A stretch of 63,089 nucleotides of DNA, from contig CALWIW010000008.1 in NCBI GenBank assembly GCA_944380855.1, forward strand, positions 1 through 63,089, written 5' to 3'. The DNA comes from an uncultured Clostridia bacterium. Lineage in GTDB: Bacteria > Bacillota > Clostridia > Oscillospirales > Acutalibacteraceae. Shown piece after piece: positions 1-63,089 of this stretch (position 1 is the first letter of the stretch; each line of letters begins with the position of its first letter). The position numbers were made by a program, and so were the translations under genes. The notes beneath the pieces were generated by a model that saw only the letters and a list, made by a program, of their open reading frames with translations, had not been told where the DNA came from and did no database searches.

Positions 1-108
1 TTCCGCCTTGGAAGAGTTTCATCTGGAGATTACCGCTGTACATGCGGCGGGCAAAACTTCTGTTTGGAGGGGAGAATTCCTATTCTCTTTTTTAACTTTT
101 GTTAATCA
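1..108. other. unassigned left edge, possibly a gene 3' end
   Basis: The first hundred bases are open in several plus-strand frames until stops near 93-108, so they may be the 3' end of a gene cut by the window edge. None of the short translations is recognisable and the frame cannot be fixed. The terminator that follows supports a plus-strand transcript ending here. Confidence 0.3.
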
Positions 109-114
109 ATAATA

Positions 115-145
115 GGGGCGGATTAAAATATCCGCCCCATATTTT
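115..145 (+). terminator. intrinsic terminator
   Basis: A perfect 9-bp stem (GGGGCGGAT / ATCCGCCCC) with a 6-nt loop is followed by a T-rich tract. It probably ends the transcript of the gene cut by the left edge. Confidence 0.75.
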
Positions 146-171
146 AAATAATAAAAAATAATCAAACAAAC

Positions 172-328
172 CGAGAGAGAGCTATTTTAAGTCGCTTAAT
201 AAAAAGTCTCGCCCGACATGTGATGAACTTTATTAAAAAAACAACCTTTTGCATGTCGGAAATAAAAAATAAAAGTTTCGTCCGCCTTGAAATGACGTTT
301 ATTTTTAAAAGGAAGTCCTGCAAGGCGG
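172..328 (+). repeat. family B intergenic element, copy B1
   Basis: A head box (ending AAAAAGTCTCGCCC) is followed by two stem modules. Module 1 has arms CCGACATG (213-220) and CATGTCGG (252-259); module 2 has arms CCGCCTTG (282-289) and CAAGGCGG (321-328). Head and loop sequences recur at 1.9, 12.6-12.9, 17.7-18.0 and 57.7 kb. Arms differ between modules but stay complementary. The element lies between a terminator and tatD and holds no credible gene. Confidence 0.75.
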
Positions 329-353
329 AGATAAAATAAAAGTGAGGTGCAGA

Positions 354-1124
354 ATGGAACCTAATTTTCACAATATATTTGACGTTCATGCCCATTATTA
401 TGACGAATGGTTTGACGAGGACAGAGAAAGCCTTTTCGAGCTTTTGCCTCAAAAGGGCGTTTGCAATGTTATAAATGCCGCCGTTGATTTGGAAACCGCT
501 GAAACAATCAAAAACTACAGCGAAAAGGCGGACTATTTTTATTTTGCAGCAGGCTTTCACCCGGAAAATCTTGAAAACCTGCCCGAGGATTATCTTGAAA
601 GATTAAAGCCTTATCTTTCCCATAAAAAGTGCGTGGCTCTGGGAGAAATAGGACTTGACTATTACTGGGACATTCCAAAGGATAAGCAGAAAAAGGTTTT
701 TGAAGAACAGCTTGTTTTGGCAAAAGAACTTGATATTCCCGTTATTGTTCACGACAGAGAGGCTCACGGGGATACCATGGAAATGCTCAGAAAATACAAG
801 CCAAAAGGTATTCTCCACTGTTTTTCCGGAAGCGTTGAAATGATGAGAGAGGTTGTAAAGCTGGGAATGAGTATAAGCTTAGGAGGTGTTGTCACATTTA
901 AAAACGCCAAACACAGTGTAAATGTGTCAAGTGTAATTCCCCTAGACCGCCTTATGCTGGAAACGGACGCTCCTTATATGGCTCCTGTTCCTTTCAGAGG
1001 AAAAAGATGCGACAGTTCAATGATTATTTACTGTGCAAAAAAAATTGCAGAGCTTAGGGGTTTGCCTACTCAGAAGCTTTTGGATATTACAAAAGAAAAC
1101 GCAGAAAAAATGTTTTTGAAATAA
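354..1124 (+). CDS. tatD: TatD family metal-dependent hydrolase/DNase
   Basis: A 256-residue amidohydrolase-fold enzyme of the TatD family, whose members are divalent-metal-dependent DNases or exonucleases in the cytoplasm. Visible motifs in order are the N-terminal metal pair in FDVHAHYYD, GEIGLDYYWD, the histidine motif VIVHDREAHGDT, HCFSGS, and the C-terminal LETDAPYMAP aspartate motif. Length is normal for the family (about 255-260). An in-frame GTG lies 12 nt upstream but overlaps the GTGAGGTG ribosome site, so the ATG is the better start. Biological substrate is inferred from the family only. No co-transcribed partner is obvious; the acetyltransferase gene follows 32 nt downstream. Confidence 0.93.
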   Translation: MEPNFHNIFDVHAHYYDEWFDEDRESLFELLPQKGVCNVINAAVDLETAETIKNYSEKADYFYFAAGFHPENLENLPEDYLERLKPYLSHKKCVALGEIGLDYYWDIPKDKQKKVFEEQLVLAKELDIPVIVHDREAHGDTMEMLRKYKPKGILHCFSGSVEMMREVVKLGMSISLGGVVTFKNAKHSVNVSSVIPLDRLMLETDAPYMAPVPFRGKRCDSSMIIYCAKKIAELRGLPTQKLLDITKENAEKMFLK

Positions 1125-1156
1125 TTTTAATGCTATTATAAAAGAGGTTATCCGCA

Positions 1157-1789
1157 TTGAACTATAGGATTATTGATATAGATAAATGGGAAAGAAAAAA
1201 ATACTTTGAGCATTATTTTTCCAATGTTCCTTGTACTTACTCTGTTACCGTTAAGCTGGACATAACGGCAATACTGGATAAAAAATTGAAATTATATCCC
1301 ACAATGCTGTATTTATTGACAAAAACAGTAAATATGTATGAGGAATTTCGCACTGCGGTAAATTCAAAGGGAGATATAGTTGTCTTTGAAAGCATGAATC
1401 CGTCTTTTACAATTTTTCACAAAGATACAGAAACTTTCTCTAATATATGGAGTGAATATTCAGAAAGCTATGCTGAATTTTGCGAAAACTATGAGAATGA
1501 TTTGTCGTTATTCGGTGAAATAAAAGAATTTGAAGCAAAACCTAATGTGCCGGAAAATATATTTCCTGTTTCAATGATACCGTGGACAACATTTGAAAGC
1601 TTTAACCTTAATCTTCAAAAGGGGTTTGACTATCTTCTGCCAATATTTACAATGGGTAAATATGAATTAGCAGAGGGAAAATATCTGCTTCCTCTTTCGG
1701 TTACAGTTCACCACGGAGTATGCGACGGTTTTCACCTGTGCCGTTTTATAAATAAATTACAGGAATTGTGCAATGATATAGCAAAGTGA
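1157..1789 (+). CDS. type A chloramphenicol O-acetyltransferase homologue
   Basis: A 210-residue protein that resembles classical trimeric type A chloramphenicol acetyltransferases (usual length about 213-220) along its whole length. Visible family blocks are CTYSVTVKLDIT, FTIFHKDTETFSNIWSEY, SMIPWTTFESFNLN, FTMGKY and the active-site block VHHGVCDGFH, which contains the catalytic histidine and the structural aspartate. It would transfer acetyl from acetyl-CoA to the 3-hydroxyl of chloramphenicol in the cytoplasm, though chromosomal homologues can have other acceptors. The start is TTG, with AGAGG about 9 nt upstream. It sits 32 nt after tatD and is followed by its own terminator. No flanking mobile genes are visible, so it may be intrinsic rather than recently acquired. 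Confidence 0.88.
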   Translation: MNYRIIDIDKWERKKYFEHYFSNVPCTYSVTVKLDITAILDKKLKLYPTMLYLLTKTVNMYEEFRTAVNSKGDIVVFESMNPSFTIFHKDTETFSNIWSEYSESYAEFCENYENDLSLFGEIKEFEAKPNVPENIFPVSMIPWTTFESFNLNLQKGFDYLLPIFTMGKYELAEGKYLLPLSVTVHHGVCDGFHLCRFINKLQELCNDIAK

Positions 1790-1823
1790 GAAAACAGCAG
1801 TTTAATATTCAAAGATGTAAAAA

Positions 1824-1856
1824 CCGTGACTCTTAAATTTGAGCCACGGTTATTTT
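1824..1856 (+). terminator. intrinsic terminator after the acetyltransferase gene
   Basis: CCGTGACTC pairs with GAGCCACGG (one mismatch) around an 8-nt loop and is followed by TTATTTTTG. Its core closely resembles the terminator after ftsZ (57757-57793). Confidence 0.75.
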
Positions 1857-1884
1857 TGTGTCATATAATAAAATTTACAAGGAG

Positions 1885-2075
1885 TAAGTAAAAGGTTTTT
1901 CCCAACTTGTAATGACATTTATTTTTATAAAGAAGTCACACAAGACAAATATAAAAAATACAAGGCGGATATAAAACCCAAATGAGAGCGAACCATTTTA
2001 AGTCGCTTAACAAAAAGTCTCGCCCGCCTTGAAATGACGCTTGTTTTTAAAAGGAAGTCTTGCAAGGCGGATATA
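1885..2075 (+). repeat. family B intergenic element, copy B2
   Basis: A degenerate module (CCCAACTTG...ACACAAG, roughly 1900-1944) and a stray right arm CAAGGCGG (1961-1968) precede an intact copy. That copy has head box GAGAGCGAACCATTTTAAG and arms CCGCCTTG (2024-2031) and CAAGGCGG (2063-2070). It abuts the stop codon of the minus-strand ligase fusion. Confidence 0.75.
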
Positions 2076-2077
2076 AA

Positions 2078-4609
2078 TTACGCGGTTTCGATGGAAGCGG
2101 CTTGCTGAAGTCCAAGCTTTTTAACAGCTTCCTCTCTCATTTTGTACTTGAGAATTTTTCCTGCGGCGTTCATCATAAAGGAGTCAACAAAGTCCACATA
2201 ACGGGGAGTTTTATGCTTTGCCATGTGAGTTGCAACATATTCCTTTATTTCCTCTTCAGTGGAGGTTTCACCCTCTTTGAGGATAACGCAAGCCATAATT
2301 TCTTCGCCGTAATCCTTATCGGGAACGCCGATAACCTGTACGTCCTTTACCTTTGGGTGGGTGTAAATGAAGTCCTCAATTTCTTTTGGATAGATGTTTT
2401 CTCCTCCGCGGATAATCATGTCCTTAATTCGTCCGGTAATTTTGTAGTTGCCGTTTTCGTCCATTCGTGCCATGTCGCCGGTATGGAGCCAGCCGTCCTT
2501 GTCAATTGCTGCCGCTGTAGCCTCGGGCATTTTGTAGTAGCCTTTCATTATGTTGTAGCCGCGGGCAACAAACTCTCCGTCCACATTTACCGGCAAGTCC
2601 TCGCCTGTTTCAGGGTCAACTATTTTACATTCAACACCGAAAATATTTCCGCCTACGGTTGCAACTCTGGTTTCAATAGTATCTGTGGTTTTGCTCATGG
2701 TGCAGGCAGGGGACGCCTCCGTCTGACCGTAGGTTATGCATATCTCGTCCATATGCATTTTGTTTATAACGTCTTCCATAACCTTAATGGGGCATGGACT
2801 TCCTGCCATGATACCCGTACGCATATGTGAAAAGTCGGTTTTTTCAAAGTCAGGGTGACCGAGCATAGCTATGAACATTGTAGGAACACCGTGGAATGCG
2901 GTGATTTTCTCCTGAGTTATACAGGCAAGTCCCTTTCTTGGAGAAAAAGCGGTTATGGGACACATGGTTGTTCCGTGGGTCATGGAAGCGGTCATAGCCA
3001 AAACCATTCCGAAGCAGTGGAACATGGGAACCTGAATCATCAGTCGGTCGGCGGTGGATAAGTCCATGCAGTCGCCTATGGCTTTACCGTTGTTTACAAC
3101 ATTGTAGTGTGTAAGCATTACGCCTTTTGGGAAACCTGTTGTTCCCGATGTGTACTGCATATTGCACACATCGTCTTTGTCTACGGCGGAAGCACGGCGG
3201 TAAACCTCGGAAATAGGCACCTGACTTGAAAGCTCAATGGCTTCGTCCCATGTATAACAGCCCTCTTTTTCAAAACCGCAGGTGATAATATTTCTCAGGA
3301 AAGGCAGACGCTTCATAAAAAGAGGTCTGTATTTGTTGGCGGTTTTCAGCTCGGGGCAAAGCTCCCCTATAATTTCCGAATAATTGGAATCCTTGTAGCC
3401 ATCAATCATAACGAGGGTGTGGGTGTCGGACTGACGGAGCAAAAATTCCGCCTCGTGAATTTTGTATGCGGTGTTTACGGTAACCAAAACCGCACCGATT
3501 TTTGTTGTTGCCCAGAAAGTTATGTACCACTGGGGAATGTTTGTAGCCCAAATAGCCACATGGTCGCCTGGTTTTACACCTAAAGCGATAAGTGAGCGGG
3601 CAAAGGTGTCAACATCGTCACGGAACTGGCTGTAGGTTCTGTCATAGTCAAGCTCGTAATATTTAAAAGCCTGCTGGTCGGGAAATTCCTCAGCCATTCT
3701 GTCAAGCACCTGAGGGAAAGTAAGGTCAATAAGATGTTCCTTAGGCCATACGTATTTTCCTGTCTTTCTTGCATTGTCGTAAAGTCTGCCGGTAAGCTCG
3801 CTTTGGGAAATATACTGGCTCATATAGTGGATAAAATGAGGGAAAACAACGCCTGCGTTTTCCAAATCCGGAGCATAGTTTCTTACCCATTCAAAGGAAA
3901 TATATCCCTCGTAATTTATAGACTCCAAGGATTTCCATGAATTGTCAAATGGTATGTCGCCCTCGCCCATAAGACGGTAGGATACGTTTCCGTCTTTCAT
4001 TACGGAATCCTTAACATGAACATATTTTACATAAGCACCGAGATTTCTTATGGTGTCCTCGGGCTGTTCGTTTTTAAAGCGGTATGGGTGGTGAATATCC
4101 CAAAGAGCACCGATGTTGTCGCTGGGAACACTGTCCAAAACATTTTTAAGCCTTGCGGTGTCGGCATATACGCCGTTTGTTTCCACAAGAAGAGTAACGT
4201 TTTTTACTTCTGCAAAGGGCATAAGTCTTTTAAGTACGTCAATAACATGATTGTCGTCCACTTCGCCGTATTCTCTTGCGTGTTCGTCGCCCAGTATTCT
4301 TATATATGGAGTTCCGAGCTTTGAGGCAATTTCTATGTACTCCATAAGTCTTGTTATGTTTTCTTCTGTTTTTTCTTTATATTTTAAACTGCAGTTTGAA
4401 GAAAGGCAGGGTATTTCCAAATGACGCTTTTTCAAATCTTCTACAGTATTTTCTATATTTTCTGCTTTAAAAGGACGGGCGTGAAGAGAAAAATATTCGC
4501 TTCCCGTAACTCTCATCTCTATTCCCTGAAAGCCCAAATCTTTTGCCATTGAGTAAATTTCCGCCCAGTTATAGTCAGGACAGCCTACCGTTGAAAACGC
4601 AAGTTTCAT
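2078..4609 (-). CDS. fusion of TIM-barrel isomerase/epimerase and acyl-CoA synthetase
   Basis: An 843-residue two-domain protein. Residues 1 to about 270 form a xylose-isomerase-like TIM barrel of the sugar-phosphate isomerase/epimerase type. Expected metal ligands are visible as E143 (LVETN), D171 (LWDIHH), H198 (VHVKD) and E240 (SFEW). From about residue 285 a complete AMP-forming acyl-CoA ligase follows: P-loop YTSGTTGFPKG (486-496), YGQTEASP, GWLHTGD (706-712), GRIKDMI hinge and catalytic lysine K818 in AAGKILK. That domain activates a carboxylate with ATP and transfers it to CoA. The ATG start has GAAAGGG about 9 nt upstream; upstream in-frame TTG codons are poorer. Both catalytic sets look intact. 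The acyl substrate and the sugar or polyol substrate are unknown. Confidence 0.88.
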   Translation of the reverse strand: MKLAFSTVGCPDYNWAEIYSMAKDLGFQGIEMRVTGSEYFSLHARPFKAENIENTVEDLKKRHLEIPCLSSNCSLKYKEKTEENITRLMEYIEIASKLGTPYIRILGDEHAREYGEVDDNHVIDVLKRLMPFAEVKNVTLLVETNGVYADTARLKNVLDSVPSDNIGALWDIHHPYRFKNEQPEDTIRNLGAYVKYVHVKDSVMKDGNVSYRLMGEGDIPFDNSWKSLESINYEGYISFEWVRNYAPDLENAGVVFPHFIHYMSQYISQSELTGRLYDNARKTGKYVWPKEHLIDLTFPQVLDRMAEEFPDQQAFKYYELDYDRTYSQFRDDVDTFARSLIALGVKPGDHVAIWATNIPQWYITFWATTKIGAVLVTVNTAYKIHEAEFLLRQSDTHTLVMIDGYKDSNYSEIIGELCPELKTANKYRPLFMKRLPFLRNIITCGFEKEGCYTWDEAIELSSQVPISEVYRRASAVDKDDVCNMQYTSGTTGFPKGVMLTHYNVVNNGKAIGDCMDLSTADRLMIQVPMFHCFGMVLAMTASMTHGTTMCPITAFSPRKGLACITQEKITAFHGVPTMFIAMLGHPDFEKTDFSHMRTGIMAGSPCPIKVMEDVINKMHMDEICITYGQTEASPACTMSKTTDTIETRVATVGGNIFGVECKIVDPETGEDLPVNVDGEFVARGYNIMKGYYKMPEATAAAIDKDGWLHTGDMARMDENGNYKITGRIKDMIIRGGENIYPKEIEDFIYTHPKVKDVQVIGVPDKDYGEEIMACVILKEGETSTEEEIKEYVATHMAKHKTPRYVDFVDSFMMNAAGKILKYKMREEAVKKLGLQQAASIETA

Positions 4610-4816
4610 AAACAACAACCCTTTCAATTTTATTTTAGGTTAATATATTTAATAATTCATAAAAGGGAGTTTTTCGTTTTAACACTATAGAGTTAAAACG
4701 CTTTACCATACAAAAATCCCCATTATGGATATGATAACAACATCATAAAATTTTGTCAATAGCTTAATTATCGGTGAAGTGTCGGCTTTTTACTTTCCTT
4801 TCAATGTGATGACAAA

Positions 4817-4845
4817 TTGACATGAATATTTGTGATTGGTATAAT
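4817..4845 (+). promoter_or_regulatory. consensus sigma-A promoter for the MATE gene
   Basis: TTGACA (4817-4822) and TATAAT (4840-4845) are separated by exactly 17 bp, with a TG one base before the -10 (extended -10). The predicted start near 4852 gives a leader of about 26 nt. Confidence 0.8.
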
Positions 4846-4877
4846 AATTTTAAAATTACGTGGTTGGGAGACATTTA

Positions 4878-6218
4878 ATGGAAAGAAATCTTACAAAAGG
4901 ACCTGTGCTGAAAACAATGCTGATTTTCGCTTTGCCTATGATTTTGGGCAATCTTTTACAGCAGTGCTACAACATTGCCGACACCCTTATTGTGGGTCGT
5001 GTGCTGGGGTCAAAGGCATTGGGAGCGGTGGGCTCTTCCTTTACCCTTATGACCTTTATAACATCGGTTTTGTTAGGCCTTTGTATGGGCAGCGGTGCTT
5101 TGTTCTCAATAAAATACGGTCAAAAGGACGAAAAGGGCTTTCGTCAAAGCGTGCACGGAGCTTTTTTTCTGATTATGGCTGTTACCGTTGTTCTTAACAC
5201 GGCGGTTTTTCTCCTTACCGATGAAATACTTTTATTTTTGCAGGTTCCCAAAGATACGGTGGCTCTCATGAGGGAATACATGGTTGCGGTGTTTTGGGGG
5301 ATTTTTGCCACTTTTTTATATAATTTCTTTTCTTGTCTGCTTCGCTCTGTGGGAAACTCTGTTGTTCCGCTGATATTTTTGGGAATCTCTGCGGTTCTTA
5401 ATATAGGGCTTGATCTGCTTTTTGTGGCGGTTTTTAATTTTAAAGTTGCAGGTGCGGCATGGGCGACGGTTATTTCCCAGTATGTTTCCGGAATAGGGAT
5501 TTTAATATACGCACTGATAAAATATCCTTTTTTGCGTGAAAAAATTACTTTCAGTTTTCAAAATATAAAGGAAATTGCCGGTTTTTCCTTTCTTACCTGT
5601 ATACAGCAGTCTGTTATGAATTTCGGAATACTTATGGTTCAGGGACTTGTAAACAGCTTCGGAAGCGTGGTTATGGCAGCCTTTGCCGCTGCTGTAAAAA
5701 TAGACGCCTTTGCATATATGCCCGTTCAGGATTTTGGAAACGCATTTTCCACTTTTATCGCACAAAATTATGGAGCAAATGAAAAGGACAGAATAAAAAA
5801 GGGAATAAAGGTGTCTCTTGCAGCTGTTTCAATATTCTGTGTTGTGGTTTCCCTTTGCATATTTATATTTGCTCCTCAGCTTATGGCTTTATTTGTGGAT
5901 ACAAAGGAAACCGGGATAATTCTCTGCGGTGTTGATTATCTCAGGATTGAGGGAGCTTTTTATATAGGAATAGGTGTGCTTTTCCTGTTGTACGGACTTT
6001 TCAGGGCAATCGGCAAGCCGGGAATGTCTGTGGTGCTTACCGTGATATCTTTAGGAAGCCGTGTGGCTCTTGCATATATATTGTCGGCAATTCCACAAAT
6101 CGGAGTTTACGGTATATGGTGGGCGGTGCCTATAGGCTGGATTTTGGCAGATATTACGGGACTGCTGTGTTACCGTTTAAAAAATAAAAAAAGAAAAATT
6201 ATTGCTAAAACCTTGTAA
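4878..6218 (+). CDS. MATE family efflux transporter
   Basis: A 446-residue integral membrane protein of the multidrug and toxic compound extrusion family, expected to export cationic drugs or metabolites using a Na+ or H+ gradient. The N-terminus (RNLTKGPVLKTMLIFALP, then NLLQQCYNIADTLIVGR) is typical of the bacterial DinF/NorM-like branch. About twelve hydrophobic segments are spread across two homologous halves, and length is normal (440-460). A GTG 18 nt upstream is open, but GGGAG lies 7 nt before the ATG, which favours the ATG. It is transcribed from a near-consensus promoter divergent from the ligase fusion. The substrate cannot be read from the sequence. Confidence 0.93.
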   Translation: MERNLTKGPVLKTMLIFALPMILGNLLQQCYNIADTLIVGRVLGSKALGAVGSSFTLMTFITSVLLGLCMGSGALFSIKYGQKDEKGFRQSVHGAFFLIMAVTVVLNTAVFLLTDEILLFLQVPKDTVALMREYMVAVFWGIFATFLYNFFSCLLRSVGNSVVPLIFLGISAVLNIGLDLLFVAVFNFKVAGAAWATVISQYVSGIGILIYALIKYPFLREKITFSFQNIKEIAGFSFLTCIQQSVMNFGILMVQGLVNSFGSVVMAAFAAAVKIDAFAYMPVQDFGNAFSTFIAQNYGANEKDRIKKGIKVSLAAVSIFCVVVSLCIFIFAPQLMALFVDTKETGIILCGVDYLRIEGAFYIGIGVLFLLYGLFRAIGKPGMSVVLTVISLGSRVALAYILSAIPQIGVYGIWWAVPIGWILADITGLLCYRLKNKKRKIIAKTL

Positions 6219-6223
6219 TGCTT

Positions 6224-6256
6224 TTGACAAAAGAGTTATAATAAAGTCGGTATAAT
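6224..6256 (+). promoter_or_regulatory. possible promoter for the DegV gene
   Basis: TTGACA (6224-6229) and TATAAT (6251-6256) lie just after the MATE stop codon. The 21-bp spacer is longer than optimal, so this is a tentative call. Confidence 0.35.
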
Positions 6257-6299
6257 ATAATTTGCTGACAGTTTAATTAAAATCGGGAGGTAATTCAAA

Positions 6300-7145
6300 A
6301 TGAATGTAAAAATCATTTCAGACAGCACCTGCGACCTTTCGCCGGAGCTTCTTAAAAAGTACGATATATCAGTAACGCCTCTTTTTGTAACCATGAACGG
6401 AAAAAGCGGCAAGGACGGAATTGATATAACCCCTGAAAACATCTATGATTATGTTTCAAAAACAGGCAAGCTCCCCACCACCAGTGCGGTAAACGTGGCG
6501 GATTATTCAGAGGTGTTTAAATATTGGCACGACCAAGGCTTTAGCATTGTTCACTTTACAATAAGCAGCGAATTTTCAAGCACCTATCAAAACGCCTGTA
6601 TTGCCGCAGAGAGCTTTAACAATGTTTTTGTGGTTGACTCGAGAAACCTTTCCACCGGTCAGGGACTTTTGGTTCTGCACGGTGCCCAGATGGCAAAAGA
6701 GGGGCACGATGCCAAGGAAATATTCGAGCAATGCACAAAGCTTGCGGACAGGGTAGAGGCAAGCTTTGTGATTGACAGCCTTAATTATCTTTATAAAGGG
6801 GGAAGATGCTCCGCTGTATCCGCATTGGGAGCAAATCTTTTAAGACTAAAGCCCTGTATAGAGGTAATAAACGGAAAAATGGACGTGGGCAAAAAGTACA
6901 GAGGTAAATTTGAAAAGGTTATTTTGGACTATGTAACAGAAAGACTTACCGGAAGAGAAGACATAGACAAAAGCCGTATTTTTGTAACCCATACAAAATG
7001 TCAGCCCGAGGTCGTAAAGGCGGTTGTTGATAAGGTAAAGGAAATTTGTCCCGATTTCAAAGAGGTTTTGGAAACCACAGCAGGCTGTACCGTAACCACC
7101 CACTGCGGTCCCAATACCTTGGGAATTTTATTTATAAGGAAGTAA
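6300..7145 (+). CDS. DegV family fatty-acid-binding protein
   Basis: A 281-residue DegV-family protein. Members bind a fatty acid, and FakB-type members present it to the FakA kinase for phosphorylation in Firmicutes. The N-terminal block IISDSTCDLSPELL, the TTSAVN segment (typically TSQPS in FakB), the FTISSEFSSTYQNA block and the C-terminal TTHCGPNTLGILF are all recognisable, and the length is typical. GGGAGGT lies about 9 nt before the ATG. It is monocistronic or leads into the downstream membrane-protein gene after 41 nt. A role in exogenous fatty acid use is inferred from the family; no fakA is visible in this window. Confidence 0.92.
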   Translation: MNVKIISDSTCDLSPELLKKYDISVTPLFVTMNGKSGKDGIDITPENIYDYVSKTGKLPTTSAVNVADYSEVFKYWHDQGFSIVHFTISSEFSSTYQNACIAAESFNNVFVVDSRNLSTGQGLLVLHGAQMAKEGHDAKEIFEQCTKLADRVEASFVIDSLNYLYKGGRCSAVSALGANLLRLKPCIEVINGKMDVGKKYRGKFEKVILDYVTERLTGREDIDKSRIFVTHTKCQPEVVKAVVDKVKEICPDFKEVLETTAGCTVTTHCGPNTLGILFIRK

Positions 7146-7186
7146 TTAATTTTACAATATTAAAAAATTATAAAGGGGAAGTAGCT

Positions 7187-8128
7187 ATGAATACTAAAAA
7201 ACTCAGATTTCCCGCGGCGGGAATAGCCGTATTGGTGTCAGTGCTGGTTACATTGTATTTTTTTGTTGATAACCTTATAAGATATTTTCAATATAATGCC
7301 GATTTCGTAGATTTTTTTGAGCTTGTGGGCTTATATTGGACAACTCAGCTTATTCCGCCCATTATATTGGCGGTGGTGCTTTTTACAAGGACAAGAAATG
7401 CGTTTCTGCCCATAGCTGTATTATTACAGCTGTTTCTGCTGACCGATTATATTACATTCTTTTTTATTTTTAACGATATAAATGAACTGCTGAATGTTTA
7501 TTATTATCCTTTAAGAACATTTATCGGCGGTACAGTGCATTACGGAGCTTTGGCACTTTTTGTCATCTATACTTTTATTTTCTCCCTTGTATGCAGAAAA
7601 GGTGACAATCCGGGCAGGGCAAAGGTAATGCTTATTGTTTGGTTTATATTTTATGCCCTGTATGTGGGGGGATTTGTTGCATACATTATAATCGGGAGTT
7701 TGTCGGTAAGAGATATTATTGAAATGGTTCCCTACATACTTTCATGGATTTTTGTGGCTTTCTGGATTGCTTTTCCATATAAAAATGTCAAGGTTCAGCC
7801 TCAGAACGGTTATAATTCCGACAATGCATATCAAAACCCCTATTACAACGCTCAGAACCAACAAAATCAGCAGTACAGCAACAGTCAAAATCAACAGTAT
7901 AATAACGTTCAAAACCGGCAGTACAATCCTCAGCCTTATTCAGGCTATACATATGAGAATCAGAACAACAGTGTAAGTGCTGTTTCCGAGGCTGAAAACA
8001 GCATTGAAACACAGCCTGATGCGGCAGTTGTAACCGAGGCAGCTGAGGCAAAATACTGCGAGAATTGTCATGCACCGCTGGAAGAGGGAGCAAACTTCTG
8101 TGGAAAATGCGGACATAAGTGCAGTTGA
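7187..8128 (+). CDS. multi-pass membrane protein with Q/N-rich linker and zinc ribbon
   Basis: A 313-residue protein of unknown function. Residues 1 to about 200 contain about six hydrophobic helices. A low-complexity Gln/Asn/Tyr-rich stretch of about 60 residues follows (repeated QNQQYSN / QNQQYNN units), then an acidic Ala/Glu segment. The protein ends in a zinc-ribbon of the form CENC-x11-CGKCG (CENCHAPLEEGANFCGKCG). The repeated linker suggests a flexible tether that leaves the ribbon free in the cytoplasm. The ATG has AAAGGGGAAG upstream; the open frame extends 47 codons further 5' into degV but lacks a ribosome site there. Function is not inferred. Confidence 0.8.
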   Translation: MNTKKLRFPAAGIAVLVSVLVTLYFFVDNLIRYFQYNADFVDFFELVGLYWTTQLIPPIILAVVLFTRTRNAFLPIAVLLQLFLLTDYITFFFIFNDINELLNVYYYPLRTFIGGTVHYGALALFVIYTFIFSLVCRKGDNPGRAKVMLIVWFIFYALYVGGFVAYIIIGSLSVRDIIEMVPYILSWIFVAFWIAFPYKNVKVQPQNGYNSDNAYQNPYYNAQNQQNQQYSNSQNQQYNNVQNRQYNPQPYSGYTYENQNNSVSAVSEAENSIETQPDAAVVTEAAEAKYCENCHAPLEEGANFCGKCGHKCS

Positions 8129-8149
8129 TTAGTTTTGGCTGCATATCAA

Positions 8150-8318
8150 ATGCTTGGGTAAAATTTTGGGATTCCAAAGGGACCACTGTCCCTTTGGCAG
8201 GCGGTTTGGAGGACAGAGTCCTCCAAGGTATTAAAGTGCAGTAAAAACGCGGGGGAACCTGTGTGGGGGTTTCCCGAAAATCTTTATTCTATATTGATTT
8301 TATTTTTTACCACAACTA
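8150..8318 (+). repeat. family A MITE-like element, copy A1
   Basis: This copy contains three serial hairpins: CCAAAGGGAC/GTCCCTTTGG (8174-8197), TTGGAGGAC/GTCCTCCAA (8206-8226) and GGGGAACC/GGTTTCCC (about 8252-8274). It ends in ACCACAACTATTG, the inverted counterpart of its degenerate left end AAATGCTTGGGTAAAA. Three further copies lie at 12.7, 33.0 and 39.8 kb. It sits between convergent genes and shows no coding features. Confidence 0.8.
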
Positions 8319-8363
8319 TTGAAAAAAATTCTTAATTTCAAAATAATATAACTTATAACAAAA

Positions 8364-8399
8364 CCCACTTTGAATTTTTTAATTCAAAGTGGGTTTTTT
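8364..8399. terminator. bidirectional terminator
   Basis: A perfect 13-bp stem CCCACTTTGAATT / AATTCAAAGTGGG with a TTTT loop has T-runs in both directions. It lies between the convergent zinc-ribbon gene and the ABC exporter genes and can serve both. Confidence 0.9.
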
Positions 8400-8423
8400 A
8401 CTTGTTTTGAGACATATAAAAAA

Positions 8424-10166
8424 TCAACTGAACTGACTGTTATAAAGGGTTTTATAAAATCCGTTCTGTTTCAGGAGCTGTTCGTGTCTGCCCTGTTCGA
8501 TTATGTTTCCGTCTTTCATTACCAAAATAACGTCCGATTCCTTAATGGTTGAAAGTCTGTGAGCAACCACAAAGCTTGTTTTTCCTTCCATCATTTTTGC
8601 AAATGCCTTTTGAACTCTCTGTTCTGTGAGGGTATCTATAGAGCTTGTTGCTTCGTCAAGAATAAGCAGGGGAGAGTCTGTAAGCATTGCCCTTGCTATA
8701 CACAAAAGCTGTTTTTCACCTTGAGAAAGGTTGGAGCCGTCCTCTGTTATCACCGTGTCGTAGCCATTGGGAAGTCTTGAAATAAATCCGTGGGCATAGG
8801 CTGACTTTGCGGCTTTTATCATTTCTTCCTCTGAAGCATCGGGATTTCCGTAGCAGAGATTTTCTCTCACCGTACCGTTAAACAGCCAGCTGTCCTGAAG
8901 CACCATGGCAAAGTTTTTTCTAAGGCTGTTTCTTTTGATTTCTTTAACGGGCAATCCGTCAAGGCGTATTTCTCCGCTTTTTACGTCGTAAAATCTCATA
9001 ATAAGATTTATAAGGGTGGTTTTTCCGCAGCCTGTAGGTCCCACTATGGCTATACGCTGTCCCTTTTTTACTTTAAGATTAAAGTTTTCAATAAGCCTTT
9101 GATTTTCACGGTATGAAAAATTCACGTTTTTAAATTCCATGTTTCCGTCGGCTCTTTCAATTTCTGTGGAATTAAGGTTGTCGGCGGCTTCTCTCGGCTC
9201 GTCTAAAACCTCAAATACACGCTTAGCGGAAGCCAAAGCCGTTTGAAGCTGAGTCAAAACTCCGGTGATTTCGTTAAAAGGCTTTGTGTATTGGTTGGCA
9301 TAGGTCAAAAATACAGATATTTGTCCTACCGTAAGACCTCCGTTTACTGCCGATAAAGCTCCCAAAATTCCTGCGGCGGCGTAAACCAAACCGTTTACAA
9401 AACGTGTTGAGGGATTTGCAAGGCTTCCCGCAAACTGTGCCTTTTGTCCCACCTTATATAATTCCTGATTACGCCTTTCAAACTCCGCTTCCGCTCTTTT
9501 TTCAAAGGCAAAGGATTTTACTACCTGCTGGTTTCCCACCATTTCTTCAATGTATGAGCTTACTTCTCCCTGTAAAAGCTGCTGCTTTCTGAATTTGCTT
9601 CCGGAAAATTTTCCTATAAAGGCAGCTACAAACAGGGAAACGGGAGTCAAAAGCATTACCGCCAAAGCTATGGTCACATTTATGGTGAACATAAACACAA
9701 GCGTTGCAATTATTGTCACAACACCTGTAAAAAGCTTTGTTACAGTCTGTAGAAGTCCGTCGCCCACTGCGTCAACATCGTTTATAACTCTGTTTATCAA
9801 ATCTCCGTGGCTGGAATTATCTATATAGCTTAGTGGAGCGGTATTAAATTTTGAATAAACCTGCTGTCTTAAATCCCTTGCGGTGCAGTAGCTGAGCCTG
9901 TTGGTGCAAAGCCCCATTATCCACTGGAAAAATGCAGACCCTGCCGTTGCAAGCAAAAAGCCTGTTAAAATATTGAAAATACTGTTAAAGTCAACCTGTC
10001 CCTTGTCAATAATGCAGTCAATGGCGTTACCTGTAAGCACGGGACCTAACAATGTAAGTCCAACGCTTATAAAAGCACAGACAATACCTATCACAGCATA
10101 TTTTTTGTATTTTCCGCAGGCGGAAATAATACGCTTTACCGCTGAATAAGATTTTTTTCTTTTCAT
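8424..10166 (-). CDS. ABC exporter half, catalytically canonical ATP site
   Basis: A 580-residue half-transporter with an N-terminal six-helix exporter domain (about 1-320) followed by an ATPase domain. Motifs are Walker A GPTGCGKTT, Q-loop LQDSW, signature LSQGEKQ, Walker B LLILDEATSSID with the catalytic glutamate, and switch histidine VAHRLS. The non-canonical signature combined with intact Walker B and H-loop is typical of the consensus-Walker partner in heterodimeric exporters such as TM288 or BmrD-like proteins. Its ATG overlaps the TAA of the upstream half (TAATG) and has GGAGG nearby, so the two halves are translationally coupled. Family members export drugs, lipids or peptides; the substrate is unknown here. 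Confidence 0.93.
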   Translation of the reverse strand: MKRKKSYSAVKRIISACGKYKKYAVIGIVCAFISVGLTLLGPVLTGNAIDCIIDKGQVDFNSIFNILTGFLLATAGSAFFQWIMGLCTNRLSYCTARDLRQQVYSKFNTAPLSYIDNSSHGDLINRVINDVDAVGDGLLQTVTKLFTGVVTIIATLVFMFTINVTIALAVMLLTPVSLFVAAFIGKFSGSKFRKQQLLQGEVSSYIEEMVGNQQVVKSFAFEKRAEAEFERRNQELYKVGQKAQFAGSLANPSTRFVNGLVYAAAGILGALSAVNGGLTVGQISVFLTYANQYTKPFNEITGVLTQLQTALASAKRVFEVLDEPREAADNLNSTEIERADGNMEFKNVNFSYRENQRLIENFNLKVKKGQRIAIVGPTGCGKTTLINLIMRFYDVKSGEIRLDGLPVKEIKRNSLRKNFAMVLQDSWLFNGTVRENLCYGNPDASEEEMIKAAKSAYAHGFISRLPNGYDTVITEDGSNLSQGEKQLLCIARAMLTDSPLLILDEATSSIDTLTEQRVQKAFAKMMEGKTSFVVAHRLSTIKESDVILVMKDGNIIEQGRHEQLLKQNGFYKTLYNSQFS

Positions 10167-11890
10167 TATACCGCCTCCTCTGCACTGAGCTGTGAAAGAC
10201 AGATTTCCCTGTATTCTGAACAGGAATTATAAAGCTCTTTGTGAGTGCCTATTCCTGCACATTCTCCCTCGTCAAGCACAATAATTTTATCGGCGTTTCG
10301 TATTGTGGAAGCTCTCTGAGAAACAATAACCACCGTCATATCCGAGGTTTTTTCTCTAAGCTCTTTTCTCAGGTTTGCGTCAGTTGCAAAGTCCAATGCG
10401 GAAAAGCTGTCGTCCAGAATAAGTATGTCAGGGTGTTTTACCAAGGCTCGTGCTATTGTAAGTCTTTGACGCTGACCGCCTGAAAAGTTTTTTCCGCCCT
10501 GTGCAACGTCAAAGTCAAGCTTCCCGGGAAGCTTGCTTACAAAATCCCATGACTGTGCTATTTTTAAAGCCTTTTCAATCTCTTCGTCAGAGGCGTTTTC
10601 CTTGCCCCACTGCATATTGCTTCTGAGAGTTCCCTTAAATAAAACGGTTTTCTGAGCAACAACGCCGATTATATTTCTCAGATTTTCAAGGTCGTATTTT
10701 TTAACATTAACGCCATTTACCAAAACTTCGCCCTTGGAAGCGTCGTAAAAACGGGGGATAAGATTTGCAAGAGTTGATTTGCCAGAGCCTGTACCGCCGA
10801 TAATTCCCAAGGTTTCTCCCTTTTTAAGGGAAAAGGTTATGTTCTTTAAGGCTTCGCCCTCGCCGTAGGAAAAGCTTACGTTACGAAATTCAATTGCATA
10901 ATCATTTTCAGCCTTTGAATTTTCTTCCTTTTTGTCCTCTTTTACAGTGGTCTGAGTGTCAAAAATTTCATTTATTCTTGCGGCTGAAGCCGACGCTCTT
11001 GTAAATATTACAACCAAGTCAGCAACTACAACCATGGCAAGCATTATTTGAGTCATATAGTTTACAAGGGCGATTATGTCACCCTGTGAAAGTCCGCCGA
11101 TATTTACATTCAGTCCGCCGAACCAGATAATAAGGGCAATAGCTATATTGGTGATAATGCAGGTCAAAGGACTTAAAAGGGCAGATATTCTTCCTGCGGA
11201 AATGCTGGCGTTTGTAAGCTCCTCTGCCGCATGGGAAAATCTTTTTTCCTCTTCTTCCTGTCTTGCAAAGGCTCTTATTACCCTGTTTCCCCTGAGATTT
11301 TCTCTTGAAAGAAGAGATATTTTATCAAGCCTTTTTTGAATTACTTTAAAAAAGGGAACGCTTTTGCTCATTATAAGATAAAGGGTCAAGCCTATAAGCA
11401 CAGCCGCACCGAAAAATATAACGGAAAGCTTTAGGCTTACCGTAGACGCCATTATCATTGCTCCCACAACCAAAAAAGGAGCACGTATAACAAGTCTTAT
11501 AAGCATTGCCACCGCAAGCTGTATTTGGTTTATATCGCTGGTCATTCTTGTTATAAGTGACGGCGTACCGATTTTATCTATCTCCTTATGAGAAAGAGTA
11601 TTTATGTGGTGGAACAAATCCCGTCTTAGTATTGTTCCCACGCCTTGGGAAGCAAAGGACGCACTGTACTGGCAGATTAAAGCACTTAAAAGTCCTGTAA
11701 TTCCAAGTATAACCAACAGCACACCCTGCTGTCCTATATAACCCGTATCTCCGTTTTTAACGCCGATATCTATTATATTCGCCATTATAAGCGGTACAAT
11801 AAGCTCGAATACAGCTTCAAGCAGTTTAAAAACTGGGCCTATTGTAACCTGTAATTTGTAATGTTTTAAATATCGTGCAAGTCTTAGCAA
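10166..11890 (-). CDS. ABC exporter half with degenerate ATP site
   Basis: A 574-residue exporter half with an N-terminal transmembrane domain and a C-terminal ATPase. Walker A GGTGSGKST, Q-loop VAQKTV and canonical signature FSGGQRQR are intact. The Walker B glutamate is replaced by Asp (LILDDSFSALD) and the switch histidine by Gln (VSQRAS). These are the usual substitutions of the degenerate site in heterodimeric ABC exporters, so it should pair with the downstream half. I prefer the TTG start because AAGGGGG lies 8 nt upstream. An ATG six codons earlier (11906-11908) follows directly after a hairpin and lacks a ribosome site. It is probably co-transcribed with rpe by read-through of that hairpin. 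Confidence 0.9.
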   Translation of the reverse strand: MLRLARYLKHYKLQVTIGPVFKLLEAVFELIVPLIMANIIDIGVKNGDTGYIGQQGVLLVILGITGLLSALICQYSASFASQGVGTILRRDLFHHINTLSHKEIDKIGTPSLITRMTSDINQIQLAVAMLIRLVIRAPFLVVGAMIMASTVSLKLSVIFFGAAVLIGLTLYLIMSKSVPFFKVIQKRLDKISLLSRENLRGNRVIRAFARQEEEEKRFSHAAEELTNASISAGRISALLSPLTCIITNIAIALIIWFGGLNVNIGGLSQGDIIALVNYMTQIMLAMVVVADLVVIFTRASASAARINEIFDTQTTVKEDKKEENSKAENDYAIEFRNVSFSYGEGEALKNITFSLKKGETLGIIGGTGSGKSTLANLIPRFYDASKGEVLVNGVNVKKYDLENLRNIIGVVAQKTVLFKGTLRSNMQWGKENASDEEIEKALKIAQSWDFVSKLPGKLDFDVAQGGKNFSGGQRQRLTIARALVKHPDILILDDSFSALDFATDANLRKELREKTSDMTVVIVSQRASTIRNADKIIVLDEGECAGIGTHKELYNSCSEYREICLSQLSAEEAV

Positions 11891-11913
11891 TATATTTTCC
11901 CCCTTCATTAAGC

Positions 11914-11941
11914 AAAACAGACGGCATATCGCCGTCTGTTT
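11914..11941 (-). terminator. hairpin between rpe and the ABC exporter genes
   Basis: AACAGACGGC pairs with GCCGTCTGTT around a 5-nt loop, followed on the minus strand by TTGCTT. It sits directly after the rpe stop and 5 nt before the upstream ATG of the exporter. It may act as a partial terminator or attenuator that separates rpe expression from the exporter. Confidence 0.6.
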
Positions 11942-11944
11942 TTG

Positions 11945-12595
11945 TTATTTGCACAGTGCTTTTAAATTATCAATCGCCTTACGGCTGTCCTCTGCTTTGA
12001 ACACCGCCGTACCTGCAACGCACACATCGGCACCGCCTTTATAGGCGTGTGCAATTGTATTTTCGTTTATACCGCCGTCAACCTGGCACAAAATGTCTTT
12101 GCCCAGTCTTTGAGCCTCGGCCTTTATTTTGCCGATTTTCTCAATATTTTCAGCCATATAGGACTGACCGCCGAAGCCAGGTTCAACAGTCATAACCAAA
12201 GCCAGCTCTATATCCTTAAGATAAGGGAAAATTGCCTCGGCAGGGGTATTAGGTTTTACAGCCAAGCCTGCCTTTACATTTTTTGAGTGAATTTTATCTA
12301 TTGTTTCCTGTATATCCGAGTCGCACTCAACATGGAAAACAATGTAATCGGCTCCGGCATTTGCAAAATCCTCCACATATTTAAGAGGGTCGCTTATCAT
12401 AAGGTGAACGTCAAAGGGAAGCTTTGTAAATGGTCTTATCCATTTTATCACCGGTGCACCGAAGGTTAAGTTCGGCACAAAATGCCCGTCCATAACGTCA
12501 AGATGTATCCAGTCGGCTCCTGCTTTGTCCATTTTTTCTGTTTCCGCTCCCATTTTAGAGAAATCACATGAAAGCATTGAAGGTGCTATAAGCAT
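11945..12595 (-). CDS. rpe: ribulose-phosphate 3-epimerase
   Basis: A 216-residue TIM-barrel enzyme that interconverts ribulose 5-phosphate and xylulose 5-phosphate in the pentose phosphate pathway. Signature segments are IAPSMLSCDF, DWIHLDVMDGHFVPN with metal ligands, DVHLMI, VMTVEPGFGGQ and the C-terminal QVDGGI with ADVCVAGTAVF for phosphate binding. The frame is open upstream, but the ATG chosen lies 9 nt after GGAGG; an ATG three codons earlier is too close to that site. Length matches the family (about 216-225). Its promoter region has been interrupted by a family A element inside a family B element. Confidence 0.95.
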   Translation of the reverse strand: MLIAPSMLSCDFSKMGAETEKMDKAGADWIHLDVMDGHFVPNLTFGAPVIKWIRPFTKLPFDVHLMISDPLKYVEDFANAGADYIVFHVECDSDIQETIDKIHSKNVKAGLAVKPNTPAEAIFPYLKDIELALVMTVEPGFGGQSYMAENIEKIGKIKAEAQRLGKDILCQVDGGINENTIAHAYKGGADVCVAGTAVFKAEDSRKAIDNLKALCK

Positions 12596-12623
12596 TTTTT
12601 CCATCCTCCTTTTTCTTTTTTGT

Positions 12624-12952
12624 CCGCCTTGCAAAACTTTATCTTAAAAAGCTTATACAGTAAATGTTGTGGTAAAAATTTTGGGATTCCAAAGGGACTA
12701 CTGTCCCTTTGGCAGGTGGTTTGGAGGACAGCGTCCTCCAAGGTCTTAAAATACAGTAAAATACGCAGGAGGGGAGCAAAAAACAGTCCGGTGAACTGTT
12801 TTTTGCCGGGGAACCCACGTCAGGGGTTCCCCGACAACTATTTATTTTATTTCAATTTTACTTTTTACTCCAACTATTAACAAAGAGCTTTTAAAATAAA
12901 ACTCATCACAAGGCGGGCGAAACCTTTTCCTTAATCTTTAGGAATGGCTCGC
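12624..12952 (-). repeat. family B element, copy B3, split by a family A element
   Basis: Read on the minus strand, the head box (GAGCGAGCCATTCC...AAAGGTTTCGCCC) and left arm CCGCCTTG (12909-12916) are followed by about 20 nt of the usual loop. A 231-bp family A insertion comes next, then the rest of the loop and the matching arm CAAGGCGG (12624-12631). Removing the insertion restores a normal B module. Confidence 0.75.
12655..12885 (+). mobile_element. family A MITE-like element, copy A2, inserted in B3
   Basis: This 231-bp element is flanked by a direct AGCTT repeat (12650-12654 and 12886-12890), consistent with a 5-bp target duplication. Its ends are inverted relatives (TGTTGTGGTAAAAA and, inverted, TAGTTGGAGTAAAAAG). 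Internally it has the CCAAAGGGAC and TTGGAGGAC palindromes, an AAAAAACAGT/ACTGTTTTTT palindrome and GGGGAACCC/GGGGTTCCCC. It has no transposase gene. Confidence 0.75.
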
Positions 12953-13012
12953 TCTCATTTAACTTTTATTTCTTTATTTTTTATTGAATGATATAACAGT
13001 TTATGCCCTAAA

Positions 13013-16003
13013 CTACGGCTTCTGTATAAATGACGGAACAATTACCGCCGCAAGCCAAAATACCACGAAAAGTGACATTTCCAAAGTCTTTACGGAGCTT
13101 ACGCCCGAATACAAAGCCAAAGTGGAAACAAGCAAAATTCCCACTATAACGGCGATAGTCTGCAAAAGAACAGCCAAAGCAATATTTGCTTTAAGTCTTA
13201 CACAGCCTGAAATTGCCCTGAGAAGTGAGGATATTTTTCCGTTTGTGGCAAGATAGGCACGGGATTTTTCCTCCTTTGCCTCTGTAACTTCTATGCAAAC
13301 ATTGGAAAGACCAGTAGGTAAAACCTTAACCGAGCGGTAATAAATGCCGAAGTCCTTGGCGATTTTATCTTCAGTCACATTGTAGTCAGTGGTGCTTACT
13401 ATTATGCTCAGTCCGTTTTCCTCGGCTCTTTGCAGTTCCTCGCACATTGTGGTGTTTACAGAGTATTTAAGGGAGAAAACTGCACAGAGCTGTCCTGCGT
13501 GGGCAAAGTACACCACAGGGTCGCCGTCGGAGAATTTTTCTTCTTCTTCCTCTTCCAGAACATCTACTCCGTACTTTTCCAAAAGCAGTCTTGTTCCTAT
13601 TAAAATTCTTTCGCTGTTTACCCAGCCTACAAGTCCTGCTCCGTCCTCGTACAAAACGCTTTCAACCTCCGGAAGCTTTTCTTCCTGCTTTTCCAAAAGC
13701 TTCTTGAAAACAAACTGCACGGGATTTTTAGCCTCTTTAAGCACTGCATAAGCGGCAATAATTGCTTCTTCTATTCTGTGCTGTTCAAAATCCTTGGCTC
13801 TTACAATCTCCACATAACCCTCAGGGTAGAGCTGGCATGAGTCCACCATAACCGCGGAAGTGTCGCAGAACTGTTTTACGGAAGGATAACCTGTTATCAT
13901 GGCACCCTTTTGGCGGAGAGTTTTGCAGAATTTCGTAATGGGGAAATTGGCAAGCAGTAAATTTCCCACAGGCACGCTTACCGCAGTTGTTACCGCCAAG
14001 GTGGTGACAGCCCCTATAAAGGAACCGTAGAATACCGCATATAAAATCGAAATTACAAGGGAGCAAACCAAGGTAAAGGGTGCCAAAGCTCCTGAGCTGT
14101 CCTCTCCGGGGTCGGGAGCATATGAAAGCTTTAAATAATTGCTTAAAAATGAGGTTTTATGCTGATAAGCTATAATAGGTCTGCCCACAGCGGTGCCGCT
14201 GAGCATTTTTGAGGCAATTTCCTCATTTTCATAGATTTTAGCAGAATATGTCTGCTGTTCCGAGGTTATAAATCTTAAATTTTCCTTTGTGCGTTTCAGC
14301 ATAAGCATTTTTCCCAGATAGTTTCCGATAATACAGATTATAACTATCAGGGTGTAGAATGAGTACTGCTGGCTGAAGAAGCTTCCCGACGCAAACAGTG
14401 ACACAACGCTTTGCAATACCGTAGCCATAATAGCTACAGCCAAAGCCGTATCCGAGTTGCCCCTGAAGCTTGTCAGTGCTGCAAATCCGTTAAGAATTGT
14501 GGTTTTTGCAGTTACAACGGTTGCCGCAACAATTATTACATTGATAATGCACAGGGTAAGTGGTGCCGAGGAATGAGTTATATCGGCAATTTCAGGCACC
14601 ATAAGACGCCAAATGCTTACTCCCAGGGCAAACAAAGCCAAAACTCCCAAAATAACACAGCGGAAAAACAGGCTTTTTAAATTTAGGTTTATTTCGCTTT
14701 TTACGTTTCTGACATCTTCTTTTCTTTCAATGTCCTCAATAAGCTCTTCGGACTTCATCTGCTGGGTTTCGGAAACGCTTTTATATCTTTTTCCGGTAAA
14801 TATGCTTTTTAAAGTCTGTAAGCCGTGACGCTTTATAAAATCAAAATTAATTTTTTCTTCTCCGTCCTCGTCCAGCAGAATTTCTCCTTTGGTTCTCTTT
14901 GCGGCACTTTTCGGAACGGCATAACAGCTGTATGCGTCTCTTACAGTGGCTGAAAACTTTCCTGCCTTAACATATATCTTTTCGGAATTTTTGTCCCTTT
15001 CATATGAAGGCGGTCTTACCTTTGTAAAATCAGGGGTAATAACATTTGATTTCAATTGCTCCTGCCGGGAGGTTGTGGAAGTCTCTGCTGTTTTTTCGCG
15101 GTTACTATTTTTGACGCTGTCCGCTCTTTCCTGCTGCCTGTTTCTTTTTTTGTTTTTCGGAAGCTTTTTCTTTCTTTCAGAAGATGGCTGAGGCAGTTTT
15201 TCCGGCTTTTCGTTTTCTTTCGTCAGAATATTTTCTGTTTTTTCGGTTTTGTTTTCTTTTGGAGGAAGTTCGTTCTTTGGTTCTTCCTGTTTTTCCTGCG
15301 GTTTATCAGTTACAGGCTTGTCCGAAATTTCAGATGCTTCCTGCGGTTCAGTCTTTTTTTGCAAGTTTCTTTTGTTCTTTTTTCCTGAGGAATAGTTCTC
15401 TTTTTTTAATTCCTTTTTTCTTTTTACATTGTCATGAGCTACTATGTCCTCATGCTTTTTTTCCTGTTCCTCTTTCTTTTCCTGCTCTTCCTCAAAATCG
15501 CTTAAATCTACGTCAATTGTGTTTATGTCCTGAATTACCGGCTTGTTATGATTTTTCAGATAATAATTTCCGTCGGCATACATATCGTCGCTTTCTTCTT
15601 CCGATACATAATCCGTAAAGTGCTTTGGCATAAAGCTTCTTTGCTCGTCTGTTGAAACAGCTTTTTCCGCCGCACTGTCAAAAATTTCAAAATCATTGAA
15701 CTTTTCCGACTGTTTATCTTCTTCTTTTTTTATTTCTCTTATATGGAAAATAACTTCGTTTGCGGAGTCGTCTTCTGTTTTTTCGTTATTGGAAGATGTT
15801 TCCTCAACGGAAGCTTTGTCTTTATCTCCGTTATTAAAAATTTCCGCAGCTATGCGGCTTTTTTTTCTGCGTTTTTTCTGCTGGGGCTTTTTTTCCTCTT
15901 CGCTGAGCTCTCTGGTTTCTTTGAGAATAGATTCAATAAGTTTGTCCTCATCGGAGGTATCTCTATTTGCAAAGTCCAGAATTTCCTTTGTCTGTTTATC
16001 CAC
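13013..16003 (-). CDS. degenerate P1B-type ATPase-like membrane protein with long disordered N-terminus
   Basis: A 996-residue protein. Residues 1 to about 440 are highly charged low-complexity sequence rich in Lys, Glu, Ser and Gln. Residues about 445-993 follow the plan of a P1B heavy-metal ATPase: four helices (about 445-567), a shortened actuator-like segment, two helices (640-685), a cytoplasmic block (690-935) and two final helices. Family echoes are SVPVG where the metal-binding CPC normally lies, VMVDSCQLYP where DKTGTLT is expected (only the Asp kept), RILIGTRLLLEKYGV in the nucleotide domain, and VSTTDYNVTEDKIAKDFGI in place of TGDN...A..IA..GI. The GDGxND hinge is absent. ATP-driven transport is therefore unlikely; a scaffold or sensor role is a guess. 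The GTG start has AGGAG 8 nt upstream. It follows rlmB by 44 nt. Confidence 0.75.
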   Translation of the reverse strand: MDKQTKEILDFANRDTSDEDKLIESILKETRELSEEEKKPQQKKRRKKSRIAAEIFNNGDKDKASVEETSSNNEKTEDDSANEVIFHIREIKKEEDKQSEKFNDFEIFDSAAEKAVSTDEQRSFMPKHFTDYVSEEESDDMYADGNYYLKNHNKPVIQDINTIDVDLSDFEEEQEKKEEQEKKHEDIVAHDNVKRKKELKKENYSSGKKNKRNLQKKTEPQEASEISDKPVTDKPQEKQEEPKNELPPKENKTEKTENILTKENEKPEKLPQPSSERKKKLPKNKKRNRQQERADSVKNSNREKTAETSTTSRQEQLKSNVITPDFTKVRPPSYERDKNSEKIYVKAGKFSATVRDAYSCYAVPKSAAKRTKGEILLDEDGEEKINFDFIKRHGLQTLKSIFTGKRYKSVSETQQMKSEELIEDIERKEDVRNVKSEINLNLKSLFFRCVILGVLALFALGVSIWRLMVPEIADITHSSAPLTLCIINVIIVAATVVTAKTTILNGFAALTSFRGNSDTALAVAIMATVLQSVVSLFASGSFFSQQYSFYTLIVIICIIGNYLGKMLMLKRTKENLRFITSEQQTYSAKIYENEEIASKMLSGTAVGRPIIAYQHKTSFLSNYLKLSYAPDPGEDSSGALAPFTLVCSLVISILYAVFYGSFIGAVTTLAVTTAVSVPVGNLLLANFPITKFCKTLRQKGAMITGYPSVKQFCDTSAVMVDSCQLYPEGYVEIVRAKDFEQHRIEEAIIAAYAVLKEAKNPVQFVFKKLLEKQEEKLPEVESVLYEDGAGLVGWVNSERILIGTRLLLEKYGVDVLEEEEEEKFSDGDPVVYFAHAGQLCAVFSLKYSVNTTMCEELQRAEENGLSIIVSTTDYNVTEDKIAKDFGIYYRSVKVLPTGLSNVCIEVTEAKEEKSRAYLATNGKISSLLRAISGCVRLKANIALAVLLQTIAVIVGILLVSTLALYSGVSSVKTLEMSLFVVFWLAAVIVPSFIQKP

Positions 16004-16047
16004 AATCAACACTCCTGTTTTTCCTTTACGTTACGAATTTATCTCAA

Positions 16048-16833
16048 CTATCTGTCTTTTGCAATTTCATACATTAAAATGCCTGCGGCAACCGAGGCGT
16101 TAAGTGAATTTATCTTTCCTTTCATGGGAAGTGACACAATAACATCGCATTTTTGTCTTACAAGTTTTCCTATACCTTTTCCCTCGTTGCCTATTACCAA
16201 AGCTACCGCACCTTCAAAATTGCACTTTGAACACTCTGTTCCGTTCATGTCGGCTCCGAATATCCACAAGCCTTTTTCTTTAAGCATATCTATTGCGGCA
16301 GGTATATTTGTAACTCTTGCCACGGGAACGTATTCTACCGCTCCGGCTGAGGCTTTTCCCACGGCATAGCTTAGTCCTGCACTTCTTCTTTTTGGGATTA
16401 TTATACCGTGAACTCCGGCACATTCCGCAGTACGAATAATAGCCCCCAAATTATGAGGGTCTTCTATTTCGTCCAAGACAACCACAAAAGGCTTTTCACC
16501 TCTTTCCTCTGCCAAAGCAAAAATATCATCAACCGAGGCGTAGTCTTTTATTGCGGCAAGAGCGGCAATACCCTGGTGGTTTTCACCGGCACAGAGAAAA
16601 TCAAGCTTTTTGGAGTCTACCTCTTTAATGGTTATTCCTTTTTCTTTTGCCTTTGCGATTATAGCCACAACGCCGCCGGAGGCAGAGTTTTTAGCCACTA
16701 AAAGAGTGTCTATGGCTCTTCCGCTTCTCAAAGCTTCCGTAACGGGATTTCTTCCTGCGATTACGTCTTCACGCTTTTCGGCAAAATTTCTTTCAGTGTC
16801 ATTTCTTTTAAATTTTTCTTTTCTTTCTTTCAT
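16048..16833 (-). CDS. rlmB: 23S rRNA (guanosine-2'-O)-methyltransferase RlmB family
   Basis: A 261-residue SpoU/TrmH-type methyltransferase that uses S-adenosylmethionine to methylate a ribose 2'-hydroxyl, by homology G2251 of 23S rRNA. The N-terminal substrate-binding domain begins at VIAGRNPVTEALRSG. The knotted catalytic domain shows motif 1 DEIEDPHNLGAIIRTAE, motif 2 VIGNEGKGI and motif 3 LPMKGKINSLNASVAAGI. A basic extension of about 20 residues precedes the usual start. AGGAAG lies 8 nt before the ATG. The next gene on the strand is the degenerate P-type ATPase-like protein. Target assignment is from family similarity; close paralogues (TrmH, YacO) are hard to exclude. Confidence 0.9.
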   Translation of the reverse strand: MKERKEKFKRNDTERNFAEKREDVIAGRNPVTEALRSGRAIDTLLVAKNSASGGVVAIIAKAKEKGITIKEVDSKKLDFLCAGENHQGIAALAAIKDYASVDDIFALAEERGEKPFVVVLDEIEDPHNLGAIIRTAECAGVHGIIIPKRRSAGLSYAVGKASAGAVEYVPVARVTNIPAAIDMLKEKGLWIFGADMNGTECSKCNFEGAVALVIGNEGKGIGKLVRQKCDVIVSLPMKGKINSLNASVAAGILMYEIAKDR

Positions 16834-16910
16834 TTTTGTCTTCCTGTCTTCAAATTCATTTCAATAATTCTCTTGATTTTATCAAATTTACAAAATCTGT
16901 ATACATGGTT

Positions 16911-16919
16911 AGTATAACA
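16911..16919 (-). promoter_or_regulatory. possible extended -10 promoter for rlmB
   Basis: The minus strand reads TGTTATACT, an extended -10 form, about 80 nt before the rlmB start. No good -35 box is seen at the expected distance. Confidence 0.4.
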
Positions 16920-17031
16920 TATATCAGGGCGAGATTGAATAGAAAACGGTGAAAAAAAGTCGAAAAAATTTATTGATATTAATAGGTTATTTCCGTATAA
17001 ATTGTCAAGAAAATCCGTAGACTGTGATTTT

Positions 17032-17565
17032 TTAGAGAAGTACCCCGTAACTGTTAAAAAAATTGTCCCAAAAGAGGAAATTGCGGGGAGGGTAAAGGGT
17101 AAAGCAAAACATTACACCCACAAAAGTTCCAAGCAAAAACACCCAAAATAAAAAATATCTTGTGCTGTTTATGTTTTTTACTGCTGTTTCTGATATAAAA
17201 TAAAAGAAATAAGACGCTAAAATTTCACAGGCTGTAAGCTGATACCACAGATATGTATTAAATACTTCAATGAGCAGAAGATTAAAAAAACAGCAGAAAA
17301 GGAAAAGGAAAAAGAGGGATATGATTTTTGCCTTAACATAGATTTTAAAGTTTTTAACGCCGCATAAAAGCTCCAGCGACCACCAAACAAGACAAACCCA
17401 AAAAACAGGCTTTGAGTATTCCCATGGACTGTAGTTGACCCTTGAAAAAATTATCCCCAATACACCTTGGTCAAACATACTGTAATAAAGGGTTAATAAA
17501 GGTATTCCGAAAACAGGGAAAAAAATTCTACAGGTGTTTTTAAAAAAACGTATTTTTTTGCTCAA
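17032..17565 (-). CDS. small integral membrane protein, DUF6512-like
   Basis: A 177-residue hydrophobic protein with about five predicted membrane helices. The segments FSRVNYSPWEYSKPVFW near the N-terminus and FTLYPPRNFLFWD near the C-terminus resemble conserved blocks I associate with the DUF6512 family of Clostridia; this is recalled similarity, not a search. The start is TTG, with AGGGG about 10 nt upstream. It stands alone between rlmB and the hom-lysC operon, all on the minus strand. No function is known or inferred. The strong aromatic content (many Phe and Trp) is typical of such membrane proteins. Confidence 0.65.
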   Translation of the reverse strand: MSKKIRFFKNTCRIFFPVFGIPLLTLYYSMFDQGVLGIIFSRVNYSPWEYSKPVFWVCLVWWSLELLCGVKNFKIYVKAKIISLFFLFLFCCFFNLLLIEVFNTYLWYQLTACEILASYFFYFISETAVKNINSTRYFLFWVFLLGTFVGVMFCFTLYPPRNFLFWDNFFNSYGVLL

Positions 17566-17681
17566 ATTGTTTATCCCCTTTTTACGTGTTAATGTAATAA
17601 TACTATGATTTTTTAATGGTTAATATTACAAGTCACTTTATAAGCCATGTGTGAAAAATGTTTGTAAATAAAGCTTTTATA

Positions 17682-17767
17682 AGAGCGAACCATTCCAAAG
17701 ATTAAGGAAAAGGTCTCGCCCGACCTGAAACGGAAGTCAATTTTTATATCCTCCCTATGCAGGTCGG
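17682..17767 (+). repeat. family B intergenic element, copy B4
   Basis: The head box GAGCGAACCATTCCAAAG and arms CCGACCTG (17720-17727) and CAGGTCGG (17760-17767) enclose a 32-nt loop. Arms differ from the CCGCCTTG version at three positions, with matching changes on the other side. Confidence 0.75.
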
Positions 17768-17770
17768 ATA

Positions 17771-17810
17771 TAAAAAACACCCCATGACTTAAAGATTAAA
17801 GCCATGGGGT
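17771..17810 (-). terminator. terminator of the hom-lysC transcript
   Basis: On the minus strand ACCCCATG pairs with CATGGGGT around a 16-nt loop and is followed by GTTTTTTAT. It lies about 200 nt beyond the lysC stop, with family B repeats in between. Confidence 0.75.
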
Positions 17811-17836
17811 AAATAATTTATAAAAGCAAATTTCTA

Positions 17837-17994
17837 TGCAAGCGAACCATTCCAAAAATTAAGGAAAGGGTCTCGACCGACCTGAAACGGAAGTCAATTT
17901 TTATATCCTCCCTATGCAGGTCGGATATAAAAAATAAAGGTTTCGCCCGACCTGTGCAGGTGTTTATTTTAATATCTAACCTTTGGCAGGTCGG
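17837..17994 (+). repeat. family B intergenic element, copy B5 (two modules)
   Basis: The head box AAGCGAACCATTCCAAAAAT is followed by module 1 (CCGACCTG 17877-17884 with CAGGTCGG 17917-17924) and module 2 (CCGACCTG 17947-17954 with CAGGTCGG 17987-17994). It is nearly identical to B4 over the first module, which suggests local duplication. It forms the 3' untranslated region of lysC. Confidence 0.75.
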
Positions 17995-18016
17995 AAACAA
18001 AAAAGTCGGAAATAAA

Positions 18017-18487
18017 TTACTCGAAGAATTTTGAGTGGATAGCAGCAACAGCAATATCGGCGTCGTTCTTGTCGATAAGAACGGAAACCTTGATTTCGCT
18101 TGTGCTTATCATCTGAATGTTGATGTGTGAATCGTAAAGAGCCTCAAACATCTTGGAAGCAACGCCTGCGTGGCTTTCCATACCTGCCCCTACAATTGAA
18201 ACCTTTGCGATATTGTCATCGTAAAGAACTTCCTTTGCACCGATTACGTTGATGTAGTCCTTAAGGATTGCAACAGCCTCTTCGCCTTTGGACTTGGCAA
18301 CGGTAAAGGAAATATCCTTTGTATCGTCGCGGCCGATTGACTGGAGGATAATGTCAACATTAATATCCTTTGCAGAAAGCTTTGCAAACATCTTGAAAGC
18401 AAGGCCAGGTCTGTCAGGAATACCTGTAACAGAAATTCTTGCTACGTCTGTATCTTTTGCTACACCGCTGATTAACATTTTCTCCAT
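18017..18487 (-). CDS. putative aspartokinase beta subunit from an internal start in lysC
   Basis: A nested in-frame product of 156 residues covering both ACT domains and starting at KMEKMLISGV. The sequence AAAGGAG followed by a 9-nt spacer and ATG is as good as the main start. In B. subtilis LysC the beta subunit begins at the equivalent residue (about 246). Existence of the product is an inference. Confidence 0.55.
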   Translation of the reverse strand: MEKMLISGVAKDTDVARISVTGIPDRPGLAFKMFAKLSAKDINVDIILQSIGRDDTKDISFTVAKSKGEEAVAILKDYINVIGAKEVLYDDNIAKVSIVGAGMESHAGVASKMFEALYDSHINIQMISTSEIKVSVLIDKNDADIAVAAIHSKFFE

Positions 18488-19222
18488 TTTTGCATTCTCC
18501 TTTACCAATGTACCCGGGGCTTTTGTAAGACTGGAGAGAACCTCGAGTTCAATATTATATTTTTTAGCCATTTCAACCGAACGGTTGTTGAGAACCTGAG
18601 CACCTAAAGTTGCAAGCTCAAGCATTTCGTCATAGGATATTTCTTTAAGCTTTATAGCCTTTTTAACTTTTCTCGGGTCTGCCGTATAAACGCCCTCAAC
18701 GTCTGTATAAATCTGACAAAGGTCAGCATGAAGGGCTGTGGCGATTGCAACGGCACTTGTATCAGAACCGCCTCTTCCGAGAGTTGTTATATCGTCGTAT
18801 CTGTTAAGACCCTGGAAGCCTGCAACGATTACAATGCGTCTTTGGTCAAGCTCTTTTTTGATTCTGTCGGGAACAACTCTTTTTATTCTTGCACTTGTAT
18901 GGGCAGAAGAGGTCTGAAAACCTGCCTGCCAGCCCAAAAGGGAAACAACAGGATAGCCAAGCTTCTCTATTGCCATTGCAAGCAGGGAGATTGAAATTTG
19001 CTCGCCTGCGGACAAAAGCATATCTGTTTCTCTTTTAGAGGCATAGGGGTTTATTTCCTTGGCCTTTTCGATAAGGTCGTCTGTTGTGTCGCCCTGTGCC
19101 GAAACAACAACTATAACATCGTTTCCTTTGTTATATGTGTCTGTAACGATACCTGCAACATTCATCACACGCTCGGCATTAGCCACAGAGCTTCCGCCGA
19201 ATTTCTGGACAATAAGACTCAT
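18017..19222 (-). CDS. lysC: aspartate kinase
   Basis: A 401-residue enzyme that phosphorylates L-aspartate, the first committed step toward lysine/diaminopimelate, threonine and methionine. The kinase domain starts with VQKFGGSSVANAERV, includes TTLGRGGSDTSAVAIA, and is followed by two ACT regulatory domains (about 260-330 and 340-401). The ATG has AAGGAG upstream. An internal in-frame ATG at codon 246 (plus-strand 18485-18487) has its own AAAGGAG 9 nt upstream and would yield a 156-residue regulatory subunit. That arrangement matches Bacillus subtilis aspartokinase II, which makes alpha and beta chains from one gene. It lies 24 nt after hom in one operon. Confidence 0.95.
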   Translation of the reverse strand: MSLIVQKFGGSSVANAERVMNVAGIVTDTYNKGNDVIVVVSAQGDTTDDLIEKAKEINPYASKRETDMLLSAGEQISISLLAMAIEKLGYPVVSLLGWQAGFQTSSAHTSARIKRVVPDRIKKELDQRRIVIVAGFQGLNRYDDITTLGRGGSDTSAVAIATALHADLCQIYTDVEGVYTADPRKVKKAIKLKEISYDEMLELATLGAQVLNNRSVEMAKKYNIELEVLSSLTKAPGTLVKENAKMEKMLISGVAKDTDVARISVTGIPDRPGLAFKMFAKLSAKDINVDIILQSIGRDDTKDISFTVAKSKGEEAVAILKDYINVIGAKEVLYDDNIAKVSIVGAGMESHAGVASKMFEALYDSHINIQMISTSEIKVSVLIDKNDADIAVAAIHSKFFE

Positions 19223-19246
19223 ATTATTGTACTCCTTTTTTGCTTA

Positions 19247-20494
19247 TTATAAATCGCCTATTCTCAAAGCCGAAAGAACGCAAACGCCCTTTTCTTCAAG
19301 TTGGGAGATTTTATTTTTAATCATGCCGTAAGGCATGGGATTGGTGATAACGGCAATTTCGCTTTCATCGGGGTTATCCAAAGAAAGCGGCTGGACATTT
19401 CCGTCGAAGATTTCTTTTGCTATATCATATGCAGCGTTGCCTGTTTGGGATTTAAGACGCAGATACATAGCTGTTACCGATTGCTCGTAGGGGATTACAA
19501 GGTCCTCTCCGCCGTCGGTCCAGAAAATTCTCTTTCTTGCCTTAAGATGCTTGCAGCAGTCCACAATATCGGCAACCACGGCACTGGCGGTAGGAAGTTT
19601 TCCTGCACCTCTTCCGTAGAAAACAACGTCTCCGGTGCAGTCGCCTCTTACCATTATTCCGTTGAATACGTCGTCTATATCGGAAAGCTGACTCTTGTTA
19701 GGTACAAACATGGGGGCTACAAAAATATCAAGCTTTTTGTTTTCCAAAAGCTTAACCTGTCCGATAAGCTTTATAACGCCGCCCCATTTTTCGGCATACT
19801 TTACGTCATCCAAAGTGATTGAGGTTATTCCTTCTGTGTGGACATACTGAGGATAAACGTGCTTTCCGAAAGCCAGAGAAGCCAAAATACAGATTTTGCG
19901 GCAGGCGTCGTGCCCCTCAATATCAGCCGCAGGGTTTCTTTCTGCATAACCAAGCTCCTGAGCAAGCTTTAAAGCGTCCTCAAACTGCATACCGTCGCTA
20001 ATCATCTTTGTAAGTATATAGTTTGTAGTGCCGTTGAGAATACCTGCAACCTCGTCTACATTGTTTGCAACGAGGCACTGATCCATAGGTCTGATTATAG
20101 GAATACCGCCGCCTACGCTGGCTTCAAAAAGGAAGTTTGCGTTGTTTTCTTTGGCAATAGCCAAAAGCTCGGCACCGTAAGCTGCCACAAGCTCTTTGTT
20201 AGAGGTAACAACGCTCTTTCCTGCCTCAAGGCAACGCTTTACGAATTCGTAAGAGGGGTGGAGTCCTCCCATAACCTCAGCCACAACCCTTACGTCAACA
20301 TCATTTACAATTTTTTCAAAATCCTTTGTAAATCTGTCTGCCAAGGGGTGGTCCGGAAAATCTCTTAAATCCAATATGTATTTTATGTCAATTTCTTCAC
20401 CAAGTGCGGTGAAAAGCTTGTTTTTATGTGTTGTTATTATCTCTGAAACGCCGGAGCCCACAACTCCGTGTCCCATAATTGCAATGGAAATCAT
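19247..20494 (-). CDS. hom: homoserine dehydrogenase
   Basis: A 415-residue NAD(P)-dependent enzyme that reduces aspartate semialdehyde to homoserine, at the branch to threonine and methionine. The N-terminal Rossmann motif is IAIMGHGVVGSG. The catalytic domain shows NGTTNYILTKM and GYAERNPAADIEGHDACRK, and a C-terminal ACT-like domain follows (from about AVITNPMPYG). Length fits the Gram-positive form with ACT (about 415-435). AGAGG lies about 7 nt before the ATG; the open frame extends 12 codons upstream without a ribosome site. It forms an operon with lysC downstream, so the feedback-regulated kinase and the branch enzyme are made together. Confidence 0.95.
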   Translation of the reverse strand: MISIAIMGHGVVGSGVSEIITTHKNKLFTALGEEIDIKYILDLRDFPDHPLADRFTKDFEKIVNDVDVRVVAEVMGGLHPSYEFVKRCLEAGKSVVTSNKELVAAYGAELLAIAKENNANFLFEASVGGGIPIIRPMDQCLVANNVDEVAGILNGTTNYILTKMISDGMQFEDALKLAQELGYAERNPAADIEGHDACRKICILASLAFGKHVYPQYVHTEGITSITLDDVKYAEKWGGVIKLIGQVKLLENKKLDIFVAPMFVPNKSQLSDIDDVFNGIMVRGDCTGDVVFYGRGAGKLPTASAVVADIVDCCKHLKARKRIFWTDGGEDLVIPYEQSVTAMYLRLKSQTGNAAYDIAKEIFDGNVQPLSLDNPDESEIAVITNPMPYGMIKNKISQLEEKGVCVLSALRIGDL

Positions 20495-20541
20495 TTTTTT
20501 GCCTCTCTCTCGTTTTATTAAAGGAAACAATACGGACTCAG

Positions 20542-20575
20542 CACGCCGAATTTGCAGCAGGCAATATTCGGCGTG
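20542..20575 (-). other. strong hairpin between the PBP gene and hom
   Basis: A perfect 10-bp stem CACGCCGAAT / ATTCGGCGTG with a 14-nt loop lies just after the penicillin-binding protein stop. There is no clear T-tract on either side, so it may be a processing or stabilising hairpin rather than a standard terminator. Confidence 0.5.
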
Positions 20576-20597
20576 CCGTGTTTAAGCTAACCGTAAA

Positions 20598-22919
20598 TTA
20601 ATGGTGCTGTGTAGACGAAGATGAAGTTGAATTGGTTGGTTTTTCCGAAGATGAAGGAGGCTCGGTAGGCTCCGTGGTAGGAACCGTCGGTTGAGTAGGA
20701 GCTTCGGTAGGATCCGTTGCGTCTTCGGTAGTCTTCTCTTCGGTTGTAGCCTCCGTTGTTTCACCGGTGGTTTCCTCGGTGGTGTGATCCTCTTCCTTAC
20801 AGTATCCGGGCATATTATCACGTGAGTAATAACCTATTTCCGTTTCCTTGCAGGTAGAGGAAGCAAGCTTTCCGGTTTCCTTACAGTACCTTGCGGAAAT
20901 CAGGGTGTCGGGAAGTTCATAGGATTTTGACTCTTTACCCGACAGATACTCAGCCATTACGTCGTGGAATATGGTTACAGAGTTTGTGTTGTCATAGGCT
21001 GAGATTGCCTGCGGGTCGTCGTGGCCTGTCCAAACAGCCAGGGAAGCGTATGGAGAACTGCCGCAGAACCAAGAGTCTTTGCCCTCGTCGGTGGTACCTG
21101 TTTTACCGATAATGTCCCAGCCGCTTACTCTTGATCTCCATGCCTGAGTATGCTGTGATACTGTTACGTTGTAATGGAGAAGTCTGTTCATAATTCCTGC
21201 TGTTTCAGCAGAGTATGCCTGTATGCCCTCGTTGTCTCTGTTGTCCAAAATAATATTGCCGTTTTGGTCGGTAACATAATAATAGGTATAAGGTTCGTTG
21301 TAAACGCCTCCGGTAATGAGGTAGTTGTAAGCAGCAGCCATTTCTTTAACTGTTACACCGCCTGCAAGACCTCCCAAAGAAAGACCGCCCAAATTGACGC
21401 TGTCCTGAGACTGGTCAAGGTTTTTAAAGCCAAGACCGTTTACGGCTTTTTCATAGCAGTAGGATACGCCTGCCATATCAAGAGTTCTTACCGCAGCGGC
21501 GTTTGATGACCATTCAATAGCATCGGCAAGAATCATCTGTTCGTTGTAAGTGCCGTATACGTTGTTAGGACCCTGATGCCAGTAGCCGTTATAATAAGCC
21601 CATTTGTCATAAGGCTTGTCCTCAACAAGACTTGAATAGTTTACTTTTTTCTGCTCAATAGCCGAAGGATAGGCAAGCAGGGGCTTGATTGAAGAACCGG
21701 GCTGTAAAGGAGTGCTTGCTCTGTCAAAGAGAAGTCTTCCCTCACGGGCGTCAACACTTCCGACAGTGCCAACTACTCTTCCGTCCGCTTCTATAAGGGT
21801 AAATGCACTTTGAAGCTCTTCATCATAGGTGGAATCCTTTACGGCTAACGCTCTGTCTTCCATAAAGCTCTGCATATGAGCGTCCATGGCACAATATATT
21901 TTAAGACCTTCCGTATAAATCTTTTCCTCTGCGGCGTCTTCGGTTATATTGTACTTTTCAGCCAAATCTCTTCTCAAATCGCGGAACATGGCGTCAATGT
22001 ACCAGTTCCACTCCTGGGTTTCGTGCTCGTCCTCATCGTCCTCGTCGGGATACTGAAATCCTACAAATTCCATGTTTTCCGACTCCTCTAAGGCGTCGTC
22101 ATATTCCGACTGTGTAATCTTTCCCTGATTATACATTTCAAACAAAACGTCCTCACGGCGTATTTTGTTGTTTTCGGGATAAACCAAGGGGTTCCACAGG
22201 GACGGGTTTTGGGTTATGCCGGCAATTGCTGCACATTCGGCAATAGAGCATTTTGAAATTTCCTTGCCGAAATAAAGCTTTGCAGCCGCCTGAACTCCCT
22301 GACAGTTATTTCCGAAGTTTACAACGTTCAGATATGCCTCGAGAATCTGATCCTTTGAGTAATCTTCTTCAAGCTTCAAGGCACGGAAAATTTCTCTTAT
22401 CTTACGCGTAAGACTTACGTCGTTGTCCTGAGTGACATTTTTGATAAGCTGCTGGGTTATTGTGGAACCGCCGTAGCTGTCCTGTCCTGAAAAAAGATTT
22501 AACACAGCACCGCCTGTTCTTATCCAGTCAACTCCGTTATGCTCGTTAAAACGCTTGTCCTCGATTGCGATAATTGCGTCCTTCATGGCTTTCGGAATTT
22601 CGTCGAAATCTACCCAAACACGGTTTTCAGTATCGTACAGGGCTTGATATTCTTCAAACTCTCCCGTTTCCGGATTTTCGCAGTAGATAAAGCTTGTCAG
22701 GGTTAAAGATTTTGCCTCAAGGTCAATTTCCCATGGCTCGTTTGCTATGCTTATAATGTAGGAAACTGCCGAAACGGTAAGTATTATACCGGCAAATACA
22801 CAAACCATTATCACCGTGACAAGTATTTTCCTCAGCATTGTAAAAAATGTTTTTACCCCCGATGATTTTTCGACGGTCATTTTATCGGATTTTTTCCGGT
22901 TGTTTTGGTTCTTTTTCAT
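20598..22919 (-). CDS. class A penicillin-binding protein (glycosyltransferase/transpeptidase)
   Basis: A 773-residue bifunctional peptidoglycan synthase. After a basic cytoplasmic tail and one membrane helix (about 35-60), the GT51 domain shows EDKRFNEHNGVDW and GGSTITQQLIKN, which polymerise lipid II. The transpeptidase domain carries the SxxK active serine in PGSSIKP, SSN in EWSSNAAAV and KTGT in IGKTGTTDEGK. The extracellular C-terminus ends in about 65 residues of Thr/Glu/Pro/Ser-rich low complexity after a Cys-containing segment. The ATG chosen has GGAGG 7 nt upstream; an earlier in-frame ATG lacks one. It resembles PBP1A/PonA-type proteins, so beta-lactams should acylate it. A hairpin separates it from hom. 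Confidence 0.93.
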   Translation of the reverse strand: MKKNQNNRKKSDKMTVEKSSGVKTFFTMLRKILVTVIMVCVFAGIILTVSAVSYIISIANEPWEIDLEAKSLTLTSFIYCENPETGEFEEYQALYDTENRVWVDFDEIPKAMKDAIIAIEDKRFNEHNGVDWIRTGGAVLNLFSGQDSYGGSTITQQLIKNVTQDNDVSLTRKIREIFRALKLEEDYSKDQILEAYLNVVNFGNNCQGVQAAAKLYFGKEISKCSIAECAAIAGITQNPSLWNPLVYPENNKIRREDVLFEMYNQGKITQSEYDDALEESENMEFVGFQYPDEDDEDEHETQEWNWYIDAMFRDLRRDLAEKYNITEDAAEEKIYTEGLKIYCAMDAHMQSFMEDRALAVKDSTYDEELQSAFTLIEADGRVVGTVGSVDAREGRLLFDRASTPLQPGSSIKPLLAYPSAIEQKKVNYSSLVEDKPYDKWAYYNGYWHQGPNNVYGTYNEQMILADAIEWSSNAAAVRTLDMAGVSYCYEKAVNGLGFKNLDQSQDSVNLGGLSLGGLAGGVTVKEMAAAYNYLITGGVYNEPYTYYYVTDQNGNIILDNRDNEGIQAYSAETAGIMNRLLHYNVTVSQHTQAWRSRVSGWDIIGKTGTTDEGKDSWFCGSSPYASLAVWTGHDDPQAISAYDNTNSVTIFHDVMAEYLSGKESKSYELPDTLISARYCKETGKLASSTCKETEIGYYSRDNMPGYCKEEDHTTEETTGETTEATTEEKTTEDATDPTEAPTQPTVPTTEPTEPPSSSEKPTNSTSSSSTQHH

Positions 22920-23086
22920 GTCATGTCCTCCGTATTTCATATAAGAACAATTGTTGTTTTTGTTGCGAGTTTTTTCAGACGCCGTGTTTTGAAAAGAGAA
23001 CGTTTTATAATTATGAAATTTTAAAGGTTCGGTTATGGAAAAATAAAGGATTTTCCTCTTTCTGTATTTGCATACAGCTAATAAGT

Positions 23087-23095
23087 ATTATACCA
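23087..23095 (-). promoter_or_regulatory. extended -10 promoter for the class A PBP gene
   Basis: The minus strand reads TGGTATAAT, a perfect extended -10, giving a leader of about 160 nt. A small hairpin CTGTAT/ATACAG (23063-23078) lies within the leader. No strong -35 is visible. Confidence 0.5.
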
Positions 23096-23218
23096 TTTAT
23101 TGAAAAGGAAATAAATGTTTTTTGTATGATAAAATTTTAAATTTTATTTTGTGTTTTATATCAAAAATTATGTATATTAACGATATTATCTGAAAAAATA
23201 AGAGCGGAGGTGTATAAA

Positions 23219-23542
23219 ATGAAAAAAATGATATTAATTTCCGCTGTGGCAGTTATTATTTGTTCCGTTATTTCCATATCTGCCTCAAGTCTTACTCAAA
23301 TGAAAGAAGACGCTGTGAAAGAGGCGGAAAAATCGGTTGTTCAGGAGAAACCGCAGGTGTATATAGTAAGAGAATATAAGGGGCTGGTTGCGGTGTTCAC
23401 GGAAGACAGCGATATGCCCCAAAGACTTACCGATACCATTGTATACTCTCTGCCGGATTATGACGTGGAAAAGCTTCAAGCCGGAATAACCGTTGAGGGC
23501 AAAGAAAATTTGGAAAAATTGCTTATGGATTTTTGCAGTTAG
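23219..23542 (+). CDS. small exported protein with BofC C-terminal-like domain
   Basis: A 107-residue protein with a basic start and one hydrophobic segment (MILISAVAVIICSVISIS) that looks like a signal peptide or anchor. A charged linker and a domain beginning VYIVREYKGLVAVF and ending in ENLEKLLMDFCS follow. That domain resembles the BofC C-terminal-type domain common in Clostridia, where short exported versions are frequent; this is recalled similarity. GGAGG lies 8 nt before the ATG, and a GTG three codons earlier overlaps the ribosome site. It is monocistronic, just ahead of the fatty-acid operon promoter. Function is unknown, and the link to BofC signalling in sporulation is tentative. 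Confidence 0.7.
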   Translation: MKKMILISAVAVIICSVISISASSLTQMKEDAVKEAEKSVVQEKPQVYIVREYKGLVAVFTEDSDMPQRLTDTIVYSLPDYDVEKLQAGITVEGKENLEKLLMDFCS

Positions 23543-23587
23543 TTTGTTGCCGGATACTCTCACTTTCCCATTAAAAGTATATTTTTG

Positions 23588-23616
23588 TTGACATAGACAA
23601 TGTCAAGGTGTAAAAT
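23588..23616 (+). promoter_or_regulatory. promoter of the fatty-acid operon with overlapping palindrome
   Basis: TTGACA (23588-23593) and TAAAAT (23611-23616) have a 17-bp spacer. The -35 is one half of an inverted repeat TTGACA-N7-TGTCAA (23588-23606), positioned to let a repressor block RNA polymerase. It does not match the FapR operator as I know it. The leader to fabH is about 270 nt. Confidence 0.7.
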
Positions 23617-23638
23617 TACAATGTAAGAATGTACTATT

Positions 23639-23782
23639 GTGGGTATCTGTACCTTGCTATGGCAAAGGTTGTTTGTCAGTATTTGTTGCAAGAAGAAGTT
23701 TTTTACAAAATGCCCGCAATGTAAGTATTCTGAATGTCAGCACAGGCACAGGAAAGAGTATTTTTGTGCCTTTGCAGGATAA
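23639..23782 (+). CDS. possible 47-residue Cys-rich leader peptide
   Basis: A short GTG-initiated frame lies in the leader between the fatty-acid promoter and fabH. The product has seven cysteines, including CPQC and a pattern of further Cys and His (CC...CPQC...C.H.H...C) that could bind metal. No good ribosome site is visible, so translation is uncertain. It could be a decayed gene or chance. If real, it would be the first gene of the operon. Confidence 0.25.
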   Translation: MGICTLLWQRLFVSICCKKKFFTKCPQCKYSECQHRHRKEYFCAFAG

Positions 23783-23890
23783 GCGAAGGTTCTCATGGGA
23801 AGATAGAAAATAAGAAAAATTGCTTGGAAAATATTTGCTGTATTATTCTGAGCGTTCCCAAAAATCCAAAATAAAACGGAGGTAGAGATA

Positions 23891-24850
23891 ATGAGCTTTA
23901 CAATTCTCGGAACCGGAAGAGGGGTTCCGGAGTATGTCATGACAAACGACGAGCTGTCCACAATGGTGGATACAAGCGACGAGTGGATTGTTCAGAGAAC
24001 AGGAATAAAAACAAGGCATATCTGTAAAGATGAGACAATGACCGATATGTGCGTTAAGGCCGCAAAAGAGGCTATGGAGGACGCAAACATTACAGCAGAT
24101 GACCTTGACCTTATTATCTGTGCGACTCTGCGAGGCGAATATATAACGCCCTCACAGGCCTGTGTTGTTCAAAAAGAGATAGGAGCAAAGTGTCCTGCCT
24201 TTGATATAAACGCTGCCTGTTCGGGATTTATTTATGCCTTTGACGTTGCGGACGGATTTTTTGCAAGAAACCGTGTTGAAAAGGTTCTTGTAATAGGCTA
24301 CGACAACCTTTCAAACACAACAGACTGGACTGACCGTTCTACCTGTGTACTTTTCGGCGACGGAGGCGGTGCGGTTGTTTTGGGTAAGGGCGACGATTTG
24401 CTTTCAATTCATGTTACCGCAAAGGGAAATCCCGAAGTACTTTATGCACCAAGAGGAGAAAATCTTTCACCGTTTGCAAAGGAGCAGCGTAAACCGGCCA
24501 TATTTATGAACGGTCATGAGGTTTATAAGTTTGCGGTTATGGCTTTGGTAAGAGGTGTTAAAAAGGCTGTTAAGGACGCAGGACTTACCATGGACGATGT
24601 TGATTACGTCATCCCCCATCAGGCTAATATGAGAATTATCGAATCAGCAGCGGACAAGCTTGGTATCCCCAGAGAGAAGTACATATGTACTATCGGTGAA
24701 TACGGAAACACATCTGCCGGCTGTATGCCTATAGCTTTGGATGTTTCAAGAAGAAAAGGAAAGTTCAAAAAAGGAGATATAATCGTATTTTGTGCTTTCG
24801 GCGGCGGACTTACCTCGGGAAGCTGCGTTATAAGATGGGGAAAGGACTAA
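23891..24850 (+). CDS. fabH: beta-ketoacyl-ACP synthase III
   Basis: A 319-residue condensing enzyme that starts type II fatty acid synthesis by joining acetyl-CoA (or a branched acyl-CoA) to malonyl-ACP. The catalytic triad is visible: Cys in DINAACSGF, His in VIPHQANMRI and Asn in GEYGNTSAG. The N-terminal DTSDEWIVQRTGI block is typical, and length is normal. ACGGAGGTAG precedes the ATG. It is the first recognisable gene of the fab-acc operon. The primer choice (straight or branched) cannot be read from the sequence. Confidence 0.97.
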   Translation: MSFTILGTGRGVPEYVMTNDELSTMVDTSDEWIVQRTGIKTRHICKDETMTDMCVKAAKEAMEDANITADDLDLIICATLRGEYITPSQACVVQKEIGAKCPAFDINAACSGFIYAFDVADGFFARNRVEKVLVIGYDNLSNTTDWTDRSTCVLFGDGGGAVVLGKGDDLLSIHVTAKGNPEVLYAPRGENLSPFAKEQRKPAIFMNGHEVYKFAVMALVRGVKKAVKDAGLTMDDVDYVIPHQANMRIIESAADKLGIPREKYICTIGEYGNTSAGCMPIALDVSRRKGKFKKGDIIVFCAFGGGLTSGSCVIRWGKD

Positions 24851-24984
24851 TGTTTCTTTATATCCTGCAAAATAAACATAATTAAGATTTTTACCGCAAT
24901 TACGGAAAATATCCGGTGGAAAAATATATTGTCCTAAAATATGCGAAAACAAAATGTTTTTGTGAGAATGGAGAGTAGTATATA

Positions 24985-25935
24985 ATGATATCAACAGTTA
25001 TTAACGAGCAGTTGGGAATTAAATATCCGATTTTCCAGGGCGGCATGGCATGGGTTGCCGACGCCTCTTTGGCAGCCGGAGTTTCAAACGCAGGCGGTCT
25101 TGGAATTATCGCCGCTATGAACTCAAACGGAGAACAGCTCAGAGCTGAAATAAGAAAAGCAAGAGAGCTGACAGACAAGCCTTTCGGCGTAAACATCATG
25201 CTTATGAGCCCTTTTGTACAGGAAGTAGCTCAGGTAGTTGTAGAAGAAAAAGTTCCCGTTGTTACAACAGGTGCGGGAAATCCCGGTAAATACATGAAAG
25301 CATGGAACGAAGCAGGTATCAAGGTTATCCCTGTTGTTCCTTCAACTGCCCTTGCAAAAATGGCAGAAAGAAACGGTGCTTTTGCGGTTATCGCAGAGGG
25401 CGGTGAAAGCGGCGGCCACGTTGGCGACCTTACCACAATGGCTTTGGTTCCTCAGGTAGTTGACGCGGTTTCAATCCCTGTAATCGCAGCAGGCGGTATT
25501 GCAGACGGCAGACAGGTAGCGGCTGCATTTATGCTGGGTGCCGTGGGTATTCAGGTTGGAACAAGATTTTTGGTTGCAGAGGAATGTACAATTTCTCAGG
25601 AATACAAAAACAAAATCTTAAAGGCTAAGGACATAGATACGGTTGTTACAGGCAAAAGACTCGGTCACCCTGTACGCTCCATTAAAAACTCCTTTACAAG
25701 AGAATATACAAAGGCTGAGTACGACAGCAGCAATGTTTCCGATGAAGAGCTTGAAAAGATGGGCTTGGGCGTTTTGAGAATGGCTGCAAGAGAAGGCGAA
25801 GTTTCCAAGGGCTGTGTATTGGCAGGTCAGGTTGCTTCAATGGTTAAGAAAGAACAGCCTGCAAAGGAAATCATTGAGGATTTGTTTGAAGGTGCAGAAA
25901 AAGTATTGGGCGGTGCAATGAAATGGGTAAAATAG
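24985..25935 (+). CDS. fabK: enoyl-ACP reductase II (FabK)
   Basis: A 316-residue FMN-dependent enoyl-ACP reductase of the nitronate-monooxygenase-like TIM-barrel family, catalysing the last reductive step of each elongation cycle. Typical segments are YPIFQGGMAWVADASLA, AEGGESGGHVG, IPVIAAGGIADGRQ and GAVGIQVGTRFL for flavin and phosphate binding. GGAG lies about 11 nt before the ATG. FabK replaces the NADH-dependent FabI, so triclosan should have little effect on this step. The 134-nt gap after fabH, where acpP often sits, holds no ACP gene. Its end overlaps fabD by 13 nt. Confidence 0.96.
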   Translation: MISTVINEQLGIKYPIFQGGMAWVADASLAAGVSNAGGLGIIAAMNSNGEQLRAEIRKARELTDKPFGVNIMLMSPFVQEVAQVVVEEKVPVVTTGAGNPGKYMKAWNEAGIKVIPVVPSTALAKMAERNGAFAVIAEGGESGGHVGDLTTMALVPQVVDAVSIPVIAAGGIADGRQVAAAFMLGAVGIQVGTRFLVAEECTISQEYKNKILKAKDIDTVVTGKRLGHPVRSIKNSFTREYTKAEYDSSNVSDEELEKMGLGVLRMAAREGEVSKGCVLAGQVASMVKKEQPAKEIIEDLFEGAEKVLGGAMKWVK

Positions 25936-26825
25936 CATTTGTTTTTTCAGGACAGGGAGCTCAGTACACCGGAATGGGCAAAGAGCTTTACGATTGCTCT
26001 CCGGCGGCAAAAGCAGTTTTTGATATGGCTGACTCCATAAGAGGGGGAACCTCAGAGCAGTGCTTTACAGCCGACGCTCAGACTCTTTCAGTTACAGCAA
26101 ACACACAGCCATGTGTTTTTGCCTGTGATTTGGCGGCTGCATGTGCAGTTGAGGAAAAGGGCATAAAGCCGGATTACATAGCAGGTTTTTCTTTGGGCGA
26201 AATTGCCGCATTGGGATATTCAAAAATGCTTTCCTATGAAGAAGCTTTCAAGCTTGTATGCACAAGAGCAGAGCTTATGGATAAGGCGGCAAAGGAAAAC
26301 AAGGGAGCGATGGCTGCGGTTATGAAGCTTTCTCCTGAAAAGGTAGAGGAAATATGTGCAAAGTTTGACAAAGCCTGGCCCGTAAACTACAACAGCCCGG
26401 CACAGATAGTTGTTGCCGCATCAGAAGAGGATATAGACCCTCTCTGCGACGAGGTAAGGGCTCAGAAAGGCAGAGCGAAGAAGCTTGCAGTAAGCGGAGC
26501 TTTCCACTCACCTTTTATGCACGATGCGGCGGTGGGACTTGCACAGTATATGGAAAATATTGAATTTGCAGACCCCCAGGTTCCGGTTTTCGCAAACGTA
26601 ACGGCACAGCCTTACGAGGGCGACTATAAGAAGCTTACAGCGGCTCAGGTTGAAAGCCCTGTTAAGTGGATTTCAATAGTTGAAAACATGATTGCAAACG
26701 GCGTTGACACCTTTATTGAGGTCGGTGTGGGCAAAACCCTTGTGGGACTTATAAGCAAGATTACCCCGGACGTAAAGGTGTTCAAGGTTGAAAACAAGGA
26801 AGACCTTGAAAATCTGACAGTTTAA
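25923..26825 (+). CDS. fabD: malonyl-CoA:ACP transacylase
   Basis: A 300-residue alpha/beta-hydrolase-like transacylase that moves malonyl from CoA to acyl carrier protein, supplying extender units to FabH and FabF. The N-terminal FVFSGQGAQYTGMG oxyanion block, the nucleophile motif GFSLGE with the active serine, and the catalytic histidine in SGAFHSPFM are visible. Length is usual (about 300-310). The ATG lies inside the fabK 3' end (13-nt overlap), which indicates translational coupling. It is followed after 69 nt by fabG. Confidence 0.96.
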   Translation: MGKIAFVFSGQGAQYTGMGKELYDCSPAAKAVFDMADSIRGGTSEQCFTADAQTLSVTANTQPCVFACDLAAACAVEEKGIKPDYIAGFSLGEIAALGYSKMLSYEEAFKLVCTRAELMDKAAKENKGAMAAVMKLSPEKVEEICAKFDKAWPVNYNSPAQIVVAASEEDIDPLCDEVRAQKGRAKKLAVSGAFHSPFMHDAAVGLAQYMENIEFADPQVPVFANVTAQPYEGDYKKLTAAQVESPVKWISIVENMIANGVDTFIEVGVGKTLVGLISKITPDVKVFKVENKEDLENLTV

Positions 26826-26894
26826 TTTGTGCTGTCTCGGTTAAATTACAGAAAAAATATTATTAAGGATTAAAAGACAAAGGAGAATAGAGAA

Positions 26895-27641
26895 ATGCTT
26901 AATATGAAAGGCAAAACAGCGGTTGTAACAGGCGGTTCAAGAGGAATCGGCGAGGCTATTGCGGTAAAGCTTGCAAGTCTTGGTGCAGATATAGCTATAG
27001 TTTATGTAGGCAGTGAGGAAGAAGCTCAGAACGCCAAGGCAAAGGTTTTGGAGCAGGGTGTTAAGGTTGAGCTTTACTACTGCGACGTTTCCGATTTTGC
27101 GGCAAGCGAGGAAACCGTAAAGAAAATCATTGAGGACTTCGGCGGCATTGACATTCTTGTAAACAATGCAGGTATTGTAAGAGACTGCCTTGTGCTTTCA
27201 ATGAAAGAGTCAGATTTTGACAGCGTTATAAACGTAAATCTCAAGGGTGCTTTCAATATGATAAAGCACACATATTCTCACTTTATGAGAAAGAGAAAGG
27301 GAAGAATTATAAGCATTTCTTCCGTAGTAGGACTTAACGGCAACGCAGGACAGGCTAACTATTCCGCTTCTAAGGCAGGAATTATCGGCATGACTAAGTC
27401 AGTTGCCAGAGAGCTTGCAGGCAGAGGCGTTACCTGCAATGCTATTGCTCCGGGATATATTGAAACAGACATGACAAACGCTTTGAGCGACAAGGTTAAA
27501 GAGCAAGTTGCCGCTTCAATTCCTATGAAGAAACGCGGCAAGCCAGAGGATATTGCAAATGCAGTTGCATTTTTGGCTTCCGATGAGGCTTCATACATCA
27601 CCGGCGAGGTTCTCAGAGTAGACGGCGGTATGGCAATGTAA
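26895..27641 (+). CDS. fabG: 3-oxoacyl-ACP reductase
   Basis: A 248-residue short-chain dehydrogenase that reduces 3-oxoacyl-ACP with NADPH. The cofactor motif TGGSRGIG, the NNAG motif, catalytic Ser in SISSVVG and the YSASK Tyr/Lys pair are present, and the C-terminus ends in GEVLRVDGGMAM as expected for FabG. AGGAG lies 9 nt before the ATG. It sits between fabD and fabF in the operon, giving high confidence among the many short-chain dehydrogenases. Confidence 0.96.
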   Translation: MLNMKGKTAVVTGGSRGIGEAIAVKLASLGADIAIVYVGSEEEAQNAKAKVLEQGVKVELYYCDVSDFAASEETVKKIIEDFGGIDILVNNAGIVRDCLVLSMKESDFDSVINVNLKGAFNMIKHTYSHFMRKRKGRIISISSVVGLNGNAGQANYSASKAGIIGMTKSVARELAGRGVTCNAIAPGYIETDMTNALSDKVKEQVAASIPMKKRGKPEDIANAVAFLASDEASYITGEVLRVDGGMAM

Positions 27642-27675
27642 TTCAGCTTAGTAAAAAAGAGTAAGGAGTGTGCAT

Positions 27676-28911
27676 ATGAGAAGAGTAGTAGTCACCGGTG
27701 TGGGTGCAGTAACACCGGTTGGAAACGACGTAGAAACCATGTGGAATTCCCTGATTAACGGTGTCAGCGGAGTTGATACAATCACAAATTTTGATACTTC
27801 CGACCTTAAAGTAAAGATTGCCGCTCAGGTGAAAGACTTTGACGCGACAAAGTACATAGAGAAAAAAGAAATAAGAAAAACAGACCTTTATACCCAGTAT
27901 GCAGTTGCGGCGGCTCAGCAGGCTGTTGACGACAGCGGCATTATGGGAAAAGTAGACGAGGACAGATTCGGCGTGTATGTAGGTGCAGGAATCGGCGGTA
28001 TGCACGCATTTACAGACAACGTGCTTGCAATGGACAAAGGCGGTGCACGAAAGGTTTCACCTTACTTTGTACCTATGATGATTGCAAACATTGCCGCAGG
28101 TACAGTTGCTATCAGATTTAAGGCAAAGGGCGTTTGCGTTCCTATAGTTACAGCCTGTGCCACAGGTTCTCACTCTATCGGCGAGGCTTTCCACGCAATT
28201 AAAAACGGATATGCAGACGCAATTATCACAGGCGGTGCAGAGGCTGCTGTTACTCCTCTTTCAATCGCAGGTTTCAGCAACTGCAAGGCTTTGACCACAA
28301 ATCCTGACCCTAAAACAGCTTCTGTTCCTTTTGACAAGAGAAGAGACGGCTTTGTAATCGGCGAGGGTGCAGGCGTTATGATTTTGGAGGAATACGAGCA
28401 CGCAAAGGCAAGAGGTGCAAAGATTTATGCAGAAATCTGCGGCTACGGCAACACCTGTGACGCTCACCATATCACAGCTCCCGACCCGGAGGCAGAAGGT
28501 CCTTCAAGAGCTATAAAGATTGCTTTTGAGGAAGCTCAGGTTACCGACAGAGATGTTATTTATATCAATGCTCACGGTACAAGCACACCTCTCAACGATA
28601 AGACAGAAACAAAGGCTATAAAGCTTGCTTTGGGCGAGGAGAGAGCAAGAGAAATCAACATAAGCTCCACAAAATCCATGACAGGCCATATGCTTGGTGC
28701 AGCAGGCGGCGTTGAAGGCGTTGTTGCGGCTTTGGCAATTAAAGAGGGAATTATTCCTCCTACAATCGGCTATGAAGTTGCGGACGAGGAATGTGACCTG
28801 AACTATACACCGAATAAGGCAGAGAAAAAGGATATTACGGTTGCGGCTTCCACAAGCCTTGGCTTCGGCGGTCACAATGCTTGTATCGTATTCAGAAAGG
28901 TGGAGGACTGA
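27676..28911 (+). CDS. fabF: beta-ketoacyl-ACP synthase II
   Basis: A 411-residue thiolase-fold condensing enzyme that elongates acyl-ACP with malonyl-ACP. It begins [17 protein letters not shown]. The active cysteine is in [14 protein letters not shown], and the two histidines are in [11 protein letters not shown] and [14 protein letters not shown] two codons earlier is in frame, but AAGGAG is best spaced (7 nt) from the ATG. Its stop overlaps the first possible accB start (TGATG), so the two are coupled. Family members are targets of cerulenin and platensimycin. Confidence 0.97.
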
Positions 28912-28913
28912 TG

Positions 28914-29384
28914 ATGTATACAATTGAAGAAATCAAGGAAATTATAAATGCTTTGGACAATTCTTCCGTAACAGAGGTAGAGCTTACCTGCGGAAATGGC
29001 GAAAAAATAAAGCTTAAAAAGAAAAGCGAAGTAAAGCTTGTTGCATCAGAGCCTATAGAGGTTCCTGCCGCTCCTATGGTTATTCCGGCAGCTCCTGCCG
29101 CTCCGGCAGTTCCGGCGGCTCCTGCTGCTGAGGCTGCACCTGCTGCAGAGGGCAAGGAGATAAATTCTCCAATGGTAGGCGTATTCTATGCCGCCGCTTC
29201 ACCTGACAGCGACCCATATGTTCAGGTTGGTCAGGCAGTTAAGAAGGGCGACACTCTCTGCATTATCGAAGCTATGAAGCTTATGAACGAGATAAACGCA
29301 GAGGAAAGCGGAGTAATTACAGAAATCTGTGTTAAAAACGGCGACCTGGTTCAGTTTGGTCAGCCTTTGTTCAAGATTAAATAA
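28914..29384 (+). CDS. accB: biotin carboxyl carrier protein of acetyl-CoA carboxylase
   Basis: A 156-residue carrier protein. An N-terminal segment ([17 protein letters not shown]...) is joined by an Ala/Pro-rich flexible linker (about 50-80) to the biotinyl domain. The biotinylated lysine is in [11 protein letters not shown]. It shuttles carboxylate between AccC and AccA/AccD. Two adjacent ATG codons exist; the second is 7 nt from GGAGG and is preferred, while the first overlaps the fabF stop. The gene is placed inside the fab cluster together with the other three carboxylase subunits. Confidence 0.95.
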
Positions 29385-29428
29385 GATTATTTAAGAGAAT
29401 TTAATTCAGAAGAAAGGGGCAGAAAGCC

Positions 29429-29851
29429 ATGAATCAGGAAGAAATTAAGAAGATTATACCCCACAGAGATGATATGCTTCTTGTGGAAGAAGCGGAAGTT
29501 ATAGATGAAAAAACATCAAAGGGAAAAATTAAAATCAGAGGCGACGAGTTTTTCCTCAGAGGACATTTTCCGGGAAATCCCGTTGTTCCGGGAGTTATTC
29601 TCTGTGAGATGATGGCACAGGCAAGCTGTGTGCTTCTTGCAGGAAAAGCGGAAAACTGTACGCCGTATTTCACAAAGATGAATAATGTTAAGTTTAAAAA
29701 CAAGGTTTTGCCCGGAGATACTTTGGAAAGCGTATGCGAGCTTGTAAAAAGCAGAGGCCCTTTCTATTTTGTAAACGCAAAGGGTTATGTAGACGGAAAG
29801 CTTTGCGTAGAAGCCGAGCTGTCCTTTGCACTTATTAAAAATGAAGAGTAA
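29429..29851 (+). CDS. fabZ: 3-hydroxyacyl-ACP dehydratase
   Basis: A 140-residue hot-dog-fold dehydratase that removes water from 3-hydroxyacyl-ACP. The catalytic histidine is in RGHFPGNPVVPGV and the acidic residue in LCEMMAQASC. IIPHRDDMLLVEEA is the usual N-terminal substrate-tunnel block. AAAGGGGC precedes the ATG. It is located between accB and accC, the order found in many Firmicutes fab-acc operons. Length matches FabZ rather than the longer FabA. Confidence 0.96.
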   Translation: MNQEEIKKIIPHRDDMLLVEEAEVIDEKTSKGKIKIRGDEFFLRGHFPGNPVVPGVILCEMMAQASCVLLAGKAENCTPYFTKMNNVKFKNKVLPGDTLESVCELVKSRGPFYFVNAKGYVDGKLCVEAELSFALIKNEE

Positions 29852-29866
29852 TGGAAGTGAGTAAAA

Positions 29867-31225
29867 TTGTTTTCTAAGATACTTATTGCAAACCGAGGAG
29901 AAATAGCGGTTAGAATTATCAGAGCCTGCCGTGAGATGGGCATAAGTACCGTGGCAATCTATTCCGAAGCAGATAAAAACGCTCTTCATGTTGAATTGGC
30001 TGATGAAAGCTATTGCGTAGGCGGTCCCCTTGTTACCGACAGCTACCTGAATATGGCGGCTATTCTTACTGTTGCCATTGAAACCGGAGCTCAGGCAATC
30101 CATCCCGGATACGGACTGTTGTCTGAAAACGCAAAATTTGTTTCCCTGTGCGAACAGTGCCACATTGAGTTTATAGGTCCTTCCTCAAATATGATTACTC
30201 TTTTGGGTGACAAGGACATGGCAAGAAAAACAATGCGTAATGCGGGAGTTCCGGTAACTCCCGGCTGTGACGTATGTGAAAGCCTTGAGCAGGCAAGAGA
30301 AGAAGCAAAGAGAATAGGCTTCCCGCTCCTTATAAAAGCACGATCAGGCGGCGGCGGCAGAGGTATAAGACGTGTTGACAGTATGAAAGAGTTTGACAAT
30401 GCTTATAATTCTGCTCAGAGCGAAGCCGCAAGTGCTTTCGGCGACGGTGCGGTATACATAGAAAAGTTTTTGCATCCTGTTAAGCATATTGAAATGCAGA
30501 TTCTCTGTGACAAATACGGCAATGTTCTCTGCCTCGGCGAGAGAGAATGTTCCGTTCAGAGAAAAAATCAGAAGCTTATTGAGGAAAGCCCAAGCCCTGC
30601 AATTACCGAGGAAATCCGTAAGGGAATGATGGAGGCTTCCGTAAAGGCGGCAAAGGCTGTTGACTATGTAAACGCCGGAACAGTTGAGTTCCTTTTGGAC
30701 AAGGACAACAACTTCTACTTTATGGAGATGAACACAAGACTTCAGGTTGAGCATGGAGTAACAGAAATGGTTACCGGTATGGATATTGTTCAGTGGCAGA
30801 TAAGAATTGCCGCAGGAGCAGAGCTTAACAAGAAGCAAAGCGAAGTGTTTATCCACGGTCACGCCATAGAGTGCAGAATAAATGCGGAAAATCCCGACGA
30901 GAATTACCGTCCGAGCTGCGGTACAATTAAAAGACTTCATGTTCCCGGCGGTTCTTTCGTAAGATTTGACACAGCTATTTATCAGGACTATGCAATTCCG
31001 CCTTTCTATGATTCAATGGTGGGAAAGCTTATTGTTCAGGCCAGAACAAGAGAGCACGCTATAAGAAAGATGAAAATGGCTCTTTCCGAATTGAATGTAA
31101 TCGGAATTGACCACAACAGGGATTTGCAGATTGAAATTTTAAGCGACCCGAAATTTTTGGACGGAAGCTACACCACTGATTTTATGATAGATTTTGAAGA
31201 AAAGAAAAAAGCGAGGAAGAAATAA
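29867..31225 (+). CDS. accC: biotin carboxylase subunit of acetyl-CoA carboxylase
   Basis: A 452-residue ATP-grasp enzyme that carboxylates the biotin of AccB using bicarbonate and ATP. It starts FSKILIANRGEIAVRIIRAC. Glycine-rich ATP loop KARSGGGGRGIRRV, GERECSVQRKNQKLIEE and FMEMNTRLQVEHGVTE are visible, and the length is standard. The start is TTG, with GGAAGTGAG upstream, 15 nt after the fabZ stop. The Lys-rich C-terminal tail (EEKKKARKK) is short and not unusual. Confidence 0.97.
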   Translation: MFSKILIANRGEIAVRIIRACREMGISTVAIYSEADKNALHVELADESYCVGGPLVTDSYLNMAAILTVAIETGAQAIHPGYGLLSENAKFVSLCEQCHIEFIGPSSNMITLLGDKDMARKTMRNAGVPVTPGCDVCESLEQAREEAKRIGFPLLIKARSGGGGRGIRRVDSMKEFDNAYNSAQSEAASAFGDGAVYIEKFLHPVKHIEMQILCDKYGNVLCLGERECSVQRKNQKLIEESPSPAITEEIRKGMMEASVKAAKAVDYVNAGTVEFLLDKDNNFYFMEMNTRLQVEHGVTEMVTGMDIVQWQIRIAAGAELNKKQSEVFIHGHAIECRINAENPDENYRPSCGTIKRLHVPGGSFVRFDTAIYQDYAIPPFYDSMVGKLIVQARTREHAIRKMKMALSELNVIGIDHNRDLQIEILSDPKFLDGSYTTDFMIDFEEKKKARKK

Positions 31226-31228
31226 GGC

Positions 31229-32107
31229 ATGGATTTGTTTACTTTTTTAAAGCCAAAAAACGAGCTTGAGGGTGCTTCTGCCGATACCGAGCTTAACCGC
31301 CCCTTTGTGCCTGACTCAATGTGGGTTAAATGCACAGGCTGCGGAGCCATGCTTCTTATGTCGGACATCGAAGAAAACGACAAAATCTGTACAAAGTGCG
31401 GATACCATTTCCGCCTTACCGCAAGGGAGAGAATAAAGCTTTTGGCGGATAAGGACAGCTTTGCAGAATTTGACGCAGACCTTATGAGCAAAAATATTAT
31501 TGATTTTCCGGACTATAACAGAAAGCTTAAAAGCTCTAAGCTTAAAAGCGGAGAAAACGAGTCTGTTGTAACGGGAAGATGCACAATGGGCGGCTATGAT
31601 GTTGTTCTTTGTGTTATGGAGCCGGGCTTTATGATGGGAAGTATGGGAATCGTCACCGGTGAAAAAATTACAAGAGCTTTTGAATATGCCACGGAAAATA
31701 TGCTTCCGGTGGTGGTATGTACGGTTTCCGGCGGTGCAAGAATGCACGAGGGCATTATGTCCCTTATGCAGATGGCAAAAACTTCCGGAGCTGTAAAACG
31801 TCACAGCGACGCAGAACTTTTGTATATAACAGTGCTTACCGACCCAACAACCGGCGGCGTTACGGCCTCTTTTGCAATGGAGGGAGATATTATTCTTTCC
31901 GAGCCAAACGCACTTATCGCCTTTGCAGGGCCGAGAGTTATCGAGCAGACAATAAGACAGAAGCTTCCAAAGGGATTCCAGACCTCAGAGTTTGTTCTTG
32001 ACAAGGGCTTTATTGACGCAGTTGTCAGCAGAAAAGACCTGAAAGTAACATTGGTAAAGCTTTTGGGACTGCACAATGTAAAAAGAGCAGGGGAGGTGGA
32101 GAACTGA
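31229..32107 (+). CDS. accD: acetyl-CoA carboxylase carboxyltransferase beta subunit
   Basis: A 292-residue carboxyltransferase subunit with an N-terminal four-cysteine zinc ribbon (CTGCG...CTKCG) followed by a crotonase-fold domain. It forms an alpha2-beta2 complex with AccA that moves carboxylate from biotin to acetyl-CoA, giving malonyl-CoA. SGGARMHEGIMSLMQMAKT and DPTTGGVTASFAM are characteristic. It begins 3 nt after accC and its TGA overlaps the accA ATG (TGATG), so the subunits are coupled for equal synthesis. Confidence 0.97.
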   Translation: MDLFTFLKPKNELEGASADTELNRPFVPDSMWVKCTGCGAMLLMSDIEENDKICTKCGYHFRLTARERIKLLADKDSFAEFDADLMSKNIIDFPDYNRKLKSSKLKSGENESVVTGRCTMGGYDVVLCVMEPGFMMGSMGIVTGEKITRAFEYATENMLPVVVCTVSGGARMHEGIMSLMQMAKTSGAVKRHSDAELLYITVLTDPTTGGVTASFAMEGDIILSEPNALIAFAGPRVIEQTIRQKLPKGFQTSEFVLDKGFIDAVVSRKDLKVTLVKLLGLHNVKRAGEVEN

Positions 32108-32898
32108 TGTCAGCATTTGACAAGGTAATGGCGGCAAGAGACGCCAAAAAGCCTACTACGGTTGATTTTATTGAGAATATGTTCGGCGACAGCTTCTTTG
32201 AACTCCACGGCGACAGAAGATTCGGCGACGACAAGGCGGTTATAGGCGGACTTGCAAGCCTTAACGGTATGCCTGTAACAGTAATCGGACTTGAAAAGGG
32301 CAGAAACACAAAGGAACGTATGGAAAGAAACTTCGGTTCAGCTCACCCTGAGGGCTACAGAAAGGCTCTCCGTCTTATGAAGCAGGCGGAAAAGTTCCAC
32401 AGACCTGTTTTGTGCTTTGTTGATACAAGCGGTGCTTTCTGCGGAATAGGTGCTGAGGAAAGAGGTCAGGGACAGGCTATTGCCGAAAATCTCATGGAGA
32501 TGATGACCCTTAAAACACCTATACTTTCAATCCTCATAGGAGAGGGCGGAAGCGGCGGAGCCTTGGCTTTGGCTGTTGCAGACGAAGTTTGGATGCTTGA
32601 AAATGCGGTTTATTCCGTTATTTCTCCCGAAGGCTGTGCAAGTATTTTGTGGAAAGACGAAAGCCGTGCGGCTGACGCTGCACAGTGCTTAAAGCTTACC
32701 GCACAGGATTTGTTCAAGCTTGGGGTAATCGAGAGAATTTTGAGAGAACCAAAGGTTGAGGACAAGAAGATTTTTGAAAGCCTTAAAATGCTTATAGCAA
32801 GAACTTTTGAGAAAAATCTTTCAATGCCTGTTGATGAGCTTTTGGAGGCAAGATATAACCGTTTCAGAAAAATAGGCGACTGCAAAAACGAGAAATAA
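32107..32898 (+). CDS. accA: acetyl-CoA carboxylase carboxyltransferase alpha subunit
   Basis: A 263-residue partner of AccD. Characteristic segments are FFELHGDRRFGDDKAV, RPVLCFVDTSGAFCGIGAEE with the carboxybiotin and CoA contact region, and IGEGGSGGALALAVAD. It is shorter than the E. coli subunit (319), as is common in Firmicutes where the N-terminal extension is reduced. It is the last gene of the fab-acc operon and is followed within 10 nt by a strong terminator. Confidence 0.97.
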   Translation: MSAFDKVMAARDAKKPTTVDFIENMFGDSFFELHGDRRFGDDKAVIGGLASLNGMPVTVIGLEKGRNTKERMERNFGSAHPEGYRKALRLMKQAEKFHRPVLCFVDTSGAFCGIGAEERGQGQAIAENLMEMMTLKTPILSILIGEGGSGGALALAVADEVWMLENAVYSVISPEGCASILWKDESRAADAAQCLKLTAQDLFKLGVIERILREPKVEDKKIFESLKMLIARTFEKNLSMPVDELLEARYNRFRKIGDCKNEK

Positions 32899-32907
32899 TA
32901 ATTAACG

Positions 32908-32940
32908 CGGGGAGACATGAAAGTCTCTCCGTTTTTATTT
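32908..32940 (+). terminator. terminator of the fab-acc operon
   Basis: CGGGGAGAC pairs with GTCTCTCCG (one G-U pair) around a 6-nt loop, followed by TTTTTATTT. Confidence 0.88.
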
Positions 32941-32947
32941 GCTTTTG

Positions 32948-33150
32948 TCAATAGTTGTGTGAAAAGTGAAATTTAGATAAATAAAGAGTTATCGTGAACA
33001 CAGACGTGGGTTCTCCGGCAAAAAAACAGTTCACAGGACTGTTTTTTGCCGCATTTAAAGACCTTGGAGGACGCTGTCCTCCAAACCACCTGCCAAAGGG
33101 ACACAGTCCCTTTGGAATCCCGAAATTCTTGCACAACATTTGCTATGCAA
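32948..33150 (-). repeat. family A MITE-like element, copy A3
   Basis: On the minus strand it reads CCAAAGGGAC/GTCCCTTTGG, TTGGAGGAC/GTCCTCCAA, and AAAAAACAGTCCTGTGAACTG. The ends are ATGTTGTGCAAGAA and, inverted, AATAGTTGTGTGAAAAG. It lies just beyond the fab-acc terminator, oriented against incoming transcription. Confidence 0.8.
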
Positions 33151-33544
33151 CTTATTTTTTTACCATATCATCATTACTGAAAGAGTTAAAAAAATTCACA
33201 AAAATTTAAGAAACCGCAGTGGTATATTATCACTTAAAATTGAAATAATATATTAACATTGGAATTTGTCAAAAGTTAAATGAATCTGACGAAAAGAAAC
33301 CTAAAAAAGTCTTAAAGAAAATTTTACAAAATATTCATAAATATTGTTTATAAAATGCATATTTTAACTTAAATTATCCTGAAAAAACAATCGTGATTGG
33401 GTATTTTAAACATATATAATTCTCATTTGGAAAAATAGTGAAAAAACCCAAAAATACAAAACTGTTTTTTGTGTTGTTTTTTTTAATACGACATTGTTTT
33501 TGGAAAATATACACGAAATTTTAATATTTTTTTCGTTAATTTAC
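33151..33544. other. AT-rich non-coding stretch upstream of glgB
   Basis: About 390 nt of strongly AT-rich sequence with many A and T runs. I see no gene, hairpin or known riboswitch. It may be a bent or UP-element-rich upstream region for the glycogen promoter. Confidence 0.5.
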
Positions 33545-33573
33545 TTGAAATTGACTGTATTATTTGTTATTAT
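33545..33573 (+). promoter_or_regulatory. candidate promoter of the glycogen operon
   Basis: TTGAAA (33545-33550) and TATTAT (33568-33573) are 17 bp apart. An overlapping alternative uses TTGACT at 33551 with TATATG. The predicted leader to glgB is about 60 nt. Confidence 0.5.
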
Positions 33574-33641
33574 ATATGTGTATAAATAAGGTTTGATTTG
33601 ATATTGATAAAAGGCATATTCTGTGAAAGGGAGTGTCAGAA

Positions 33642-35627
33642 ATGAACTACTCATTAAATGATTCGAGATTTCCGCTTGATTTGTTTCATGACGGCGACGC
33701 CGTAAGGGCATATGAACTTTTGGGTTCACATTTTGTAAATTGGGACGACCGGGACGGTGTGGTTTTCCGTGTTTGGGCACCTAATGCTCTTTCTGTGTCC
33801 GTTGTGGGCGATTTTAACGGATGGGACAAAACCGCAAACTTTATGTATAAAATAAGCGAACCCGGTGTTTGGGAGCTTTTTATAGAGGGTATACAGCAGG
33901 GAGAAATTTATAAATACTGTGTAGAAACTCCCACCCATGAAAAGGTTCTTAAATCTGACCCGTACGGCTTTTGTTTTCAGATGCGTCCTGAGAATGCAAC
34001 CGTTGTTTATGATATTGACGGCTACAGCTGGAACGACGGCGATTGGATAAAATCAAAATCCGAAAAATGTCACAGGGATTGCCCTTTAAATATCTATGAA
34101 GTACACGCAGGCTCATGGATGAAAAATGAAGACGGTACTTCATTAAGCTACATAGAGCTTGCCGACAAGCTCATTCCCTATGTAAAGGAAATGGGATTTA
34201 CTCATATTGAGTTTATGCCTATGACAGAGTATCCCTATGACGGTTCGTGGGGTTATCAGGTAACAGGTTATTTTGCACCTACTGTAAGATACGGAAATCC
34301 TAAGGATTTTATGTATTTTATTGATAGATGTCATCAGGAGGGCATAGGAGTTATTCTTGACTGGGTTCCTGCCCACTTCCCAAGAGACGCCCACAGCCTC
34401 GGAAAATTTGACGGTACCTGCTGTTATGAATATGCCGACACAAGAAAAGGTGAGCATAAAGAGTGGGGAACCTATGTTTTTGACTATACACGATATGAGG
34501 TTATAAGCTTTTTGGTATCAAGTGCCATGTTCTGGCTTGACAGATACCATATAGACGGTATCAGAGTTGACGCTGTCGCTTCAATGCTTTACCTTGATTA
34601 CAACAGAAGAGACGGAGAATGGGTTGCAAACAAATACGGCGGCAAGGAAAATCTTGAGGCAATCGAGTTTTTGCAAAGGCTGAATACGGCTGTTCATATG
34701 TACCATCCGGACGTTATGATGATTGCCGAGGAAAGCACATCATGGCCTTTGGTGTCACGTCCTGTTGCCGACGGCGGTTTGGGATTTGACTATAAATGGA
34801 ACATGGGCTGGATGAACGATATGCTTCATTACATGACCCTTGACCCCCTTTGGAGACCATTTAATCACGATAACCTGACCTTCAGCTTTTTCTATGCGTT
34901 CTCAGAGAATTTCATTCTTCCTATATCTCACGACGAGGTTGTTTACGGAAAGGGTTCTCTTATAAATAAAATGCCCGGCGATGAAATTTTAAAATACGCA
35001 AATGTCAGAACCTTTATGGGCTATATGATGAGCCACCCGGGCAAGAAGCTTTCCTTTATGGGTTCGGAAATAGGCCAGTTCAATGAATGGAACTTCAACA
35101 CTCAGATTGAGTGGAATTTGCTCGAGCAGAAAGAGCATAAGCAGATTCAGGACTTTTTCAGAGATATTAACAAATTCTACATAGAAAACAAGCCTCTTCA
35201 CGAGATAGACTTCTCATGGGAGGGCTTTAACTGGATTCACCACGACGACTATACACAGAGTATCATAGCTTTCAGAAGAATGGATAAAAGCGGTGACGAA
35301 ATTATTTCCGTGTGCAACTTCCAGCCTTTGGAAAGACAAAATTACTGTATAGGTGTTCCGAAATACGGCGTATATGCAGAGGTGTTTAACACCGACGCCA
35401 AAAAGTACGGCGGCATGGGTATTACAAACGGCAAAAACATCAAAACCGTTGACGAGGCTATGCACGGATACGAGCAATCCATAAGCCTTGATATTCCGCC
35501 GATGAGCGTTATGTACTTTAAGTGCGTTAAGGAAATGAAAAAGCCGGAGAAGAAAAAGGCGGTTGTAAAGAAAACAACGGCAAAAACCTCAAAATCTGCA
35601 AAAACATCAAAGGCAGATAAAAATTAA
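33642..35627 (+). CDS. glgB: 1,4-alpha-glucan branching enzyme
   Basis: A 661-residue GH13 enzyme that makes alpha-1,6 branches in glycogen. An N-terminal CBM48-like beta domain ([22 protein letters not shown]) precedes the barrel with nucleophile Asp in [13 protein letters not shown], acid/base Glu in IAEESTSWP and the conserved [17 protein letters not shown] is 8 nt before the ATG; a GTG three codons earlier overlaps the ribosome site. The C-terminus has an unusual extension of about 30 residues that is almost only Lys, Ala, Thr and Ser, like a histone tail. It is the first gene of glgBCDA. Confidence 0.96.
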
Positions 35628-35713
35628 ATATTGTAGCCTGCCGAATATGTATTTGCGGCAAGTTGAATATAAAAAAATTAAATCAGCATAAATATTGTTT
35701 GGAGGTAGCTATT

Positions 35714-36910
35714 ATGATTCCTAAGCAAGAAGTTGTAGCAATGTTGCTTGCAGGCGGTCAAGGCTCACGTCTTGGAGTGCTTACAAAGAAATTGGCAAAG
35801 CCCGCTGTTCCCTTCGGCGGTAAATACAGAATTATTGACTTTCCGCTGTCTAACTGCGTTAACTCCGGTATTGAGGCGGTTGGTGTTTTGACTCAGTACC
35901 AGCCTTTGGTTCTTAATGAATACATAGGCAGCGGTGCTCCATGGGACCTTGACGGTATGCATTCAGGCGTTACCTGCCTCAGCCCATATCAGGCTGTAGA
36001 GGGTGCGGACTGGTATTCAGGTACAGCAAACGCTATTTACCAGAATATTTCCTACATAGACAGATATAATCCAGAGTATGTTGTTATCCTTTCCGGCGAC
36101 CATATTTATAAAATGGATTATTCCAAGATGATTGCTTATCACAAGGAAAAAGAAGCAGCTTGCACAATTGCGGTTATTGATGTTCCTCTTGAAGAGGCAT
36201 CACGTTTCGGTATTCTCAATACAAATCCGGACGGTTCTATCTATGAATTTGACGAGAAGCCGGCTGTTCCGAAAAGCACAAACGCTTCCATGGGTATATA
36301 TGTATTCAGCTGGGGTGCATTGAAGAAATATCTTATTGAAGATGAAGCCGATCCGAATTCAAGCAATGACTTCGGTAAAAACGTGCTTCCTGCTATGCTT
36401 AACGCAGGAGAGAGAATGTTTGCTTATCCTTTCGAGGGCTATTGGAAGGACGTTGGAACAATCGACAGCCTTTGGGAGTCAAACATGGATCTTCTTGACC
36501 CTAATACCACATTGGATCTTAAAAACATCTATTCACGTAATCCGATGATGCCTCCTCATCATATAGGTGAAGAAGCTGAAATCCAGAATTCTCTTATAGC
36601 AGACGGCTGTAACGTAGACGGCAAGCTTGAGTTTTCTGTATTGTTTGCCGGCGTTAAGGTTGGCAAGGGTGCAGTTGTAAACTCTTCAATTATCATGCCG
36701 GGAGCTGTTATTGAAGAGGGAGCGGTTGTTCAGTACGCCATTGTTTCCGAAAACTCAGTTATAGGCAAGAATGCTGTTGTCGGAGCAAATCCCGAAGATG
36801 TAGAAAACAGAGCAGAGTGGGGAATTGCTGTTATCGGCGATAATCTTAAAATCGGCGAAGGCGTTGTTGTTCCTCCTAAGGCTATGATAGATCATGACAT
36901 GGAGGTATGA
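35714..36910 (+). CDS. glgC: glucose-1-phosphate adenylyltransferase
   Basis: A 398-residue enzyme that makes ADP-glucose from glucose 1-phosphate and ATP, the committed step of glycogen synthesis. The nucleotidyltransferase motif [16 protein letters not shown], the [11 protein letters not shown] block and [12 protein letters not shown] are followed by glucose-1-phosphate contact [11 protein letters not shown] and a C-terminal left-handed beta helix. The frame is open 17 codons further upstream, but GGAGGT is 7 nt from the ATG chosen. It overlaps the region of glgD start signals. In Firmicutes GlgC usually works with GlgD as a hetero-oligomer. Confidence 0.97.
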
Positions 36911-36915
36911 GAATC

Positions 36916-38028
36916 ATGAGAAGCAATAATATTTTAGGTCTTATCTTTTCAAATGCAAACGATGATAAAATTCCTGAACTTACCGCAAAAAGAACTATGG
37001 GAAGCGTTCCCGTAGGCGGAAAGTACAGAATGATAGATTTTCCTCTTTCAAACATGGCAAACTCAGGTATCAACAACATCGGTATTGTTGCAAGAAACAA
37101 CTATCTTTCCCTTATGGATCACGTTGGTACAGGTGCCGCATGGGATCTTTCCAAGCGTCACTCAGGCTTGACTGTTTTACCTCCTGTTGGAACAAACAGC
37201 CCTCTGAATAAGGTTGAAACAATTTACAGCATCAGAGGATACATAAACCATTGTCAGGAAGAGTATGTTTTGATGTGTGCAAGCGATTTTGTCGCAAATG
37301 TAGACTATCAAAAAGCTTTCTACGAGCATATGAAGTCAGGTGCTGACATTACAGTTATGTATAAATATATGCAGATTCCTGCAAAGCGTTCAAACCCTGT
37401 TGTTCTTTCCTTTGATGTAAACAAGAGAATTACAGAGCTTCTCATAAAGCCTGCCGCAGACGGCAGCTACTGCAACATGGCTACAGGAACAGTTATTATA
37501 AAGAAAGATTTGCTGCTCCAGCTTATTGAAAACTGCGTAAGCTCCAACAGACTGAACTTCAACAGAGATGTTCTTCAGGCAAATGTTGATAAGCTGAAGA
37601 TTTGCGGATATGAAATAGAGGGCTATTGCCGTTTCATAAACTCAACAGCAGACTATTTCGATGTAAACATGAGTCTTATGGACGCAAATGTAAGAGCTCA
37701 ACTCTTTAACAGCGAACGTCCTATTTATACAAAGGTAAGAGACGATATGCCGAGCCGTTACGGTTTGGGAAGCCATGTGAAAAATTCTTTGGTTGCTCAG
37801 GGCTGTGTTATTGACGGTGAAGTAGAAAACTGCATTATTTCCAAGGGCGTTTATATTGCTAAGGGTGCAAAGATTAAGAACTGTGTAATTATGCAGGATT
37901 CAAAAATCGGTTCAAATACTAACCTCAACTATGTTATCATTGATAAAGATGTTGAAGTTAAAGAGGGCAGAAATCTTATGGGATTTGTTACCTGTCCTAC
38001 ATATATTCCAAAACAGTCAATCGTTTAA
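36916..38028 (+). CDS. glgD: GlgD regulatory subunit of ADP-glucose pyrophosphorylase
   Basis: A 370-residue homologue of GlgC in which the catalytic N-terminal signature is altered: LGLIFSNANDDKIPELTAKR replaces the GGxGxRL motif, and SGDHIY is replaced by CASDFVANVDY. This is the pattern of GlgD, which in Bacillus and Geobacillus lacks strong activity and boosts GlgC. It keeps the YRMIDFPLSNMANSGI block and a C-terminal beta helix. I place the start at the ATG 10 nt after GGAGG; an ATG three codons earlier touches that site and overlaps the glgC stop. It is tightly coupled to glgC. Confidence 0.95.
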   Translation: MRSNNILGLIFSNANDDKIPELTAKRTMGSVPVGGKYRMIDFPLSNMANSGINNIGIVARNNYLSLMDHVGTGAAWDLSKRHSGLTVLPPVGTNSPLNKVETIYSIRGYINHCQEEYVLMCASDFVANVDYQKAFYEHMKSGADITVMYKYMQIPAKRSNPVVLSFDVNKRITELLIKPAADGSYCNMATGTVIIKKDLLLQLIENCVSSNRLNFNRDVLQANVDKLKICGYEIEGYCRFINSTADYFDVNMSLMDANVRAQLFNSERPIYTKVRDDMPSRYGLGSHVKNSLVAQGCVIDGEVENCIISKGVYIAKGAKIKNCVIMQDSKIGSNTNLNYVIIDKDVEVKEGRNLMGFVTCPTYIPKQSIV

Positions 38029-38157
38029 TTTAATAATCGGTGCAATGCGGGTAATACCGCATTGCACAATGAAAGTCGGATTATCAAAGAAAAATGCCGG
38101 CTGATTTGTCATATTTAAAAGAAGTTATACAGTTAACACTTCAAGGAGGAATTACAG

Positions 38158-39585
38158 TTGAGAATTTTATATTGTTCTTCAGAAGCACTCCCCTATGCCG
38201 GCAGCGGCGGTCTTGCCGACGTAGCAGGCAGCTTGCCTCAGGCATTATGCAGAAAAGGTGAGGATTGCAGAATAGTAATGCCGCTTTACGGTACAATTTC
38301 ACAGGAACTCAGAAGCACTTTGAACTTTATCACAAACTTTACCGTTCCCGTTGCATGGCGTCACCAGTACTGCGGACTTTTCTGGGCACGCTGGAATGAC
38401 TGCACCTATTATTTCATAGATAACGAATACTATTTCAAGAGAAATGCTCTTTACGGTTTCTATGATGACGCCGAGAGATTTGCTTTCTTCTCAAGAGCTA
38501 TTCTTGAAATGCTTCCTTATATTGATTTCCATCCGGATATCATCAATGCCAATGACTGGCAGACAGCTCTTGTTCCTACATATTATTATCTGTTCTATTC
38601 CAAGAATCCTTGGTATGCAAATATCAAAAATATTATCACAATTCATAATATTCAGTATCAGGGAGAGTACGGCTGGGAGGTTAATACAGAGTGCGTAGGA
38701 ATTCCAAAGAGCGACGAGTATCTTTTGGAAATGAACGGCAACTTAAATTTCCTTAAAGGTGCCATTGAAACTGCGGTAAGAGTAACCACTGTTTCTCCGA
38801 GCTATGTTTCTGAAATAAGAGATCCATGGTTCAGCCACGGCCTTGACCCTGAGCTTAATCTCCGTTACTATAAGCTTTGCGGTATACTCAACGGTATTGA
38901 CGTTGACAGCTACAATCCGGAAACAGACCCCAATGTTTATGCCAACTATTCTGTTTCAAATATGGCAGGCAAGGCGGAGTGTAAGCGTAAGCTTCAGGAA
39001 AGACTTTCTTTGGAGCAGAGAGCGGATGTTCCGATTGTTTCCATGGTTACACGTCTTGTTTCACATAAGGGTCTTGACCTTGTAAGAATGGGTCTTGAGC
39101 ATCTTATGAATACAGAGGATATGCAGTTTGTTATTCTCGGTTCAGGCGACGCAGAGTATGAGGATTACTTCAGATATATGCAGAATAAGTATCCGGGCAG
39201 AATTTGCTCCTGCATAGGATTTATTCCTGAGCTTGCAAGAAAGATTTATTCCGGATCTGATATATTCCTTATGCCGTCAAAGGCAGAGCCATGCGGACTT
39301 TCTCAGATGATATCACTGCGTTACGGTACAATTCCTGTTGTTCGTGAGGTAGGCGGTTTGAGAGATTCTGTACATGACAGTATGGACGGATTCGGCAACG
39401 GATTTACATTCAGAAACTATGATACAGCAGATATGCAGAACGCAGTAAGACGTGCTTTGCAGGGCTACAGAGATCATGAGGGCTGGAAGCAGCTTATGGA
39501 CAGAGCCATGAAGTGCGACAACAGCTGGTCACGTTCAGCAGATGACTATATCAATGTTTACAGAGATACTCTTAACTGGGACTAA
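38158..39585 (+). CDS. glgA: glycogen synthase
   Basis: A 475-residue GT5 glycosyltransferase that extends alpha-1,4-glucan from ADP-glucose. It begins ILYCSSEALPYAGSGGLADVAGSLP; the usual KxGGL nucleotide motif has Gly in place of Lys (GSGGL), a variant I have seen in Clostridial GlgA groups. ITIHNIQYQGEYGWE, GILNGIDVDSYNP, VSMVTRLVSHKGLDLV and MPSKAEPCGLSQMISLRYG, with the conserved acidic residue of the GT-B fold, are present. The start is TTG, with AAGGAGGA 7 nt upstream. It is the last gene of the glycogen operon and is followed by a terminator. Confidence 0.95.
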   Translation: MRILYCSSEALPYAGSGGLADVAGSLPQALCRKGEDCRIVMPLYGTISQELRSTLNFITNFTVPVAWRHQYCGLFWARWNDCTYYFIDNEYYFKRNALYGFYDDAERFAFFSRAILEMLPYIDFHPDIINANDWQTALVPTYYYLFYSKNPWYANIKNIITIHNIQYQGEYGWEVNTECVGIPKSDEYLLEMNGNLNFLKGAIETAVRVTTVSPSYVSEIRDPWFSHGLDPELNLRYYKLCGILNGIDVDSYNPETDPNVYANYSVSNMAGKAECKRKLQERLSLEQRADVPIVSMVTRLVSHKGLDLVRMGLEHLMNTEDMQFVILGSGDAEYEDYFRYMQNKYPGRICSCIGFIPELARKIYSGSDIFLMPSKAEPCGLSQMISLRYGTIPVVREVGGLRDSVHDSMDGFGNGFTFRNYDTADMQNAVRRALQGYRDHEGWKQLMDRAMKCDNSWSRSADDYINVYRDTLNWD

Positions 39586-39611
39586 TCATAAAATGATATT
39601 ATAGATGAAAG

Positions 39612-39641
39612 CGGCGGTCACTGACTGCCGTTTTTGTTTTT
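39612..39641 (+). terminator. terminator of the glycogen operon
   Basis: CGGCGGTC pairs with GACTGCCG (one G-U) around a short loop, followed by TTTTTGTTTTT. Confidence 0.85.
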
Positions 39642-39667
39642 GCAAATTTGTGAAATTTGACTCTTTT

Positions 39668-39890
39668 TCAATAGCTGTGTAAAAAGTAAAATTGAGATAA
39701 AATAAAGAGTTATCGTGAACACAGACGGGGGTTCACAGCAAAAAACAGTTCGCCGGACTGTTTTTTGCTCACTCTTGCGTTTTTTACAACATTTTAAGAC
39801 CTTGGAGGACGCTGTCCTCCAAACCGCCTGCCAAAGGGACAGTAGTCCCTTTGGAATCCCAAAATTTTTGCACAACATTTGCTATACAAC
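39668..39890 (-). repeat. family A MITE-like element, copy A4
   Basis: The full-length minus-oriented copy has the three palindromes (CCAAAGGGAC, TTGGAGGAC, AAAAACAGTCCGGCGAACTG). The ends are AATGTTGTGCAAAAA and, inverted, AATAGCTGTGTAAAAAG. It lies just after the glycogen terminator, the same arrangement as A3. Confidence 0.8.
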
Positions 39891-39902
39891 CTATTAAATT
39901 TA

Positions 39903-39934
39903 TTGACAAAGTAAATTGATGACCTATTTACTTT
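39903..39934 (+). promoter_or_regulatory. candidate promoter/operator of the GH84 gene
   Basis: TTGACA (39903-39908) overlaps a perfect 9-bp inverted repeat AAAGTAAAT-N9-ATTTACTTT (39908-39934) that covers the expected -35 to -10 region. The -10 (TATTTA at 39925-39930) is weak. This looks like a repressor site for a regulated gene. Confidence 0.45.
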
Positions 39935-40079
39935 TTGCTGAATAGATGATAAAATACAATAAACAGGGTTGAAATTAAATATTTTTATTTAAAATCACCA
40001 TAAATTTATATAAAAACGGTAGTGTTACAGAAAAACAATATGCCGTAATTTATAAATTTTTAAGAAAAGAGGTAAGAAA

Positions 40080-40583
40080 ATGAAGAAAAAAATTCTGAGT
40101 ATTGTTCTCAGCGTTATGATGGTGCTTTCAATTGTGTCAAGCTCCGGACTGACCTTTGCCGCTGAGTACAACGAAGACGGAAAAATTTCTTTGGCAAACG
40201 CAGAGGTTACCGTGCCAAACGATAACGGCAACGGCGGCAGAAACGCCATTGACGGAAATACCGGTACAATGTGGCACAGTGTGGAGAATACAAATCCTCC
40301 TGCGGAATTAACAGAAGATAATGAGATTGTTATCAATCTTAAAGAGAGTGTTCAGGTGGATAAGCTTAGATACTTGCCCCGTCAGGATACTGCTGAGCAC
40401 GGTAAAATTCTCGGTTATGAGATTTACTACAGCAATACTGCCGACCAAGAGGATTTCCAGCTTATTGCCAACGGTACATGGGACGACAACAAGGAGTGGA
40501 AGGAAGCAGTCTTTGAAGCTGTAACAGCTCAGAGAATTAAGCTTGTTGCAAAAACTACTTCAAACAGTCAAGTGGCAGCCTGA
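40080..40583 (+). CDS. 5' fragment of GH84 glycosidase gene: signal peptide and partial CBM32
   Basis: A 167-residue fragment with a clear signal peptide (about 1-28, ending LTFAAE) and the first 80% of a discoidin/CBM32 domain (NAIDGNTGTMWHS, IVINLKESVQVDKLRYLP, ILGYEIYYSN, RIKLVAKTT). The domain is cut short by a stop; its missing last strand (NNKFITAAEIELYD) continues in the +1 frame of the following CDS. An extra T in GCC-T-GAG at about 40590 nt (near the stop at 40581-40583) would explain the break. AGAGG precedes the ATG. Either the gene is truly frameshifted, which would deprive the enzyme of its export signal, or there is a sequencing error. Confidence 0.8.
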   Translation: MKKKILSIVLSVMMVLSIVSSSGLTFAAEYNEDGKISLANAEVTVPNDNGNGGRNAIDGNTGTMWHSVENTNPPAELTEDNEIVINLKESVQVDKLRYLPRQDTAEHGKILGYEIYYSNTADQEDFQLIANGTWDDNKEWKEAVFEAVTAQRIKLVAKTTSNSQVAA

Positions 40584-43500
40584 GAATAATAAATTTATAA
40601 CCGCCGCTGAAATAGAGCTTTACGACACATCAAAGACTCAGACTCCTCCGGCAGAGGTTGTAGACCCGGACAATCCTGACGTGGTTTCTAAGGAAGGTCT
40701 TGTAAGAACCTATGAGATTTATCCGACTGTTCAGCAGTTCGCTTATTATGAAGAAGTAACCACAATTCCTGAAAACGTTGACGTTGTTTTCACAGGTGAT
40801 ATTGATGACGCAACAAAAAATTATCTCGCATCAACATTGGCAATGGTTGGAGCAACAGGTACAGAGGTTGACGCTGCGGGCGATAATTTCACAGTAGTTG
40901 CCGCTGTTTATGACGCTGAAAACAATACAACGGGAATTACACCTACAAGCGATGATTTCTTCAATAATGTTGACGCTTATATCCTCAAGATAGAGGCGAA
41001 CAGAATTACAATTCTCGGTAAGGATACCGACGCTGTTTATTACGGAATTACAACCCTTGAGAGAATTTTCGATCAGAAAAGAGAAGCTACAGTTGAGCAA
41101 ATCAGAATAAACGATTATGCAACCGCAAAATGGAGAGGTATAATCGAGGGTTACTACGGTATTCCTTACTCCAACGAAGATATTATTTCTCTTATGGAAT
41201 TTGGTTCCGACTTTAAGATGAACACATTTATCTATGCTCCTAAGGACGACCCGTACCATAACTCAAAGTGGAGAGAGCCTTATCCTCAGGAAACAATCGA
41301 CGGACTTAAAGAGGTTATCCAAAAGGGCGTTGAAACAAAGGTTGGCTTTGTTTATGCTATCCACCCCTTTATGAATAACGGTATTAACAAGAATGATTTC
41401 GACAGAGAGATAAAATACATAACCGACAAGTTCCAGGTTTTCTATGACCTTGGCGTGAGACAGTTTGCCTTGCTTGCAGACGACGCATGGTCGGAAACAC
41501 CTCTCCAGGTAATGACAATCAATGCTTTGCAGGATTGGCTTGATACCAAGGAAGGCACATATCCTTTGGTATTCTGTCCTCAGGCTTACTCAGGTCGTTC
41601 TGACCAGAACTACTTCAACCAGTTCAGAGACGGTACAAGCATTGTTATCAACGGTGAAACAAAAGAAGTGCCCGCAGTTGACGAAAGAGTAGAAATAATG
41701 TTTACTGGTCCTGCAATCATCGGTAATGTCGATTCTGCTACAAACGAAACCTTTAACAATGTATCCGGACGTTATCCTTATATGTGGCTCAACTGGCCGG
41801 TAAACGACTATACAGACAGCACATTGTTCATCGGTAAAGCAGAAATGCTCAAGAAAGGCGTTACAAACCTTAACGGACTTGTTTCAAACCCGATGCAGGA
41901 AGCAGAGCTTTCAAAGATAGGCTTGTTCCAGATTGCCGATTACATTTGGAATACAATAGACTTTGATGTTGAGTCAAGCTGGAGAGCTTCATTTAAGTAT
42001 GTGGACAGCGGTATTTCAAAATCTTTGGCAATTCTTGCTGCAAATATGTCATATCCGAGAGACGGCGTTTACCATACAACAGGTCTTGCATGGGAAGAGT
42101 CAGAAAATCTTGCAGATGACGTAAATACAATTATTGATAAAGTAAAGAAAGACGAAAGCATTAAAGAGTATACCGACAGTTTTCTTACAAAACTTCAGGG
42201 CATATCTTTGGCATCAGACGTTGTTCTTAAAAACGGAAACGAGGCTCTTTTAGAAGAGATTACACCTTATCTCAATTCTCTTAAAGCAACTGTAGAAGCA
42301 GATATTTATCTTACAAAGGCAGTTCTTGCAATTGAGGACGGCGTTAAGGACGAGATATGGAACAACTATTCCCGTGCCGCCGCAAAGATTGCAGAGTCAA
42401 ATTCTTATAAGAAGGAATGTTATAAGCCGGGCGGATATACTCAGCTTGAGGTTATGCCGGGTACAAAGTATCTCAGACCATATGCTGCACAGATGTATTC
42501 TATACTCCAAAGCAAGGTGGCTGATTCTATCGGCTTTGTAAGCGAAAATGCAGAGCTTACACCGTACACAAGCTTCTCACAGTTCAGTGCTTCCGATGCT
42601 GAAAAGGCAAAATATGTAGACGGAGATGTAAGCACATATATGTCACTCCAGAGCGGAAAGCAGATTGCCGGCGACTACTACGGAGTAAACCTTGGAAAGG
42701 TTACAGAGGTTACCGGAATAAATATTCTCCAGGGAAGCAACGACGGAGACCATGATATTTTCCACTACTGCGTTCTTGAAGCTTCAGAGGACGGAAAAGA
42801 GTGGGTAACACTTGCAGATTTCTCAGAAACAGCCGCAACTCAGAAAATAAGCTGGACTGCAAGCGAAACAACGATGGCTCAGTATGTAAGACTCAGACTT
42901 ACAAAACAGGGCTACAACGGAAAGCCAGACTATTGGCTCAACGTAAGAGAGTTCAAAGTTGACTACGAAACAGAGGATTTCGCAGTTGCCGAAACAAATA
43001 TAGAGGGTGCAGAGGGTAAGTATGAAATTTCAGCGGAACCCGGCAAATTAACAGTTACATTTACAGATATGCCTGCCGGTGAGGTCGGAAATTATCTGCT
43101 CCTTTCACTTAGAGATGCTGTTGAAATAAGCTCGGTAATGATAAGCGATTCAATAACCGACTCCATGGATATTAAATGGTCTTTGGACGGTAAAGAATAT
43201 GTAAGCGACTTTGGCGGACTTCAGGGTCTCACATACGTTAAGATGGAAACAAAGGATAATGCCGCGGTGACAAAAAATGCTTCTGCGACTGTTTCAGGCG
43301 AATTTGTAATCGAGTATGTTGTTTACGAAAAGCCTGAAGTTTCCAACAACGGTTCAGCTTCCGCAGGCAATATCTTTGACGGAAACAGAGGTACATACGC
43401 AACACTGGGCGGTGACAACACAGAGCTTGTTATCGACTTGGGAAGAGACGTTGATGTTGAAAATATCAAGCTCTTTGTTGCTGAAGACCAGTCCGCAAAC

Positions 43501-44325
43501 CTTTTGAAAAAAGGTGCAGTTAAGCTTTCTGCCGACGGTGAAAACTGGGTAACTGTAAGAAACTTTAACATTGTTGACCAGTCTGTTTCTGAGAGCGACG
43601 ATACCTACGATGTACACGAAGCTCCTTACTTCTACATTGACGAGGATATAAATATTGTTAAGTATTACGGCGATGTTAATGATGACGGAGCGGTTGGCAT
43701 TGTAGACGCAACAATGATTCAAAAATATCTTATCAGATTAGAAGACTTTAACGATAATCAGAAGTTTGTTGCAGACGCAACAAAAGATGGAATTGTTTCT
43801 GTATCCGACGCAACACAGGTTCAGCTTGTTGCAGCAGAAATAGCAAAAGCAGAAGCTGCATACAGTCAGGAGAGTGTTACAGCACATTACCTTAAAGTTG
43901 AGAGAGAAGCAAATCAGGGCACATACGTTATCAATGAAATTGAAATAAACGGCGGAATGAGCTTCTCAACAGACAACGTAAGAACAATTCTTACAAATGT
44001 TGTACAGAAGGAAGGCTTTGAGACATCTAAGATGGTTGACGGAAAGCTTGACAGCTACTTTGCTTCCGGAACAGAGGGCGGATATATTGAGTTTGTAATT
44101 AACAAATATTCAGGAACAGACCCGTTCGCATTTACTGTTATTCAGAACTCAGAAACAATTTCCAACGCAAAGGTTGAGGTTAAGGTTTACGGAACAGAAG
44201 GATATACAGAGCTTGGAACATTGGACAAGTCTATTTGTGAATATGAACTTGATCCGAATGCTCAGGTTGTAAGAATTTCATGGGAAGCAGTAACTGAATT
44301 CTTCATTCATGAAATGTTCTACTGA
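40543..44325 (+). CDS. GH84 beta-N-acetylglucosaminidase with CBM32 and dockerin modules (3' part of frameshifted gene)
   Basis: A 1260-residue remainder of a secreted glycosidase. After the end of the first CBM32 there is a GH84 N-terminal domain, then the GH84 catalytic barrel (WRGIIEGYYGIPYSNEDI, FIYAPKDDPYH, VYAIHPF) with the Asp-Asp catalytic pair in ALLADDAW (codons at 41479-41484). Substrate-assisted removal of N-acetylhexosamine from glycans such as mucin is expected. A helical domain, a second CBM32 (about 42540-42970), another discoidin-like domain, and a type I dockerin with two Ca-binding repeats (GDVNDDGAVGIVDA and ADATKDGIVSVSDA, about 43669-43846) follow. A final beta-rich domain ends the protein. 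No cohesin is in this window. The stated start is the frame limit, not a true initiation site. Confidence 0.88.
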   Translation: MLQKLLQTVKWQPENNKFITAAEIELYDTSKTQTPPAEVVDPDNPDVVSKEGLVRTYEIYPTVQQFAYYEEVTTIPENVDVVFTGDIDDATKNYLASTLAMVGATGTEVDAAGDNFTVVAAVYDAENNTTGITPTSDDFFNNVDAYILKIEANRITILGKDTDAVYYGITTLERIFDQKREATVEQIRINDYATAKWRGIIEGYYGIPYSNEDIISLMEFGSDFKMNTFIYAPKDDPYHNSKWREPYPQETIDGLKEVIQKGVETKVGFVYAIHPFMNNGINKNDFDREIKYITDKFQVFYDLGVRQFALLADDAWSETPLQVMTINALQDWLDTKEGTYPLVFCPQAYSGRSDQNYFNQFRDGTSIVINGETKEVPAVDERVEIMFTGPAIIGNVDSATNETFNNVSGRYPYMWLNWPVNDYTDSTLFIGKAEMLKKGVTNLNGLVSNPMQEAELSKIGLFQIADYIWNTIDFDVESSWRASFKYVDSGISKSLAILAANMSYPRDGVYHTTGLAWEESENLADDVNTIIDKVKKDESIKEYTDSFLTKLQGISLASDVVLKNGNEALLEEITPYLNSLKATVEADIYLTKAVLAIEDGVKDEIWNNYSRAAAKIAESNSYKKECYKPGGYTQLEVMPGTKYLRPYAAQMYSILQSKVADSIGFVSENAELTPYTSFSQFSASDAEKAKYVDGDVSTYMSLQSGKQIAGDYYGVNLGKVTEVTGINILQGSNDGDHDIFHYCVLEASEDGKEWVTLADFSETAATQKISWTASETTMAQYVRLRLTKQGYNGKPDYWLNVREFKVDYETEDFAVAETNIEGAEGKYEISAEPGKLTVTFTDMPAGEVGNYLLLSLRDAVEISSVMISDSITDSMDIKWSLDGKEYVSDFGGLQGLTYVKMETKDNAAVTKNASATVSGEFVIEYVVYEKPEVSNNGSASAGNIFDGNRGTYATLGGDNTELVIDLGRDVDVENIKLFVAEDQSANLLKKGAVKLSADGENWVTVRNFNIVDQSVSESDDTYDVHEAPYFYIDEDINIVKYYGDVNDDGAVGIVDATMIQKYLIRLEDFNDNQKFVADATKDGIVSVSDATQVQLVAAEIAKAEAAYSQESVTAHYLKVEREANQGTYVINEIEINGGMSFSTDNVRTILTNVVQKEGFETSKMVDGKLDSYFASGTEGGYIEFVINKYSGTDPFAFTVIQNSETISNAKVEVKVYGTEGYTELGTLDKSICEYELDPNAQVVRISWEAVTEFFIHEMFY

Positions 44326-44390
44326 TAAAACATTAAAAGCGTTTAAAATTATGTTGACATAATAGGTTAAAAAGCTTTTGATTTCCACAA

Positions 44391-44425
44391 GAGCCGGCAG
44401 GAAACTGCCGGCTCTGTGTTTTTTT
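44391..44425 (+). terminator. terminator after the GH84 gene
   Basis: A perfect 10-bp stem GAGCCGGCAG / CTGCCGGCTC with a GAAA tetraloop is followed by TGTG and seven T. Confidence 0.9.
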
Positions 44426-44493
44426 GACAGCAATTATTTATGTGTTGAAAGAATGAAAAAATAATAATAAATAAAAAATCAACGGCAATTAAC

Positions 44494-44522
44494 TTGCATT
44501 TTGAGATTACATGGTTTATAAT
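44494..44522 (+). promoter_or_regulatory. promoter of the dcw cluster
   Basis: TTGCAT (44494-44499) and TATAAT (44517-44522) have a 17-bp spacer. The predicted start near 44529 is immediately before the first AAGTGGC box. Confidence 0.7.
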
Positions 44523-44531
44523 AAATCTACT

Positions 44532-44598
44532 AAGTGGCGTATTGTGTCATTAAGTGGCAATATCAGCTTACTTTGCAAGGCTGTTTTATCAAAGTGGC
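44532..44598 (+). promoter_or_regulatory. three MraZ-type AAGTGGC boxes
   Basis: AAGTGGC occurs at 44532-44538, 44552-44558 and 44592-44598, so the box starts are exactly 20 and 40 bp apart, on the same face of the helix. The core resembles the AAAGTGG/T repeats bound by Mollicutes MraZ. They lie between the promoter and mraZ, ideal for autorepression. Confidence 0.65.
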
Positions 44599-44612
44599 AG
44601 GAGGTGAACAAT

Positions 44613-45032
44613 TTGTTTTCTGGAATGACGAATCATTCTCTGGATGTTAAAGGCAGAATTATTTTGCCTTCAAACTTCAGAGAGCAGCTTGGGGAGAGCT
44701 TTTTTCTCACCTGCGGTTTTGAGGATTGTCTTCAAATTATGTCCTCAGAGCATTTTAATAAATTGAGAGAACAAATTGCTCAGCTTCCCGGAGATAAAGC
44801 TTTGGCTTTGCAGTATGTTTTGATTGCACCTGCGGTTGAGGTGTCTCCCAATTCCCAGGGAAGAATTCAGATACCTCAGAGCCTCAGAGAAAAGGCAGGT
44901 CTTGAAAAGGATGTCACCGTTGTAGGTATGGACAGCCGTATTGAAATATGGGACAGCACAAAGCTTGACGCCTTTATCAAAAAGCAAAAGGAGCAATCAA
45001 TAAAAGAAGCATTGGAACTTCTGAAACTGTAA
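44613..45032 (+). CDS. mraZ: transcriptional regulator MraZ
   Basis: A 139-residue DNA-binding protein made of two AbrB-like half domains, each with the DxxGR-type motif (SLDVKGRIILP and NSQGRIQIP). MraZ forms ring oligomers and represses its own dcw operon. The TTG start, FSGMTNHSLD context and GGAGG 8 nt upstream fix the start; the frame is open 34 codons earlier without a ribosome site. Length matches the family (about 143). It is the first gene of the dcw cluster and is followed by rsmH. Confidence 0.95.
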   Translation: MFSGMTNHSLDVKGRIILPSNFREQLGESFFLTCGFEDCLQIMSSEHFNKLREQIAQLPGDKALALQYVLIAPAVEVSPNSQGRIQIPQSLREKAGLEKDVTVVGMDSRIEIWDSTKLDAFIKKQKEQSIKEALELLKL

Positions 45033-45045
45033 GGCGGTGAAAGGA

Positions 45046-45972
45046 TTGGAGTTTTCACATATACCTGTGTTGTTTGAAGAAACCATGGAGGGTCTTTCCG
45101 TAAAGCCTGAGGGTGTTTATGTTGACGGGACTGCCGGAGGCGGAGGCCATTCCTTTGGAATACTTCAAAGACTATCAGATAATGGCAGGCTTTACTGTAT
45201 TGACCAGGATCCCAGTGCTATTGAAACTGTTACAAAAAGATTTGAAAACAACAAAAATGTCACCGTTATCAAAGGTAATTTCGGAGACATGGAGATGCTT
45301 TTAAAAGAGAGAAATGTGGAAAGCGTAGACGGTATTTTGCTTGATATAGGAGTGTCTTCACATCAGCTTGATACGCCGGAAAGGGGTTTTTCCTTTCATG
45401 AAGACGCACCTCTGGATATGAGAATGAGTATGCAGGGGGCGACGGCTGCTGATTTGGTGAATAATCTTCCTGTAAATGAAATAGCAAAAATACTTTCACG
45501 TTACGGTGAGGAAAAATATGCCATGAGCATTGCCAAGGGCATTGAAAGGGCAAGAACAGTAAGTCCTATAGAAACCACACTTCAATTAGCGGAGATTATT
45601 AAAAATTCTGTTCCTCAAAAGGTAAGGAGAGAATGCCACCCGGCAAGAAAAAGCTTTCAGGCTTTGAGAATTGCCGTAAACGGTGAGCTTGACAGACTGG
45701 AACAGGGGTTGCAGGGAGCTTTGAATATGCTTAACAGCGGAGGAAGACTTGCTGTTATAACTTTTCATTCCCTGGAAGACAGGATTGTAAAGCAAACATT
45801 CGCAGGCTGGGCACAGGGCTGCACCTGCCCTAGGGACTTTCCTGTGTGTGTGTGCAACAACAAACCAAAGGTAAAAATAGTTAACAAAAAACCAATCGAA
45901 GCGTCTGAGCACGAGCTTTCCGTAAATCAAAGAAGCAGAAGTGCAAAACTCAGGATATGCGAAAAAACTTAG
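45046..45972 (+). CDS. rsmH: 16S rRNA (cytosine-1402-N4)-methyltransferase
   Basis: A 308-residue S-adenosylmethionine-dependent methyltransferase (formerly MraW) that modifies C1402 in the ribosomal P site. It shows FSHIPVLFEETMEGL, the cofactor loop DGTAGGGGHS, DQDPSAIE, LLDIGVSSHQLDTPERGFSF and the C-terminal RSRSAKLRI. I choose the TTG start because AAGGCGGTG ends 6 nt upstream and the product then begins with the family-typical EFSHIPVL; a GTG three codons earlier lies inside that site. Always adjacent to mraZ in this type of cluster. Confidence 0.95.
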   Translation: MEFSHIPVLFEETMEGLSVKPEGVYVDGTAGGGGHSFGILQRLSDNGRLYCIDQDPSAIETVTKRFENNKNVTVIKGNFGDMEMLLKERNVESVDGILLDIGVSSHQLDTPERGFSFHEDAPLDMRMSMQGATAADLVNNLPVNEIAKILSRYGEEKYAMSIAKGIERARTVSPIETTLQLAEIIKNSVPQKVRRECHPARKSFQALRIAVNGELDRLEQGLQGALNMLNSGGRLAVITFHSLEDRIVKQTFAGWAQGCTCPRDFPVCVCNNKPKVKIVNKKPIEASEHELSVNQRSRSAKLRICEKT

Positions 45973-46195
45973 AAAAATCTTGATATTTGCTGGACAAATA
46001 AGAGCAGATGTAGTAGAATGGTAACAGATTTGTAATTAACAGGCTGAATATAGTTATAATTGTTACAATTTTTTAACAAAGTAACTTTCTATTTGTTGAT
46101 ATTTGTAGGTTTTGAATAGGCGGTGTAAAAAGCGGACTTTGGATAAACATTTTTGTTGTTTTCCAAAATAAAAAAGGGTTGAAGGTGCATATAAA

Positions 46196-46741
46196 ATGGC
46201 ATTTGAAGAAAGAAATTTGGCATACGATTTATCGTTGTTTGAAGATGACGACGAGCAAAAGTATTCTACTGTACCCCATAGTAAAAAGAAGAAGAATGAA
46301 AATACAGAGACTTCCTTAAAAAGAAAGTCGGCTGATAATAAATCAGCAGATGAAAAACCGGAAAAGAGTGCAAGGAAAAAATACAGTCCCGTAAAAGTCC
46401 TCGGTACTGCGGTAGCCGGTTTGTTTGTGGTAGGAGCATTGGCGACTATAATTATGGGGCAGGCACAGCTCACGGAGCTGAACAGATCTATTGAAAAGAA
46501 AACACAGGAGCTGAAACAAAAGGACAGCCAGTATACACAATTGGATATGAACGTACGTTCAAGATACTCAACTTCTATTGTGGAAAATTATGCCAAGGAC
46601 GAGCTTGGAATGAGCAAGGCTACAAACTATCAAAAGGAGTTTGTAAATCTTTCCGAGGGAGATAAGGCAGAGGTTTTGACAGAGGAAAGTCAAAATATTT
46701 TCAGCACTATTTATGAAGCTGTTACAGGCATTTGGTCATAA
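46196..46741 (+). CDS. ftsL: FtsL-like cell division protein
   Basis: A 181-residue bitopic membrane protein. A charged, Lys-rich cytoplasmic region (1 to about 64) is followed by one membrane helix (about 65-88) and a predicted coiled coil (QLTELNRSIEKKTQELKQKD). A short segment SIVENYAKDELGMSKA resembles the conserved end of FtsL/DivIC-type proteins (..A...LGM..P). It should join DivIB and DivIC in the divisome and regulate septal peptidoglycan synthesis. Assignment rests on topology, the LGM motif and position between rsmH and the PBP gene. The ATG has AAGGTG upstream. The N-terminal tail is longer than usual. Confidence 0.8.
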   Translation: MAFEERNLAYDLSLFEDDDEQKYSTVPHSKKKKNENTETSLKRKSADNKSADEKPEKSARKKYSPVKVLGTAVAGLFVVGALATIIMGQAQLTELNRSIEKKTQELKQKDSQYTQLDMNVRSRYSTSIVENYAKDELGMSKATNYQKEFVNLSEGDKAEVLTEESQNIFSTIYEAVTGIWS

Positions 46742-46871
46742 CAGTGCCGGTGTCTTAATAAGTATGTAATGACAAAAATAAGAGTTGAGATTGATATCTT
46801 AACTCTTATTTCACTATGAAGGTTGTAAGTATTTTGTCTGATATTGAAATATATGGAAAGGAGCGGCAGGT

Positions 46872-49151
46872 TTGGGAAAATTCAACAAGCAGAAACTCAA
46901 CAAAAGAGCTACAATACTGTTGGCTATATTTCTTGTGTTGGGTTTCGGAACAGCAGTCTTAAGGCTGTTCTTTCTTCAGGTTATCCAGGGAGAAGAGCTT
47001 AGACAAAAGGCTGTTGACCAGCAGCTGGGAGATATAACCGTAAGTGCCAAAAGAGGCGATATATACGACAGAAACGGAAAAGTACTGGCACAGAGTGCCT
47101 CGGTTTGGAAGCTTATAATGGCACCGGTTTATTTTAAAACCGATGAGCAAAGACAATATGTAGCAGACGGACTTTCCGAAATTTTCGGCTATACGGAAGA
47201 GGAAAGGAATGCACTTTTCGATAAAACAAACAGAGAAACATACTATGTTAACGTTGAGTCAAAAATAGAAACAGATGTAAGAGAAAAACTCCTTACTTTT
47301 ATCGACGAGATGAAAGAAAAGGAATTTAAAGTATTTGACAGTGAGTCGGGAAAATACCAGAATGAAAAGCTGAATTCCAACGTGCTTTATCTTCAGGACG
47401 ATTACAAAAGATATTATCCCTACGGTGATTTAGCGTCCTCGGTAATAGGATTTACGGGAAGCGACGACCAGGGGTTGAGCGGACTTGAAATTCAGTACGA
47501 TGACGAGCTGAGAGGAAAACCGGGAAGAACCGTTTCCGCAATAAATGCCATAGGCATAAATATGCCTTTCCAATATGAGCAGAATGTTGACCCTCAGGAC
47601 GGAAACAGCATAGTTACTACATTGGACGAAACAATACAGTCTATCTGTGAAAAATATCTTGAGGAAGCTGTAATCAATAACAAAGTTGCAAACAGGGCGG
47701 CGGCAATAGCCATGAATCCTCAAACAGGTGAAATATATGCTATGGCTGTTGTTGACGGGTTTGACCTTAACGACCCCTATACCTTGGTAGACAAGAATAA
47801 AGAAGCCGAGGTAGAAGCTTTGCCGGAAGAGGAACAAAATCAGGCGTACAGTGACGCTTTGCAGCAGCAGTGGCGTAATAAGGCCATAAGCGATGTTTAT
47901 TATCCGGGTTCGGTATTTAAGCCCATAGTGGCTTCCATGGTTTTGGAAGAGGGAGTTGTTGATGAAAATACGGTATTCCACTGCAATAACGCTACTATAA
48001 CAATAAGCGGAACAGATATTCACTGCCATGTTTATTGGCCGGGTTCGGGAAATCAGCACGGCAATCAGGATATAGTTCACGCACTTTGGAATTCCTGCAA
48101 CCCGGCTCTTGTAGAGATGGGACAGATGGCAGGAACAGAGCTTTTCCAGGAATATTACGAGGCTTTCGGATTCAGCGAAAAAACAGGAATTGATTTGCCC
48201 GGAGAGAGCGAGGATATTTTCTTTAATCACGAAATGACTTCTCTTGACCTGGCGGTTTCCTCTTTCGGCCAGGGCTTTGCAATTACGCCTATTCAGATGA
48301 TAACGGCTATATCCGCAATAGCAAACGGCGGATATCTTATGCAGCCTTATGTTGTTAAAGAAATTTTGGACAGCGAAGGAAATATAGTAAAAACAACGAC
48401 CCCTACCGTTAAACGTCAGGTTATTTCTAAGGAAGTAAGCGAAAGAATGAATGAAATCCTCTTCGGAAACGTAAACGAGGGAGGCGGTACCAACGGTTAT
48501 GTGGCAGGATATCAGGTAGCAGGTAAAACAGGTACTTCGGAAAAGCTGAATGCCGAGGTTGACCATATTGCTTCTTTCTGCGGATATGCTCCATATAACG
48601 ACCCCCAGATTGCACTGTTTGTGTATATTGACTCACCTCGAGGAGATACATACTACGGAAGTGCATTGGCGGCTCCTGTTTTTGCAAGCATAATGGAGGA
48701 GGTTCTTCCATATCTTGAGGTTGAAAGACATTACACTGAGGAAGAGCTTGAAAGTATTGACGCAACTGCCAACACATATATCGGTCTTTCTACAGGTGAG
48801 GCTGTTTCCAAAATTGAAGAGGACGGCTACAGTGCTGTGGTTAAGGGAAGCGGAGATAAGGTTATTGCTCAGGTTCCGGAATCCGGCACAAAAATCCCTA
48901 AGGGAGGAAGTGTTGTCATCTATACAGACGATGCAAGTAAGGAAGAAACAGTAAAAGTTCCGGACTTTAAAGGACTTACGGTTACACAGGCAAGTCAGCT
49001 TGCGGCAAGCAGCGGCGTAAACATCAGCCTTGCCGGAGCAATAAATGTGTCAAACAGCGTTGTTCAAAGTCAGAGTATAGATAAGGATTCGGAAGTTCCT
49101 CCGGGAACGGTTGTTACCTTGACTTTTGTTGGAGCAGGTATAGGAGATTGA
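46872..49151 (+). CDS. class B penicillin-binding protein with two PASTA domains (SpoVD/PBP2B type)
   Basis: A 759-residue monofunctional transpeptidase for septal or spore peptidoglycan. A membrane helix near the N-terminus is followed by the dimerisation domain (AKRGDIYDRNGKVLA; YPYGDLASSVIGFTG) and the transpeptidase domain with SxxK serine at about 347 (PGSVFKP), SCN in WNSCNPALV and KTGT in AGKTGTSEK. Two C-terminal PASTA domains (about 640-690 and 695-755) are typical of SpoVD and Gram-positive FtsI. The start is TTG, with AAAGGAG 8 nt upstream. Located after ftsL, its normal dcw position. Whether it serves division, sporulation or both is unresolved. Confidence 0.93.
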   Translation: MGKFNKQKLNKRATILLAIFLVLGFGTAVLRLFFLQVIQGEELRQKAVDQQLGDITVSAKRGDIYDRNGKVLAQSASVWKLIMAPVYFKTDEQRQYVADGLSEIFGYTEEERNALFDKTNRETYYVNVESKIETDVREKLLTFIDEMKEKEFKVFDSESGKYQNEKLNSNVLYLQDDYKRYYPYGDLASSVIGFTGSDDQGLSGLEIQYDDELRGKPGRTVSAINAIGINMPFQYEQNVDPQDGNSIVTTLDETIQSICEKYLEEAVINNKVANRAAAIAMNPQTGEIYAMAVVDGFDLNDPYTLVDKNKEAEVEALPEEEQNQAYSDALQQQWRNKAISDVYYPGSVFKPIVASMVLEEGVVDENTVFHCNNATITISGTDIHCHVYWPGSGNQHGNQDIVHALWNSCNPALVEMGQMAGTELFQEYYEAFGFSEKTGIDLPGESEDIFFNHEMTSLDLAVSSFGQGFAITPIQMITAISAIANGGYLMQPYVVKEILDSEGNIVKTTTPTVKRQVISKEVSERMNEILFGNVNEGGGTNGYVAGYQVAGKTGTSEKLNAEVDHIASFCGYAPYNDPQIALFVYIDSPRGDTYYGSALAAPVFASIMEEVLPYLEVERHYTEEELESIDATANTYIGLSTGEAVSKIEEDGYSAVVKGSGDKVIAQVPESGTKIPKGGSVVIYTDDASKEETVKVPDFKGLTVTQASQLAASSGVNISLAGAINVSNSVVQSQSIDKDSEVPPGTVVTLTFVGAGIGD

Positions 49152-49214
49152 TTTATCACACAAACTGTATATAGGCAGATTTAAGAAATAATGAAGAAAA
49201 GAGGCTCGGGGATT

Positions 49215-49652
49215 ATGACTGCTGAAATCGTGGTTTTTTATGGCGAAGAAGTAAACATAGAGCAAGCCAAAAAGTTACATCAGCTTTGTGCTGATAAATT
49301 GTTGCAAAATTATCCTCTCTGTGATATTTTGATTACATGGGATAAAACGAAAGATGTGACAGGTAAGAAAGTGGTTTGCCCCGTTGATGTGAGGCTTTTA
49401 GGTTCCCCTGCGGGCCGTGTGACCTATTCGGCTGATGATAACAGTGCGGATATTGTGGCAATAAACGTACAGAAACACACAGATTACATAAGCTTTGAGC
49501 TTATGTCGGCAGACCATATGGGAAGAGTTTTTATTGACAATTCCAAAAATATTTCGGCTGCCGATGTTCTTGTGGTGGCTGCCGTTATGTATGCTGCAGG
49601 TGTTCCTCTGAAAAGTGTTATTTCTGCTGTTAATTCTATATTGAAAAATTAA
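49215..49652 (+). CDS. short conserved-looking protein, possible Mur-ligase remnant
   Basis: A 145-residue protein with no catalytic motif I can name. Its second half (VTYSADDNSADIVAINV... then NISAADVLVVAAVMYAAGVPLKSVISAVNSI) resembles the end of the central domain of MurE/MurF ligases, where an AD..A.NV segment and a hN..NalAAia..lGv..e.i...L helix occur. It lacks the ATP-binding GTxGKT loop and the C-terminal domain. It occupies the place between the SpoVD gene and mraY where murE and murF normally lie. A decayed or repurposed fragment is an inference from weak similarity. Two starts are possible; the second ATG has GGGG nearby, the first (49191) would add 8 residues. Confidence 0.6.
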   Translation: MTAEIVVFYGEEVNIEQAKKLHQLCADKLLQNYPLCDILITWDKTKDVTGKKVVCPVDVRLLGSPAGRVTYSADDNSADIVAINVQKHTDYISFELMSADHMGRVFIDNSKNISAADVLVVAAVMYAAGVPLKSVISAVNSILKN

Positions 49653-49825
49653 ATTGTAAATTGCGGCAAAGCGTCAAAAAGCCTTGCCGCAATTTGGTGA
49701 TTATTTGAGTTTGTTAATAAATATAAAAAATATACATTTATAACTATATAATTATTGAATTTGAATTTGCTTGTGTCTGCAACCGAGAACGGTTAAATAT
49801 ACGGATAAATAAATGAGGTGTAATT

Positions 49826-50851
49826 ATGGAGAATACTACTTTGTGGACTTTTGCCGCAGTTGTGCTGTCTTTTTTGATTGCTTCGCTTATGGGAAAAAAG
49901 CTTATACCTTTTCTTCACAAGCTGAAGTACGGACAAACGATTTTGGATATAGGTCCTAAATGGCATAAAAACAAGCAGGGAACACCTACAATGGGCGGCA
50001 TTATGTTTATAGCTTCCACCATTGTTTCCACGGTGATTGTTGTTCTTGTTTACCGTTTTGCGGCAAACGGATATATATCCACCGATAATGCAAACGCAAT
50101 GAAGTTTTTCTTGCCGGCAGGTCTTGCAATGGCTGTTCTTTACGGTGCAATCGGCTTTATTGACGACTATATCAAGGTGGTAAAAAAGAGAAATCTCGGA
50201 CTTACGGCAAAGCAGAAGCTTGTTTTGCAGTTTGCCGTTGCAATCTCATATCTTGCAACATTGACCCTGTGCGGATACGGAACGGAAACCTATATACCTT
50301 TTGTGGGAATGGTTGATATAGGATTTTTGTATTATGTAATTGCGGCGATAGTAATTGTGGGCATAGTTAATGCGGTAAATCTTACAGACGGTATTGACGG
50401 ACTTGACGGTTCAATAACATTTTTTGTTGCACTGTTCTTTATGATGATAGCAAGCATTATGAACTTGGGCGGCATATCAATAGAGGCTGCTGCTTTGGCA
50501 GGCGGCTGTTTGGGCTTCCTTGTTTGGAATTTCCACCCGGCAAAGGTTTTCATGGGCGATACCGGTTCTCTGTTTTTGGGAGGAATGGTTTGTGCCTTGG
50601 CTTTTTCGCTGAAAATGCCGATTTTGATAATTCCGATGGGAATTATGTACCTTGTGGAGATGTTCTCGGTTATGCTTCAGGTTACATATTTTAAGCTTAC
50701 ACACGGAAAAAGACTGTTTAAAATGAGCCCGATTCATCACCATTTTGAGATGAGCGGCTGGAGCGAAACCAAAATAGTAGTTGTTTTCAGTGCGGTTACC
50801 GTTGTGTTCGGTGTTATTTCTATCCTTTGTGTAATTTTCGGTGCAGTATGA
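49826..50851 (+). CDS. mraY: phospho-N-acetylmuramoyl-pentapeptide transferase
   Basis: A 341-residue integral membrane enzyme that transfers phospho-MurNAc-pentapeptide to undecaprenyl phosphate, making lipid I. About ten helices are present, with conserved cytoplasmic motifs [43 protein letters not shown] and the HHHFE motif in [18 protein letters not shown] precedes the ATG. About 170 nt of AT-rich sequence separates it from the preceding gene, so an additional promoter is possible. It is followed by ftsW and murG, which handle and flip or modify its product. Confidence 0.97.
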
Positions 50852-50882
50852 TTCTTATTCGGTATGGTTTTGGAGGAGAAAT

Positions 50883-52238
50883 ATGAAAAATAATAGGTCT
50901 AACGGCATAGAGAGAAAAGTCTCTCGAAACCTGTACGACTTTGAAAGCGTTCTGAATACCTCAAGCACTGTAAGAAGAACCTCCGATAGAGGCGGGAATT
51001 CTTTCAGAGATGCGGCAGCACAAAGAACGTCCGCAAAAAACGTCAGAAACAGACGGCCTGACGGTCATGAAAAAGGCCGGCGGCTTCCGGCAAAAAAAAT
51101 AAACCACAAGCCTTTTGCTAAAGGAAAGGGAATAGATATTCCTTTTCTTATAATTGTTTTGGTTTTGCTGACAGTGGGAATAGTTATGATGTTTTCAGCA
51201 AGCTATCCCATTGGCTTTTACGAAGAGGGCGACAGCTACTATTACCTTAAAAAGCAGGTTATATTTGCAGCAGTCGGACTTGTCCTTATGTTTTTTGTAT
51301 CCTATATAAACGTAAACTTTTTTAACAAAAAATGGGTGGCATTATCCCTATTGGCAGTTTCTTATTTGGGCTTGATTGTTGTGCTTTTTGTTCCATCTGC
51401 AACTGATATTCACCGCTGGATACCTTTGGGAGCTTTTACAATTCAGGCTTCAGAGATTACAAAGCTGGTTATGGTTTTCTTTTTCGCGTATTTTTGCACG
51501 AAACTGGGAGATGATATAAACTCAGTTAAAAAGGGAATTTTACCTACGGTTATAATTTTGGCAACCACCTGTTTCCTTTTATACAAAGAGCCTCACTTTT
51601 CCGGAATAGTAATTACAATTTTGCTGGTTGCAATAATGCTTTTTATAGGCGGACTGAATACAAAATGGTTTGCAATTTCCGGCGGTGCTGTTGCGGCGGC
51701 GGTTGCAGGTCTTTGGATTACAGGAAATCTGTCTTATGCAATGGACAGACTCCACGGCTGGGGAAAGGCTCTTGACCCAAATGTAAGCGGTGATTTGCTT
51801 TGGGATATTTGGCAGACGAGAAATTCCCTTTATGCTATAGGCTCAGGCGGTTTCGGCGGCTTGGGACTTACCCAATCAAGACAGAAATATCTGTATCTTC
51901 CGGAACCTCAAAACGACTTTGTTTTTGCGATTGTCTGCGAGGAGCTTGGTTTTGTGGGTGCGGTTTTGATACTTGCGGTTTTCGCACTTCTTGTTTGGAG
52001 AGGTATGAAAATATCCATGAGCGCACCGGGAGTTTTTGCAAAGCTTCTGGGAATGGGTATTACCGCTCAGGTAGGATTGCAGGTTATACTTAACATATTC
52101 GTTATTACCGACTGGCTTCCCAATACCGGTATCAGCCTGCCGTTCTTTAGTTCGGGAGGAAGCTCCCTTATCATGATGCTTGTTCAGATGGGTATTGTTC
52201 TTGCTATTTCACGAACTTCAAATCTTGAGAAAAGTTAG
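50883..52238 (+). CDS. ftsW: FtsW/RodA/SpoVE family peptidoglycan polymerase
   Basis: A 451-residue SEDS-family membrane protein with about ten helices, forming the septal glycan polymerase with a class B PBP. Typical segments are MFSASYP, HRWIPLGAFTIQASEITKLV, YLPEPQNDFVFAIVCEELG and the C-terminal PNTGISLPFFSSGGSS. An N-terminal cytoplasmic extension of about 85 basic, Arg/Asn/Ser-rich residues is longer than in most homologues. GGAGGAG lies 5-9 nt before the ATG; an open extension upstream overlaps mraY but lacks a better site. In sporulating relatives the paralogue SpoVE has the same neighbours, so FtsW versus SpoVE is not certain. Confidence 0.92.
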   Translation: MKNNRSNGIERKVSRNLYDFESVLNTSSTVRRTSDRGGNSFRDAAAQRTSAKNVRNRRPDGHEKGRRLPAKKINHKPFAKGKGIDIPFLIIVLVLLTVGIVMMFSASYPIGFYEEGDSYYYLKKQVIFAAVGLVLMFFVSYINVNFFNKKWVALSLLAVSYLGLIVVLFVPSATDIHRWIPLGAFTIQASEITKLVMVFFFAYFCTKLGDDINSVKKGILPTVIILATTCFLLYKEPHFSGIVITILLVAIMLFIGGLNTKWFAISGGAVAAAVAGLWITGNLSYAMDRLHGWGKALDPNVSGDLLWDIWQTRNSLYAIGSGGFGGLGLTQSRQKYLYLPEPQNDFVFAIVCEELGFVGAVLILAVFALLVWRGMKISMSAPGVFAKLLGMGITAQVGLQVILNIFVITDWLPNTGISLPFFSSGGSSLIMMLVQMGIVLAISRTSNLEKS

Positions 52239-52248
52239 GTGACGCAAT

Positions 52249-53367
52249 ATGAAAATTCTTTTTGCCGGAGGCGGCACAGCAGGTCATATAAATCCGGCTA
52301 TTGCTGTGGCGTCATACATCAAAAGCAGAAATCCCGAAACGGAAATACTGTTTGTGGGAAATAAGGGAGGCATGGAGGAAACTCTTGTGCCTCAGGCAGG
52401 CTTCAATATGGAAACAATCCATATAAGCGGTTTCAAGAGAAGCTTTTCTCCATCGGCGATAGCCGCAAACGTAAAAACAGCCGTCCGTGCGGTGACGGCG
52501 TCCTCTGAGTCCAAAAAGATTATTAAAAAATTTAAACCTGATATTTGCATGGGAACAGGAGGATATGTGAGCGGTCCGGTTTTGAGAACCGCCGCAAAAA
52601 TGGGTATTCCTATAGTTATTCACGAACAGAATGCATTCCCGGGAATGACCACAAAAATGCTGTCAAAGCACGCGAAAAAAGTTATGCTTGCGGTGGAGGA
52701 CGCTAAAAAACATCTTGACCCACAATGCAAAACTGTGGTTACGGGAAATCCTATACGTGAAGAAATTTTGAAGGCTGATAAGGAAAGCTCAAGGAAAAAA
52801 CTGAATTTGGATTTGCGTCCCGTAGTGCTTAGCTTCGGTGGAAGCCTTGGGGCAAGGAAAATAAACGAAAGCGTGGCTTCATTTATCGCCCAAAGCGGAA
52901 AAACAGGAAAATACCAGCATATACACGCCTACGGAAAATACGGAAAATGGTTTCCGGATTTGCTCCGTGAAAAGGGAATAGAGCCGGAGGATTGTCATAA
53001 CCTTGACATAAAGGAATATATCAATAATATGCCCGAGTGTCTTGCCGCCTGCGACTTGGTTATTTGCAGGGCAGGGGCAATTACTTTAAGCGAAATTCAG
53101 GCTATGGGCAAGCCGGCAATACTGATACCTTCTCCCAATGTGGCTGAAAATCATCAGTATTACAACGCCATGGCTCTTGTAAACGCAGGAGCGGCGGAAA
53201 TGGTCGAGGAAAAAGACCTTGACGACACCGTAATTCAAAAGCTTGCCGAAAGAATGCTGGCAGACAAGGATACATTGAAAAAATACGGTGATAACGCAAA
53301 AAAAATGGCTATCACAGACGCCAACAGCAGAATTTATGCTGTAATAAAAAACATTGTAAAATCTTAA
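52249..53367 (+). CDS. murG: UDP-N-acetylglucosamine transferase MurG
   Basis: A 372-residue GT28 enzyme on the inner membrane face that adds GlcNAc from UDP-GlcNAc to lipid I, giving lipid II. The N-terminal GGGTAGHINPAIAVA loop, GTGGYVSGPVL, HEQNAFPGMTTKML, SFGGSLGARKINES and CRAGAITLSEIQAMGKPAILIPSP are all typical. The gene starts 10 nt after the ftsW stop, and AGGTGA lies just upstream. It is followed by an 88-nt gap and murA. Confidence 0.96.
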   Translation: MKILFAGGGTAGHINPAIAVASYIKSRNPETEILFVGNKGGMEETLVPQAGFNMETIHISGFKRSFSPSAIAANVKTAVRAVTASSESKKIIKKFKPDICMGTGGYVSGPVLRTAAKMGIPIVIHEQNAFPGMTTKMLSKHAKKVMLAVEDAKKHLDPQCKTVVTGNPIREEILKADKESSRKKLNLDLRPVVLSFGGSLGARKINESVASFIAQSGKTGKYQHIHAYGKYGKWFPDLLREKGIEPEDCHNLDIKEYINNMPECLAACDLVICRAGAITLSEIQAMGKPAILIPSPNVAENHQYYNAMALVNAGAAEMVEEKDLDDTVIQKLAERMLADKDTLKKYGDNAKKMAITDANSRIYAVIKNIVKS

Positions 53368-53455
53368 TTAATTGATATATTCAAATCACAAACAGCTCTC
53401 TTAATTCATAATATATCAGGTAATTCATATATTATAATCGGAGAGGGTGTTTGCT

Positions 53456-54709
53456 GTGTCAAAGCTGATTATCAGAGGAAAACGAAGGCTTTCAGGGGAA
53501 ACAGAGGTACAGGGAGCAAAAAACAGTGTGCTTCCCCTGCTTGCCGCTTCGATTCTTGCCAAAGGGGAAAGCGTGTTTCTTGGGTGTCCTCATCTTTCCG
53601 ATGTTGAGGCGTCTATAAAAATACTACGCTATCTGGGCTGTAAAGTGTCCCATAAAGACGGAACTATCTGCGTAAAAGCCGACGGAATAAGCAGATATGA
53701 TATTCCCACAGAGCTTATGAGGGAAATGAGAAGCTCCATAGTTTTTTTGGGGGCTGTAATTTCCAGGGGCGGAAAGGCAAGGCTTTCCTTTCCGGGAGGC
53801 TGTGAGCTGGGTCCGAGACCCATAGATTTGCACCTGAAAGCTTTGAGACAGATGGGCGTTTCAATTGAGGAACGCTACGGCGTTTTGGAATGCAGCTGTG
53901 AAAAAGGAATAAAGGGTGCAAGGATTGCCCTTTCCTTTCCAAGTGTAGGAGCTACCGAAAACGCAATGATAGCCGCAGTTTTGGCAAAGGGCACAACAAC
54001 AATTACCAATGCGGCAAGAGAACCGGAAATATGCGACCTTGCGGAATATTTAAACCGCTGCGGAGCTAAAATATACGGTGCAGGTGAAGGCACAATTGTT
54101 ATCGACGGGGTAGAGTCCCTGACAGGGTGCTGTCATACGGTTATTCCCGACAGGATTGTTGCAACAACGCTTATGAGTGCTGCTGCGGTCACCTCAGGAG
54201 ATATTGTTCTCCACGGGGTGGTGCAGAGTCATTTGGGAGCCGTAACTCCGGTTTTTGAAGAGGCAGGCTGCAAGGTGGTTTTTTCTCGGGGAAACATGAG
54301 AATAACAGCACCGGAAAAGCTAAACTCAGTTAAACATATAAGGACAATGCCATATCCCGGTTTTCCTACGGACTGTCAGGCACCTGTTATGGCAATGACT
54401 GCGGTTGCTCAGGGAACCTCGGTCATTGTAGAAAATATTTTTGAAAACAGGTTCAGACACGTAGGCGAATTGGTCAGAATGGGTGCTAACATAAAAGTAG
54501 AGGGAAAGGTTGCCGTTGTGGAGGGCGTTCCAAAGCTTTTTGGAACATCGGTTGTGGCTCCTGATTTAAGAGGAGCGGCAGCGTTGGTTGCGGCTGGGCT
54601 TTGTGCCAGAGGAAAAACGGAAATCAGCGGTATAAACTTTCTCGAAAGAGGCTATGAAAGTTTTGAAACCGTTTTAAGCGGTTTAGGGGCAGATATAAAG
54701 AAGATATAA
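53456..54709 (+). CDS. murA: UDP-N-acetylglucosamine 1-carboxyvinyltransferase
   Basis: A 417-residue EPSP-synthase-fold enzyme for the first committed step of peptidoglycan synthesis, adding enolpyruvate from phosphoenolpyruvate to UDP-GlcNAc. The N-terminal EVQGAKNSVLPLLAA and the active-site loop PGGCELGPRPIDLHL are visible; the loop keeps the cysteine that fosfomycin alkylates, so the enzyme should be sensitive. The GTG start is 8 nt from GAGAGGG; an earlier GTG overlaps that site. It lies within the dcw cluster, although the rest of the cytoplasmic Mur pathway (murB to murF) is absent here. Confidence 0.95.
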   Translation: MSKLIIRGKRRLSGETEVQGAKNSVLPLLAASILAKGESVFLGCPHLSDVEASIKILRYLGCKVSHKDGTICVKADGISRYDIPTELMREMRSSIVFLGAVISRGGKARLSFPGGCELGPRPIDLHLKALRQMGVSIEERYGVLECSCEKGIKGARIALSFPSVGATENAMIAAVLAKGTTTITNAAREPEICDLAEYLNRCGAKIYGAGEGTIVIDGVESLTGCCHTVIPDRIVATTLMSAAAVTSGDIVLHGVVQSHLGAVTPVFEEAGCKVVFSRGNMRITAPEKLNSVKHIRTMPYPGFPTDCQAPVMAMTAVAQGTSVIVENIFENRFRHVGELVRMGANIKVEGKVAVVEGVPKLFGTSVVAPDLRGAAALVAAGLCARGKTEISGINFLERGYESFETVLSGLGADIKKI

Positions 54710-54740
54710 TATAAAGGAATTAAGAAGGCAGGTGTATGTT

Positions 54741-56249
54741 TTGGCGACAGAAAAAAAAGGTGTGACCGGCGGAGGAAAAAAGAAGGCTTCCTCCGGAATA
54801 AACAAAAAAACTCAAAGCAAAAAAGCACCTGTAAAAAATAATTCTCACCCGGTCGGAAATCAGCAGAAAAAAAATAAGGGAACGGGAAAAAATCAGTATT
54901 CCCGTTCCCAAACAGGGAATAATCAATACAGGAGAGCAGAAAAAGACAGCTTTAACGATGGTTTTAATAATTATTCCCAGGGTTACTCCGGAAGAGGCCA
55001 GATGAATTACGACGATTTTGTGAGAAACAGAGAGCTTTTTGGCGGAGAAGAAAACGGGTATAATATACCGCAGAATCGCCGGACAGGAGGAGCGGTGAAT
55101 AAAAAACCGAAACAGGGAACAAATAAGGATATGGGAGAAAAAAATCGGAGCAAATCGGGACAGTCCCCCGAGAGAAATTCTCAGTTAAACTCCCGGAAGA
55201 TAGGAAATAAAAATCCTAATGCAGACAGGAATAACAAACAGAAGCGTTCAAAGGAAATTATGAACGAAAGGGCAAGACGAAAGAAAATCAGACGTCATGC
55301 CGGACGAGCTTCCAAAACCATGACCCCTCAAAAGAGGAAGATAAAAAGATTTTTGACAGGTTTTATTATTTTCTCGGTTATTGCCCTTATCAGCGTGGTG
55401 CTGTCGCTGACAGTATTCTTTAAAACAGAAAAAATAGTTGTAACAGGCGAAACAAGATATTCCCGTGAAGAGATAATAAAACTCAGCGGTATAGAAACAG
55501 GAGAAAATATATTCCTTTGCGATAAAACGGCAGCTTCAAAAAATATTGTTGACGCTCTTCCTTATGTAGAAAAGGCAAATGTGGACTTTGTAATTCCAAA
55601 TGCCATAACAATCGAGATTATAGAAGAGGTCCCCTCATATGCTGTGGGATATGCGGACGGCTACTATATCATGGGCGAAAATGGAAGAATTTTGGAAAAA
55701 ACAGCGGAAAATTACGATAATTTACCAATAGTTCAGGGCAGTGAAATTACAAGTAATACGGTAGGTGTATATGCCGACTTTACCAACGCGAATGTAACAA
55801 GTATTATGGCGGAGCTTGTAAAGGTTCTTGACGCCTACCAGTTTGAGAATATTACCGTTATTGATGTGTCAAACACAGCGGATATAAAATTTGTGTATGA
55901 TGACAGAATTACTGTTGTTATCGGAATACCTGAAGATATTTCATACAAGGTGAAAACCGCACAGACTATAATAAATGAAAAGCTTGACCCCAATAATACA
56001 GGACTTATAAAGGGACGACTTGACGTTTCCATGTGCAACGAAACAAAGAAGTCCTACTTTAACGAGAATGAGGTGTATGAACCTCCTCAAAAGGAACAGC
56101 CTACAACCTCACCTCAGCCTACACAGGAAGAGGAAACACAGGCGTCCGAGGAAACTGCTACAGAACCAACAGAGGAAACCACCGAGGAAGCTGTAGAAGA
56201 AACACCGTCAGAAGAAACTGCTTCTGAAGAAATTTTGGCGTCAGAATAA
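54741..56249 (+). CDS. divIB: DivIB/FtsQ cell division protein
   Basis: A 502-residue bitopic divisome protein, much longer than usual (about 260-320). Residues 1 to about 200 are a basic Asn/Lys/Gly-rich cytoplasmic tail. One membrane helix (about 203-227) is followed by a POTRA domain (TEKIVVTGETRYSREEIIKLSGI, then NAITIEIIEEVPSYAVGY) and the beta domain. The last about 60 residues are an acidic Thr/Glu/Pro tail outside the cell. It stabilises the FtsL-DivIC complex during septation. The TTG start is 6 nt after AGGTG; an in-frame GTG three codons earlier lies in the ribosome site. It sits between murA and ftsZ as in many Firmicutes. Confidence 0.9.
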   Translation: MATEKKGVTGGGKKKASSGINKKTQSKKAPVKNNSHPVGNQQKKNKGTGKNQYSRSQTGNNQYRRAEKDSFNDGFNNYSQGYSGRGQMNYDDFVRNRELFGGEENGYNIPQNRRTGGAVNKKPKQGTNKDMGEKNRSKSGQSPERNSQLNSRKIGNKNPNADRNNKQKRSKEIMNERARRKKIRRHAGRASKTMTPQKRKIKRFLTGFIIFSVIALISVVLSLTVFFKTEKIVVTGETRYSREEIIKLSGIETGENIFLCDKTAASKNIVDALPYVEKANVDFVIPNAITIEIIEEVPSYAVGYADGYYIMGENGRILEKTAENYDNLPIVQGSEITSNTVGVYADFTNANVTSIMAELVKVLDAYQFENITVIDVSNTADIKFVYDDRITVVIGIPEDISYKVKTAQTIINEKLDPNNTGLIKGRLDVSMCNETKKSYFNENEVYEPPQKEQPTTSPQPTQEEETQASEETATEPTEETTEEAVEETPSEETASEEILASE

Positions 56250-56521
56250 GTTTTTCGGCTGATATATAAGGCTGTTTTAATAATATGAGAGGATTTTTCA
56301 CAATCTTTCATATTAATGACAGTTATGATGTTTTAACAGTTTGTATTTTGCAGAAAAATATAGAATTTAAGAATATTTTAAAAAAAATAAAAAAAAGCGT
56401 TGAAATTTATAGCGATATATGTTAATTTATTAAGTATGAATTATGTCAATATTATTTGGATTAATATGTCATTTACATATCGCTTTATAAAAAGGTAAGC
56501 GTAAACAAGGAGGACTTTAAA

Positions 56522-57628
56522 ATGGCTTTCGCAGTTGAACAAGAAATGATGGATTATTTGCCGGTAATAAAAGTTATAGGCGTCGGCGGCGGCGGCGGAA
56601 ACGCAATTAATCGCATGGTAAAGATGGAAGTTCAGAATGTTGAATTTATTGCAATAAATACAGATGAGCACGTTCTTCGTTTTTCCAAGGCTAACCAGAA
56701 AATCCAGATCGGTGAAAAGCTCACCAGAGGTAAGGGTGCAGGTTCAAAGCCTGAAATAGGTAAAAAGGCTGCTGAGGAAAGCAGAGAGGAAATTGCAGCT
56801 CTCTTGAAAGATACAGATATGGTTTTTGTTACCGCAGGTATGGGCGGCGGTACAGGTACTGGTGCGGCTCCGGTAATCGCTCAGATTGCCAAGGATATGG
56901 GTATCCTTACAGTTGCAGTTGTTACAAAGCCTTTCGGTTTTGAGGGTAAAAGACGTATGGCTCAGGCAGAACAGGGTATTGCCGAGCTGGGTGCGGCTGT
57001 TGACTCTCTTATTATCGTTCCTAACGACAGATTAAGACTTGTTTCCGACCAGAGCATTACTCTTCAGAACGCTTTCTCTATCGCTGACGATGTTCTCAGA
57101 CAGGGTGTTCAGAGTATTTCTGACCTTATCCTTATTCCGGGTCTTGTTAACCTTGACTTCGCAGACGTTACATCTATCATGAAGGATGCAGGCAAGGCTC
57201 ACATGGGTATCGGCAGAGCAACAGGCAAGGACAAGGCAAAGGTTGCCGCAGAAATGGCTGTTTCCAGCCCGTTGCTTGAAAGCACAATTGACGGAGCTTC
57301 AGGACTTCTTGTTAACATTACAGCAGGACCAACTGCAACTCTTGATGAAATTTACGAGGCTTCACAGAGCATTACAGAAAAGGCAAACGAGGACGCAAGC
57401 ATTATCTGGGGTGCTGTTATCAACGATAACATGGACGATGAAATCAGCGTAACAGTTATCGCTACAGGCTTTGACAGCAACAATATGGGTGCAAAAGCTC
57501 AGGAAGAAGCAAAACCTGAAGAGGAAGCTGCTCAGGAGCAGACAGCAGAGAAGAAGCCGGAGAGAACTTCAAGGGTTATCGACGAGGACGACGATTTTTA
57601 TAACATAATGTCAATCTTTAATAAGTGA
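56522..57628 (+). CDS. ftsZ: cell division protein FtsZ
   Basis: A 368-residue tubulin-like GTPase that forms the Z ring. Motifs are [14 protein letters not shown], the GTP signature [21 protein letters not shown] and NDRL. The variable linker is acidic, and the C-terminal peptide reads [15 protein letters not shown], somewhat different from the common DIPxFLR-type tail that binds FtsA and SepF. AAGGAGG lies 8-9 nt before the ATG. A 270-nt AT-rich gap with a possible TTGAAA/TAATTT promoter (56400-56428) precedes it, so it may be expressed separately from the rest of dcw. No ftsA is next to it, as in many Clostridia. Confidence 0.97.
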
Positions 57629-57665
57629 TATTTTAAATCCGAACTGTATGAGGTGGATTTAAAAA

Positions 57666-57722
57666 TAAACATCATTACAAGGCGGGCGAAACCTTCCGCT
57701 AAATCTTTGGAATGGCTCGCTC
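57666..57722 (-). repeat. family B intergenic element, copy B6 (partial)
   Basis: On the minus strand the head box GAGCGAGCCATTCCAAAG, the segment GGAAGGTTTCGCC and the left arm CCGCCTTG followed by TAATGATGTTTATTTTT are present. The matching right arm is missing and is replaced by an unrelated hairpin (57631-57664). Confidence 0.7.
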
Positions 57723-57756
57723 AGATAAAGGTTAAATTCAAAAATATATACAATCA

Positions 57757-57793
57757 CCGTGGTTCTTTGAAATTTGAACCACGGTTGTTTTTT
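57757..57793 (+). terminator. terminator after ftsZ
   Basis: CCGTGGTTC pairs perfectly with GAACCACGG around a 10-nt loop and is followed by TTGTTTTTTG. Its core resembles the terminator at 1824-1856 with paired changes in the stem. Confidence 0.85.
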
Positions 57794-57834
57794 GTATATG
57801 TACGGTGCAAACGGATTATTCTATAAAAAAATAC

Positions 57835-57864
57835 TTGACAAAAATAAGATATATATGGTATTAT
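57835..57864 (+). promoter_or_regulatory. promoter of the str operon
   Basis: TTGACA (57835-57840) and TATTAT (57859-57864) are 18 bp apart, with TG one base before the -10. The leader is about 180 nt. Confidence 0.7.
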
Positions 57865-57982
57865 TTGAAATTGACGGGGTATGTGCGTTTTTAAAAGATA
57901 AAGCTTGTAAATATGCTTCAAAAGATGTAAACATTCCGTCTTTTTGTGTGTAAAACATAGAACACATGAATAATTTGCTGTT

Positions 57983-58010
57983 GACCGGGCAAAAATTATT
58001 TTGCCCGTTA
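57983..58010 (+). promoter_or_regulatory. hairpin in the str operon leader
   Basis: CGGGCAAA (57986-57993) pairs with TTTGCCCG (58000-58007), and flanking TTGAC/GTTAA partly extends the stem. It lies about 50 nt before rpsL with no T-run, so it is not a terminator. A regulatory leader structure is possible. Confidence 0.45.
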
Positions 58011-58055
58011 ACATAAATCAATTTCTTATTCATTAGTGAGGAAAGGAGGAAAATC

Positions 58056-58478
58056 ATGCCAACCTTTAACCAATTGGTTCGCAAGGGAAGAGAAGTTTCC
58101 GAGAAGAAAGCAAAGGCTCCTGCACTTTTGAAGGGCTGGAACTCAAAGAAGCGTTGTGCTATCAACCAGAGCTCACCTCAAAAGAGAGGCGTATGCACAG
58201 CTGTTAAGACAGCTACACCTAAGAAGCCAAACTCAGCTTTGAGAAAAATTGCCAGAGTTAAGCTTTCAAACGGTATTGAAGTCAGTTCCTATATCCCAGG
58301 TGTGGGACACAACCTTCAGGAGCACAGCGTTGTTCTTATTCGCGGAGGACGTGTAAAGGATCTCCCTGGTGTGCGTTACCATATCATCAGAGGCACACTT
58401 GATGCACAGGGCGTTGCAAAGCGTATGCAGGCTCGCTCAAAGTACGGCGCAAAGCGTCCAAAGGCAGGTAAGAAATAA
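58056..58478 (+). CDS. rpsL: 30S ribosomal protein S12
   Basis: A 140-residue decoding-centre protein, with the Gram-positive length (about 138). It starts [12 protein letters not shown], contains [27 protein letters not shown] (the lysine that corresponds to E. coli K43 is present, so no classical streptomycin-resistance change), and ends [22 protein letters not shown] precedes the ATG. It is the first gene of the str operon. Codon use shifts toward the highly expressed pattern seen through tuf. Confidence 0.98.
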
Positions 58479-58630
58479 GGAATTGACAAAACTACCCATT
58501 AAGTTATTTTCGTAACTGTGATGCAATACACAGGTGCTTAACATATACAGTAAGCCTCTGTGTGGCATACGGGAGTTTGTCGCTTTCGAGTACCTATGAT
58601 ATCTCAAATATTGTGAAGGAGGGAAGTAAA

Positions 58631-59101
58631 GTGCCAAGAAGAGGCCAAATCGCAAAACGTGATGTTTTGCCAGATCCGCTTTATAATTCAAAGCTCGTAA
58701 CACGTCTTATCAACAACATTATGTACGATGGTAAGAAAGGTGTTTCTCAGAAGATTGTTTATGGTGCATTCGACATCATATCAGAAAAGACAGGCAAGGA
58801 TCCATTGGAGGTATTCGAGCAGGCAATGGAGAATGTAATGCCTGTTTTGGAGGTTAAGGCTCGTCGTGTCGGCGGTGCAACATACCAGGTTCCGATGGAA
58901 GTACGTCCTGAGAGAAGACAGACGCTTGGTCTTCGTTGGATCTCCAAGTATTCAAGACTTCGTGGAGAGAGAACAATGAAGGAGAGACTTGCAGGAGAGA
59001 TCCTCGATGCTGTTAACGGTGCAGGCGGCGCAGCTAAGAAGCGTGACGATACACACAAGATGGCAGAAGCAAACAGAGCTTTTGCACACTACAGATGGTA
59101 A
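58631..59101 (+). CDS. rpsG: 30S ribosomal protein S7
   Basis: A 156-residue primary 16S rRNA binding protein that nucleates the 30S head. It begins [20 protein letters not shown] and includes [19 protein letters not shown] and the C-terminal [10 protein letters not shown]. The start is GTG, with AAGGAGGGAAG about 8 nt upstream; the frame is open 23 codons further upstream, which is not conserved sequence. The 152-nt gap from rpsL is longer than usual. In other bacteria S7 represses this operon translationally. Confidence 0.98.
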
Positions 59102-59139
59102 TTATATACCGGCAGCATAATTTTTAACAGGAGGATTTC

Positions 59140-61218
59140 ATGGCTAGACAGGTTTCACTTGAAATGACAAGAAATATCGGTATCATGGCTCACATCGATG
59201 CCGGTAAAACAACAACCACAGAGCGTATCCTGTTCTACACAGGTATCAACCATAAAATGGGCGAAACCCACGACGGCGGAGCTACCATGGACTGGATGGT
59301 ACAGGAGCAGGAGAGAGGTATCACAATTACCTCCGCTGCAACAACCTGTTTCTGGAACAAGCACAGAATTAACATCATCGACACTCCCGGACACGTTGAC
59401 TTCACAGTTGAAGTTGAGCGTTCTTTGAGAGTTTTGGACGGTTCTGTTACGGTTCTCTGTGCAAAGGGCGGCGTTGAGCCACAGTCAGAAACAGTTTGGC
59501 GTCAGGCTGACAACTACGGTGTTCCGAGAATGGTGTATGTCAACAAGATGGACATCATGGGAGCTAACTTCTACAGAGTTGTTCAGATGATGAAAGACAG
59601 ACTTAAATGTAATGCTGTTCCGATTCAGCTTCCAATCGGTGCTGAAGATACATTCAAGGGAATTATCGACCTCGTAGAAATGAAGGCTGAGGTTTACTAT
59701 GACGACCTCGGTAAGGATATGAGAGAAGAGGATATTCCTGAGGATATGAAGGAACTTGCTCAGAAATATCACGACGAGCTTATCGAAGCTGTTGCAGAAC
59801 AGGACGAGGAGCTCATGGAGAAATACTTCAGCGGTGAAGAACTCACCATTGAAGAAATCAAGAGAACAATCCGTAAAGCAACTATTGCAAATACAATGGT
59901 TCCTGTTGTTTGCGGTACATCTTACCGTAACAAGGGCGTTCAGAAGCTTTTGGACGCTATCATCGACTATATGCCTGCTCCAACAGACATTCCTGCTATT
60001 AAGGGCATAAACCCTGAAACAGAAGAGGAAACTTGCAGACATGCTTCCGATGATGAGCCTTTTGCAGCTCTTGCATTTAAGATTGCTACTGACCCATACG
60101 TTGGTAAGCTCTGCTTCTTCAGAGTTTACTCAGGTATGATTAAGGCCGGTACAACAGTTTATAACTCTGTTAAGGATAACAACGAGAGAATCGGACGTAT
60201 CCTTCAGATGCACGCTAACGACAGAAAGGATATCGACACTTGCTATGCAGGTGATATCGCTGCTGCCGTTGGTCTTAAAAATACAACAACCGGTGACACA
60301 CTCTGCGACGAGAAGCATCCGGTTATCCTTGAATCAATGGAATTCCCGGAGCCTGTTATCCGTGTTGCCATTGAGCCTAAGACAAAGGCAGGCCAGGAGA
60401 AGATGGGTATTGCTCTTGCAAAGCTTGCAGAAGAAGACCCAACTTTCAAGGCTTATACAGATGAAGAAACAGGACAAACAATCATCGCCGGTATGGGTGA
60501 GCTTCACCTTGAAATTATCGTAGACAGACTTCTCCGTGAATTTAAGGTTGAGGCTAATATCGGTAAGCCACAGGTTGCATACAAGGAAACAATCCGCAAG
60601 AATGCTGATGTTGACCAGAAGTATGCAAGACAGTCAGGCGGTAAGGGACAGTACGGTCATGTTAAGATCAGAGTTTCTCCAAACCCAGAAAAGGGCTATG
60701 AGTTCGTAAACTCTGTTGTGGGCGGTGCTATCCCGAAGGAATATATTCCTGCTGTTGACGCAGGTATCCAGGGTGCTATGCAGTCCGGTGTACTTGCAGG
60801 CTACAATGTAGTTGACGTTAAGGTAGAGCTTTACGATGGTTCTTACCACGAGGTTGACTCATCTGAAATGGCATTTAAGATCGCCGGTTCAATGGCTTTC
60901 AAAGAGGCTATGAAGAAGGCAGATCCTGTATTGCTTGAGCCTATCATGAAGGTTACTGTTATCGTACCTGAGGAGTACATGGGCGACGTTATCGGCGACC
61001 TTAACTCCCGCCGCGGTATGATTCAGGGCATGGAGGCAGAAAACGGTGCTCAGAGAATTAACTCTATGGTTCCGCTTTCAGAAATGTTTGGATATGCTAC
61101 CGATATGCGTTCCAAGACTCAGGGACGCGGTCAGTATGTAATGGAGCCAAGCCACTATGCAGAGGTTCCGAAGAACATTGCTGAGAAGGTTATGAGCGAC
61201 CGTTCTAAGAAAGACTAA
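59140..61218 (+). CDS. fusA: translation elongation factor G
   Basis: A 692-residue GTPase that drives ribosomal translocation. The G domain shows the P-loop AHIDAGKTT, switch [21 protein letters not shown] and NKMD. It is followed by the beta-barrel, the RRGMIQGME region of domain V and a normal C-terminus. AGGAGG lies about 7 nt before the ATG. Third gene of the str operon. A 34-nt hairpin follows before the separate tuf promoter. Confidence 0.98.
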
Positions 61219-61252
61219 TCTTTCTTAATGTTCTAAAACACAAATTTTTCAG

Positions 61253-61283
61253 GAACTTACAACGTATTTTTCGTTGTAAGTTC
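61253..61283 (+). other. fusA-tuf intergenic hairpin
   Basis: A perfect 12-bp stem GAACTTACAACG / CGTTGTAAGTTC with a 7-nt loop has no following T-run. It may be a processing or partial termination structure that separates fusA from tuf. Confidence 0.6.
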
Positions 61284-61304
61284 TGAAAATATTCTAAAAA
61301 GCTA

Positions 61305-61333
61305 TTGCAATTTTTAAATATAATTGGTACAAT
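61305..61333 (+). promoter_or_regulatory. separate promoter for tuf
   Basis: TTGCAA (61305-61310) and TACAAT (61328-61333) have a 17-bp spacer and a TG one base before the -10. It would give tuf extra transcription beyond the str operon. Confidence 0.7.
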
Positions 61334-61383
61334 AGCTACAATAAAGTAAATTTATATTTACTAATCAAAGGAGGAAATTTCCA

Positions 61384-62586
61384 ATGGCAAGAGAAAAGTT
61401 TGAAAGAAATAAACCCCATGTAAACATTGGTACAATCGGTCACGTTGACCACGGTAAGACAACTCTTACAGCTGCTATCACAAAGGTTCTCAACCTTGCT
61501 GGTTCTTCAGATTTCGTTGATTATGCAAACATCGATAAGGCTCCGGAAGAGAGAGAGCGTGGTATCACAATTAACACAGCTCACGTTGAGTATCAGACAG
61601 AGAATCGTCACTATGCACACGTTGACTGCCCAGGACACGCCGACTATGTTAAGAACATGATCACAGGTGCTGCTCAGATGGACGGCGCTATCCTCGTTGT
61701 TTCTGCTGCTGACGGTCCTATGCCTCAGACAAGAGAGCACATTCTTCTTTCCCGTCAGGTTGGCGTTCCTTACATCGTTGTATTCATGAACAAGACTGAC
61801 CAAGTTGACGATCCTGAGCTTCTCGAGCTCGTAGAGATGGAGATCCGTGACCTCCTCAACGAGTATGAGTTCCCAGGCGACGACACACCAATCATCAAGG
61901 GTTCTGCTTACCTCGCACTCACAAGCGATTCTAAGGATCCTAACGCTCCTGAGTATCAGTGCATCCACGAGCTTATGGCTGCTGTTGACGAGTTCATTCC
62001 TACACCTGAAAGAAAGTCTGACCTTCCTTTCCTTATGCCTGTTGAAGACGTATTCACAATCACAGGCCGTGGTACAGTTGCTACAGGTAGAGTAGAGAGA
62101 GGTACAGTTAAGGTTTCTGAGGAAGTTGAAATCGTTGGTCTTACAGAGGATAAGAGAAAAGTTGTTGTTACAGGTCTTGAAATGTTCAGAAAGTCTCTTG
62201 ACTATGCTGAGGCTGGTGACAACGTAGGTGTTCTTCTCCGTGGTGTTCAGAGATCTGAAATCGAAAGAGGACAGGTTCTTGCAAAGCCAGGTTCAATTCA
62301 CCCACACACAAAGTTCCGTGGCCAGGTTTACGTTCTTACTAAGGACGAAGGTGGCCGTCATACACCATTCTTCAACAACTATCGTCCACAGTTCTACTTC
62401 AGAACAACAGACGTTACAGGTACAATCTCTCTTCCAGAGGGCACAGAGATGTGCATGCCTGGCGATAACGTTGAGATGGATGTTGAGCTTATCACACCAA
62501 TCGCTATCGAAGTAGGTCTTCGTTTCGCTATCCGTGAGGGTGGTAGAACAGTTGGTTCAGGTGCAGTTATCGCTATCAACGACTAA
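61384..62586 (+). CDS. tuf: translation elongation factor Tu
   Basis: A 400-residue GTPase that delivers aminoacyl-tRNA to the ribosome. Motifs are [43 protein letters not shown] and the C-terminal [18 protein letters not shown] lies 8 nt before the ATG. Codon use is strongly biased (frequent CTC, GTT, GCT), as expected of one of the most abundant proteins. It has its own promoter and a strong terminator. Confidence 0.99.
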
Positions 62587-62615
62587 TTTTACACCTAAGC
62601 GAAAGCTTTAAATAT

Positions 62616-62645
62616 AAAGGAGCGGTCAGAAGATCGCTCCTTTTT
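62616..62645 (+). terminator. terminator after tuf
   Basis: AAAGGAGCG pairs with CGCTCCTTT around a 10-nt loop, running into TTTTTAATAT. Confidence 0.88.
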
Positions 62646-62718
62646 AATATATCATTTAATTTTTTGAAAAAGTTTTTAACAAAGAATATTTTAATGCGGA
62701 AAAATCGAGGTGAGCAAA

Positions 62719-63018
62719 ATGGCAGAAAATAAAAAGAAAACCCCTGAAGAAAATGCAGAGGACGGAATAATTGTCCTTACAAACGATTTAGGTGAGGATG
62801 TTGAGTTCTTCTTTCTTGACTGCATAGAGCTTAGAGGTGAGGAGTATATCGCTCTTATAGAGAACAATGACGAGGCTGAGGAAATTTTAATTCTTAAAAT
62901 TGAAAGCGTTGATGATGAACACGAAAATTATGTGGGCATAGAAGACGAAGACTTAATTATGGAAGTTTTTGATATATTCAAGGAACGTCACAAGGATGAA
63001 TTTGACTTTAGAGTCTAA
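62719..63018 (+). CDS. DUF1292 family protein
   Basis: A 99-residue acidic cytoplasmic protein. The core (IIVLTNDLGEDVEFFFLDCIELRGEEYIAL, then EEILILKIE and a final EVFDIFKERH) has the pattern of DUF1292 (YrzB-like) proteins, common in Firmicutes and without an assigned function. The ATG is preferred because GAGGTGAG lies 6-8 nt upstream; a GTG three codons earlier overlaps that site. It stands alone after tuf, near the right edge. In other genomes the family often neighbours yrvK/ruvX-type genes, which are not seen here. Confidence 0.85.
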   Translation: MAENKKKTPEENAEDGIIVLTNDLGEDVEFFFLDCIELRGEEYIALIENNDEAEEILILKIESVDDEHENYVGIEDEDLIMEVFDIFKERHKDEFDFRV

Positions 63019-63089
63019 ATTGCAATATCAAATAGGACAGTATCAAATAATTCAGAGGACGAGTGATAATCAAATAATTTCCTAGGAAG

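Follow-up and report, generated by a model that had tools for sequence, protein, structure and literature searches.

Next to rlmB in the window (the whole stretch of DNA analysed, 63,089 nucleotides) lies a gene whose product probably belongs to an undescribed, order-wide family of pseudo-ATPases derived from P1B ATPases, serving in the membrane as a scaffold or sensor and not as a pump. That these proteins are dead, maintained and found throughout the order is well supported by comparisons of genome sequences, and the role of scaffold or sensor is what we infer from the parts that have been kept.

Gene structure and relationship to P1B ATPases

The initial annotation had described a long intact frame at 13013..16003. 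The frame is open over 13013-16012 (-), with 999 codons counted from the first GTG, and the start claimed at 16003 is the likelier GTG: a Shine-Dalgarno-like AGGAG lies 8 nt ahead of it, which makes a length of 996 aa probable. Residue numbers are counted here from 16012, and subtracting 3 gives those of the 996-aa form (Table 1). Promoter-like sites number 8 (7.1 in shuffles) and terminator-like sites 13 (5.0 in shuffles), the latter on both strands and mostly within genes. A PHROGs search gave no match.

Table 1. Positions of the putative pseudo-ATPase gene, its parts and its neighbours in the window.
Feature	Positions	Strand	Basis
Pseudo-P1B-ATPase gene	13013..16012	-	Open frame, P1B homology, Shine-Dalgarno-like site
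N-terminal tail, residues 1-440, charged, low-complexity	14693..16012	-	Composition
KLIESILKETR, form taken by the N-terminal short motif in the window	15911..15943	-	Motif count in tails
MA, MB, M1 and M2 membrane segments, residues 446-575	14288..14677	-	Hydropathy, profile alignment
Actuator-domain loop, shrunken, TGE deleted, residues 576-642	14087..14287	-	Loop lengths vs canonical pumps
M3-M4, residues 643-695, VPV for CPC	13928..14086	-	Alignment columns, hydropathy
P/N headpiece, residues 696-937, full-length N-domain, GDGxND stretch deleted	13202..13927	-	Alignment columns, spacing
DSCQL replacing DKTGT, residues 724-728	13829..13843	-	Alignment columns
M5-M6, residues 938-999	13016..13201	-	Hydropathy
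rlmB, 23S rRNA (G2251) 2'-O-methyltransferase	16048..16833	-	TIGR00186, 249.6 bits (cut-off 160.15)
rpe, ribulose-phosphate 3-epimerase, downstream of the pseudo-ATPase gene	11945..12634	-	

Over their whole length, the ~560 residues at the C-terminus can be aligned with P1B ATPases. Comparison of the family profile with a profile of 25 canonical P1B ATPases (hhalign) covered 541 columns with an E value of 2.2e-37 and a probability of 99.94%, and the match to PDB 3rfu (LpCopA) went from E 3.8e-10 with the single sequence to 1.6e-39 with the family profile; these values rule out a chance resemblance to P-type ATPases. Hydropathy revealed eight hydrophobic segments at the P1B positions MA, MB and M1-M6, seven of them with a peak of at least 1.6 in 47-53 of the 53 aligned members and M2, which is weak, in 26/53. 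The P1B architecture first proposed for the C-terminal part is borne out by this eight-segment layout together with the profile alignment, and the product, as judged from its sequence, is a descendant of copper-pump (P1B) ATPases.

What the family has in common with the P1B (Cu+) ATPases of the CopA type (TIGR01511, TIGR01525, PRK10671) is the whole-length alignment, the eight membrane segments, an equal spacing of M4 proline, P-domain start and N-domain, and two glycines, G793 and G806, which we take to be those of the N-domain nucleotide pocket. Unlike the CopA-type pumps, it lacks DKTGT, TGE, GDGxND, CPC and SEHP, its actuator loop has about half the length, a 30-residue deletion shortens the P-domain, and a long low-complexity tail precedes the membrane part. 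The window's protein scores far under each curated cut-off: NCBIfam CopA matches it with E 5e-17 and 61 bits (cut-off 1316), the other matching NCBIfam P1B models all stay under their cut-offs, and Pfam yields HAD alone, also under cut-off. For the other 52 aligned members, the top Pfam/NCBIfam hits are likewise weak, with weak Pfam HAD similarity in 6/53. Since no Pfam or NCBIfam model exceeds its curated cut-off for the window's protein, the family has likely been overlooked in annotation.

Catalytic motifs and retained residues

With the 560 C-terminal residues as query, 60 related genomes, that of the window among them, yielded a match in 56 cases. The best match per genome was taken as the family locus (the window and L031-L085), and five weaker matches from genomes of the same order (L086-L090), which carry DKTGT, TGE, GDGxND and CPC, served as canonical pumps. 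Column counts are based on 53 members, as three cut or broken ones (L047, L059, L081) were left out. A scan of genome contigs supplied 46 named loci, and both sets, after removal of duplicates, contig-start members and four that were broken, cut or short, made up 84 proteins; in the order sample, motif reading took in five more genomes beyond this set.

Neither DKTGT nor GDGxND was found in any of the 56 family loci, the 46 named loci or the 84 proteins, and full motifs were present in 26/26 canonical pumps examined (five from own-order genomes and 21 loci of the class sample). The initial annotation had named retention of these motifs in orthologues as evidence against its view, and no orthologue examined (0/84) retains either. 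The motif loss, as read from these alignments, is family-wide and not that of a single strain.

Relative to P1B ATPases, DKTGT and CPC have been lost by substitution, and the TGE part of the actuator loop and GDGxND by deletion. The window's protein reads DSCQL at residues 724-728, where DKTGT had been reported as replaced by DSCQLYP, and VPV at 680-682, in agreement with the earlier reading of the CPC position. TGE and GDGxND are indeed missing, but they have not mutated: their alignment columns are empty in 53/53 members because both fall within deletions. The actuator loop has a median of 68 residues (55-79) in the 53 members versus 120-133 in the five canonical pumps, with ~54 residues, TGE among them, missing in 53/53, and the P-domain stretch with GDGxND is 21-25 residues long versus 55, with 30 missing in 53/53. 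Spacing is equal to that of the canonical pumps both from the M4 proline to the DKTGT position (43-44 residues vs 44) and from there to the Asp of TGD (145-162, median 154, vs 155-157, median 155), so the N-domain is complete and two catalytic stretches have been cut out.

Among the 53 members, the successive residues of DKTGT are kept in 27 (D; the window's protein among them), 0 (K), 3 (T), 0 (G) and 0 (T), and the CPC position has C in 4, P in 46 and C in 1. SEHP of the N-domain is lost (H 0, E 1, P 39), and so are two other sets of metal ligands, YN of M5 (N 0/53) and MxxSS of M6. The claimed loss of TGD stands in so far as the window's protein reads TTD at 874-876, but the Asp of this motif, D876, is kept in 51/53 members. 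This family-specific conservation extends to G793 (52/53), G806 (53/53), N878 (44/53) and Y850 (52/53), the last at a position where canonical pumps have Asp. From what is generally held about P-type ATPases, Y850, D876 and N878 presumably lie at the N/P hinge.

Distribution, selection and gene neighbourhood

In a sample of the order, which we take to be Oscillospirales of GTDB, 241 of 248 genomes gave one match each at E<=1e-50. Two of the seven misses (G449 and G468) carry divergent copies beside rlmB, at 174 and 145 bits, in which neither DKTGT nor GDGxND occurs; in the five others no strong RlmB match (at most 70 bits) occurs either, and for the one of them followed to its contig, G301, the absence is an assembly gap, because the contig breaks off before the place where the gene would lie. 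These three cases speak against a loss in some lineages of the order. Nine order genomes in the class sample (n = 196) score at least 403 bits across the whole model, and in none of its 187 genomes from other orders was the family gene found, their matches being partial, mostly at model positions 204-480, and reaching at most 141 bits. The phylum sample (n = 249), which overlaps the class sample in some class genomes, contributed three matches at E<=1e-50, all from the same order; 226 of its rows had no match. Among the members with a name are Caproiciproducens, Acutalibacter and Pseudoruminococcus (Acutalibacteraceae at NCBI).

Between the window and a genome of the same genus (G001), the whole gene has a dN/dS of 0.076, with 0.052 in residues 441-999, 0.032 in the P/N loop and 0.069 in the tail. 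The neighbouring rlmB has 0.048, rpe 0.040 and the two ABC genes 0.053-0.062. All these values are rough as absolute figures because dS is 0.8-2.9, near saturation. This near-saturation is probably also why the whole-gene value exceeds that of both halves. Compared with the headpiece (dN 0.05, dN/dS 0.03), MA-M2 and M3-M4 change more quickly (dN 0.10-0.12, dN/dS 0.06-0.07), and M5-M6, with dN 0.05, does not. The dN/dS check called for at the outset thus returned 0.03-0.08, rough with dS near saturation, and indicates a gene under purifying selection.

Two of the 56 members are interrupted, one by an in-frame TGA (L047, G058) and one by a frame split (L081, G047) into frames of 565 and 180 aa. 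The TGA, at L047:5253, stands at a conserved Gly position before a conserved Lys, and could be a sequencing error, decay or recoding. Recoding of TGA in three genomes of genus g230 was considered separately and rejected, the flagged TGA falling outside the open frame.

The end of rlmB lies 35 nt upstream of the pseudo-ATPase gene in the window. The same order of genes on the same strand recurs in 54/56 loci; L059 and L068, the two without it, start at a contig end. In 52 of the 54, the genes are -196 to +207 nt apart, with 4-nt overlaps in L061, L062 and L069. The exceptions are L058 (4212 nt) and L047 (1106 nt), the latter because its frame is cut by the stop. In the named loci, rlmB is upstream in 38/46, and each of the other 8 opens at the edge of its contig; 37 of the 38 frames overlap rlmB or lie within 43 nt of it and one lies at 364. 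The proposed linkage is therefore conserved in 54/54 loci reaching that far, and adjoining in 52. Protein distances of RlmB and the family are correlated across 48 genomes (Mantel r 0.68; at most 0.34 in 2000 permutations).

No universal downstream partner was found across the 56 loci: rpe is downstream in 7, and hence no universal neighbour, an ABC-exporter cluster is up- or downstream in 13, and a gene for an EF-G-like translational GTPase is nearby in 9 (L036, L047, L052, L054, L058, L073, L078, L082, L085). The nine EF-G-like genes, directly downstream and on the same strand in 7 loci, match an EF-G-like ORF (L185:8896-10998) at 47-78% identity. Between aspartate kinase and rlmB, the window also has a hydrophobic-looking ORF of 177 aa (17032-17565, -), for which no NCBIfam model gave a match at E<=1e-10 and which changes more rapidly than its neighbours (dN/dS 0.12, rough).

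The initial annotation's view of a maintained pseudoenzyme is upheld by motif absence (0/84), presence in 241/248 and two further genomes, dN/dS of 0.03-0.08 (rough) and rlmB linkage. Absence, presence and low dN/dS likewise rule out a recent decay specific to one strain.

The N-terminal tail and possible roles

Residues 1-434 of the window's tail are 21% K/R and 23% D/E, and tail length ranges from 96 to 1213 aa (median 404, 83 tails). The tail is presumed to be cytosolic and, because of its composition and spread of lengths, disordered. A short N-terminal motif of the form [FY]-[ST]-[LIVM]-[DE]-[DE]-I-L-x-E recurs among tails: the core [ST][LIVM][DE][DE]I[LDI] occurs within the first 120 residues in 25/83 (shuffle mean 0.1, maximum 1) and is absent from 58/83, among them the window's tail, which has the variant KLIESILKETR. 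The corresponding degenerate DNA pattern was found in 11 places in 10/60 genomes (2 places for the reversed control) and in none of the window's own genome; eight of the 11 are in family tails and three in other proteins, away from the N-terminus. As the strict pattern is nearly private to the family among the 60 genomes, it suggests that the motif has a dedicated partner.

Four tails (L045, L049, L053, L062; 4/83 vs 0.1 in shuffles) have a motif such as WSMEDIDALLAD, which to our eye is similar to EIDALL near the N-terminus of FliM; with so few tails, a FliM-like EIDxLL was rejected as a family feature. A juxtamembrane F-x-[LVFI]-x-G-x-E-E-E occurs in 12/83 tails (0.3 in shuffles), those of L036, L037, L041, L042, L048, L050, L063 and five named loci.

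As a scaffold or sensor, the protein would be anchored in the membrane by its eight helices, and its cytosolic, strongly constrained N-domain-like headpiece, with the hinge residues Y850, D876 and N878 and the pocket glycines G793 and G806, may bind a ligand or a protein without phosphorylation. The long disordered tail would recruit a partner in the cytosol, in many members through the N-terminal short motif. Catalytic loss would have happened once, in an ancestor of the order. The near-order-wide presence beside rlmB makes a new job probable for a dead pump-like protein. Adjacency to rlmB might also place it in growth- or ribosome-related physiology; this is the weakest step, drawn from gene order, and such linkage can be kept for expression alone.

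Pseudoenzymes such as pseudokinases have lost catalytic residues across whole families while the gene is kept, a scaffold or allosteric role being likely, and the present family resembles pseudokinases in its catalytic loss, its retention and its likely scaffold or allosteric role. A literature search, with most subscription journals outside its coverage, returned no bacterial P-type ATPase pseudoenzyme family. FUPA 24, a P-type ATPase relative, has a very long N-terminal extension and an uncharacterised role, as here, but its C-terminal region retains the functional motifs that our family has lost (PMC3573892). According to PMC10654040, prokaryotic P1B sequences are without the long terminal regions of eukaryotic ones, a rule from which the family, with a long N-terminal tail in a prokaryote, departs.

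A channel or passive carrier that keeps the P1B membrane domain and no longer uses ATP would fit the retained membrane segments (M2 weakly) and M4 proline (46/53), but we consider it unlikely: the metal ligands are lost from CPC (C 4/53 and 1/53), M5 (YN, N 0/53) and M6 (MxxSS), and MA-M2 and M3-M4 change faster than the headpiece, though M5-M6 do not. Slightly more doubtful is that the protein regulates a genuine P1B pump of the same cell, with which it would pair via its membrane part to dampen or adjust export. The window's genome does encode, on contig C14 of G000, a P1B ATPase that is intact and has every motif, and 9/9 order genomes of the class sample have further profile matches; however, it is rlmB that is conserved as neighbour, the residues of the metal site needed to sense metal are lost, and no second P1B-like ORF was found in the 56 loci (~4-19 kb each) apart from the other half of the split member.

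An active enzyme of altered chemistry, for instance a phosphatase or nucleotide hydrolase in the HAD-like part, seems very unlikely, given that the family is without the DKTGT Lys, the GDGxND Mg2+ site and a conserved Asp at the phosphorylation site. D724 is nevertheless Asp in 27/53 members, so that some residual chemistry is possible if judged by that residue alone, D876 is kept, and six members have weak HAD similarity. All pump motifs are lost and two members are interrupted, as might be expected of a decaying pseudogene of a metal pump; this is hardly tenable, being refuted family-wide by presence in 241/248 and two further genomes, long frames, dN/dS of 0.03-0.08 and newly conserved residues.

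A bolder version of the scaffold or sensor reading, which we regard as unlikely, is that of an order-defining and possibly essential membrane hub, in which one copper-type pump, through excision of its two catalytic stretches, would have become once a non-pumping receptor. It would couple a cytosolic signal at the former nucleotide hinge to a partner that the disordered tail holds, perhaps passing the state of the ribosome to the membrane. The near-universality of the gene in the order makes it a candidate core gene, and its conserved residues are direct targets for mutation. If the preferred reading of a scaffold or sensor holds, the P-type ATPase fold would be shown to be able to serve as a receptor or scaffold.
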